A stretch of DNA of 33,751 bases from a virus, in the IMG/VR virus record IMGVR_UViG_3300020578_000249, positions 1 through 33,751 of that record; one strand, written 5' to 3'. The notes beneath the pieces are model-generated. The model was not told the origin of the DNA. It saw only the letters and a program-made list of their open reading frames with translations, and searched no databases. Position 1 is the first letter of the stretch. Each line of letters opens with the position of its first letter. The translations under genes were made by a program, and so were the position numbers. Below, in pieces: positions 1-33,751 of this stretch.

Positions 1-207
1 TGGGCCCGCACTACCAAAGACGACAAGTACGGTCGAATGCTTGTAGAGATATACTCAGACTCGTCTAGTGCGTCTTTGAATTCTTTGATGATAAATGAAG
101 GCTATGCTTGGGGATACATGGGAGAAACCAAAGCAAAAGACTTTACTTTGTTAGATCAAGTGCGTATAGAAGCGAAAAATAAAAAAGAAAGATGGGGAGA
201 ATCCTAA
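1..207 (+). CDS. C-terminal fragment of a staphylococcal-nuclease-like (SNase/TNase) protein
   Basis: The reading frame is open from the first base of the window to a TAA at 205-207, giving 68 residues; the N-terminus lies outside the window. The visible part has a DKYGRMLVEIY strand motif, then a helix containing LNSLMINEGYAWGY, and ends in a lysine-rich helix finishing ERWGES. This matches the end of the SNase (thermonuclease) fold, in which KYGR-L--V and LV--G-A are conserved. The family cleaves DNA or RNA with calcium. The first catalytic arginine and aspartate would lie upstream and cannot be checked. The AT-rich codon use matches the next two genes. Confidence 0.6.
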   Translation, partial: WARTTKDDKYGRMLVEIYSDSSSASLNSLMINEGYAWGYMGETKAKDFTLLDQVRIEAKNKKERWGES

Positions 208-1040
208 GTCCTAAGTTTGCTGGCATATCCTACATAATTGATATGAATAAAGATAAAACTATAGTTAGATTGATGTCAGAAGAAAATCCCGAAGGAAAAT
301 GTCCTTATATTGTATCTTTACCAGAAAAAAAAAGAGGATGGATGGATGTCAACAATGGTCATGCATATCGTTGCTTGCCTTTGAGTGTTGCAAATGGTTT
401 TGGGTGGGAGATTTTAAATCCAATATCTTTTGACGCAACATGGAATGGAGATATTGGATATCAAAATGCCATTAAATTTAATTTCTGTATAGAAAGTGAA
501 GAAGATAATACCTTCATCAAAAAAAATTCTATAAGTTCTCACTTTGGAAATGGTATAGTAACATTTTCATATCTTGGATTTATTTTTAGAACATCCGAAG
601 GACATAACCTATTTGTAAAAGGACCAACAAATCATTTTAAACATGGCGCCCAAGCACTTGAGGCAATAGTTGAAACTGATTGGCTTCCTTATACATTTAC
701 ATTGAATTGGAAATTGACAAAACCCAACGAAACTGTCCAGTTTTTCAGGGGAGAACCACTGGCTACGATTTTTCCAATTCCAAGATATTATCTTGAATCA
801 TTTGATGCAATAGATCAAAGAGAAGATCCAAACTCTGATTTTGCAAAAGAACATAGAAGTTGGGCACAAAAGAGAGAAGAAATTAAGTATGATGCAAACT
901 CCAATCATTCCTTATACACTAAGGGCATTGAGAGTATGGATTCAAAGAAAAAATTTGAAAATCACCAAAGATCAATAAATGGGTGTCCCTTCCATAGAAA
1001 GGAAATAAATAATGGAACAATTTCAAGCGAAAACAATTAA
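192..1040 (+). CDS. DUF6065-family protein
   Basis: The protein has 282 residues and an AT-rich coding sequence. Recognisable family segments are CLPLSVANGFGWEILNP, then FDATWNG, a GNGIVTFSYLGFIFRT strand, and VETDWLPYTFTLNWKLT followed by FFRGEPLATIFPI. These are the conserved blocks of DUF6065, a family of unknown function seen in marine phages and bacteria. The ATG at 192 overlaps the nuclease end by 16 bases and has a purine-rich stretch directly before it. An in-frame ATG at 243 is an alternative with no better ribosome site. It overlaps the next gene by 29 bases, so the two are probably one operon. Confidence 0.75.
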   Translation: MGRILSPKFAGISYIIDMNKDKTIVRLMSEENPEGKCPYIVSLPEKKRGWMDVNNGHAYRCLPLSVANGFGWEILNPISFDATWNGDIGYQNAIKFNFCIESEEDNTFIKKNSISSHFGNGIVTFSYLGFIFRTSEGHNLFVKGPTNHFKHGAQALEAIVETDWLPYTFTLNWKLTKPNETVQFFRGEPLATIFPIPRYYLESFDAIDQREDPNSDFAKEHRSWAQKREEIKYDANSNHSLYTKGIESMDSKKKFENHQRSINGCPFHRKEINNGTISSENN

Positions 1041-1566
1041 TGGATTCTTGAGTAAGAGTGAATGTGAAACACTATTAAATTATGCAAAAACCACAGATAT
1101 GTGGAGACCAATTCCAAATAATTTTTGGGACAAAAGAACTATAAATTATAGAGATTTGCCAAAAAACATTAAAGAGTTGTGTAAAGAAATTATTTCAAGA
1201 TTACAAATAACACTTCACAATGAATATAATTTGGAAGAAAAAGTATATCCAGATACTTTAGATGTTGTCCGTTGGTTTGACGGAATGAAACAGATTCCAC
1301 ATTGTGATGATATGTCTGATAATGAAGAACAGCATAAGTTATTTGGTGAAAGATATTTTGGTTGTGTAATTTATTTAAATGACGATTATCAGGGTGGTAA
1401 AACATATTACACAGAACACAATTTTGAAGTAACACCAAAGGCAGGAACAGTTGCAATGCATTTGGGTGATTGTAATCACAGACATGGTGTTACCGAACTA
1501 AAAGGAAACACTAGATATACTCTTGCTAGTTTTTGGGGTTTCAACAAAAATAAGGAAATACAATGA
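1012..1566 (+). CDS. 2-oxoglutarate/Fe(II)-dependent oxygenase (prolyl 4-hydroxylase type)
   Basis: The protein has 184 residues. The iron ligands are visible: HCD at 97-99 (the HxD motif) and a distal histidine in HRHGV near 158, followed about ten residues later by the 2-oxoglutarate-binding arginine in NTRYTL (R168). The middle strand CVIYLNDDYQGGKTYY is typical of P4Hc domains. Such enzymes hydroxylate protein or nucleic-acid substrates and are common in marine phages; the substrate here is unknown. AAGGAAAT lies eight bases before the ATG. The stop overlaps the next start as ATGA, so translation is probably coupled. Confidence 0.85.
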   Translation: MEQFQAKTINGFLSKSECETLLNYAKTTDMWRPIPNNFWDKRTINYRDLPKNIKELCKEIISRLQITLHNEYNLEEKVYPDTLDVVRWFDGMKQIPHCDDMSDNEEQHKLFGERYFGCVIYLNDDYQGGKTYYTEHNFEVTPKAGTVAMHLGDCNHRHGVTELKGNTRYTLASFWGFNKNKEIQ

Positions 1567-2162
1567 AAAAAGTATGGTCAATAGTAGGAGCGGGTAAAGG
1601 AAGTTCTGCGTCCAACCGCACACGCCAAAAGACCCAACCGCACATGAATTTCAACCTGTCAAAATTCCAAATCATAAAAAAACCGGCAGACGAAACCAGA
1701 GAGCATACACTGCTCGACCTGTATCCAGAAGGAGAAAGAGAAGCCATCAAGGAGTACGGAGACACAAACCTCCAAGAAGCACAGGGCGTAACCAAGCTTT
1801 ATCCTGAACGGTTGCGGCTTGAGGAGGCGGGTATGGACGCCCTTGCTGTACATATTTTCAGAGAGATGCAGAAAGAAAGGGCAACCGGAACAAAAAGAGT
1901 GTCAGAAAATCTCCAGCTACAGGGAGAGGCCGCAGTAGATAAACTACGCATAGAACAGCGAGACAAGCCCAAATTCAAAAGACTGCTTGCACTCACCGCC
2001 TTTCACCCAAACCCGTATGTGAGATTCATAGGGATACGCGATTTCGGGAAAGATATATCAGATCTCCATGTGAAATACCTCGTCAACGATCCAAACACAG
2101 AAATACAGTCACAGGCACAGTGGGAGTCTAAACGCAGAGATATGGGTGATCATAACTCTTGA
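1563..2162 (+). CDS. hypothetical protein, helical, possibly HEAT-like C-terminus
   Basis: The protein has 199 residues, highly charged and mostly helical, with no family I recognise. The start is supported by AAGGA six bases before the ATG and by the ATGA overlap with the oxygenase gene. Residues 145-190 (ALTAFHPNPYVRFIG, then LVNDPNTEIQSQA) resemble HEAT-type helical repeats; this is a weak inference. The gene begins AT-rich like its upstream neighbours and becomes GC-rich after roughly 15 codons, so it sits on the composition break of the window. It converges with the minus-strand nuclease gene, leaving only four bases between the stops. Confidence 0.7.
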   Translation: MKKVWSIVGAGKGSSASNRTRQKTQPHMNFNLSKFQIIKKPADETREHTLLDLYPEGEREAIKEYGDTNLQEAQGVTKLYPERLRLEEAGMDALAVHIFREMQKERATGTKRVSENLQLQGEAAVDKLRIEQRDKPKFKRLLALTAFHPNPYVRFIGIRDFGKDISDLHVKYLVNDPNTEIQSQAQWESKRRDMGDHNS

Positions 2163-2166
2163 CAAA

Positions 2167-2679
2167 TTAACCGTCAGTGGGCAGTTCAGACATGTCGTGG
2201 AGGGCACTCTGTGGTACGAACCATGCTGGCGGCCTGCCGCCGTATGTCTTCTGACCATGTGGATACTTCTCTGATCCACGCAGCCAGCCAACCACCCTGA
2301 ATCTGCACCCATCACCAACCACCAGAACATAAATTTTGTGGTCCGAATCGTCGTTCCGCAGGATCAAGTCAAAATCATCCCTGCTCCTGGTCCTGACCTC
2401 ATAATTTCTCACATCTGGGGTAGACCTGAATGTGTTGACAGTCAGAGGATCCGAAGATCCGATGAACTTGCGGAAGGCAATCTCGCCTTTTGCCCCGAGG
2501 ATGTGGTATTCTGAGTTCTTGTGACCAGCTGCTCCGTGTTTGTCGAGCAACCCCATCTTCTGAACGCCATCCATCCTGCGTTGGGCAAGGCTATATGCCT
2601 CGGCCAGTTCGTCCCTGTCCAACACCACATGATTTGGTGCTATGTTGTTGTGATTATTTGTGATGTTGTGATGATCCAT
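2167..2679 (-). CDS. putative PD-(D/E)XK-like nuclease adjacent to the CRISPR array
   Basis: The protein has 170 residues from the ATG at 2679. It resembles a phage family with an N-terminal helix (RDELAEAYSLAQRR), a GAKGEIAF glutamate motif, then TPDVRNYEVRTR, then a YVLVVGD strand and a conserved tail GGRPPAWFVPQSAL. The E...PD...ExR spacing suggests a PD-(D/E)XK nuclease core with arginine in place of the last lysine; this is inferred from motifs only. The ATG lies inside a decayed CRISPR repeat and has only an A-rich stretch before it. GTG codons near 2628 or 2625 are alternatives closer to the usual family start. Lying downstream of cas12 and the array on the same strand, it could be expressed with them. 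Confidence 0.6.
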   Translation of the reverse strand: MDHHNITNNHNNIAPNHVVLDRDELAEAYSLAQRRMDGVQKMGLLDKHGAAGHKNSEYHILGAKGEIAFRKFIGSSDPLTVNTFRSTPDVRNYEVRTRSRDDFDLILRNDDSDHKIYVLVVGDGCRFRVVGWLRGSEKYPHGQKTYGGRPPAWFVPQSALHDMSELPTDG

Positions 2680-2696
2680 TTTTTTACTTGTGTTGA
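2665..2696 (-). repeat. decayed terminal CRISPR repeat containing a gene start
   Basis: This copy keeps GTTGTGATGATCCAT, a T tract and TGTGTTGA but lacks the final CACC and has ACTT in place of GACGG. The CAT at 2677-2679 is the candidate ATG of the minus-strand nuclease-like gene. It marks the old, trailer end of the array. Confidence 0.85.
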
Positions 2697-3550
2697 GTTG
2701 TGATGTTGTGATGATCCATTTTTTGACGGGTGTTGACACCGAGGACTGGCGACCGTTGTGATAACCCATTTTTTGACGTGTGTTGACACCAAGCAGCTTC
2801 AACCAGGAGGTTCTTGCGAAGTTGTGATAACCCATTTTTTGACGGGTGTTGACACCATCCCACGCGATCGACCTAACCGCTATTAGTTGTGATAACCCAT
2901 TTTTTGACGGGTGTTGACACCTAGATCGTGATGGAACCGCTCTTGCTTTTAGTTGTGATCACCCATTTTTTGACGGGTGTTGACACCTTTACCCAAATGT
3001 TGTGATCACCCATTTTTTTTGACGAGTGTTGACACCTTGAGCTGGCGCTCAGAGAGATACTGTTGTGATAACCCATTTTTTGACGGGTGTTGACACCTTT
3101 AGCTGGCGTTCCGACAGGTGTTCATGGTTGTGATAACCCATTTTTTGACGGGTGTTGACACCCAATACAGATTTGGAGCACCTCCAAGTAGGTTGTGATC
3201 ACCCATTTTTTGACGGGTGTTGACACCACCAGCTAGGCATCATGCAGGTACACGAGGTTGTGATCACCCATTTTTTGACGGGTGTTGACACCTCAACCCT
3301 GAGACTCGGCAACTCAGTTGTGATCACCCATTTTTTGACGGGTGTTGACACCTTGATCGTGATGGCTGCCGCACACTCATCGGTTGTGATCACCCATTTT
3401 TTGACGGGTGTTGACACCCTAGACTTCTAGATCTTTCCCAGCTCATCTGTTGTGATCACCCATTTTTTGACGGGTGTTGACACCACAGCTCTTTGAGCCC
3501 TGGGGGTGGGAGAGGTTGTGATCACCCATTTTTTGACGGGTGTTGACACC
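2665..3550 (-). CRISPR. CRISPR array: 14 repeats of about 36 nt plus one decayed repeat, 13 spacers
   Basis: On the plus strand each repeat begins GTTGTGATCACCC and ends GACGGGTGTTGACACC. Repeats start at 2705, 2755, 2821, 2886, 2952, 2999, 3062, 3127, 3192, 3257, 3317, 3383, 3449 and 3515. A decayed copy lies at 2665-2696, followed by a stray GTTGTGAT. Most repeats at the low end read GATAACCC; those at the high end are uniform GATCACCC. Decay at the low end marks the trailer, so the leader should be near 3550 and transcription leftward, on the same strand as cas12. CACCC and GGGTG can pair around an A/T-rich loop. Spacers measure 14, 30, 29, 30, 11, 25, 29, 29, 29, 24, 30, 30 and 30 nt in plus-strand order, so four are short. 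The repeat at 2999 has two extra T. Confidence 0.97.
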
Positions 3551-3708
3551 ATAAGATGGGTAATGCCCTAGCGGGCACCCCACGTGTGTGGAGTGCTTTA
3601 CCCTGCAACCATTTGATGTTGTCCACAAACAGGCTGATGCCACATGTGGATCCAAAAAAGAGGCGTGCAGTTTCCAGAGCTGGGTATTTCAGGAGATATT
3701 TTTGGATA
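3551..3708 (-). promoter_or_regulatory. putative CRISPR leader between cas12 and the array
   Basis: The 158 bases between the cas12 stop and the first (newest) repeat contain no convincing gene. They include a GCCC-TAGC-GGGC hairpin at 3563-3574, the palindrome CCACATGTGG near 3632 and a T-rich patch. No clear sigma-70 promoter and no long anti-repeat of tracrRNA type was seen by eye. The leader role is inferred from the position next to the uniform repeats. Confidence 0.45.
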
Positions 3709-5802
3709 TCACCCCGCAGAAAGTTTTTTGTGCAAATCGGTTATGATCTGCACGAACTTCCCGAATGGGATGACCCCTCCAAAGACAGGTCCCTGCCGAC
3801 CCCCATCATCACAAGCTGGGTCGGTGCCGCAGTAGAGGTGTTTGAAATCTCTCATTGCAGCATCCCTGTTGATTTTTGTACCGTCGATATTCGGATGAGA
3901 AAGATTGAGAGCAGCATAGAGGTCTCTGTCAACGGTCACACCGTTCCTGACAATTTCCCTCACGTCTGCCCCCAACTTAGTATACGCACGTCGTGGGTTC
4001 TTCTCAAAAATATCTGTGCCAGTTGCTCTGTATTTTTTCTGATCAACCAGATACAGATGCCCCTCTGAAACCTTCATGGGGTTTTTTCTCAGGTCAATCG
4101 ATCTCCTTCCGCATCTGTTTGAAGCTACGAACATTGCGTTTCTGAATGCCCCAGGAGAACCGCGCTCCACGCCGCGTCCGTGGTCTTTTGCCCAGCCCGC
4201 AACATCTCCGCCCTCCGAAAACAGACGGCCGCCGATGCAGCCGATGAAGGTTGCAACCCTGTTGCGGAGGTTTTTTCTGGCCTCTACGATCTGACCCTCT
4301 GTCCTCTTCATCCTGCGATGCACATCTCTCACTCTCGCGGTCCAAAACTTACGCTGCAGGCGTTTGCCCTCCCCCCACGCACCACCTTCGCGGATGATCC
4401 CCAACTCTGTTGCTCGGAGACGACACCCCTCGCTGAACCTCTTTTGTTGGCGCAGCAGCCGCCTCTCGCGTCCTCTGCACTCTTCAACGGTTGATAATTT
4501 TCCGGCGAACACAGTGAGACCAGTCGAATCATCAACAATGTTTACCGAGACGGTTTCAGTACCCAGATCAACACCAACGGTGCATCCAGGGAGAAGATTT
4601 TCCCTGTCACGCAACTTTCTGCATGAGTAGAGGATGTGCACATACCACAGCCCGCGATGAAAAACTGGCATGACCGCACGCACCCTGCTCACAACCTCCC
4701 TGTCCCTGATGATGTGTACCAGATCGTCGCGCTGCCTTCCTTTGTCCTGCCGTGGATCCCTCAGGGAACACCTGATCCTGTGAACATTCTCAGGCCGGTC
4801 TCCGATGATCCTTCTGCTGGCACCACTCCTCCGCACAAGGAGGTAGAATGTTCCATCACTCATCAAAACAAGCCTCCCACCGTTCAGAGAGGTTGTCCTG
4901 TCGCCAGTGCCGCACCGATGTCTGCGTCCTCCCCGACGCAGGCGGAAACGGTTTCCGTGACCGCTGTTCCGGATGCCGTTTGAGAAATTTTTACCCACCT
5001 CCTTTGCAATTTCGCACACATTTGTTGGGGAGAGGTGAGCTCCGACCCACCCGTCGAGGATGTCACCACCCGCCCCATCATCATGCAGGCCCCACACGTG
5101 GTCTTCGACCTCACACCAACGTTTACCACGCAGTAGCGCCCTGGTGAAATAGTGTGTATTCCCCTTGTACGAGCCCCACCTCTTGCGAAATTCTTCGAAT
5201 GCGGCGGCGAGCGGCGTGTCCGCGCCCGCTCCACCCCCCACCTTCCCACCGAAGAGTGAATCCCCCAGCCGACGGCACCCCTCGTCAATTTTCGTCCGCT
5301 CCCTCTCAAGTTTTTCCACCCCCTCCACATCCCCCGCCAGCCGTGCGGTGCGTATCAACCCAGAAACCTCTCTCCTGCGCCTCACCATCCCCTTCCACCT
5401 GTCAACCTCAACCTTTCTTGCGGCCCCCGACACACCCGATGCCCCTGCGTACAGGACATTCTGCCGCTCCTGGGACCCATTTGCAAGGTTGCAGTGGTGG
5501 TTCAACTGGTCAACCGCAGTTTTGTAGACATGCGCGCATGCGAGCTCCCTGTTTTGCAGACATTTCACCGCAGCTGCATCCGGATGGATCGGCAGAATCA
5601 TCGATTTGTGAAGTGGTTCTGAAGAATTCTTATTTTTTGCCCGGCGTTCCTTTGTCGTCTCCCCAGCGCCCGGCGGGGCACCCTGGTCTGAGTTCCAAAC
5701 CTCAACCACACCACCATCACGGGGTGACTCCACACCAGCTAACCCCGCAATCAGACGTCCGAGCCTGCGGTCATCCATGATTTTCTTTTTATGTCTACCC
5801 AT
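3709..5802 (-). CDS. compact phage Cas12-like (type V) RNA-guided nuclease
   Basis: The protein has 697 residues from the ATG at 5802; the frame is open to 5895, and another ATG lies at 5778. The C-terminal half is a split RuvC nuclease. RuvC-I is GCTVGVDLGTE with catalytic D412. RuvC-II is likely LFSEGGD with E530. RuvC-III is VDRDLYAALNL with D627. An arginine-rich helical bridge (about 440-515) separates I from II. The stretch between II and III lacks the CxxC pairs of TnpB and most Cas12 zinc ribbons. Residues 75-310 are helical and charged, as expected of a recognition lobe. The length matches hypercompact phage effectors such as Cas12j (CasPhi) and Casλ, but I cannot assign a subtype. 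A CRISPR array lies 158 bases downstream on the same strand. No Shine-Dalgarno site precedes the ATG. A TATAGT box lies close upstream, so a leaderless or short-leader transcript is possible. Confidence 0.9.
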   Translation of the reverse strand: MGRHKKKIMDDRRLGRLIAGLAGVESPRDGGVVEVWNSDQGAPPGAGETTKERRAKNKNSSEPLHKSMILPIHPDAAAVKCLQNRELACAHVYKTAVDQLNHHCNLANGSQERQNVLYAGASGVSGAARKVEVDRWKGMVRRRREVSGLIRTARLAGDVEGVEKLERERTKIDEGCRRLGDSLFGGKVGGGAGADTPLAAAFEEFRKRWGSYKGNTHYFTRALLRGKRWCEVEDHVWGLHDDGAGGDILDGWVGAHLSPTNVCEIAKEVGKNFSNGIRNSGHGNRFRLRRGGRRHRCGTGDRTTSLNGGRLVLMSDGTFYLLVRRSGASRRIIGDRPENVHRIRCSLRDPRQDKGRQRDDLVHIIRDREVVSRVRAVMPVFHRGLWYVHILYSCRKLRDRENLLPGCTVGVDLGTETVSVNIVDDSTGLTVFAGKLSTVEECRGRERRLLRQQKRFSEGCRLRATELGIIREGGAWGEGKRLQRKFWTARVRDVHRRMKRTEGQIVEARKNLRNRVATFIGCIGGRLFSEGGDVAGWAKDHGRGVERGSPGAFRNAMFVASNRCGRRSIDLRKNPMKVSEGHLYLVDQKKYRATGTDIFEKNPRRAYTKLGADVREIVRNGVTVDRDLYAALNLSHPNIDGTKINRDAAMRDFKHLYCGTDPACDDGGRQGPVFGGVIPFGKFVQIITDLHKKLSAG

Positions 5803-5913
5803 GCCCAAACTATACGGGCGGCGACCCCCCAAAATGACCCCATCCGACCCCGACGCCAGATTCCCCCCGTAACAGTCCCCACCGGATCCCACCACCTGTC
5901 GAGAAAAGAGAAC

Positions 5914-6210
5914 ATGAGACCCTTCACCTCATTCTGGCAGAAGTTGGGGGGCATCCGCTGGCGGTTCCGTTTTGTCCGCAGCAGCGAGATCCCCAACGAC
6001 AGGTGGGCCGACTGCAGCGACCCGTCCGACCCCAAGAGACAGATCAGGGTGCGTCAGGTTCTCAGGCGCCGTGCGAAGCTCGAGACCATCATCCATGAGG
6101 CCCTCCATGCCCAGTGGCCAGACGCGTCGGAGGAAACGGTCAGCCGCCACGGGCGCGAGATGTCGCAACTCCTGTGGCGGTGCGGGTACAGGCAGGTTGA
6201 CGACCCCTAG
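5914..6210 (+). CDS. small HEXXH putative zinc metallopeptidase
   Basis: The protein has 98 residues. HEALH at 61-65 within LETIIHEALHAQW is a zinc-metallopeptidase motif. It is followed by a helix ending LLWRCGYR, as in a family of short phage and bacterial proteins that pair a HExLHA motif with a final LWRLGYR. The substrate is unknown. AAGAGAAC directly before the ATG at 5914 supports this start over the upstream in-frame ATG at 5791, which would put a poorly conserved tail across the cas12 promoter. The gene diverges from cas12, so the 111-base gap should hold the promoters of both. Confidence 0.75.
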   Translation: MRPFTSFWQKLGGIRWRFRFVRSSEIPNDRWADCSDPSDPKRQIRVRQVLRRRAKLETIIHEALHAQWPDASEETVSRHGREMSQLLWRCGYRQVDDP

Positions 6211-6515
6211 AGGTCAAAAAATCCCCAAAAAATCCCCAAAAAATTCCCAAATTCGGGGTGTCAAAAACACCCACCCACAAATTTTCGGGGGTGAAGACAT
6301 CTCCACCCCCAAAAAAAGACACCTCCACCCCAACGGAATCACCCCACCCAACACCTCTTCATCTCAGCCTCAATTTTCTTCTCCTCTTCTTCCCCAGAGC
6401 CCTCTTGGGAGATGGGTGACGGGATTCCAGACGGGGCAGATACATCAGAAGCAAGATGCGTACAATGATGGGGTAAGATATGTATGTATAGGGGAGAAAA
6501 GAGAGGGAGCAGATC
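6211..6515. other. intergenic region with A/C-rich repeats and a hairpin
   Basis: About 300 bases without a convincing gene. It begins with three tandem copies of AAAAAATCCCC-like sequence and has a GGGGGTG...CACCCCC hairpin near 6284-6308 whose following A run makes it unlike a plus-strand terminator. The last part (6440-6515) carries A/T-rich patches that probably contain the promoter of the lipoprotein gene. Confidence 0.4.
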
Positions 6516-6980
6516 GTGAAAAATAGAACCAATGCAGAAGGAGAGAACTCCATAGGAGGGCTTTCTCTAATCTCCATCATCACCATCTGTGCACTCATGC
6601 TTTTTCTCCTGGTGGGTGGATGTCCCAGCACAGACCATCCCCACCACCCCGCCGGAGCATCCTCCCCACCGTTGCTGGAGGAGACCCCGCCACAGAACCC
6701 CCCTGCCCAAGACGAACCCCCTGCCCAAGACGAACCCATCCTCGGAGATGAATTCACCCCCGAAGATGAACTGCAGAGCATCATTCTGCAGAGCATCATT
6801 CTGCAGACCTTCATCCTGCTGAACATCATTCCACCCCAAGAAGAAGAAGAATTGTTCAAAAGTACCCCCATGCTGCAGGGCATTCCGTCGGCAGAACCCC
6901 CACGGGAAGGGCGAGAGTGGGATGTAAACCTCAGCGTCCGGGCAGAATCATGCCCGCCAATCGCCACCCTCAAGAGGTAG
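6516..6980 (+). CDS. predicted lipoprotein with proline-rich and repeated Gln/Ile segments
   Basis: The protein has 154 residues. The GTG start at 6516 is preceded by GAGAGGGAG at good spacing. Residues 16-35 are a hydrophobic signal ending LLVGG, followed by C36, a lipobox, so the product should be lipid-anchored to a membrane. The rest is low in complexity: tandem PPAQDE repeats, acidic residues, then a tandem LQSIILQSIILQ segment encoded by a 15-base repeat. No known domain is visible. Phage lipoproteins often act in lysis (Rz1-type) or superinfection exclusion, but neither is shown here. It lies ten bases before the next gene. Confidence 0.65.
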   Translation: MKNRTNAEGENSIGGLSLISIITICALMLFLLVGGCPSTDHPHHPAGASSPPLLEETPPQNPPAQDEPPAQDEPILGDEFTPEDELQSIILQSIILQTFILLNIIPPQEEEELFKSTPMLQGIPSAEPPREGREWDVNLSVRAESCPPIATLKR

Positions 6981-6989
6981 AGACAACCA

Positions 6990-7712
6990 TTGCACCTCCC
7001 CACGCCGCCAATGAGGGTGACAGCCCTCCTCCCTTGGGGGGTCGATGGGACGACCCAGGAGCTCAAGGGGACCCTCATCCAGCTCCACCTACCGCCAGGA
7101 GGGGCAGCGGGTGCAGGCGTTCTCCTGAATCTCCACGGGGTGATACTCCCAGACACCCCACTCCAACTGCTCCGAAACGGGTGGGATGGTGGCCTCTGGA
7201 ACACGGATATAGACCCACCTGACGACCTTGTTCAGAGATACCCAAACCCCCAGGGAACCCCACACCACCTCCACCGTGGTGAACTTCATGGGTCCAGGGT
7301 TGAGGGTGTTCATGGAACCACCAGGTGGTCTGGAACCCACCTGATGACATACTATACAGAACCCCCTCCTGGTCATCCGACAGACCCAAGACACCTCACC
7401 TGGAGCCTCTGTGCAGCTGATGGAGGGAGATTGATGCTCGTCACTGATACGGAACTTGTCTGGAGGGGGGCAACCCACCTGGGGGTCAACACACAACCAT
7501 ATGGGCCGTCGGGGATGAGGTTCCCACCGCCCACAAGGACACCAAAATTGTTCCACAGGTGGAGACACCCAGTGTGGGGCACCCTGCAGCAACATGCTCT
7601 GCATCAGAATGCTTCGCAGCAGAATGCTCCGCAGCAACATGCTCCGCAGCAGCAGAATGCCCAGGGGCAGCAGAATGCCCAGAGGCAGAATGCTCAGCAT
7701 AGTGAGGAGTGA
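6990..7712 (+). CDS. hypothetical protein with Gln/Asn-rich C-terminal repeats
   Basis: The frame has 240 codons from a TTG at 6990, chosen because AGAGGT lies at the right distance; an ATG at 7011 is the alternative. The last 45 residues are repeats of QQNA/QQHA type, encoded by CAGCAGAATGC units that resemble, in another frame, the repeat in the lipoprotein gene. The main part matches nothing I know. A 208-codon minus-strand frame (7089-7715) overlaps it almost fully, but it has no ribosome site and the wrong orientation for its neighbours. Strand assignment is therefore likely but not certain. Confidence 0.45.
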   Translation: MHLPTPPMRVTALLPWGVDGTTQELKGTLIQLHLPPGGAAGAGVLLNLHGVILPDTPLQLLRNGWDGGLWNTDIDPPDDLVQRYPNPQGTPHHLHRGELHGSRVEGVHGTTRWSGTHLMTYYTEPPPGHPTDPRHLTWSLCAADGGRLMLVTDTELVWRGATHLGVNTQPYGPSGMRFPPPTRTPKLFHRWRHPVWGTLQQHALHQNASQQNAPQQHAPQQQNAQGQQNAQRQNAQHSEE

Positions 7713-8107
7713 CACCGTCCCCGAAGGGGGGTGGGGTGAGGTGGGTGGAGAGGAAATGGGTGAAGAAGGAGTGTGTTGGGGGAGTTACCAAGGATGTGGT
7801 TGAGGATGTTTAAAAATAATTCCCCATCTTCCCCCACATCACCCCACCTGACGACACTCTGTATAAAAAACCTCATTATTGATGCGTAGAGGCATTATTT
7901 TTATAATTGTCTATTGGGAGTGGTTGCGGTGAGGATGCTCCCACCGCCTACGGCGGTTCTGGGGTTCACAAGGAGCCAGGTGACCCGTCATTGAGCACAG
8001 GAAGCCCGTTCTTAAACGGATAGTTTCTGGGGTGATCATGTCCTTTTGGATGGTGTTGAGGAGGAGTGAGATGATCGCAGCCGTAATTTTGGTGGAGGAT
8101 ATATGCG
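7713..8107. other. intergenic region with a promoter
   Basis: Nearly 400 bases without a clear gene. A CCCC-GAAG-GGGG hairpin lies just after the preceding stop, the A/T-rich part near 7860-7910 holds a good sigma-70 promoter, and the remainder would be a leader of about 200 bases. A 33-codon frame at 8038-8139 (ATG at 8038) is possible but overlaps the next gene and is not supported further. Confidence 0.4.
7879..7907 (+). promoter_or_regulatory. sigma-70-type promoter
   Basis: TTGATG at 7879-7884 and TATAAT at 7902-7907 are separated by exactly 17 bases, close to the bacterial housekeeping consensus. It would drive the genes at 8108 and 8451 and implies use of the host RNA polymerase. Confidence 0.6.
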
Positions 8108-8386
8108 ATGTCCAAAATGATAAAATTATCAAAGTCTGACTGGTTGAGGATAGGCAGGGAATTTGGCTTTGTTCGTGAAGCGCGGCTTGCCAAAATAGAG
8201 AGGGAAAGAAGAGAAGCTGACCAGGCGGCCGCCCGTTCCCGCGCATCCGGGGCGACGGCTGCGATGGCTCGGATGCAGGGTGAAGCATGGGAAGATAGGG
8301 AGCAGGAAGAGGCTGATAGGGATGAAGCTGAAGCCTTAAAAGAGAGGCGATTCCGTAAAAACATGCGTCGGATGGGAGACAGATGA
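8108..8386 (+). CDS. hypothetical small charged protein with SKSDW motif
   Basis: The protein has 92 residues. GGAGG lies about eight bases before the ATG. The N-terminus carries LSKSDWLRIGREFGFVREA, and the rest is a long, strongly charged helix rich in Arg, Glu and Ala that may form a coiled coil. The N-terminal motif recurs in the next gene and in small phage proteins of unknown function. It is expressed from the promoter about 200 bases upstream. Confidence 0.7.
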   Translation: MSKMIKLSKSDWLRIGREFGFVREARLAKIERERREADQAAARSRASGATAAMARMQGEAWEDREQEEADRDEAEALKERRFRKNMRRMGDR

Positions 8387-8450
8387 ATGTTCGGTCAACA
8401 CGCTCTCCCACACATTTATTTCAATACATGGCACGGAAAAGCTTTGGGGG

Positions 8451-8924
8451 TTGTCGCATTTTGATTGGGTGGAGGATGGCGGAAAATTGGTGCTGTCAAA
8501 CACGGCGGAGTTATCAAAGTCTGACTGGTTGAGAATCGGCAGGGAACAGGGCTACATTCGTCAAGCATCTGTCGGCGATGCGGTTGTGCGCGATGATGAT
8601 GATGGGGGCATGGGAGTTTTCAGCAAACATATGCTCAACATTGCAAGAAAAACTGTCAAGATGAACGATGTGTTTGCGAACATCATGGGCGGCATGAACA
8701 AGACACAGGCGCACGAGTTTCTCTTCCAGCATGGAACATCGGCAGAGAAAAAAGCGGCAAAGAAGTGGTTGGACAAATGGAGAGTCGTAAATGATTCACA
8801 ACCTGTGTCACCCCACTCGGGGGTGGAGAAAGAAAAAGAACAACGTGCAGGACCCTACGGTGCCCGCATATATGATCCATTGACAGACACCGTTCTCCAC
8901 GTTCCTGATTCTGATGAGTTGTAG
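8451..8924 (+). CDS. hypothetical protein sharing the SKSDW motif
   Basis: The protein has up to 157 residues from a TTG at 8451 that follows a TTTGGGGG tract; no in-frame ATG lies near, so the start is uncertain. Residues 21-38 repeat the LSKSDWLRIGREQGYIRQA motif of the preceding gene with nearly the same DNA, so this end was duplicated. The middle segment contains MGGMNKTQAHEFLF and is probably helical. The C-terminus is polar. Function unknown. A strong hairpin follows 30 bases after the stop. Confidence 0.65.
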   Translation: MSHFDWVEDGGKLVLSNTAELSKSDWLRIGREQGYIRQASVGDAVVRDDDDGGMGVFSKHMLNIARKTVKMNDVFANIMGGMNKTQAHEFLFQHGTSAEKKAAKKWLDKWRVVNDSQPVSPHSGVEKEKEQRAGPYGARIYDPLTDTVLHVPDSDEL

Positions 8925-8953
8925 ATAGAGCCCAAGTCTCTGGGCAAATGACA

Positions 8954-8977
8954 GGGGCTCCCACTGCTGGGAGCCCC
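8954..8977. terminator. hairpin between converging genes, probable bidirectional terminator
   Basis: A perfect ten-pair stem GGGGCTCCCA/TGGGAGCCCC closes a CTGC loop between the plus-strand gene ending at 8924 and the minus-strand gene ending at 9027. There is no long U run on either side, so termination strength is uncertain. Confidence 0.6.
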
Positions 8978-9026
8978 TCCTTCGTACATCCACCGGTGGT
9001 TCCTAGAATGTCTGCACTGGGAACCT

Positions 9027-9167
9027 TTACGGTTCTGCAGCTCTCCTCTTGGCCTTTGCAGCCGTCTTGATCCGCAGGTCAGTTTTGCGGTTCATGGTCT
9101 TCACGGCGGCCTGTGCCTTCCGTGCTCTCCTTCCGATTGCGGATGATCCGCCCTTTGCTGATGCCAT
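9027..9167 (-). CDS. 46-residue strongly basic protein
   Basis: This short gene has an excellent ribosome site, GAAGGAGGT, seven bases before the ATG at 9167. The product begins MASAKGGSSAIGRRARKA and is very rich in Lys, Arg and Ala, with almost no acidic residues, so it may bind nucleic acid. It contains TMNRKTDLRIKTAAKAKRR. No family is recognised. A perfect 28-base palindrome lies just upstream, between this gene and the stop of the UvdE gene, and may control it. Confidence 0.7.
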   Translation of the reverse strand: MASAKGGSSAIGRRARKAQAAVKTMNRKTDLRIKTAAKAKRRAAEP

Positions 9168-9187
9168 GTGGCACCTCCTTCTAAATA

Positions 9188-9215
9188 TTCGTATTCTTCA
9201 TATGAAGAATACGAA
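9188..9215. promoter_or_regulatory. perfect 28-bp palindrome, probable operator or hairpin
   Basis: The sequence reads TTCGTATTCTTCAT and then its exact reverse complement, centred at 9201/9202. It sits about 20 bases upstream of the 46-residue gene and 40 bases after the uvdE stop. There is no U run, so a repressor-binding site or an RNA hairpin controlling translation is more likely than a terminator. Confidence 0.6.
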
Positions 9216-9255
9216 ATCTTTATCGGCTGCACCTCCCCGGGGTTCTGTCGTTTTT

Positions 9256-10140
9256 TTAGCAGCCCATCAGTTTCCTCATGTGGAAGAGGGCATCTTCCTT
9301 CCCCTTGTACTCCATCACTGCGTCATAGGTGTGGCTGTACCCCACATGTGGGCGTGAGGGGAGTTCTGCATGGTCACGGCAGAGGCCGCCCCTGACTGGG
9401 CACGGCTCTGAGATGTGGATTTTGGGTGTCCTGTCCCCCCATGTGGTGGCTGCCAGGAGTGCCGCCTCCTCCTCACCCAACCCGTCTGGGTGCAGGAGGT
9501 GGTGGTGGTTGTCGAAGACGACGGGGAGTACGCCCCAGGCGACCAGGTCACGGACGGAGTATCCGCTCCTCTTGTCGTCGTTCTCCACAAGGAGGCCGGC
9601 ACGGGCACGGTTGCTCAGCCGACCCAGATTCTCCCCCAGGCGGAGGAGGGTGCCGTGTTTGTCTCCGTAGGTGCCGCCCACATGCAGGACGGTCTTCCAG
9701 CCGGGGAACCCGAAAAGTTCACCCATCTCACCGTGGTATTCCAGGCACCTGGAGGAGGTGTCCACCACCGCTGGCTTGGGGCTGCCCATGCAGACGAACT
9801 GTCCTGGGTGGACGGTGAGTTCCATCCCCCCACCCCTGGCGATGTCTCCCACCTCCCTGCACAGCCTGGTGACCTGGACATCAGGTTCGAGGTGGGTGAT
9901 CCCGTACCCCAGGTGGGGGTGGTCGGCGAACGGGAACAGGTTTGACCCCACCCGAAAAATTCGGACACCGTTCTCCACGTTCCAGATGACGATCCTGCGG
10001 AGCGCCTCCAGGTTCCTGGCGGCGGCAAGGGCCGCCCCTGATCGGGAGAAGTTGGCGATGCGGAATGTCCGGGCGGTGGAGTGACCCTCCGCCCCCAGCC
10101 TGTTGTTGCAACAGGCATATCCGATGTGTCGTGCCGGCAT
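9256..10140 (-). CDS. uvdE: UV-damage endonuclease, UvdE/UVDE family
   Basis: The protein has 294 residues from the ATG at 10140, which follows GAGGT; the longer in-frame extension to 10278 lacks a ribosome site and overlaps the upstream gene. The N-terminus IGYACCNNRLG and the TIM-barrel metal motifs HPGQF (111-115), HVGGTYGDK (from 153), LLVENDDK (184-190), VVFDNHHHLLHP (with DNHHH at 210-214) and HISEP (242-246) are those of UvdE. This enzyme nicks DNA 5' of UV photoproducts and other lesions, beginning repair. In a phage it would protect the genome after light damage. The upstream gene ends seven bases before it, so they form one operon. Confidence 0.93.
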   Translation of the reverse strand: MPARHIGYACCNNRLGAEGHSTARTFRIANFSRSGAALAAARNLEALRRIVIWNVENGVRIFRVGSNLFPFADHPHLGYGITHLEPDVQVTRLCREVGDIARGGGMELTVHPGQFVCMGSPKPAVVDTSSRCLEYHGEMGELFGFPGWKTVLHVGGTYGDKHGTLLRLGENLGRLSNRARAGLLVENDDKRSGYSVRDLVAWGVLPVVFDNHHHLLHPDGLGEEEAALLAATTWGDRTPKIHISEPCPVRGGLCRDHAELPSRPHVGYSHTYDAVMEYKGKEDALFHMRKLMGC

Positions 10141-10147
10141 CTCTACC

Positions 10148-10639
10148 TCAGACCAGGCTGAGACCAGGTGGTGGCTTGAAACCGTTGCGGGCGATGCCAT
10201 CAAGGTGATCGCGGATCTGCTTGTCGGGGGAACTGGGGGTGATGCCAGTTGCCCCATATCCACCCTGTGATTCAGCAAACATCTGCCAGCGGGCAGCTGC
10301 GGGGATCAGTTCTGGTGGCGGCTCTGCTTGCGGAGGCGGGGTGGTCCTACGGTCGGGAATGCCAAACATGGCACGAGCCTCTGCCATCAGCTGCTGCCGT
10401 GAGGGTTTTCGTCGCTGGGCCTCCTCGAATGCTTCAAGCTGGCGCCATTTGTCGCCGTGTATGAGATCTTTGAAATTGGGGTCGCCGTGGTTATGCCATG
10501 GCTTGCCAGCCCGACAGAAGGCCGCCCAGTCCGAATAACGGTATGCGGGGTGGAAGGGTCTGCGGAGACGGATTGTGAGTTCACGCAGACGCTCCCACTC
10601 TTCCTGTTCTGACATGGTGAAGGGTCTTTTGGTGTTCAT
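10148..10639 (-). CDS. hypothetical protein with start-associated element
   Basis: The protein has 163 residues from the ATG at 10639, exactly 19 bases after an ACCGGCGCGCA core on the same strand. The sequence begins MNTKRPFTMSEQEEWERLREL and has a tryptophan-rich central section (YSDWAAFCRAGKPW, then IHGDKWRQLEAFEEA) and a proline-rich linker (TTPPPQAEPPPEL). I recognise no family. It is followed after seven bases by uvdE, with which it should be co-transcribed. Confidence 0.7.
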   Translation of the reverse strand: MNTKRPFTMSEQEEWERLRELTIRLRRPFHPAYRYSDWAAFCRAGKPWHNHGDPNFKDLIHGDKWRQLEAFEEAQRRKPSRQQLMAEARAMFGIPDRRTTPPPQAEPPPELIPAAARWQMFAESQGGYGATGITPSSPDKQIRDHLDGIARNGFKPPPGLSLV

Positions 10640-10672
10640 ATAGGTGTTCTTCAAACTCTGCGCGCCGGTGTT
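10640..10672 (-). promoter_or_regulatory. start-associated element (core 10659-10669)
   Basis: Core ACCGGCGCGCA followed by GAGTTTGAAGAAC. The spacing of core to ATG (10639) is 19 bases. It also forms the left arm of the inverted repeat with the copy at 10693-10706. Confidence 0.75.
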
Positions 10673-10706
10673 CTGGCTCAGGCCTCGAGGGCACACCGGC
10701 GCGCAG
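10658..10706. repeat. inverted pair of start-associated cores forming a 14-bp stem
   Basis: CTGCGCGCCGGTGT (10658-10671) and ACACCGGCGCGCAG (10693-10706) are exact reverse complements around a 21-base loop. The pair lies between two minus-strand genes. The transcript could fold into a very stable hairpin, perhaps ending transcription of the upstream gene before the downstream gene begins. Confidence 0.8.
10693..10706 (+). promoter_or_regulatory. start-associated core in reverse orientation (core 10695-10705)
   Basis: The only copy with no start codon 15-25 bases downstream on its own strand. It points into the 3' end of the minus-strand membrane-protein gene and may serve only as a hairpin arm or be a relic. 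Confidence 0.6.
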
Positions 10707-10715
10707 CGTTGTGGA

Positions 10716-11234
10716 TCAGCGGTCTTCGCCTTCTATGCGGCGGCGCGGGGTGGATCTTGTGCCATGTGTGGAGTTTTCCATGTGTAGTTCTGCTTCAAGA
10801 ACATCAATCTTGTTTCTGTGTTTCTGTTGACTGTTCTCGAATTGGCTGAAGAGGTCTTTGATCCTGTCTTCGATATTCCTGCGGTACTCCGCATCCTCAT
10901 GGAGACGAACGATGCTGTCCATCTCTTGCTGTCGATTGAAGTTGATCTCTATGTTCGAGATGCGTGTTTCCATCTCCAGAATTTGGGTGTTTTGTAACTT
11001 AAATTTAGAATGGACGCCCCAGTAGATGAGGCAGACACCGATGGTGAGGATGGCGACACCGAAGATGGCGCATCCTGCCACAAGGTGGAGAGCTTCGTCA
11101 TTCACATTCATGTAGTTGAGTCCTGCAGATCCCGTGGACGCAATGGCTCCGGCGGCAACGCAGAAGCATCCGCCAATGGTGATGAGGGTAGATGAAAAAC
11201 CTTCTTTGGACGATGAAAGATATTCTTTGGACAT
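10716..11234 (-). CDS. membrane protein with two transmembrane helices and a coiled coil
   Basis: The protein has 172 residues. AAAGGAAA lies eight bases before the ATG at 11234. Hydrophobic helices at about 15-34 (TLITIGGCFCVAAGAIA) and 50-73 (AGCAIFGVAILTIGVCLIYW) are followed by a long charged coiled coil (78-150) and a basic tail. It should sit in the inner membrane. This layout is seen in some holins and superinfection-exclusion proteins, but nothing in the sequence proves either. No family recognised. Confidence 0.75.
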   Translation of the reverse strand: MSKEYLSSSKEGFSSTLITIGGCFCVAAGAIASTGSAGLNYMNVNDEALHLVAGCAIFGVAILTIGVCLIYWGVHSKFKLQNTQILEMETRISNIEINFNRQQEMDSIVRLHEDAEYRRNIEDRIKDLFSQFENSQQKHRNKIDVLEAELHMENSTHGTRSTPRRRIEGEDR

Positions 11235-11267
11235 GGTGTGTTTCCTTTCAGGATGATGATGAAAAAT

Positions 11268-11340
11268 GGGCGATACAGGATTTGAACCTGTGACCCTGCG
11301 ATTATGAGTCGCGTGCTCTTGACCGCTGAGCTAATCGCCC
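11268..11340 (-). tRNA. tRNA-Met (anticodon CAT)
   Basis: A 73-base cloverleaf with acceptor GGGCGAT/ATCGCCC, D arm GCTC...GAGC, anticodon stem GCGA/TCGC around loop CTCATAA, and T arm ACAGG-TTCAAAT-CCTGT. The anticodon is CAT. It could be an elongator Met or, if the C is modified to lysidine, an Ile tRNA; this cannot be settled from sequence alone. CCA is not encoded. Confidence 0.92.
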
Positions 11341-11361
11341 AACGCGATCATCATACGCCAC

Positions 11362-11646
11362 TCATTCCCACTCTGGGTCACTTTGAGAACGTTCACGACG
11401 TGCTGAGGTCTTTGCTGCTGCGATTGCGATGTGTGTTTCGATCTTCGAGGCAAGTGAGAGGACTTCGCGCTCTGCCTCGGTGGTGGGAGGCTCGCCTTCG
11501 AAGATATCTCTGATTACATGTGCTAGCGCACTGGCAAGTGATGTGGTCATACCAACCATGACTTGCCGTGGCATCACTGGGTTTGGGGGGAAAACGAATG
11601 CGCGTGGAGGATCTTCTCTACGGGTTACAAACTTTTCTGAGTTCAT
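11362..11646 (-). CDS. hypothetical small protein
   Basis: The protein has 94 residues from the ATG at 11646, six bases after AAGGAAC; the upstream in-frame ATG at 11682 lacks such a site. The protein begins MNSEKFVTRREDPPRAFVFPP. A central helix has ASALAHVIRDIFEGEPPTTEAE, and the tail (AAAKTSARRERSQSDPEWE) is polar. No family recognised. Confidence 0.65.
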   Translation of the reverse strand: MNSEKFVTRREDPPRAFVFPPNPVMPRQVMVGMTTSLASALAHVIRDIFEGEPPTTEAEREVLSLASKIETHIAIAAAKTSARRERSQSDPEWE

Positions 11647-11823
11647 GTTGTTCCTTCTATGGAAAACGGTTGTGGATAACATACTTTCAGATCATAATAC
11701 ACTTCTGATCTGATTGCAAGTGTAAAACTGGCCTATTTAGGTAGTTTTTTCGGCGATTCGGTGATTTTTTGTCATTTTTTCTGAAATAATATCGATGTTG
11801 TGTCCATTGAGGCCACAAATTGA

Positions 11824-11846
11824 CTAGAAAAGGGTCTCCCACCCAT
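11824..11846. repeat. 23-bp direct repeat, copy 1
   Basis: CTAGAAAAGGGTCTCCC followed by ACCCAT, identical to 12349-12371. This copy spans the last codons and stop of the deaminase gene. The two copies are read in different frames. Confidence 0.7.
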
Positions 11847-12258
11847 TGGGGGTGGTGTATATGGAATGATCAAAAACTTCATATATCCATGTTTGACAGA
11901 CTGGGCACGGACGGCTATTTCTGAGCCCCATTCGACTGTTGAGACTGACATTCACCAGCGTGCAGCCATTCATCATCGTACAGCCAACTGTTCTACCCAT
12001 GCGTATTATCAGATCAAGTTCTGAATGTGGCCAGTCCCCACGATACCCATACTTTGACGGCATGGTGTGGGTTCGTGGGATGTTCTGACCTACACATATT
12101 ATCCTCCCCTTACGTACTGCGAAGGAGAAGTGTCGTCGTTTTCTGTCGAGGTTTTTCACCATGAGGGCGGCATCTTCGAGACACCTGCGCAGTACATCCA
12201 TCCTCACAATTGGAGGCGGCTCTGCGATGATTCTGTCGTACCTCATGCAAGACCGCAT
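11824..12258 (-). CDS. zinc-dependent deaminase of the cytidine/dCMP deaminase superfamily
   Basis: The protein has 144 residues. The zinc and catalytic motif HSE (78-80) lies in WPHSELDLI and the second motif PCPVC (117-121) in SRPCPVCQTWIYEVF; these are the HxE and PCxxC signatures of the CDA fold. The strand FAVRKGRIICVGQN precedes them and SIYTTPNGWE follows, as in short CDA-family proteins of phages and bacteria. The substrate (free nucleotide, tRNA or DNA) cannot be told. The ATG at 12258 follows AAGG. An ATG at 12246 overlaps the upstream stop as ATGA and is an alternative. Co-transcribed with the upstream gene. Confidence 0.8.
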   Translation of the reverse strand: MRSCMRYDRIIAEPPPIVRMDVLRRCLEDAALMVKNLDRKRRHFSFAVRKGRIICVGQNIPRTHTMPSKYGYRGDWPHSELDLIIRMGRTVGCTMMNGCTLVNVSLNSRMGLRNSRPCPVCQTWIYEVFDHSIYTTPNGWETLF

Positions 12259-12704
12259 TCCACCTTATCTACCACCTGGAGGATGTGACGATAATTTTCT
12301 CTGCTCTTCTTCATGTCTGCCACGTCGCGTTCGACCTGCTGGTCAATGCTAGAAAAGGGTCTCCCACCCATGTTGGCGTGGGCGGACATGCGCTCCTCCA
12401 CTGCAGCACTGCAGTGGGAAATGATGTCCTCGTCAGTCATGGCGGCGTACCGTTCAGTTTCTGCAAGAGTGGGCATCAACCGGCACGCAATCGCAAGGGC
12501 AACACCAAGTGGGATCCTGAAATTGGTGATGGAATTCCCTGCATCTTGATAGAGTTCGATGTATAGATTCTCTTTATCGAGCATTTCCTTATAGACGTGA
12601 ATGTCTAGTGGTTCTTTGCAGTGGGCAACTGTGTCGCGAGTGCTCACAGGAAGCTCCTGTAACTTTGACACATCCATTCCCCGGTGGCACGGAGCCACTT
12701 CCAT
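12243..12704 (-). CDS. hypothetical protein upstream of the deaminase gene
   Basis: The protein has 153 residues from the ATG at 12704; the frame is open to 12902 but the extension overlaps another small gene with a better ribosome site. No strong site precedes 12704, and an ATG at 12677 after GGGGA is also possible. The protein contains IHVYKEMLDKENLYIELYQ, then IPLGVALAIACRLM and a charged helical tail. No family recognised. Its end overlaps the deaminase start. Confidence 0.6.
   Translation of the reverse strand: MEVAPCHRGMDVSKLQELPVSTRDTVAHCKEPLDIHVYKEMLDKENLYIELYQDAGNSITNFRIPLGVALAIACRLMPTLAETERYAAMTDEDIISHCSAAVEERMSAHANMGGRPFSSIDQQVERDVADMKKSRENYRHILQVVDKVECGLA
12349..12371. repeat. 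23-bp direct repeat, copy 2
   Basis: Identical to 11824-11846; here it encodes the internal segment MGGRPFSS of the hypothetical protein, in a different frame from copy 1. Confidence 0.7.
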
Positions 12705-12739
12705 TGTGATCTGATCCCGGAACGGGTGAGGGTGGCTAC

Positions 12740-12874
12740 TCAGTCGCAATGGGGACACCTGATGTGGGCTCGGCGCACCCCCATCACATCCGTTGTCCAC
12801 ATGGACATCTGACCGTTCAGGGAGTTGACCATGTTTTTTGGTCTCTGGATCTTCTTCTTTGTGGCGACCTGCAT
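12740..12874 (-). CDS. 44-residue protein with a CPHC motif
   Basis: A short gene from the ATG at 12874, with AGGAAC nine bases upstream. The product starts MQVATKKKIQRPKNMVNSL and ends VRRAHIRCPHCD. The single CxxC pair could form half of a zinc site in a dimer. It lies between the tRNA-Gly gene and the hypothetical gene ending at 12243 and is read in the same direction. Confidence 0.5.
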   Translation of the reverse strand: MQVATKKKIQRPKNMVNSLNGQMSMWTTDVMGVRRAHIRCPHCD

Positions 12875-12940
12875 AGGTTTGGTTCCTGGTGATGTACTGC
12901 ATAGGTATTGGGTTGTGTAAGAGTGAGTACCACGGAAAGA

Positions 12941-13011
12941 GCGGGCGACGAGATTTGCACTCGCAACCATCTGCTTGGAAGGCAGAGACTCTACTGTTGA
13001 GTTACGCCCGC
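12941..13011 (-). tRNA. tRNA-Gly (anticodon TCC)
   Basis: A 71-base cloverleaf: acceptor GCGGGCG/CGCCCGC, anticodon stem TCTGC/GCAGA around CTTCCAA, T arm GCGAG-TGCAAAT-CTCGT. The anticodon TCC reads GGA and GGG. It is about 75 bases downstream of the tmRNA on the same strand. CCA is not encoded. Confidence 0.92.
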
Positions 13012-13085
13012 CATATGGTTGCTTCAGACCAATCATACGCGTCAAGAAACAGCCCATTGGAAATTTCCGATGGGCTGTTGTTGAG

Positions 13086-13426
13086 TGGAGGCGGGGGGAT
13101 TCGAACCCCCGTGCTGTTCAGTCCATCGCGCCAGACACCACGTGCGTCTCCCGTGATCATTCTGCCTCAGGTCACCTCACGGGTGGGTGATCCATCGGGA
13201 CTTCCTGTCGTCTCAGCACCGAAGACCCGGAAGACGGTCTGTCAGTGAGCCTCCCCTGTTTGGGGGTGTGCCAGGCAGGGGAATCCTGACTCACCCGTGG
13301 CAGCCTAGGCTGCTTGTAGCATCAACGATTCGTTGGCGCTTGTGTTTGGTCGGCTTTTGTAAGGTTGCCCACCAGCCCTTGCACGCGTCTGGAACGTGGA
13401 ACCGCCAGTCGATTCCCTTCGCCCCC
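13086..13426 (-). ncRNA. ssrA: tmRNA (transfer-messenger RNA)
   Basis: A 341-base RNA. The 5' end GGGGGCGAAGGGAATCGAC and the 3' end with T arm CGGGG-GTTCGAATC-CCCCG form the tRNA-like domain, and GGGGGCG pairs fully with CGCCTCC, including one G-U pair. An internal frame begins GCC AAC GAA and ends GCA GCC TAG, giving the tag ANESLMLQAA. Further hairpins between tag and 3' end fit the pseudoknot region, for example CTGCCTGG and CCCCAAACAGGGG. tmRNA rescues stalled ribosomes and marks broken products for proteolysis. Host tmRNAs are universal in bacteria; a copy beside phage tRNA genes suggests the element supplies its own. Confidence 0.92.
13305..13337 (-). other. tmRNA tag reading frame (ANESLMLQAA)
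   Basis: Ten codons from the resume codon GCC to TAG. The tag begins AN and ends AA, as bacterial proteolysis tags do, but its LMLQAA end differs from the common ALAA. The AA end still fits recognition by ClpXP-type proteases. Confidence 0.8.
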
Positions 13427-13481
13427 CAAAAAATTACACACTCAACTTACGGCTTCCTGTCGTTCCCTTCCAACTTTTTTT

Positions 13482-13871
13482 TCAGATTTTTTTCTGCCAG
13501 TTGTCCAAATTCCTCCACTGTTGCAACCCGAAGTGCCCCTCCATCGGCGTCCAACTAATTGCCTTCATCTCTTCCTGGGTCTCAAATTGTTTGAATGGAC
13601 CTGATGGCGGTCTGTTGGTAGAGCCAGTCACATTCTGCTTTTGTCTACCCCTCTCCACATCGAAGGGGGTTTCCCCAGAGTGCTCAGGCGACAAGTATGT
13701 AAACTTCATTTGTTTGGATTCGTTTGTCAGGTGCTCGCGCAGTTTCTTTTCCATCCATCTGAGGTCTTCCACGATCTGCTTTGGAATGGGTTGGGTGTAG
13801 ATGGTATCTAGGAGTTCTATGCGACCTTTGATCCTTTCGAGACGGATGAGATTTTCTGTGTCTTCTTTCAT
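13482..13871 (-). CDS. hypothetical charged protein
   Basis: The protein has 129 residues from the ATG at 13871; no strong ribosome site is visible. The N-terminal 50 residues are helical and charged (NLIRLERIKGRIELLDTI, then VEDLRWMEKKLREHL). The C-terminal part is polar and contains MKAISWTPMEGHFGLQQW. No family recognised. It diverges from the DUF5872-like gene, so the 54-base gap should hold promoters for both. Confidence 0.65.
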   Translation of the reverse strand: MKEDTENLIRLERIKGRIELLDTIYTQPIPKQIVEDLRWMEKKLREHLTNESKQMKFTYLSPEHSGETPFDVERGRQKQNVTGSTNRPPSGPFKQFETQEEMKAISWTPMEGHFGLQQWRNLDNWQKKI

Positions 13872-13925
13872 GGTTCAATGATACGAAGGAGGAACTCCTG
13901 CACATCGGTATAAAAAAAAGGAGTC

Positions 13926-14486
13926 ATGAAAAAGATCCCCCAACTGATTGATTGGAACCTGCTGGCAGGTGCCATGAAGAAGGAGGCCGGAGAGGCCTCT
14001 TCCATGGTTCGCCAAAAACTTGAACAGACCGCAGAGATGGCAAATGCTGCCGCAGGAATGGCTGACATGGTGGAGGATAGCGACAGCTGGGTGGTTGATC
14101 ATGTTTCCACAGCTCATGACGATATTATGGAGGTGGCTGGCTATCTCCAGAGCAAGGCTGGTCCTGCAGGTCCCATCGAGGTTGATGTAGAGCCATCAGG
14201 GATGATGCAGACCGGGTTCTACGGTCAGGATGGCTCCAACATGATTGGCGACATGGGGGCGTCTGGAAACATGACCACCAGTTTTGACCCCGAGACCAAG
14301 ACATCCGTGTCAGGTGAGACGATACACACTGCAGGCAAGAACAAACCAACAAAACCGTCCCTGTGGGCACGGGCAAAGGCTGCAGCCAAGAAGAAATTCG
14401 ATGTCTATCCGAGTGCCTACGCTAACGGTTGGGCGGTTCAGTGGTACAATAAGCGTGGGGGAGGTTGGAAGAAATCAGGAGATTGA
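13926..14486 (+). CDS. protein with DUF5872-like C-terminal domain
   Basis: The protein has 186 residues. AAAAGGAG lies just before the ATG. Residues 150-183 carry a basic helix then KKKFDVYPSAYANGWAVQWY followed by NKRGGGWKK, the signature of the DUF5872-type segment found in many phage and giant-virus proteins. Its function is unknown; it often lies at the end of structural or virion-associated proteins. The N-terminal half is a helix rich in Met, Ala and Glu, and the middle is glycine-rich (FYGQDGSNMIGDMGASGN). A 32-residue membrane peptide gene follows directly. Confidence 0.8.
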   Translation: MKKIPQLIDWNLLAGAMKKEAGEASSMVRQKLEQTAEMANAAAGMADMVEDSDSWVVDHVSTAHDDIMEVAGYLQSKAGPAGPIEVDVEPSGMMQTGFYGQDGSNMIGDMGASGNMTTSFDPETKTSVSGETIHTAGKNKPTKPSLWARAKAAAKKKFDVYPSAYANGWAVQWYNKRGGGWKKSGD

Positions 14487-14487
14487 T

Positions 14488-14586
14488 ATGGATGTAATTT
14501 GTGGATATTTTTTCACGATGATGCCAGTGATAGCTGTAGCAATATGTGGAATAGCTGCTATAGGTGAGCGGATATCAAATAAGTGA
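14488..14586 (+). CDS. 32-residue single-span membrane peptide
   Basis: AGGAG stands six bases before the ATG at 14488. The product starts MDVICGYFFTMM, and residues 10-27 are hydrophobic (MMPVIAVAICGIAAIG), followed by a short polar end ERISNK. It should insert in the membrane. Its gene lies one base after the preceding stop and is followed at once by a strong terminator, so it ends a two-gene transcription unit. Confidence 0.7.
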   Translation: MDVICGYFFTMMPVIAVAICGIAAIGERISNK

Positions 14587-14625
14587 AATGGGGCGGACGC
14601 CATATGGCGCCCGCCCCATTTTTTG
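14587..14625 (+). terminator. rho-independent terminator
   Basis: A long stem AATGGGGCGG...CCGCCCCATT, with an inner CGCCATATGGCG palindrome and one mismatch pair, is followed by TTTTTG. It lies between converging genes and may also stop leftward transcripts. Confidence 0.88.
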
Positions 14626-14637
14626 TGTCCTGCTGAC

Positions 14638-15201
14638 TTAGTCTGCCTTGACGCGGAAGGTGGTGTCGCGACCATCTCCGTGCTTGGAGAGGATGCCGCG
14701 CTCAGCCATCTTCTTCAGATCGTAGCGGATAAGTTGGTTCTGGGTGGTCGACACGGTATCGTTCCACTTGCCATTGTGGTTGAGGATGAACTTCTCCATG
14801 CCGGGCAGGACGGCCTGCACGCAGGCTGCCAGTGCCATTGGACCACCAGCGCCACGGAGAGCATTCATGATGAGCTCGCGGCGGTGCAGACCTTCGGGAC
14901 TGACAGGCTTACCGACGCTGCGCTTGTCATCAGAAGCAGCCACCGCGCTCGCCTTGCGCTTGTGACGCCTGACGGTTTTGGTGACCTTCGCGGCCTTGAC
15001 AGTCTTGGGCTTTCTACCAGACTGGCGAGGACGCTTGGTGATGACCGCCTTGCGGGCGAGATCGGCCGCAGTCGGCACACCATCAGTGAGTTGGCCGATG
15101 GTGAAATTAAATTCACCGATCTGGACGGTGGCATCTTCCATACGGACGCCGGTGACGCGGGAGAGGACGGAGAGAGTGTTGTTGAGCTGATCAATCTTCA
15201 T
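14638..15201 (-). CDS. basic DNA-binding-like protein with C-terminal winged-helix-like domain
   Basis: The protein has 187 residues. AAAGGG lies about ten bases before the ATG at 15201. Residues 55-90 are a lysine/arginine-rich linker (KRPRQSGRKPKTVKAAK) like a histone tail. The end (105-187) contains HRRELIMNALRGAGGPM and QLIRYDLKKMAERGILSKHG followed by TTFRVK, the order of a winged-helix domain in which a recognition helix is followed by a beta hairpin. It probably binds DNA as a regulator or nucleoid protein. A shorter plus-strand gene at 28716 has a similar layout of basic linker and helix-turn-helix. Confidence 0.65.
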   Translation of the reverse strand: MKIDQLNNTLSVLSRVTGVRMEDATVQIGEFNFTIGQLTDGVPTAADLARKAVITKRPRQSGRKPKTVKAAKVTKTVRRHKRKASAVAASDDKRSVGKPVSPEGLHRRELIMNALRGAGGPMALAACVQAVLPGMEKFILNHNGKWNDTVSTTQNQLIRYDLKKMAERGILSKHGDGRDTTFRVKAD

Positions 15202-15342
15202 AGCAAGTTACCCTTTCTGGGTTGTGTCATGCGTTGTTCATCTGTGGGAAACGCTCCCATCAGAATCACAACATTGTAATTAAAACCTGACTGTTTGCAA
15301 GGCCCCAAAATAGAAAATTTAGGGATTTTGTGAAACTTTTTT

Positions 15343-16032
15343 TCAGGAACCCCTGCGGGTGGCCTGAACCTGCCTGGCAATCTTTCTTGCAGTACGGATG
15401 CTGACGCCTAGTTCTGCAGCGACATCACGGTCGTTTGCAACGAGTTCTGCGACAGTGCCCAAAACCTGATTACCGGGGCTTATGACCTCAGAAACGCGGA
15501 CATTATTGAGCTCTGCATTAAGAATGTATGCAGTGCCCACAGTTCTGATAGATGGCGCCTTGTTCTTTTGAGAGAGGGGCTGCTCGAAGATGGAGCCGAC
15601 ATCTTGAGCGACGCTGCTGGCAAGAGAGAGGAGCTTATCATTACTCTTGGTCGGCAGGGTATTGCCTGCTGCGTCTGCAGAACGCACTGAATCTGCAATT
15701 TCCTTCGCCCGCGAGAAAATCTTCTCTTTCGCCCCCTTGGGGAGCGAATTCCAGGTGACAAGCACTGCTTCCGCCAGTGCCTGGGCGATTGGCATCCTTG
15801 GATATTCCTTGACACCCTTGTCAACCTGGGCGGAACCCTCGACAAAGATGAGCATCTCGAAATCTCCACAACGTTCGACATTCTCGAGCACTGCGCCCTC
15901 AACATCGGGGAAACGTTCGTGTCCATCAAGCGACTCCTTTTTGGATAGGAGTTTGTTTGCAAGCACTGCAACCAGGGCGGGCGCACTGCCTGCCTGTGGA
16001 TCGAAGGGCTTGTATGAGGCTGAGTTACCCAT
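15343..16032 (-). CDS. hypothetical protein with C-terminal helix-turn-helix
   Basis: The protein has 229 residues. The start at 16032 (MGNSASYKPFDP) follows a strong ACAGGAGGT site; the frame upstream runs through a start-associated element and is not likely translated. The C-terminus has VANDRDVAAELGVSIRTARK, a typical helix-turn-helix of resolvase or sigma-factor type, followed by a basic end. The N-terminal 150 residues match nothing known to me. It may be a transcription regulator. The leader between the element (16104-16130) and the ATG is about 70 bases, longer than in other genes. Confidence 0.7.
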   Translation of the reverse strand: MGNSASYKPFDPQAGSAPALVAVLANKLLSKKESLDGHERFPDVEGAVLENVERCGDFEMLIFVEGSAQVDKGVKEYPRMPIAQALAEAVLVTWNSLPKGAKEKIFSRAKEIADSVRSADAAGNTLPTKSNDKLLSLASSVAQDVGSIFEQPLSQKNKAPSIRTVGTAYILNAELNNVRVSEVISPGNQVLGTVAELVANDRDVAAELGVSIRTARKIARQVQATRRGS

Positions 16033-16103
16033 GTGGGTACCTCCTGTGTAGAAACCTGTCAAGCGACCGTCGGCACCGTGCTGTCGGGTCGGGTGACCTA
16101 TAT

Positions 16104-16130
16104 GTCCTTCAAACTCTGCGCGCCGGTGTT
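16104..16130 (-). promoter_or_regulatory. start-associated element (core 16117-16127)
   Basis: AACACCGGCGCGCAG followed by AGTTTGAAGGACATATAG. It lies directly after the stop of the upstream minus-strand gene and 84 bases before the ATG of the downstream one, the longest spacing of the set. No start codon stands at the usual 19 bases. Confidence 0.7.
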
Positions 16131-16757
16131 TCAGGTTCCTGGTCCCAGCTGGGCACCGAAGAGGGTTCCTGGTGGTATTACGGACGCATCCGAAAAATGT
16201 TCGCCACGAGAGCACTGCATGGTCAATCCTCGTTTCCATTCATCCTTGTTGGTTTTGCATCCCCAGAAGGGGAGCCCCAACCTGAGACGGATGCCTTCGG
16301 CGATCAGCAAACCTGTCATTCCATTCAGACCACCATAGGGGCAAACTGCAGCCATGTCAAATGGAAATGTGTAGGCGAATCCACCCAACTTATGGGCCAT
16401 CTCTATAGACATGTATCCATGGAAGTCATATGATGAGATCATTTCGGAAAGTTCTGATAATCTTTTCGAGTGTGCCACCAACATGCTCCATGCCTCATCA
16501 GGGGAAAACTTCGGCGTCATGTCAGGAGGGGAATCAAGAAGAAACCTCCTGCCACGCCTCTCATCCTTGATCATCTTTGCCAGCACTGAACCATCGATCA
16601 GTTTTTCGTTGACAGAGTCGCACAGGGCGACGAACTCTTCACTGCGTACTATTTTCGTTTTTGAAGACCCAAATTTCCACAACTCGTTGCAGCACCTTGA
16701 CATACCCTTTGCAAATTCACCAAGTTCCGGGACATCGTTGGGATTCATTGATGCCAC
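16131..16757 (-). CDS. hypothetical protein
   Basis: The protein has about 208 residues from a GTG at 16757, five bases after AAAGGGA; an ATG at 16748 and frame extension up to 16871 are alternatives, the latter running through a start-associated core and therefore unlikely. The sequence includes VRSEEFVALCDSVNEKLIDG, then HGYMSIEMAHKLGGFAYTFP and a glycine-rich segment CPYGGLNGMTGLLIAEGIRL. No family recognised. It ends at the next element, so it is the first gene of a leftward pair and diverges from the propeller-like gene at 16864. Confidence 0.65.
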   Translation of the reverse strand: MASMNPNDVPELGEFAKGMSRCCNELWKFGSSKTKIVRSEEFVALCDSVNEKLIDGSVLAKMIKDERRGRRFLLDSPPDMTPKFSPDEAWSMLVAHSKRLSELSEMISSYDFHGYMSIEMAHKLGGFAYTFPFDMAAVCPYGGLNGMTGLLIAEGIRLRLGLPFWGCKTNKDEWKRGLTMQCSRGEHFSDASVIPPGTLFGAQLGPGT

Positions 16758-16833
16758 TATGATCCCTTTCGCTGATATGCTCACCCCGAAGATGGAACAG
16801 ATTCTCGAGCAGGCGTCGGCCCACTGATCTTGT

Positions 16834-16863
16834 GATACCGGCGCGCAAGATTTTGGTCTCAAT
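16834..16863 (+). promoter_or_regulatory. start-associated element (core 16837-16847)
   Basis: GATACCGGCGCGCAAGATTTT. The ATG at 16864 is 16 bases after the core, and an in-frame ATG at 16870 is 22 bases after. The Shine-Dalgarno part is weak here. Confidence 0.65.
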
Positions 16864-17961
16864 ATGGACATGAACAGTACATCCTCATATACGCTTTTTT
16901 CGACCAGGGGTGGCGATACGATCTACTCTGTTATATATCGTAAAAATTCGAATTCAACTTTCATCCTTCTGGGGGATGGAACCATCAGGTTCGTTGGGCA
17001 GATTCCTGAGTACAAAGAAAGGTTCCCCCATGCTCCCCCTCTGCCTGTGGGACTCAGGTACGTCTCTATCGAAGAAGATGCGAGTGGTGTCGCCTTGATC
17101 GCTGAGATTTCCAATGGTGACATGATCATTTGCGACAATTATCAGACTGGTTCAGGATTAGACTTACAGATCTGTCATCGCGGTTGCACTGCAATTACAT
17201 CTCAGGCCTGGATGACATCTAAGAAGATGCTCTACGACTCACGGATGTCAATTGTTTCTGGAGATGGTGGTTACTGGAAGATGTCAAAGGATCAGAATAA
17301 CTGTCCTAACTGGGTCTGGCATGCCACGCCGTCTCCAGTTGTGCAGATTGCTTCTGCAGCGTCCAAGAACACATATGCTTCCCCAGTGGTGCTCCTGAAA
17401 GACGGGAGCCTATGCCAAAAAGGCTCGGAGATCGCCGACTTCGTCCCAGAAGATCTCAAGTTCTCGGGGTTAATCACTACATCATCGTTCAATGACACGG
17501 AAAACAAGCATGTGATTGGGGTGATGGAAAACGGTATGGCCATTCAGTTGTCGCCATATGAGGAGCATCGCAGAATCAAGCTCTGCAAACAGAAGGATGC
17601 ACCCATACTTTTGCCCACCCCAGGGCACAAGGTGATTAAGGTGGAGCATCGTCGAGAACTTATTGATCAGCGCTACTTTGATATGCTTGTTCAGCACCTT
17701 GAGGCTGAAGACGGGTCCGTAGTTGTAACGAATCACTATGCTCCAAATGTCAAAAGGCATGCCAGCAGGATTCCAGTCTCTGGTCGGGCGGGCGCACTTG
17801 GTCAAAACTACAAGAAGTTCTGCTCTCAACACGCAACTGAGGAGTGGCACAGTCTGATGCGTGAAATTGTCGCCAAAAATCCCGACATTCGCCCCTGGGT
17901 ACCTATGTCGGCGATGAAGCACGGAAACATGCGCAGTCTGATCGGGTTGATCGAAATCTGA
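16864..17961 (+). CDS. hypothetical protein, probable divergent beta-propeller
   Basis: The protein has 365 residues. Repeated short strands with a [DN]G turn (FILLGDGTIRFVGQ, LIAEISNGDMIICDN, VVLLKDGSLCQKG, VIGVMENGMAIQL, EAEDGSVVVTNHY) recur about every 60 residues, which suggests a beta-propeller distantly like RCC1. The last 100 residues match, in order, the end of the protein at 30272-31267 (both finish with a ...M[RK][SA]..[GA]L..I helix), so the two are paralogues. Function unknown. It heads a plus-strand series of related genes. Confidence 0.65.
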   Translation: MDMNSTSSYTLFSTRGGDTIYSVIYRKNSNSTFILLGDGTIRFVGQIPEYKERFPHAPPLPVGLRYVSIEEDASGVALIAEISNGDMIICDNYQTGSGLDLQICHRGCTAITSQAWMTSKKMLYDSRMSIVSGDGGYWKMSKDQNNCPNWVWHATPSPVVQIASAASKNTYASPVVLLKDGSLCQKGSEIADFVPEDLKFSGLITTSSFNDTENKHVIGVMENGMAIQLSPYEEHRRIKLCKQKDAPILLPTPGHKVIKVEHRRELIDQRYFDMLVQHLEAEDGSVVVTNHYAPNVKRHASRIPVSGRAGALGQNYKKFCSQHATEEWHSLMREIVAKNPDIRPWVPMSAMKHGNMRSLIGLIEI

Positions 17962-17980
17962 CACCGACGCGCAGGGTGAA
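17960..17980 (+). promoter_or_regulatory. variant start-associated element (core 17963-17973)
   Basis: GACACCGACGCGCAGGGTG: one change in the core (GAC for GGC). The distance to the ATG at 17981 is only seven bases, so this copy is atypical. Confidence 0.5.
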
Positions 17981-18076
17981 ATGAAACATGAGTGGGTTCG
18001 TAAAGCAACTCAATGTCGTATCGATTCAGACCCACTTCTTTCCCTACTGATTGCCTCCATCATGACCACGCCATGA
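17981..18076 (+). CDS. 31-residue peptide coupled to the next gene
   Basis: The frame begins at an ATG seven bases after a variant start-associated core and ends with TGA overlapping the next ATG as ATGA. The product starts MKHEWVRKATQCRIDSD and is hydrophobic near its end (LLSLLIASIM). Its main role may be to couple translation of the following gene. Confidence 0.45.
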   Translation: MKHEWVRKATQCRIDSDPLLSLLIASIMTTP

Positions 18077-18456
18077 AGAACACTGATGGTATGCGAGCCA
18101 TTGTTTATCGGAACCTACACAAGGGGTGCTGGTCTGTGAAAAGCACTGCAACAGGTAGGGTGGTGGCACACTGTGACGAGGTCTGGGTGAAGGGGGCAAC
18201 ATTCAAGGTCTCAGCCGCAGGACGGGCTCGTGTTTTGCGTGAGAGGTCTAAGAATGTCCACGCAGGGGTGGTAGGGATCGTCTTTTTCAGAGGAAATCGG
18301 AAGCTTTCTGAGTCTGGGGTACACATACGCTACAATCCGTATGAGGTGGAAACCTTTGTCAGGGCAGGAGATGGTTCTCCAGTGTACCATGCCGAATGCG
18401 TATACTTGACAGGTAACGGACAGGTTTTCGCCTCATCCTCACGCACCACCACTTAA
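18073..18456 (+). CDS. hypothetical protein
   Basis: The protein has 127 residues from the ATG at 18073, which overlaps the preceding stop. The sequence begins MKNTDGMRAIVYRNLHKGCW and is rich in strands (WSVKSTATGRVVAHCDEVWV, then GIVFFRGNRKL). The pattern resembles a compact all-beta domain found in small phage proteins, which I cannot name. The next gene follows 14 bases later with a good ribosome site. Confidence 0.7.
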   Translation: MKNTDGMRAIVYRNLHKGCWSVKSTATGRVVAHCDEVWVKGATFKVSAAGRARVLRERSKNVHAGVVGIVFFRGNRKLSESGVHIRYNPYEVETFVRAGDGSPVYHAECVYLTGNGQVFASSSRTTT

Positions 18457-18470
18457 AAGGAGTCGCAAGA

Positions 18471-18707
18471 GTGTCCATCAGAAGTTCCGATCTCAACGCC
18501 GAACGTCTCATCCTCATGATGGCTGAAGCAGGTGCTGCCGTAAAGAAGGATCCGTCCCGCAAGATGGCCTGGAATGTCGGTATGCGGCTGGTGCAAAAGT
18601 CATCCGAGGCAGAAACAGAAGAAGATGCAATCAGCCTCTTCGCTGCTGCTACCAGTTGCTTTGAGTCGGCCGCAAAGGGTGGACAACTCATCGCTGACGG
18701 CGTGTAA
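18471..18707 (+). CDS. hypothetical small helical protein
   Basis: The protein has 78 residues from a GTG at 18471, seven bases after AAGGAG. It is mostly helical and rich in Ala, Glu and Met (LNAERLILMMAEAGAAVKK, then DAISLFAAATSCFESAAKGG). No family recognised. The tRNA-Arg gene follows 12 bases after the stop. Confidence 0.7.
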   Translation: MSIRSSDLNAERLILMMAEAGAAVKKDPSRKMAWNVGMRLVQKSSEAETEEDAISLFAAATSCFESAAKGGQLIADGV

Positions 18708-18719
18708 GATCAGCTGCAG

Positions 18720-18793
18720 GCTCCCGTAGCTCAGTTGGATAGAGCACGGCTTTCCTAAAGCTGAGGTCGCAGGTTCGAACCCTGCTGGGAGCG
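18720..18793 (+). tRNA. tRNA-Arg (anticodon CCT)
   Basis: A 74-base cloverleaf with acceptor GCTCCCG/TGGGAGC (one G-U), D arm GCTC...GAGC, anticodon stem CGGCT/AGCTG around TTCCTAA and T arm GCAGG-TTCGAAC-CCTGC. Anticodon CCT reads the AGG codon. CCA is not encoded. A start-associated element follows ten bases later. Confidence 0.93.
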
Positions 18794-18802
18794 TTCAGTT
18801 CT

Positions 18803-18835
18803 GATACCGGCGCGCACGACGGAGCGGAGCACGAT
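18803..18835 (+). promoter_or_regulatory. start-associated element (core 18806-18816)
   Basis: GATACCGGCGCGCACGACGG, then a GGAG ribosome site. The spacing of core to ATG (18836) is 19 bases. This version (ACGACGGAGCGGAGCAC) is shared by the three RCC1-repeat genes. Confidence 0.8.
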
Positions 18836-19702
18836 ATGGCGCTTGTCAAGAAACCAAGGGTACCCAAGGACGAATGGCTGCAGGTATCGGTTGTCGAACT
18901 TCATACGGTAGCACTGTGTACTGACGGCACCGTCAGGGCGTGGGGACGCAACTATGAGGGTCAATGCAACATCCCCACAGACCTTGGCCCCTGCACCGCC
19001 ATCTCGGGGGGCGGCTACCACACCATCGCACTCCGCACCGACGGCACCGTCATGGCGTGGGGATGGAACATCTACGGCCAGTGCAACGTCCCCACAGACC
19101 TTGGCCCCTGCACCGCCATCTCGGGGGGCGGCTACCACACCATCGCGCTGCGCACCGACGGCACCGTCAGGGCGTGGGGGCGCAACTACAACGGCCAGCT
19201 TAACATCCCCACGGACCTCGGCCCCTGCACTGCCATCGATGCTGGCAGCCACCACACCATCGCGCTGGGCACCGACGGCATCGTGAGGACATGGGGATAC
19301 AACTCCCAGGGCCAATGCAACATCCCCGCCGACCTCGGTCCCTGCACTGCGGTCGCGGCGGGCTTCTATCACGCCCTAGCGCTGCGCACTGATGGCACTG
19401 TTAGGGCGTGGGGATGGAACAAATACGGCCAGTGCAACATCCCCACGGACCTCGGCCCCTGCACTGCGGTTGCAGCGTGCGGCCACCACGCCATCGCACT
19501 ACGAACTGATGGCACCGTCAGAGCATGGGGAAACTTACGGGAGCCTTTCGGCTTTGCAATCCCATGGAAACTATCCGATAATGGATGGTACGATTTCATC
19601 GCAAATTATGACTCAGATGTAAAGGTCACAGACGTTGTACCAGCCAGAATCAGGCGCACAGAGAAATACAGAAATATCAGGCTGATGTCGACGATGTCAT
19701 GA
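18836..19702 (+). CDS. RCC1-repeat beta-propeller protein, copy 1
   Basis: The protein has 288 residues. Six repeats of about 42 residues carry the RCC1 signature: LRTDGTVRAWG, then N..GQCN[IV]PTDLGPC and A..G..HTIAL. RCC1 repeats form a propeller used in eukaryotes for chromatin and Ran binding and in bacteria mostly for cell-surface or effector roles. No signal peptide is seen, so it acts in the host cytoplasm or in the virion. The last 60 residues (IPWKLSDNGWYDFIANYDSD...) are a separate conserved tail. The copy is close in DNA sequence to the two following genes, showing recent tandem duplication. Confidence 0.92.
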   Translation: MALVKKPRVPKDEWLQVSVVELHTVALCTDGTVRAWGRNYEGQCNIPTDLGPCTAISGGGYHTIALRTDGTVMAWGWNIYGQCNVPTDLGPCTAISGGGYHTIALRTDGTVRAWGRNYNGQLNIPTDLGPCTAIDAGSHHTIALGTDGIVRTWGYNSQGQCNIPADLGPCTAVAAGFYHALALRTDGTVRAWGWNKYGQCNIPTDLGPCTAVAACGHHAIALRTDGTVRAWGNLREPFGFAIPWKLSDNGWYDFIANYDSDVKVTDVVPARIRRTEKYRNIRLMSTMS

Positions 19703-19763
19703 CGAAGCACCAGGCACGCAAGCGCACCCATCCTACCCTACTACCCTGCTGGCACGTGGGTTC

Positions 19764-19797
19764 GACACCGGCGCGCACGACGGAACGGAGCACCGAT
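19764..19797 (+). promoter_or_regulatory. start-associated element (core 19767-19777)
   Basis: GACACCGGCGCGCACGACGG plus GGAG. The spacing of core to ATG (19798) is 20 bases. Nearly identical to the copies at 18803 and 20654. Confidence 0.8.
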
Positions 19798-20655
19798 ATG
19801 GCGCTTGTCAAGAAACCAAGGGTACCCAAGGACGAATGGCTGCAGGTATCGGTTGTCGAACTCCATACGGTAGCACTGTGCACTGACGGTACCGTCAGAG
19901 CATGGGGAATCAACTCCTCCGGTCAGTGCGACGTTCCCACTGATCTGGGCCCGTGCGTTGCGGTCGCGGCGGGCGGCCACCACACCATCGCACTACGAAC
20001 TGATGGCACCGTCAGGGCGTGGGGATCCAACGACTACGGTCAGTGCAACGTCCCCACGGACCTCGGCCCCTGTACTGCGGTTGCATCGGGCGGCTACCAC
20101 ACTGTCGCGCTGCGCACTGACGGCATCGTGAGGACATGGGGATACAACTATGACGGACAGTGCAACATCACCAAATACCTCGAACCTTGCACCGCGATCG
20201 CTGGGGGACTCGGACACACCGTCGCACTGCTTGAGGACGGCACCGTCAGAGCGTGGGGAGACAACTACTCCGGCCAGTGCAACATCCCCACGGACCTCGG
20301 CCCATGCTCCGCTATCGCAGCGGGCAACACCCACACCATCGCACTACGAACTGATGGCACCGTCAGAGCATGGGGAAACAACCACTACGGGCAGTGCAAC
20401 GTCCCCGCCGACCTCGGTCCCTGCACTGCGGTCGCTGGGGGCGCCTATTACACCATCGCACTGCTTGAGGACGGCACCGTCAGGGCGTGGGAAAACTTAG
20501 ATTTCGCCTTTGTAATCCCATGGGGACTATCCGATAATGGGTGGTACGATTTCATTGCAAAACATGATTCAAATGTAAGGGTCACAAATGTTGTACCAGC
20601 CAGAATCAGGCGCACAGAGAAATACAGAAACATCAGGCTGATGTCGCAGTTCTGA
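19798..20655 (+). CDS. RCC1-repeat beta-propeller protein, copy 2
   Basis: The protein has 285 residues from the ATG at 19798, set by the element 20 bases upstream; the frame is open further upstream but without a ribosome site. The first 27 codons are almost identical to copy 1. Six blades follow; the last has AWE in place of AWG. Residues just before the conserved histidine and around the WGxNxxG turn differ from blade to blade (GGHH, GGYH, GLGH, GNTH, GAYY) while the framework is constant. The tail is shared with copies 1 and 3. Probable role: binding of a variable ligand. Confidence 0.9.
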   Translation: MALVKKPRVPKDEWLQVSVVELHTVALCTDGTVRAWGINSSGQCDVPTDLGPCVAVAAGGHHTIALRTDGTVRAWGSNDYGQCNVPTDLGPCTAVASGGYHTVALRTDGIVRTWGYNYDGQCNITKYLEPCTAIAGGLGHTVALLEDGTVRAWGDNYSGQCNIPTDLGPCSAIAAGNTHTIALRTDGTVRAWGNNHYGQCNVPADLGPCTAVAGGAYYTIALLEDGTVRAWENLDFAFVIPWGLSDNGWYDFIAKHDSNVRVTNVVPARIRRTEKYRNIRLMSQF

Positions 20656-20687
20656 TACCGGCGCGCACGACGGAGCGGAGCACCGAT
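20654..20687 (+). promoter_or_regulatory. start-associated element (core 20657-20667)
   Basis: GATACCGGCGCGCACGACGG plus GGAG, directly at the stop codon of copy 2. The spacing of core to ATG (20688) is 20 bases. Confidence 0.8.
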
Positions 20688-21578
20688 ATGGCGCTTATCA
20701 ATTCGTTTGAACATCGAACCAAGAAGCCAAGGGCACACAAGGACGAATGGCTGCAGGTATCGGTTAGTAGCGACCTCCATACGGTAGCGCTGCGCACTGA
20801 CGGCACCGTCAGGGCGTGGGGAATCAACGACTACGGGCAGTGCAACGTCCCCATGGACCTCGGCACCTGCACTGCGGTCGCGGCGGGCTGGCGCCACACC
20901 GTCGCACTGCTTGAGGACGGCACCGTCAGGGCGTGGGGAAACAACGAGCACGGCCAGTGCAACATTCCCACGAAACTCGGTCCTTGCACTGCGGTCGCGG
21001 GGGGTTGCTGGCACACCATCGCGCTACGAACTGACGGCATCGTCAGAGTGTGGGGAATCAACGACTCCGGCCAGTGCAGGAAAACCACGGACCTCGGCCC
21101 GTGCACCGCCATCGCGGGGGGCGGCTATCACAACATCGCAATTCGAACTGATGGCACTGTTAGGGCGTGGGGATACAACTACTCCGGCCAGTGCAATGTC
21201 CCCACGAACCTCGGACCTTGCACTGCGGTCGCTGGGGGCATTTACCACAGCATCGCGCTGCGCACTGACGGCACCGTCAGGGCGTGGGGATACAACCACT
21301 ACGGGCAGTGCAACGTCCCCGCCGACCTCGGCCCCTGCACCGCCATCGCGGCGGGTGGCGACCGCACCATCGTGCTGCTTGAGGACGGCACCGTCAGAGC
21401 ATGGGGAAACTTACGGGAGCCTTTCGGCTTTGCAATCCCATGGGAATTATCCGATAATGGGTGGTACGATTTCATCGCAAACTATGACTCAGATGTAAAG
21501 GTCACAGACGTTGTACCATCTAGAATCAGGCGCACAGAGAAATACAGAAATATCAGGCTGATGTCGACGATGTCATGA
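20688..21578 (+). CDS. RCC1-repeat beta-propeller protein, copy 3
   Basis: The protein has 296 residues. The N-terminus (MALINSFEHRTKKPRAHKDE) has a short insert compared with copies 1 and 2. Six blades follow, with variable residue pairs such as GWRH, GCWH, GIYH and GGDR, and the same C-terminal tail ending RRTEKYRNIRLMSTMS as copy 1. DNA identity among the copies is high within framework codons and low in the variable ones. Blades have probably been shuffled between copies by recombination. Confidence 0.92.
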   Translation: MALINSFEHRTKKPRAHKDEWLQVSVSSDLHTVALRTDGTVRAWGINDYGQCNVPMDLGTCTAVAAGWRHTVALLEDGTVRAWGNNEHGQCNIPTKLGPCTAVAGGCWHTIALRTDGIVRVWGINDSGQCRKTTDLGPCTAIAGGGYHNIAIRTDGTVRAWGYNYSGQCNVPTNLGPCTAVAGGIYHSIALRTDGTVRAWGYNHYGQCNVPADLGPCTAIAAGGDRTIVLLEDGTVRAWGNLREPFGFAIPWELSDNGWYDFIANYDSDVKVTDVVPSRIRRTEKYRNIRLMSTMS

Positions 21579-21587
21579 CGCAGCTGT

Positions 21588-21620
21588 GACACCGGCGCGC
21601 AGAGTTTGGGCGACACCGAT
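21588..21620 (+). promoter_or_regulatory. start-associated element (core 21591-21601)
   Basis: GACACCGGCGCGCAGAGTTT. The spacing of core to ATG (21621) is 19 bases, which supports the 42-residue gene. Confidence 0.75.
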
Positions 21621-21749
21621 ATGGACAAGCACCGAATCACCGACCACATCGAACCACTCATGTGGTGGTGGATCACCACCGTCCCCAAGTGGATGCAACC
21701 GCGCATCTTCTGGACGGGTTACTATTGGGTGCTGGACAGGGACACATGA
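21621..21749 (+). CDS. 42-residue Trp-rich peptide
   Basis: The ATG is 19 bases after a start-associated core, as in larger genes nearby. The product begins MDKHRITDHIEPLMWWWITT and has seven tryptophans; residues 14-38 may lie at a membrane surface. The stop overlaps the following ATG as ATGA. No family recognised. Confidence 0.6.
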   Translation: MDKHRITDHIEPLMWWWITTVPKWMQPRIFWTGYYWVLDRDT

Positions 21750-21813
21750 AGACCAAGAAAGGACGGGGACACATGAAGACCAAGAAAGGACGGGGACACA
21801 TGAAGACCAAGAA
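21740..21813 (+). repeat. 27-bp tandem repeat, nearly three copies, each with a start codon
   Basis: The unit GGACACATGAAGACCAAGAA plus AGGACGG occurs at 21740 and 21767, and its first 20 bases again at 21794. Each copy provides an ATG (21746, 21773, 21800), and copies two and three are preceded by AAAGGA. Confidence 0.9.
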
Positions 21814-22024
21814 GAACTACTACAGTTTCCTATTCAAGAGCGGTGATTATTTCCGCACCAGTCGTATGTTGGAAGACAAATATCCGACTCTTTTTTGGGG
21901 ATGCGGATACGGGAAAAACGGTTACGATGTTGGTTTCCATTGCACCGCCGCTCAGGTGAGGCAGATCAGCAACTACATCAGCCGCAACCTCCCGAAGGCA
22001 AAGATGTGCCCGGTCGAGGTCTGA
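21746..22024 (+). CDS. hypothetical protein with repeated start region
   Basis: The protein has 92, 83 or 74 residues depending on which of three tandem ATG codons is used; each lies in a 27-base repeat encoding MKTKKGRGH. The first ATG overlaps the previous stop. The conserved-looking body begins KKNYYSFLFKSGDYFRTSRM and contains PTLFWGCGYGKNGYDVGFHC. No family recognised. The next gene starts two bases after the stop. Confidence 0.65.
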   Translation: MKTKKGRGHMKTKKGRGHMKTKKNYYSFLFKSGDYFRTSRMLEDKYPTLFWGCGYGKNGYDVGFHCTAAQVRQISNYISRNLPKAKMCPVEV

Positions 22025-22025
22025 A

Positions 22026-22289
22026 ATGAAGATCATCACCGACCATAGAGGTGTCAACCACCGTTTCCAGAGTTCAGACTACCACAGGGGTCTCTTGTGG
22101 ATGACATTCAGCTCGGACGACGGTAGCACTTTTGACATCACTATGACGGCATCGGAGTTGGCCCTTGCCCTCCGTGGAGCTTTTGCTATGGCAGGTGAGT
22201 GCCATCGACAGCGTGGAAACAGCGCGGGTTCGGAACTTTGTGCCGAGGTGATGAGGGTGGCAGATCTCATAGATTGTGACATCCCTTAG
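22026..22289 (+). CDS. hypothetical small protein
   Basis: The protein has 87 residues. GAGGT stands six bases before the ATG. It begins MKIITDHRGVNHRFQSSDYH, with strands around LLWMTFSSDDGSTFDITMTA, then a helix ELALALRGAFAMAGECHRQ. No family recognised. It is read with the preceding gene. Confidence 0.65.
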   Translation: MKIITDHRGVNHRFQSSDYHRGLLWMTFSSDDGSTFDITMTASELALALRGAFAMAGECHRQRGNSAGSELCAEVMRVADLIDCDIP

Positions 22290-22312
22290 CCATACCATCG
22301 TGAGCATCCAGA

Positions 22313-23380
22313 ATGAGTAAATCGAAATTCATTCATTCGTCTAGCGGGATCAACCTGATAAATACGCTCGCAGAATGTAGGGATCTCACGCTGCTGTCCT
22401 CTGCTCAAGAGAAGGTTGCCTCTCTGGACGATATTATCAGAGATCGAGAAGAGATGTTTGGAGCGAATGGGCTTTTCCAGATAGTTAATCCTCCTCGCAT
22501 GATTCATCCGCCTGCGGGCTTTGTTGACCCTTACCGATGGTGGGTCTTGGCGACCGAGACTGTCGTTCGAGACCGGGGAACCGATGCAGGGTTCGTCTCG
22601 CGTGGCGTGATACAAGCCTTGAGAGAACACGCAAGTCCGACCTACTTCATCAGCACCGAACTGCTCGAAGCGATGGAGCGCACCGACTTTGGAAACGCTC
22701 CGATGCGTGACATTGAATGGGCGCACCCTGGGATGCTCTTCATGCTGCCAGAAAGAGCTAATTCGTACTACGAGGTTGCCATGCCCGACATAAGCACCGG
22801 GCGTACACACTCAGTGCGAGTACGCGCTGTTGGGATCGGATTCGCTAAAGTTTGGTCAGCAACAGAGAACAGTAATGGTATCGCCGTGTTCATCGTTGAC
22901 AGCGTTGGGGCTTGCTCTTGGGCGCTAATTCCATTCATGGACACCTGGCAAGAAGCAGTGGACTACATCGGGAAGAATGACATGATGTCCGATGAGCAAC
23001 GCGCGCGGTATCCGTGGCAGTCCAAATTGGCTGATCTCGAAAAGGGAGCTCTTTTCACGAACTGCTCACTCATCTTCAAGGTTATGTGCCTTTGGAACTC
23101 TGAGCGATCAGACGGGTCGTCGGAGGTGGTTAGGGACGGCGGTCGCCTGATTCGGGCGGGAAATCCCAAGCGAATCGATCGCAAGAAACGCGATCTCTGG
23201 GGTGGGATTCTGCTTCGGCTAAATGAACCTGTTTCAAGGATTATCAGTGATGACAAGTCTGACGAACGCGGTGTTCGCCGCCATTGGCGGCGGGGTCATT
23301 TCCGCCGACAGCCGCACGGGGCTGGTCGAACTCTGCGGAAGTCGATTTGGATCAGGCCACATATGGCAGGTTCTCTATAG
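22313..23380 (+). CDS. AcrVA2-like protein (anti-Cas12a family)
   Basis: The protein has 355 residues. The C-terminus reads GVRRHWRRGHFRRQPHGAGR followed by TLRKSIWIRP. It matches in order the conserved end of AcrVA2 and its many phage and plasmid relatives (HxRRGHW, then GxGR, then W.xP). The middle has ALFTNCSLIFKVMCLWNSER, in the place of the AcrVA2 helix before its C-terminal part, and the length is close to the family's (about 320). AcrVA2 is known to lower Cas12a levels by acting on cas12a mRNA during translation. That this protein does so is inferred. The ATG at 22313 has only a weak ribosome site. A second frame (23250-23456) overlaps the end and is probably a shadow. Confidence 0.6.
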   Translation: MSKSKFIHSSSGINLINTLAECRDLTLLSSAQEKVASLDDIIRDREEMFGANGLFQIVNPPRMIHPPAGFVDPYRWWVLATETVVRDRGTDAGFVSRGVIQALREHASPTYFISTELLEAMERTDFGNAPMRDIEWAHPGMLFMLPERANSYYEVAMPDISTGRTHSVRVRAVGIGFAKVWSATENSNGIAVFIVDSVGACSWALIPFMDTWQEAVDYIGKNDMMSDEQRARYPWQSKLADLEKGALFTNCSLIFKVMCLWNSERSDGSSEVVRDGGRLIRAGNPKRIDRKKRDLWGGILLRLNEPVSRIISDDKSDERGVRRHWRRGHFRRQPHGAGRTLRKSIWIRPHMAGSL

Positions 23381-23482
23381 TTATTGGCTTGTCCATGAGC
23401 GTGCCTGGCTGAAGAAGTGCGCCTCTGGTGATCGACAATCTTTCATCGACCAATGAACCAACTGACCACCCATCTGGGGAAC

Positions 23483-23568
23483 GGACAGGGTGGGATTCGA
23501 ACCCACGGTAGGATTGCTCCTACACAGCATTTCCAATGCTGCTCCTTCAGCCGCTCGGACACCTGTCC
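23483..23568 (-). tRNA. tRNA-Ser (anticodon GGA)
   Basis: An 86-base class II tRNA with acceptor GGACAGG/CCTGTCC, anticodon stem CAGCA/TGCTG around TTGGAAA, a long variable arm GTAGGAGCAATCCTAC and T arm GTGGG-TTCGAAT-CCCAC. Anticodon GGA reads TCC and TCT. It is the only minus-strand gene in this part. Confidence 0.93.
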
Positions 23569-23626
23569 AACAAAAGCATTTTACGACCTGCGCCTGGCGA
23601 CTTTCTGCCGGGGGACTCGGCGATGA

Positions 23627-23657
23627 ATCACCGGCGCGCAGAATCTTGAGGACATAG
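23627..23657 (+). promoter_or_regulatory. start-associated element (core 23630-23640)
   Basis: ATCACCGGCGCGCAGAATCT, then TGAGGACATAG. The spacing of core to ATG (23658) is 17 bases. Confidence 0.75.
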
Positions 23658-24185
23658 ATGCAAGGAGATTGTTTCATGTATTATCACGAGAACAACACTG
23701 ACTACATCACGCTTCGTACCAAGCAACCCATTACTGCGGTCTACGGAGGTAAAAGCCTCTGGGCAGACTGCGGTCCTCGCAAGACGGAGGTCCGCAAGAT
23801 CAGACTGTTCATTGGGGGTGTTGACCTCTCGATTCGCAAGAAGTCGTGGTCTACGGCGACATTGGGTCAGCAACTTTACGTGGGGATTCATGCGTTCATC
23901 CCCAAGCGGATGTGGGACACATCCAAGTACGGACTCATCTATACAGACGATCGTTGGGAGCGGGAGTTCAGGGCTGGACTGAAGTTGTCGTTCCCCGTAC
24001 TGAAGGCGATTCAGAGCGTCGGTTACACCGAGCAAGGGCAGCAAGGAGATGACTATGTAAGCCTGAGCGGGTCCATCTACGGCATGAAGAAAATGCGCGA
24101 TTTTGCAGATGCTATCGAGGCTGGCGACATCCTTGACGACATGTTGGCAGAGGCAGATGAAGAGGAAGAAAGAGGCTTCAAGTGA
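23658..24185 (+). CDS. hypothetical protein
   Basis: The protein has 175 residues from the ATG at 23658, after GAGGA in a start-associated element; an in-frame ATG at 23676 after AAGGAG is equally possible (169 residues). The middle is strand-rich (LFIGGVDLSIRKKSWSTATL, then YVGIHAFIPKRMW). The acidic end has AEADEEEERGF. No family recognised. It overlaps the next gene by GTGA, so they are translated together. Confidence 0.75.
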   Translation: MQGDCFMYYHENNTDYITLRTKQPITAVYGGKSLWADCGPRKTEVRKIRLFIGGVDLSIRKKSWSTATLGQQLYVGIHAFIPKRMWDTSKYGLIYTDDRWEREFRAGLKLSFPVLKAIQSVGYTEQGQQGDDYVSLSGSIYGMKKMRDFADAIEAGDILDDMLAEADEEEERGFK

Positions 24186-24733
24186 ACAGAGATGACAGCA
24201 TTTTTGACGACGAGACTCACGTCTTTCGTCCTTCCACCAACAGGAATGCCCCTCCCATCGTATCCGTGGACAAGAAGATGGAACTGTCGCGCTTCACCAG
24301 CGGCGACTACATGTTCTACCCCCTGCCAGCAGATGAGGAGTGGGTTCGCCGTGAGGGATGGGACATGTCCCATTGTCTTGCCATCTGCCAGGACGACTAC
24401 TGCCGCCGCATGAGGAAAGGCGAGATTGAGGTGTGGTCCATGACCCACATCCCGACCAACACCCCCGTTGTTGACATCGAGGTGGCGATCACCCGTTCTT
24501 CCTATGGCGGACCCGTCTTCAGACCAACGGTGAGCCAGATCCGTGGAGTTGCCAACCAATGTCCACCTGACGACGATCTTCTGCCCCACATCGTATCATT
24601 TCTCAACAGCGAAGTAGGGTCGGCGTGGCATGTGGGTGATCACGGGGTCAAGAACTTCGACAGACGCCTAGATGGTGACCTTGTGATGCGACGCATTGCG
24701 CAGCTCGAAGAGCGCGAACTGCGTGCGGACTAA
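24182..24733 (+). CDS. PcfJ-like domain protein
   Basis: The protein has 183 residues from a GTG at 24182 overlapping the previous stop. The segment EGWDMSHCLAICQDDYCRRM, then GEIEVWSMTHIPTNTPVVDIE, then VSQIRGVANQCPP and a final HIVSFLN follows the pattern of PcfJ-like proteins (mxHCvg.y......g...i.S......p..T.e.....I.Q..G..N..p). These occur on plasmids and phages; their function is poorly known. The family cysteine-histidine pair (HC) is kept. Confidence 0.65.
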   Translation: MNRDDSIFDDETHVFRPSTNRNAPPIVSVDKKMELSRFTSGDYMFYPLPADEEWVRREGWDMSHCLAICQDDYCRRMRKGEIEVWSMTHIPTNTPVVDIEVAITRSSYGGPVFRPTVSQIRGVANQCPPDDDLLPHIVSFLNSEVGSAWHVGDHGVKNFDRRLDGDLVMRRIAQLEERELRAD

Positions 24734-24768
24734 TCGGTGGACCAGCACGTGTTGAACCTGCCCAGTGT

Positions 24769-24801
24769 GACACCGGCGCGCAGGATTAGAAGAACATAAG
24801 C
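24769..24801 (+). promoter_or_regulatory. start-associated element (core 24772-24782)
   Basis: GACACCGGCGCGCAGGATTA, then GAAGAACATAAGC. A GTG stands 19 bases after the core (24802), which points to a short leader peptide before the ATPase gene. Confidence 0.7.
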
Positions 24802-24849
24802 GTGTCCCGCGTGGGGCGCAACAACAGAAACAAAGAGAGGAAACCATGA
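24802..24849 (+). CDS. possible 15-residue leader peptide
   Basis: The frame GTG TCC CGC ... CCA TGA gives a basic peptide ending NRNKERKP. Its start is at the standard 19-base distance from a start-associated core, and its TGA overlaps the ATG of the ATPase gene as ATGA. It may couple or adjust ATPase translation. Confidence 0.4.
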   Translation: MSRVGRNNRNKERKP

Positions 24850-25946
24850 ACAGCAAAGAGATCAAGGATACGGGCGCAAAGACCAAGGACCTTGTGTCCA
24901 CCATCAAGCGCAATCGCAAGACAGGAATCCCGACCTTCGTGTTCGGTCCCCCTGGTGTCGGCAAGAGTGAGATGGTTCATCAGGCTGCGGAAGGCGATGC
25001 TGTTATCGACGTCCGCTTGTCCATGCTGGACCCCGTTGACCTGCGCGGTCTACCCACCACCATCCCCGATGGGAATGGAGGTACGAAGGTGGCGTGGGCG
25101 TTGCCCGACTTCATCCCCGCAGATGGCAAGGGGATCATCTTCTTCGACGAACTCAACACAGCACCAATCGCGGTTCAGAACGCCGCCCTACAGATCATTC
25201 TCGACCGCAAGTGCGGTCCTCACAAACTTGGGGATGGGTGGTACATCGTAGCCTGCGGCAACAAGTCCGCACACAGGGCGCATGTGAATCCCCTGTCTGC
25301 TCCGCTCCGCAACCGTTTCTCCATCGTGGATTATGTCCCTTCCGTTGAGGCGTGGACGGGTTGGGCGATTCAGAACGGAATCCACGACCACATCATTGCG
25401 TTCCTCAACTTCAGTCCTGACCACCTCTGTTCGTCCCCCAACGACGAACACAGCAACTTTGCTTCGCCACGCTCCTGGGCGCGTATCTCGCGGTTCATGC
25501 AGATTTTTCCAGAGGAGACTGTCGGGAGGGACATCGAGGCAACAACTTCTCTTATTGGTCGTGGCTCGGCTGTGGCTTTCTCGTCCTTCTGCGAGGAGAT
25601 CGAGGATATGCCAGACATCGACGCGCTGATCGAAGGGAAGCAGCAGTTCTCCCACACGGGTAAGCGCATCAGCATCTCCTATGCTGTCGCAACTACCATC
25701 GCTGGTCGTATGCTCCGCAGCGACTCCAAGAAGTTGACGAAGGGGTATGTTGAGCGTTGTACGGAGATCGCAGCCGAACTTCCTGCGGAGATCGCCTGTC
25801 TGTTCTTCGTCATGTGTCTAGGTGGCAGCAATGAGTCTGCAAAGACTCTCCGTCATAAAATCCTCGTTTCCGATGCAGGGCAAGCCTGGGCGAAGAAGCA
25901 TCGTCCACTTCTTGAGAAATACAACGTCAGCAACCTCGCTGACTGA
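24846..25946 (+). CDS. MoxR-type AAA+ ATPase
   Basis: The protein has 366 residues. Walker A GPPGVGKS is at 34-41 and Walker B IIFFDELN at about 97-104; a sensor-like ACGNKS and the arginine-finger region APLRNRFSI follow. The motif VRLSMLDPVDLRGLP between the two Walker boxes is typical of MoxR ATPases, which act as chaperones inserting metals or remodelling complexes, together with a partner carrying a VWA domain. That partner is encoded 100 bases downstream. Phages of several kinds carry such pairs, with unknown role. GAGAGGAAACC lies directly before the ATG. Confidence 0.92.
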   Translation: MNSKEIKDTGAKTKDLVSTIKRNRKTGIPTFVFGPPGVGKSEMVHQAAEGDAVIDVRLSMLDPVDLRGLPTTIPDGNGGTKVAWALPDFIPADGKGIIFFDELNTAPIAVQNAALQIILDRKCGPHKLGDGWYIVACGNKSAHRAHVNPLSAPLRNRFSIVDYVPSVEAWTGWAIQNGIHDHIIAFLNFSPDHLCSSPNDEHSNFASPRSWARISRFMQIFPEETVGRDIEATTSLIGRGSAVAFSSFCEEIEDMPDIDALIEGKQQFSHTGKRISISYAVATTIAGRMLRSDSKKLTKGYVERCTEIAAELPAEIACLFFVMCLGGSNESAKTLRHKILVSDAGQAWAKKHRPLLEKYNVSNLAD

Positions 25947-26012
25947 TGGTTCTCTCTTTGCAGACCACCCGTACCACCCTGAGCATTTTGGGGTGGCGGG
26001 TCGGTTTGACGT

Positions 26013-26045
26013 AATACCGGCGCGCAGAATCTTGAGGACATAGAC
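26013..26045 (+). promoter_or_regulatory. start-associated element (core 26016-26026)
   Basis: AATACCGGCGCGCAGAATCT, then TGAGGACATAGAC. The spacing of core to ATG (26046) is 19 bases; almost identical to the copy at 23627. Confidence 0.8.
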
Positions 26046-27266
26046 ATGAGCAATGAAGAAACAACTCACAGTATCTCGCAGCATGATGTAAATGCAGCAC
26101 GAGAGCGCATGAGCGGGATCACGTTCGCCATGTACCGCAACTTCCCGTTTTTCGCACTCCTAGCGGAGTCCTGCAACATCCGTATGTCGGATGATTGCCC
26201 GACAGCCTGCGTGGACAAGCATGGGAACATCACGTTCGGACGGGAGTTCATGTCCAAGTTGAACGATGGAGAGTTGATCTTCATTCTTGCACATGAGGTT
26301 TTCCATGTGGCGTTTGCCCACTTCGACCGCCGTGGTTCGCGTGATCCATTCCTATGGAATGTGGCTGGCGACTATGCCATCAATCTGCTCGTCAGGGATG
26401 GGATGTCCACGGTTATCGGCAGCGAAAGGCGTGTTCCTAAAGGCTGCATCCCGAAGGACATCTTGTTGGATGAGAAGTACGCGGATATGTCCACAGAGCA
26501 GATTTATGAGGACATCTTCAAGAATGTCAAGAAGGTCAAAATCAGGTGTTCGATGTCGGGTGACATGAATGATGACAGCGACGAAGATGATGGTCAGTCT
26601 GTCTCCATCAAGGACGCACGGGCCAAGATTCCAGAGACAAAAGAGGGTTGGCAGCAGGCTATCGCTACGGCGATGACTAGGGCAAAGCAATGCGGCAAGT
26701 TGCCTGAAAGCCTTGAACGTGCTGTCGGAGACTTCCTAAAGAGCAAGGTCGATTGGTCGGAGCAACTTCGCCAGATGCTTCGTCATGGGGTGTCGCGCAT
26801 CAACAAGGACTTCTACACCTTCCTCCCCTGTAACCGCCGCTTCGTCCATCAGGGGCTATACATCCCCTCTCTTGTCGGCTTTGAGGCCCCCAAGATCGCA
26901 TTTGCCATCGACACTTCGGGTTCGATGGGTCAGGATGCTGTGTTGCAGGCTCATGCCGAGATCGACTCCATCCGCAAGCAGTTCGGATGCCCTGTCTACA
27001 TCATGTCCTGCGATGCCGATGTCCACAGCGGAGAGTGGGTCGGTCCCTATTCCGACCTACCCATGCCCGTGGGAGGAGGAGGTACGGATTTTCGCCCCGT
27101 GTTCAATCATCTGGTTGGCAACCGTATCCCCGTTGATATTGTGGTGTACCTGACGGATGGATACGGAGAGTTCGGAGATGATCCAGGGATCGAAACCATT
27201 TGGGTGATGACCACCCATGAATCCCCTCCGTGGGGCAGTCATGTTCAGATCGGAGTAGATGCTTGA
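26046..27266 (+). CDS. DUF2201-like protein: HEXXH metallopeptidase-like domain plus VWA domain
   Basis: The protein has 406 residues. The N-terminal domain has HEVFHVAFAH (HEVFH at 83-87), a zinc-binding motif. The C-terminal VWA-like domain has a MIDAS motif DTSGSMG (from 289), then GGGGTDFRP, in which the threonine and aspartate complete the metal site, and VVYLTDGYG. An acidic linker lies near 173-184. This is the usual partner of MoxR ATPases; together they form a two-component ATPase/VWA machine. The protease motif may be active or structural. It has its own start-associated element and overlaps the next small gene. Confidence 0.9.
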   Translation: MSNEETTHSISQHDVNAARERMSGITFAMYRNFPFFALLAESCNIRMSDDCPTACVDKHGNITFGREFMSKLNDGELIFILAHEVFHVAFAHFDRRGSRDPFLWNVAGDYAINLLVRDGMSTVIGSERRVPKGCIPKDILLDEKYADMSTEQIYEDIFKNVKKVKIRCSMSGDMNDDSDEDDGQSVSIKDARAKIPETKEGWQQAIATAMTRAKQCGKLPESLERAVGDFLKSKVDWSEQLRQMLRHGVSRINKDFYTFLPCNRRFVHQGLYIPSLVGFEAPKIAFAIDTSGSMGQDAVLQAHAEIDSIRKQFGCPVYIMSCDADVHSGEWVGPYSDLPMPVGGGGTDFRPVFNHLVGNRIPVDIVVYLTDGYGEFGDDPGIETIWVMTTHESPPWGSHVQIGVDA

Positions 27267-27420
27267 TTCACCCATTTCAGCAGATGTGCGAGGTTCCATT
27301 GTTCCGAAACGGGATGATGGCATCCTTGTCTATGCGACCAGAGGCATCAGTCTCCGACATGGCTTCTGCCATGTGCGTGTGTTGGCCCACGCTTGCGGAG
27401 ATGTGGCCATCCGATACTGA
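27259..27420 (+). CDS. 53-residue hypothetical protein
   Basis: A short frame beginning inside the last codons of the VWA gene (ATG at 27259) after CGGAG. The product begins MLDSPISADVRGSIVPKRDD, then GILVYATRGISLRHGFCHVRV and ends AIRY, which looks like a compact beta domain rather than chance sequence. It overlaps the next gene by about 20 bases. No family recognised. Confidence 0.5.
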   Translation: MLDSPISADVRGSIVPKRDDGILVYATRGISLRHGFCHVRVLAHACGDVAIRY

Positions 27421-27865
27421 TGGTCGAGATGTGGTAGATGTCTGCCGACTTGCGGACAAGACCCGTAGTTTTATGGGTATTGAAATGCCTCCCTTCATCG
27501 GGGCTTCAAGGTTTGTCCTGCTGTCTATGGGCGTAGAGGCGGTTCACATCAGCAAGTTGATCTCACCGTGCGGAAAACCATCCATTGAAGTGAGCATTGG
27601 CGGCTTTCGTCTTGATGAGTTCGACGCAAAGATGGACGCACCGTTTGATGGTCGATGGCCTGGCTTCAACGCCGTAGTTGATGGGGCCATACTCGCCGGG
27701 GCTATGAACTTCAGCTCCCTCACTACTGACTGGCACCTGCCGAGTGGCAGGTTCTTCACTAACGTTGTTGGTCATCCTGGGTATAGCAGGATGTATGTGT
27801 CGTCTTCGGGAGAGAGTAGTCACACCGAATGGATCACCAAGAAGTTGAAGGTCGTGAATGTCTGA
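27401..27865 (+). CDS. hypothetical protein
   Basis: The protein has about 154 residues from the ATG at 27401; a GTG at 27431 is also possible, and the frame is open back to 27230, where it overlaps other genes. The body has GIEMPPFIGASRFVLLSMGV, then ISPCGKPSIEVSIGGFRLDE, and a middle rich in Gly and Ala (FNAVVDGAILAGAMNFSSL). No family recognised. Its end overlaps the next start. Confidence 0.6.
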   Translation: MWPSDTDGRDVVDVCRLADKTRSFMGIEMPPFIGASRFVLLSMGVEAVHISKLISPCGKPSIEVSIGGFRLDEFDAKMDAPFDGRWPGFNAVVDGAILAGAMNFSSLTTDWHLPSGRFFTNVVGHPGYSRMYVSSSGESSHTEWITKKLKVVNV

Positions 27866-28664
27866 CAATGCTACAGCCTTCGATTCCGCGTGCATCATGT
27901 GGACATCGCAGTTGATGATGGAGAGTCTCACCATGCTTGCGTATCCGTGGGACTCCTCCCTGGAGGTTATGAGATCCCCTACAATCTACCACGCCCTCAA
28001 GGCAGGGCTTTCTGTATGTCCAGACTACAGGCGCGAGGATCTCAAGTATTTTGCTCCAAAGGAGTTGTATGAGTCTGCCGTGAGTGGGGTGTCATCGGAA
28101 ACTTTTCTCCTCAACTCAATCATCAAGGAAGACCCGATCCAGGTAGCGAAGTCAGCCTGCCGACGCGGGAACTCTCTTGCCTTCCTCGCGGCGAGGGGGG
28201 TTCATCGACTCCACTTCACCATTGATTTCCATCGCCTAGGTTCCCTGGCTAGCAAGCGGTCTGGTAACGCTGCGCCCGAACCTCCTCCTCTCGTGTTACA
28301 ACGGGCGTGGAGGCAGGCATACGGGACCGTCTCCGGCACGCAGGTCACATCCCCACGCGTGCCGGTGCAGAAATTCGAGCTGCGGGTGTTTGGGGTCACC
28401 GCAGATAACTACGAATGGGAAAGGTTTGCCACCCTGAAATCCGAGTGGGAGTGTTATCTGCACAGACTGTTATCTAGGTCAAAGCGCTTCAAGGTTCCAT
28501 TTTATCCCATTGGAATAGACTTTGAGGATTCGCTTGAACGCGACATATTGAATATGATATGCCTTGATTGGTGGGACAAAGAACTTCAAGATTCCGATTC
28601 AAGGCCTTCACGTTTCCATTGCAACTTCGACATGACCAACTGGGAAATGAGGATTTGCAAGTAG
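27858..28664 (+). CDS. hypothetical protein
   Basis: The protein has 268 residues. AAGGT stands seven bases before the ATG. It begins MSDNATAFDSACIMWTSQLM and contains ETFLLNSIIKEDPIQVAKSA near residue 80, a basic middle, then FELRVFGVTADNYEWERFAT. No family recognised. It overlaps the previous gene by eight bases and is the last of a coupled run beginning at the VWA gene. Confidence 0.7.
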   Translation: MSDNATAFDSACIMWTSQLMMESLTMLAYPWDSSLEVMRSPTIYHALKAGLSVCPDYRREDLKYFAPKELYESAVSGVSSETFLLNSIIKEDPIQVAKSACRRGNSLAFLAARGVHRLHFTIDFHRLGSLASKRSGNAAPEPPPLVLQRAWRQAYGTVSGTQVTSPRVPVQKFELRVFGVTADNYEWERFATLKSEWECYLHRLLSRSKRFKVPFYPIGIDFEDSLERDILNMICLDWWDKELQDSDSRPSRFHCNFDMTNWEMRICK

Positions 28665-28666
28665 GA

Positions 28667-28697
28667 AACACCGGCGCGCAGAGTTAGGAGAACCCCA
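28667..28697 (+). promoter_or_regulatory. start-associated element (core 28670-28680)
   Basis: AACACCGGCGCGCAGAGTTA, then GGAGAACCCCATA. The ATG (28716) is 35 bases after the core and has its own AGGAGA site, so this copy is longer-spaced. Confidence 0.65.
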
Positions 28698-28715
28698 TAC
28701 ACAGGAGACATTCAC

Positions 28716-29123
28716 ATGAACAGCATCGAAAAGATCATCGCTAGCACAATCACAAAGAGCACCATCGAAGCCATCCAAAAGCAGTTGGCAGAACAGTTCA
28801 GATCCATGACCGTGGGCGACATTCTTGGCGGCAAGTCCCCCAAGTTGAACGCTGCCCCTGCACGGCGCACCAAGTCCCGCCGCAATGTGCGAGACACCAA
28901 CCTGGCGGTGGTCGGCGCCATCAAGAAGTTGCATGCAGCCGCCAATGACCAGTGGTGCACCATTGATGAACTCGCCAAGCGTGCTGGTGTGCGCAAGCCA
29001 GCAAGCCATCTGCGTCGTATGATGCTGCATGGTTTCCGTGCGGGCGGAAAGTTCCAAAAGCCTCTGTTTCAGGGTAATGGCTGCTACACGAACGCATTCC
29101 GCCTTCGTCGCTCGAAAGTGTGA
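28716..29123 (+). CDS. basic helix-turn-helix-like DNA-binding protein
   Basis: The protein has 135 residues. ACAGGAGA stands eight bases before the ATG. After a helical N-terminus (SIEKIIASTITKSTIEAIQ) comes a basic linker ARRTKSRRNVR, then a helix-turn-helix-like segment CTIDELAKRAGVRKPASHLR and a strand pair ending YTNAFRLRRSKV. The layout (basic linker plus winged-helix-like end) resembles the larger protein at 14638-15201. It may act as a small regulator. Confidence 0.65.
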   Translation: MNSIEKIIASTITKSTIEAIQKQLAEQFRSMTVGDILGGKSPKLNAAPARRTKSRRNVRDTNLAVVGAIKKLHAAANDQWCTIDELAKRAGVRKPASHLRRMMLHGFRAGGKFQKPLFQGNGCYTNAFRLRRSKV

Positions 29124-29124
29124 T

Positions 29125-29658
29125 ATGATTTCGATCAAGCCAACGATCGTCGGAGACGTTGGTCGGATTATCGGGGCGCCTCAAGAGCACGGGGGCGTCC
29201 CGATATCCATTTTCGTCCTTGAAGGAAACCGATTGCACACCAGAATCGAGGGCGACTGCGGTAGCAAAGACATCATTTTGGAACACATGGAGGGTGTATT
29301 CAGCCAAGCCACGCTCTTTTGTCGTGGTGGGATGAGTATTGCCGCTCTCTGGATGCCCCCGTGCGGGTTTGTCGCAGCCATGTCAATACGGCTCAAGGAT
29401 AAGGGTCTGAACATACTTCCAGGCGGACATATGGATATTGAGATATTCGCTTCAGAACCAATGTGCTTTCTGCGAAGTCTCCGCATGTCCGACTTCTCGA
29501 TTGTGTTTGAAGATCAGCATGGTCTTGCAAGGATGCATGGCATGACGGGTATCGTTCCGTTTTCTGTGCTGTGCCGCCGGCTGCATTCCGAGGGTTTCAG
29601 AGGCGCCAAGCCTGGTCAAGATGCACCGGCGCGCAGAGTTTGGAGGGAATATGCATGA
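29125..29658 (+). CDS. hypothetical protein
   Basis: The protein has 177 residues from the ATG at 29125, one base after the preceding stop. The sequence is rich in strands and glycine (IVGDVGRIIGAPQEHGG, VPISIFVLEGNRLHTRIEG, MSIAALWMPPCGFVAAMSIR). The last 14 residues (APARRVWREYA at the end) are translated from a start-associated element, so the conserved protein probably ends before. The stop overlaps the next ATG as ATGA. Confidence 0.65.
   Translation: MISIKPTIVGDVGRIIGAPQEHGGVPISIFVLEGNRLHTRIEGDCGSKDIILEHMEGVFSQATLFCRGGMSIAALWMPPCGFVAAMSIRLKDKGLNILPGGHMDIEIFASEPMCFLRSLRMSDFSIVFEDQHGLARMHGMTGIVPFSVLCRRLHSEGFRGAKPGQDAPARRVWREYA
29622..29654 (+). promoter_or_regulatory. start-associated element inside a coding end (core 29625-29635)
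   Basis: TGCACCGGCGCGCAGAGTTT, then GGAGGGAATATGC. The spacing of core to ATG (29655) is 19 bases. It is the only copy lying wholly within an upstream gene. Confidence 0.75.
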
Positions 29659-29900
29659 TACACCCAAGCCTATCCATCAAAGCCGATCCGATGAACGACG
29701 ACAATGTAATTGCTTATGGGGAGTGTAGTTGTTGTCAAAAGCAATTCTCCCACTCCTACAGCAAGGACGGGCTTCGCGCATGGATGAACGGAACCCTCAT
29801 TCAGCGTGCCTTGCCTGAAGTCTCGCCCGCGTGGCGCGAATGGCTCAAGACTGTCATCTGTGATACCTGTTGGAAAGACCTTTTTGTTATGGAGGAGTGA
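29655..29900 (+). CDS. small zinc-ribbon protein
   Basis: The protein has 81 residues from the ATG at 29655, nineteen bases after a start-associated core and after TTGGAGGG. CSCC (near 26-29) and CDTC (near 71-74) provide four cysteines of a probable zinc ribbon. Between them lies LRAWMNGTLIQRALPEVSPA followed by WREWL, a pattern seen in many small phage proteins with paired CxxC motifs. Function unknown. Confidence 0.75.
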   Translation: MIHPSLSIKADPMNDDNVIAYGECSCCQKQFSHSYSKDGLRAWMNGTLIQRALPEVSPAWREWLKTVICDTCWKDLFVMEE

Positions 29901-29905
29901 CCACC

Positions 29906-30244
29906 ATGTCTATTAGTTCAGACAAGTTACGTTTTCGTCACGACCCAAATAGTCAAGAAACCGAGCGGTGGCTCGACCAGATGCGATCTGACATCGCCGA
30001 CTGGATCAGGAGCGGTCTTGGTAGCGAAGAACCTTCTGTCGTGAACATGGCGGCGGTTGTCGCCTCAAAGTTATCGGGGCTTCTTGGCCCATACGACAAG
30101 ATGATCCGCAAGGAGGCCGTGAAGGGCATGAACAGCATCCTCAAGGGCTGTCACCCCTCTGACTGGAGATCCAAGCACGCCGCATGGGACATCTACTGCG
30201 ACATCACCACGGGTGTTGACCAGGACATGGTTGGTGAAAGATAA
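29906..30244 (+). CDS. hypothetical protein
   Basis: The protein has 112 residues from the ATG at 29906 with GGAGG upstream in the end of the previous gene. It is mainly helical (RWLDQMRSDIADWIRSGLGS, then NMAAVVASKLSGLLGPYDK). No family recognised. It follows the zinc-ribbon gene by five bases. Confidence 0.7.
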   Translation: MSISSDKLRFRHDPNSQETERWLDQMRSDIADWIRSGLGSEEPSVVNMAAVVASKLSGLLGPYDKMIRKEAVKGMNSILKGCHPSDWRSKHAAWDIYCDITTGVDQDMVGER

Positions 30245-30271
30245 GGAACACAGCACAGAAGAAGTTTTGCC

Positions 30272-31267
30272 ATGCCAGGAACCAAAATCATCTTCGACAG
30301 CCGCGAATCAGGGCAAACCATGAAGCAGGTTGCCAGCATCAATGGTTGCATCATCACCCTGTATGACGATGGGACTATGATCCAACACGCACCAGATCAC
30401 GATGCTCCATTTACTCTGCCGCCTGACACTCTTGGGATCAAGCCTGTGGAGATTGCGACCACGGATGAATGGGGTGCGATCATCAAGATGTCGGACGGGT
30501 CCATCCTGAACATTGGACTTGATTGCGACTGGATGCGTGCGCACGGATATATCTGTTCAGAGGGAGGGCATTGGGTTATTCATCCCAATGGGCAACTCTG
30601 GTTTTATAGGCAGGTCAACAGCAGATGGCCTCGCAACCATAAATGGGATGTTCAGGAACATGTTGAAGGAGAAGCAATCGTCTTGAAGGGCGTGAAGAAG
30701 ATTGTCCCGCTTGGAGAGGACATGTATGGATGCGCCCTCCTGATGGATAACGGACGCATCATGGTGAGACACAGCGATTTCGGCAGCGAACTGCTCCAGC
30801 CAGCACCCTGGCTTGACGATGGATGGGTCTACAGGGATGTTGTTGCGGGCAGATCTTTCGTTTATGGGATCAACCAACATGGTCAGGTTATCATGACCCA
30901 TATGGATGCCAAGTCAAACAGGCAAGAGTTTGTTATGTGGCCGCTCCCCGACTCGAACGCAGTTGCTTTCCCCGTCAAGTCCCATTATTCTACGGAGGGG
31001 CCAAGGGAGGTGGTCTTGGAGGATGGAATAACGGTTTTCTACACCGAAAAACCCGACTGGAGGGGCAAGAAAACCCCGTTCATTGGTCTTTCTGACCATG
31101 TTCCATACAGCAAACACATCGCTGGCAAGAAGGGCGGTGAATGGCTTGAACATGCTGGTGTCATGGCATCCATGTTCTCCCCGAAGGGTAGGGTTGACAA
31201 ATACATTCCCCACAATCTGAAGGCTAGGAATGACATGAAGGCGATCGTGGCACTGGGATCAATCTAG
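30272..31267 (+). CDS. hypothetical protein, probable divergent beta-propeller, paralogue of the gene at 16864
   Basis: The protein has 331 residues. Short strands with DG or NG turns repeat (IITLYDDGTMIQHA, AIIKMSDGSILNIG, CALLMDNGRIMVRH, YGINQHGQVIMTH, EVVLEDGITVFYTE), as in RCC1-like propellers but without the WG signature. The C-terminal third, from LEDG to the final MKAIVALGSI, lines up with the end of the 365-residue protein at 16864. A weak GAAGAAG ribosome site is present. Function unknown. Confidence 0.65.
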   Translation: MPGTKIIFDSRESGQTMKQVASINGCIITLYDDGTMIQHAPDHDAPFTLPPDTLGIKPVEIATTDEWGAIIKMSDGSILNIGLDCDWMRAHGYICSEGGHWVIHPNGQLWFYRQVNSRWPRNHKWDVQEHVEGEAIVLKGVKKIVPLGEDMYGCALLMDNGRIMVRHSDFGSELLQPAPWLDDGWVYRDVVAGRSFVYGINQHGQVIMTHMDAKSNRQEFVMWPLPDSNAVAFPVKSHYSTEGPREVVLEDGITVFYTEKPDWRGKKTPFIGLSDHVPYSKHIAGKKGGEWLEHAGVMASMFSPKGRVDKYIPHNLKARNDMKAIVALGSI

Positions 31268-31299
31268 GTACCGGCGCGCAAAATCTGGAGGATATTGAC
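31268..31299 (+). promoter_or_regulatory. start-associated element (core 31270-31280)
   Basis: GTACCGGCGCGCAAAATCTG, then GAGGATATTGAC, starting at the stop of the propeller-like gene. The spacing of core to ATG (31300) is 19 bases. Confidence 0.8.
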
Positions 31300-32094
31300 A
31301 TGAAGAAAAAGCCGAAAGACCCGAAAGACCTCATCCCTGCGTGGGCAGGATGGAACGATTACTTCTCTTCCGCAGATGGAAGGAGAAATATTTGCGTGAT
31401 GCTCCAGAGTTGCATGAAGAACAAAGCCCGTAACAACGAATCTGATTACAGCCACGACATCGAGCCATCTGCACTAGCCATCGAACTTGTCACCATCTGT
31501 CCTGACCTGAAGGAACTCATCCCCGCAGATGTGCTGACCCAAGTTGGCGATTTTTCTGCCGCCATTGACCTAGCGAAGTTCGTGAATGACCCACACATGG
31601 TCCGCGATGCTCGTCAATGTGTCCGCACGTCCATCGTTTTGATGTCACGAGGGATAAGTCGTGTGGAGATCGCCTACACTGGCGGTAGCGACGAATGCAC
31701 TACTGAAGGAACTACGGTCGTTCGCTCGCCAATCGACAGCGACAAGGAAGTGGCGTATTCGGATAGCGAAGAACTGTCTTGTTTCATGTCCGCGTGGGGC
31801 ATCGACATTGACTGCTTTTGGATGTTCTGCGATGATTCAGGAGCAGGCGATGGGAGCGGGTATTGGACGGGAAGCGTTGTTGCCGAACTTGTGCCAGAGT
31901 TCAACGGCTATACAAGCGAACCAGAGTTCTATGAATACGAGTGCGAAAACTGCGAGGAACCATTGAGTCAATGTTCATGCACACGATGTTCTTCCTGTTA
32001 CGAGCCGTTCACCCCAGATGAAGCAAAGCCTAATGAACTGATGTGTGACGGTTGCAGAGAACAAGAGAGCGACCGTCAGCCCAAAAAGGCGTAG
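31300..32094 (+). CDS. hypothetical protein with C-terminal zinc-finger cysteines
   Basis: The protein has 264 residues. The first 200 have no recognisable domain (helical N-terminus, then FMSAWGIDIDCFWMFCDDSG). The C-terminus holds CENC, CSCTRCSSC and CDGC motifs in about 45 residues, enough for two zinc sites. The end is basic (DRQPKKA). It may bind nucleic acid or protein. A good GGAGG site within the start-associated element sets the start. Confidence 0.7.
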   Translation: MKKKPKDPKDLIPAWAGWNDYFSSADGRRNICVMLQSCMKNKARNNESDYSHDIEPSALAIELVTICPDLKELIPADVLTQVGDFSAAIDLAKFVNDPHMVRDARQCVRTSIVLMSRGISRVEIAYTGGSDECTTEGTTVVRSPIDSDKEVAYSDSEELSCFMSAWGIDIDCFWMFCDDSGAGDGSGYWTGSVVAELVPEFNGYTSEPEFYEYECENCEEPLSQCSCTRCSSCYEPFTPDEAKPNELMCDGCREQESDRQPKKA

Positions 32095-32120
32095 ACAGCG
32101 AAAAGAGGAGATACATAGAC

Positions 32121-32507
32121 ATGAGCCATCCGTACTACCACGCCAAGAGTTCATCCAAGCGTTTCGGAGGTAAGCCGAGCGATTATCAGGCCATCCACGA
32201 CTGGTTCGACCAGACGAAGGCTCATGTGCCTGATGCCCGCCACCGTGCGCTGCTCCACTCGTCTTTCGGAATCTTTCTGTGCGAACAGGTGTTCGGTACA
32301 ACCATCATGCGTAAGTCTGACGGCAAGGAGGTTCCTGTCAGAACGGTTGCCGAGCAGCACGTCTACGAGGACATGGGGTTCATCCCCACTCCAGACCAAT
32401 GGCTACGTGGTCTGCCCCTCGCGGGGTGGATGACCCGTGGCGCACGCAAGTTGTCGGAGGAAACTGCGGATGTTTCCACCGTAGAAGATCAGAAGGTCAC
32501 TAACTAG
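32121..32507 (+). CDS. DUF6915-family protein
   Basis: The protein has 128 residues from the ATG at 32121, ten bases after GAGGAG. The segments YYHAKSSSKRFGGKPSDYQA, then IHDWFDQTKAHVPDARHRAL, then LLHSSFGIFLCEQVFG and VRTVAEQHVYEDMGFIPT are the conserved core of DUF6915, a family of small phage and bacterial proteins of unknown function. Its leader ends ACATAGACATG, like the end of several start-associated elements, but lacks the GC-rich core. Confidence 0.85.
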   Translation: MSHPYYHAKSSSKRFGGKPSDYQAIHDWFDQTKAHVPDARHRALLHSSFGIFLCEQVFGTTIMRKSDGKEVPVRTVAEQHVYEDMGFIPTPDQWLRGLPLAGWMTRGARKLSEETADVSTVEDQKVTN

Positions 32508-32520
32508 AGAAGAGGAACAC

Positions 32521-32706
32521 ATGCTTGTCATCTCACGAAAGGAAGGCGAAGAAATCATCATCGGGAGTAAAGATGCTCCGATTGGTATCATTCGTTTCGT
32601 GTGCATCAAGTCAGGGTATGTGAAGGTCGCTCTGGATTTCCCAAAGGATATCCAGGTGAACAGGGCTGAACTACTCAACGAGGACGACGAACAGCAACAT
32701 ACTTGA
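32521..32706 (+). CDS. csrA: CsrA/RsmA translational regulator
   Basis: The protein has 61 residues, the normal CsrA length. MLVISRKEGEEIIIG, then VKVALDFPKDIQVNRAEL matches the fold: the first strand with R6, and the RNA-binding region with R46 (VNRAEL; usually VHREEI). CsrA binds GGA motifs in mRNA leaders and changes translation or stability. A phage copy could redirect host or phage mRNAs; many leaders here contain GGA in their ribosome sites. AAGAGGAACAC lies directly before the ATG. It lies 13 bases after the DUF6915 gene. Confidence 0.92.
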   Translation: MLVISRKEGEEIIIGSKDAPIGIIRFVCIKSGYVKVALDFPKDIQVNRAELLNEDDEQQHT

Positions 32707-32730
32707 CGATGCACGAGAGAACCCCAGTGT

Positions 32731-32763
32731 GACACCGGCGCGCAGCGTTTGAGGAACACAAAC
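32731..32763 (+). promoter_or_regulatory. start-associated element (core 32734-32744)
   Basis: GACACCGGCGCGCAGCGTTT, then GAGGAACACAAAC. The spacing of core to ATG (32764) is 19 bases. Confidence 0.8.
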
Positions 32764-33045
32764 ATGAGCTTTGACAGCGTATTTTACGAGATGAAGAAGC
32801 GTGGTTACAGGTTCTCCATGATGATTCTTGACCTGAACATTGCCAAGAAGTATGTTGGCTCTTGGGCAGACAATATTTCTATGAACGGCACGGTTCTTGT
32901 TCCCATGTGGATCTTGCGCGAGGAAGCCGATGGGAGTTGCACCGTGGTTCCAGGATCTGAACCCGACCCAACATCTGAACCCGTTACCATCCCGAAGGAT
33001 GCCATAAAGGGTATATTGTGGGTACCAAAGGAAGCGAAACCATGA
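32764..33045 (+). CDS. hypothetical protein
   Basis: The protein has 93 residues from the ATG at 32764, set by the element 19 bases upstream. It begins MSFDSVFYEMKKRGYRFSMM, then NIAKKYVGSWADNISMNGTV, with a proline-rich stretch EPDPTSEP and a closing strand IKGILWVPKE. No family recognised. Its stop overlaps the next ATG as ATGA. Confidence 0.7.
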   Translation: MSFDSVFYEMKKRGYRFSMMILDLNIAKKYVGSWADNISMNGTVLVPMWILREEADGSCTVVPGSEPDPTSEPVTIPKDAIKGILWVPKEAKP

Positions 33046-33605
33046 TTGATGGAAAAAACATCGAAGAAATCATCAGACCTATGGGAAATGGACTTTCAAT
33101 CGGCGGCAAACGACGTCTTGATGCCCTGTCAGGTCTGATTATGTCGATTTGCCATCAGAACTCCATGCATATGTCTGCCGAGGGTCGCATGGACGGAACC
33201 ATCACAGGTTTTGTGCATGGTCTTGAGTGCAACCCTGTAAAGGTGGAAGTATCCACATCCACGTTGTCTTGCGAATCGGACAAGACTGAACTCATCAACA
33301 GAATCAACGAGCGGCTGGACACACGTTGCTATGATGCTGTTTTCATGGCTTTTGAGGCATGGACATCCTGTAGTGAGACCCCCATTCGGCCCTCCCTTGA
33401 TCCGAACAGGGATGAAGTGGTTTTCACCCAGGTTGTGGTGAACATCAACTTTCAACCATACATCATCATGGTGAAGCAACAGATCATCAGAGATGGCAAA
33501 AAAGTTCAACTCGGTGAGCCTGACTTCGTTATGTGTGACAGCAGCCTAACTCGTGGTATGATGTCGATGTCATCGTTACGCCCACAAACCTGCCCGATCA
33601 CATGA
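33042..33605 (+). CDS. hypothetical protein
   Basis: The protein has 187 residues from the ATG at 33042 (overlap with the previous stop, AAGGAAG upstream). The sequence includes IGGKRRLDALSGLIMSICHQ and strands VFTQVVVNINFQPYIIMVKQ. No family recognised. The last part lies within the ATGA overlap leading to the secreted-protein gene. Confidence 0.7.
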   Translation: MIDGKNIEEIIRPMGNGLSIGGKRRLDALSGLIMSICHQNSMHMSAEGRMDGTITGFVHGLECNPVKVEVSTSTLSCESDKTELINRINERLDTRCYDAVFMAFEAWTSCSETPIRPSLDPNRDEVVFTQVVVNINFQPYIIMVKQQIIRDGKKVQLGEPDFVMCDSSLTRGMMSMSSLRPQTCPIT

Positions 33606-33751
33606 GCATGTTCGCCGTTGCCGTATGTCTTGCCCTTGCCACCGCTCAAGCGACGAGTGAAGCGCAGCCAAAGTTGCAGGTGGTCGTTGCAAGCGATGTC
33701 ACCGCTGATCTCGCCGCAGCGGTCGGTGGCAGCGCGATTGAAGTTGTGCGA
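33602..33751 (+). CDS. N-terminal fragment of a secreted protein, possibly a metal-binding ABC-transporter receptor
   Basis: The frame is open from the ATG at 33602 to the window end (50 codons). The first 16 residues (MSMFAVAVCLALATAQ) look like a short signal peptide, then KLQVVVASDVTADLAAAVGG followed by SAIEVVR. This resembles the start of ZnuA/TroA-type solute-binding proteins, which read VV.....l.D.v..vgGd.v.V. The match covers only one motif, so the call is tentative. The ATG overlaps the preceding stop as ATGA, so it belongs to the same operon. Confidence 0.45.
   Translation, partial: MSMFAVAVCLALATAQATSEAQPKLQVVVASDVTADLAAAVGGSAIEVVR

What the first reader, a model, noticed from the sequence alone, without database searches (positions are those of the whole stretch)
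22313..23380. AcrVA2-like protein in an element that carries its own Cas12
Seen: the C-terminal HWRRGHFRRQ...GAGR...W pattern and length fit AcrVA2. Known: AcrVA2 blocks Cas12a by lowering its mRNA during translation, recognising the Cas12a N-terminus. Inference: the phage may silence a host Cas12a while sparing its own compact Cas12, or the family has a wider role in controlling specific mRNAs.
Basis: partly seen in the sequence, partly recalled or inferred. Interest (0 to 1): 0.7.

Follow-up and report, generated by a model that had tools for sequence, protein, structure and literature searches.

The report
Phage relative of anti-CRISPR protein AcrVA2
A phage that carries its own small CRISPR-Cas12-like system also makes a distant relative, with the same fold, of AcrVA2 (a protein that destroys the messenger RNA of the CRISPR enzyme Cas12a while it is being translated), and the relative belongs to a large uncharacterised family whose targets are probably not limited to Cas12.

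Summary
ORF 22313-23380(+) is a real gene: its start is conserved and relatives are 67-71% identical under purifying selection. It has no BLAST-level match to AcrVA2 (E=0.17). It belongs to a large family, absent from Pfam and NCBIfam, marked by an invariant C-terminal HWRRGH motif. Profile-profile comparison links that family to the AcrVA2/FinQ family (Prob 99, E 3e-18), and still does so when the arginine-rich end is removed (Prob 95, E 6e-8; 20 shuffled controls E>=0.04). A confident AlphaFold model, built without AcrVA2 sequences, finds AcrVA2 crystal structures as its only real PDB matches (Z 11.7; next Z 2.5).

The protein is not an AcrVA2 orthologue. Two residues invariant or nearly so in the AcrVA2 clade (H332, W335) are changed. 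0 of 32 bacterial genomes carrying the family have cas12a. Other members sit in type VI secretion loci. The AcrVA2 clade itself includes FinQ, the plasmid fertility inhibitor.

Best reading: a nascent-chain-guided mRNA-silencing factor with a variable reader and a constant C-terminal effector; target unknown, probably not Cas12a. A Cas12/TnpB-like ORF and a 13-repeat CRISPR array share the record, but their physical link to this gene rests on that record alone.

The parts
22313..23380 (+). AcrVA2-superfamily protein, 355 aa (the finding)
   Evidence: ORF; start conserved and dN/dS ~0.15 with L035/L037; hhalign to AcrVA2/FinQ; AF2 model matches 7ci1/7ci2
23270..23368 (+). C-terminal motif region, residues 320-352 (HWRRGHFRRQPHGAGR...IWIRP); H324-H329 invariant in 58 relatives
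22313..22531 (+). N-terminal extension, residues 1-73, not matched to AcrVA2 (1-30 predicted disordered, helices 38-58)
22532..23269 (+). Central region, residues 74-319, AcrVA2-like fold but poorly conserved in sequence; putative nascent-peptide reader (inferred)
3709..5895 (-). Cas12/TnpB-like nuclease, 728 aa; context element, not shown to interact with the protein above
   Evidence: weak TnpB/Cas12u3 profile matches; RuvC-like motifs GVDLGTET and DRDLYAALNL by eye
2755..3550 (.). CRISPR array, 13 repeats of 36 nt (GTTGTGATcACCCATTTTTTGACGGGTGTTGACACC)

Best explanation
The protein is a remote member of a superfamily that contains AcrVA2 and FinQ. It most likely works as AcrVA2 does: a variable central domain binds a short stretch of a particular nascent protein on the ribosome, and the invariant C-terminal HWRRGH module triggers loss of the mRNA being translated, by cutting it, by contacting the ribosome or RNA, or by recruiting a host nuclease. 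The target in this phage is unknown. A host defence protein or a competitor's protein is more likely than Cas12a. Shown here: gene, family membership, fold, and the invariant motif beside a variable reader domain. Inferred from the published AcrVA2 work: peptide recognition and co-translational mRNA decay. Not known: the target, and which part destroys the RNA.
For: Fold: the model built from relatives only (mean pLDDT 79.8, pTM 0.80) has AcrVA2 as its only significant PDB match (Foldseek E 3.5e-5, prob 1.00; VIA Z 11.7 over 209 residues, next unrelated Z 2.5). Profiles: E 3.3e-18 whole, 6.2e-8 without the C-terminal end; reversed and 20 block-shuffled controls E>=0.04. Bridging sequences L143 and L088 match both the window protein (8e-7, 2e-8) and AcrVA2-clade members (Leptospira phage 1e-9; FinQ 2e-8); L143 carries both HWRRGH and AcrVA2's HxYW. 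Division of labour: HWRRGH invariant in 58 sequences; mean column identity 0.62 in residues 320-352 against 0.28 in 74-317. AcrVA2 mechanism as reviewed in PMC13131331: nascent LSKT recognition, translation-dependent mRNA loss. FinQ, in the same clade (E~1e-15; clade support 100/99), also lowers expression of specific genes at the RNA level (PMC8744291).
Against: Mechanism is transferred over ~10% sequence identity. Residues invariant or nearly so in the AcrVA2/FinQ clade, W335 and H332, are P334 and R331 here. The RNA-degrading step of AcrVA2 itself is unresolved. T6SS-linked members suggest that the superfamily may have roles unrelated to mRNA decay.
Confidence: 0.5

Rival explanations
1. 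It is a true anti-Cas12a protein: it recognises the Cas12a N-terminus and removes host cas12a mRNA, sparing the phage's own Cas12-like nuclease.
For: AcrVA2 fold; the phage has its own Cas12-like system whose N-terminus does not resemble Cas12a by eye.
Against: Not an orthologue (BLASTP E 0.17; separate branch from the AcrVA2 clade); 0 of 32 family-carrying genomes have cas12a; conserved AcrVA2-clade residues changed.
Confidence: 0.07
2. It controls the phage's own Cas12-like nuclease (autoregulation), lowering its mRNA when enough protein is made.
For: Both genes are in the same record. A 2025 meeting report says AcrVA2 can be redirected to other tagged nucleases, including Cas12f (PMC12908700).
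Against: Genes are 16 kb apart; close relatives L035-L042 lack this nuclease in the records held; the ten other contigs with the same Cas12 end within window 7.1 kb, and the eight searched show no copy of this gene, which is inconclusive because they are fragments.
Confidence: 0.06
3. It shares the AcrVA2 fold but has another biochemical role (for example a ribosome- or RNA-binding protein, a T6SS-associated factor or a nuclease toxin), with AcrVA2-type silencing a derived specialty of one clade.
For: The AcrVA2/FinQ clade is one of several branches. Members in Massilia and its kin lie next to VgrG, TssF and TssK. H332 and W335 are typical of the AcrVA2 clade.
Against: The most conserved element, HxRRGH, is shared by both branches. 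FinQ, biologically unlike AcrVA2, also acts at the RNA level.
Confidence: 0.35
4. The resemblance is only the arginine-rich tail, by chance or convergence.
For: Single-sequence searches see only the tail.
Against: Profile similarity without the tail and full-length fold match.
Confidence: 0.02

Closest known systems
AcrVA2 (Moraxella phages; PDB 7CI1, 7CI2; PHROG 6160 for the Shewanella phage member)
   Same: Fold over residues 74-354 (Z 11.7), HxRRGH(W/F) motif, G and W of the tail, general size; phage-borne
   Different: About 10% identity; H332 and W335 of AcrVA2 replaced by R331 and P334; extra N-terminal ~70 residues; no evidence of Cas12a as target
FinQ (fertility inhibition protein of IncI plasmids)
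   Same: Full-length homologue of AcrVA2 (E ~1e-15) and thus of the same superfamily; lowers expression of specific operons
   Different: Target is the F plasmid tra operon; reported as Rho-independent transcription termination at multiple sites (PMC8744291)
AcrVA2-like clusters in huge phages (Al-Shayeb et al. 2020, PMC7162821)
   Same: AcrVA2-related genes in phages, in a study that also describes phage-borne CRISPR systems
   Different: That study reports clusters with AcrVA2; whether the HWRRGH branch was included cannot be seen from the text held
TTC5-type tubulin autoregulation (PMC10403363)
   Different: Eukaryotic, unrelated protein

Membership tests
AcrVA2 superfamily (fold and profile) | AcrVA2 fold over most of the chain | tested here: met
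   Foldseek prob 1.00; VIA Z 11.7, 209 residues, model 74-354 to 7ci1 2-316
AcrVA2 superfamily (fold and profile) | Profile similarity beyond the arginine-rich C-terminus | tested here: met
   E 6.2e-8, Prob 94.7, 148 columns with the tail cut off; controls E>=0.04
AcrVA2 superfamily (fold and profile) | Invariant H-x-R-x-x-H tail motif with G and W | tested here: met
   H324, R326, H329, G336, W346 match AcrVA2-clade H325, R327, H330, G337, W348
AcrVA2 proper (clade with FinQ) | W335 (10 of 10) and H332 (9 of 10) of the clade | tested here: not met
   P334 and R331 in the window protein
AcrVA2 proper (clade with FinQ) | Place inside the AcrVA2/FinQ clade on a tree | tested here: not met
   AcrVA2/FinQ clade 100/99 excludes it; BLASTP E 0.17
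AcrVA2 proper (clade with FinQ) | Binds nascent Cas12a (LSKT) and lowers cas12a mRNA | not testable with these tools
   needs experiment
AcrVA2 proper (clade with FinQ) | Carriers co-occur with cas12a | tested here: inconclusive
   0 of 32 family-carrying genomes have TIGR04330; background 1 of 274, so power is low
Cas12-type CRISPR system (context) | CRISPR array beside a RuvC-type single effector | tested here: met
   13 repeats beside ORF 3709-5895 with weak TnpB/Cas12 profile matches below the curated cut-off

The most novel reading that the evidence does not exclude
AcrVA2 and FinQ are two specialised members of a broad bacterial and phage superfamily of nascent-chain-guided mRNA silencers, with a swappable peptide reader and an invariant HxRRGH effector. 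The window protein is a member aimed at a non-Cas12 target, and FinQ's tra 'termination' is co-translational mRNA decay.
Probability: 0.35. Interest if true: 0.85.

Novelty: new variant of a known kind. Interest (0 to 1): 0.6.

Why it matters
AcrVA2 is described in a 2026 review as the first prokaryotic factor that destroys an mRNA by reading the nascent protein (PMC13131331). Showing that it belongs to a large superfamily, with a constant tail and a variable body, suggests a general, reprogrammable form of gene silencing in bacteria. It names the residues to mutate first (H324, R326, R327, H329 here). It also offers a testable new reading of FinQ, which was described in 1989 as a transcriptional inhibitor of the F transfer genes.

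Tried and rejected
Direct searches with the window protein: no Pfam, NCBIfam or PADLOC match; no tblastn match in GenBank phages or plasmids; no exact-peptide match in viral contigs. The AcrVA2 HMM (A1) does not find the window protein in its own record; single-sequence hhalign sees only the tail. A single-sequence AF2 model was useless (pLDDT 32). A plain HMM of the family against the PDB gives AcrVA2 only at E 0.27. Conserved neighbours as a clue to the target: none shared within the flanks of the close relatives. MoxR, DUF2201 and PcfJ recur near some distant relatives but are not close homologues of the window's genes. Chance or convergence of the tail: rejected. Mapping the AcrVA2 peptide pocket was left out: coordinates were not at hand, and the published pocket list rests on docking (PMC10846135).

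Full report
The gene. The ORF at 22313-23380(+) codes for 355 aa. Five viral contigs carry relatives 67-71% identical whose start codons coincide (MSKFI...), and dN/dS is about 0.15 with dS near saturation. It is a real protein-coding gene. The window is a whole IMG/VR record of 33,751 bases, itself a fragment.

Single-sequence view. Pfam, NCBIfam and PADLOC give nothing. PHROG 15934 matches residues 316-353 (E 2.3e-5). The named AcrVA2 of Shewanella phage Y11 (OQ927986; PMC10846135) matches the AcrVA2 crystal sequence 7ci1 at E 1.5e-72, but the window protein matches Y11 AcrVA2 only in the tail (BLASTP E 0.17).

The family. A search seeded with the tail motif found a large family in viral contigs and in bacterial genomes: phage contigs, and contigs of Massilia, Janthinobacterium, Paraburkholderia, Thiohalocapsa, Nostoc, Cyanobium, Flavobacterium and others. 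HWRRGH is invariant in the 58 sequences aligned; the motif was also part of the search pattern, so some of that invariance is built in. None of the 58 has a Pfam match.

Link to AcrVA2. Profile-profile comparison of 85 family sequences with ten AcrVA2/FinQ-type sequences gives Prob 99.0, E 3.3e-18. With the tail cut from both sides it gives Prob 94.7, E 6.2e-8 over 148 columns, while a reversed profile and 20 block-shuffled profiles give E 0.04 or worse. A narrower set of 16 sequences near the window protein still gives E 2.7e-8, over residues 245-354. Intermediates L143 and L088 match both groups in phmmer, and L143 has both the HWRRGH and the HxYW signature. AlphaFold2 with an alignment that holds no AcrVA2-clade sequence gave a confident model (pLDDT 79.8, pTM 0.80). 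Its only significant PDB matches are 7ci2 and 7ci1, AcrVA2 (Foldseek E 3.5e-5; VIA Z 11.7, rmsd 4.2, 209 residues, next unrelated Z 2.5). In BFVD it also finds proteins of phages RisingSun and JA13, which carry AcrVA2-clade members used here. This is fold homology along nearly the whole of AcrVA2, with an extra N-terminus (residues 1-73).

Not an orthologue. On a tree of 58 sequences the AcrVA2/FinQ sequences form one clade (100/99) that excludes the window protein, which lies in a 28-row phage-dominated group (95/92). W335 (10 of 10) and H332 (9 of 10) of the AcrVA2 clade are P334 and R331 here.

FinQ. tblastn with Y11 AcrVA2 against plasmids finds 601 records, most of them from Escherichia and Salmonella; the best-scoring of these are annotated finQ, E ~1e-15 over 95% of the query. 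FinQ is the IncI fertility inhibitor, reported to terminate tra transcription at multiple sites independently of Rho (PMC8744291, citing Ham and Skurray 1989). No paper in the library holds both names. The AcrVA2 preprint is not held, so the connection may already be known.

How it probably works. AcrVA2 recognises the nascent N-terminus of Cas12a (LSKT) and triggers loss of its mRNA during translation; the nuclease step is unknown (PMC13131331). A meeting report says that it can be redirected to tagged Cas9 and Cas12f (PMC12908700). In the present family, mean column identity is 0.62 in residues 320-352 and 0.28 in residues 74-317. That is what a constant effector with a changing reader would look like. 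This step is inference.

Targets. cas12a (TIGR04330) is in 0 of 32 bacterial genomes that carry the family; the same search finds it in 1 of 274 Gammaproteobacteria, so absence was likely in any case and the test has low power. Of 42 virus records with relatives, 4 hold a TnpB/Cas12-type match. Members in Oxalobacteraceae and Burkholderiaceae lie next to T6SS genes (VgrG, TssF, TssK). A general anti-Cas12 role is therefore unlikely.

The phage's own Cas12. ORF 3709-5895(-) has weak TnpB/Cas12 matches and RuvC-like motifs by eye, beside a 13-repeat array at 2755-3550. Ten other contigs carry this locus at about 100% identity, but all of them end between window positions 4.1 and 7.1 kb. The longest, 62,954 bases, runs outward into tail-spike and helicase genes and has no copy of the AcrVA2-like gene. 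The physical link between Cas12 and the AcrVA2-like gene therefore rests on one record.

Noticed in passing
L003 (plasmid NZ_CP123589), H43-H78: FinQ of IncI plasmids is a full-length homologue of AcrVA2; the annotated finQ start in L003 (377) lies well inside the homologous frame (from ~101), so the annotated protein looks truncated.
   Followed up: partly
L058-L063, L067, L069, L070, L080-L090: Members of the HWRRGH family in Massilia, Janthinobacterium, Rugamonas and Paraburkholderia sit in type VI secretion loci beside VgrG, TssF or TssK.
   Followed up: partly
window 2755-3550: CRISPR array of 13 repeats; some spacers resemble each other (GATCGTGATGG near 2922 and 3354; AGCTGGCG near 3040 and 3100), as if aimed at related sequences.
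   Followed up: no
window 13083-13426: The phage carries a tmRNA (tag ANESLMLQAA) and four tRNAs; a phage tmRNA beside a factor that may strand ribosomes on broken mRNA is a possible pairing.
   Followed up: no
window 18836-21578: Three consecutive ORFs with similar RCC1-type repeat sequence (Pfam-confirmed for the first and third).
   Followed up: no
window 24182-27266; L128-L139; L108-L116: PcfJ-like, MoxR ATPase and DUF2201 genes lie downstream of the AcrVA2-like gene; the same classes of gene flank distant relatives in other phages.
   Followed up: partly
window ~4.1-7.1 kb against L147-L156: Ten contigs with the identical Cas12 locus all end within this stretch, which may mean a variable or hard-to-assemble region, or a chimeric join.
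   Followed up: partly
window 1-1500: G+C drops to 34% over a DUF6065 gene and an endonuclease V-like gene, against ~53% elsewhere: probably a recent acquisition.
   Followed up: no
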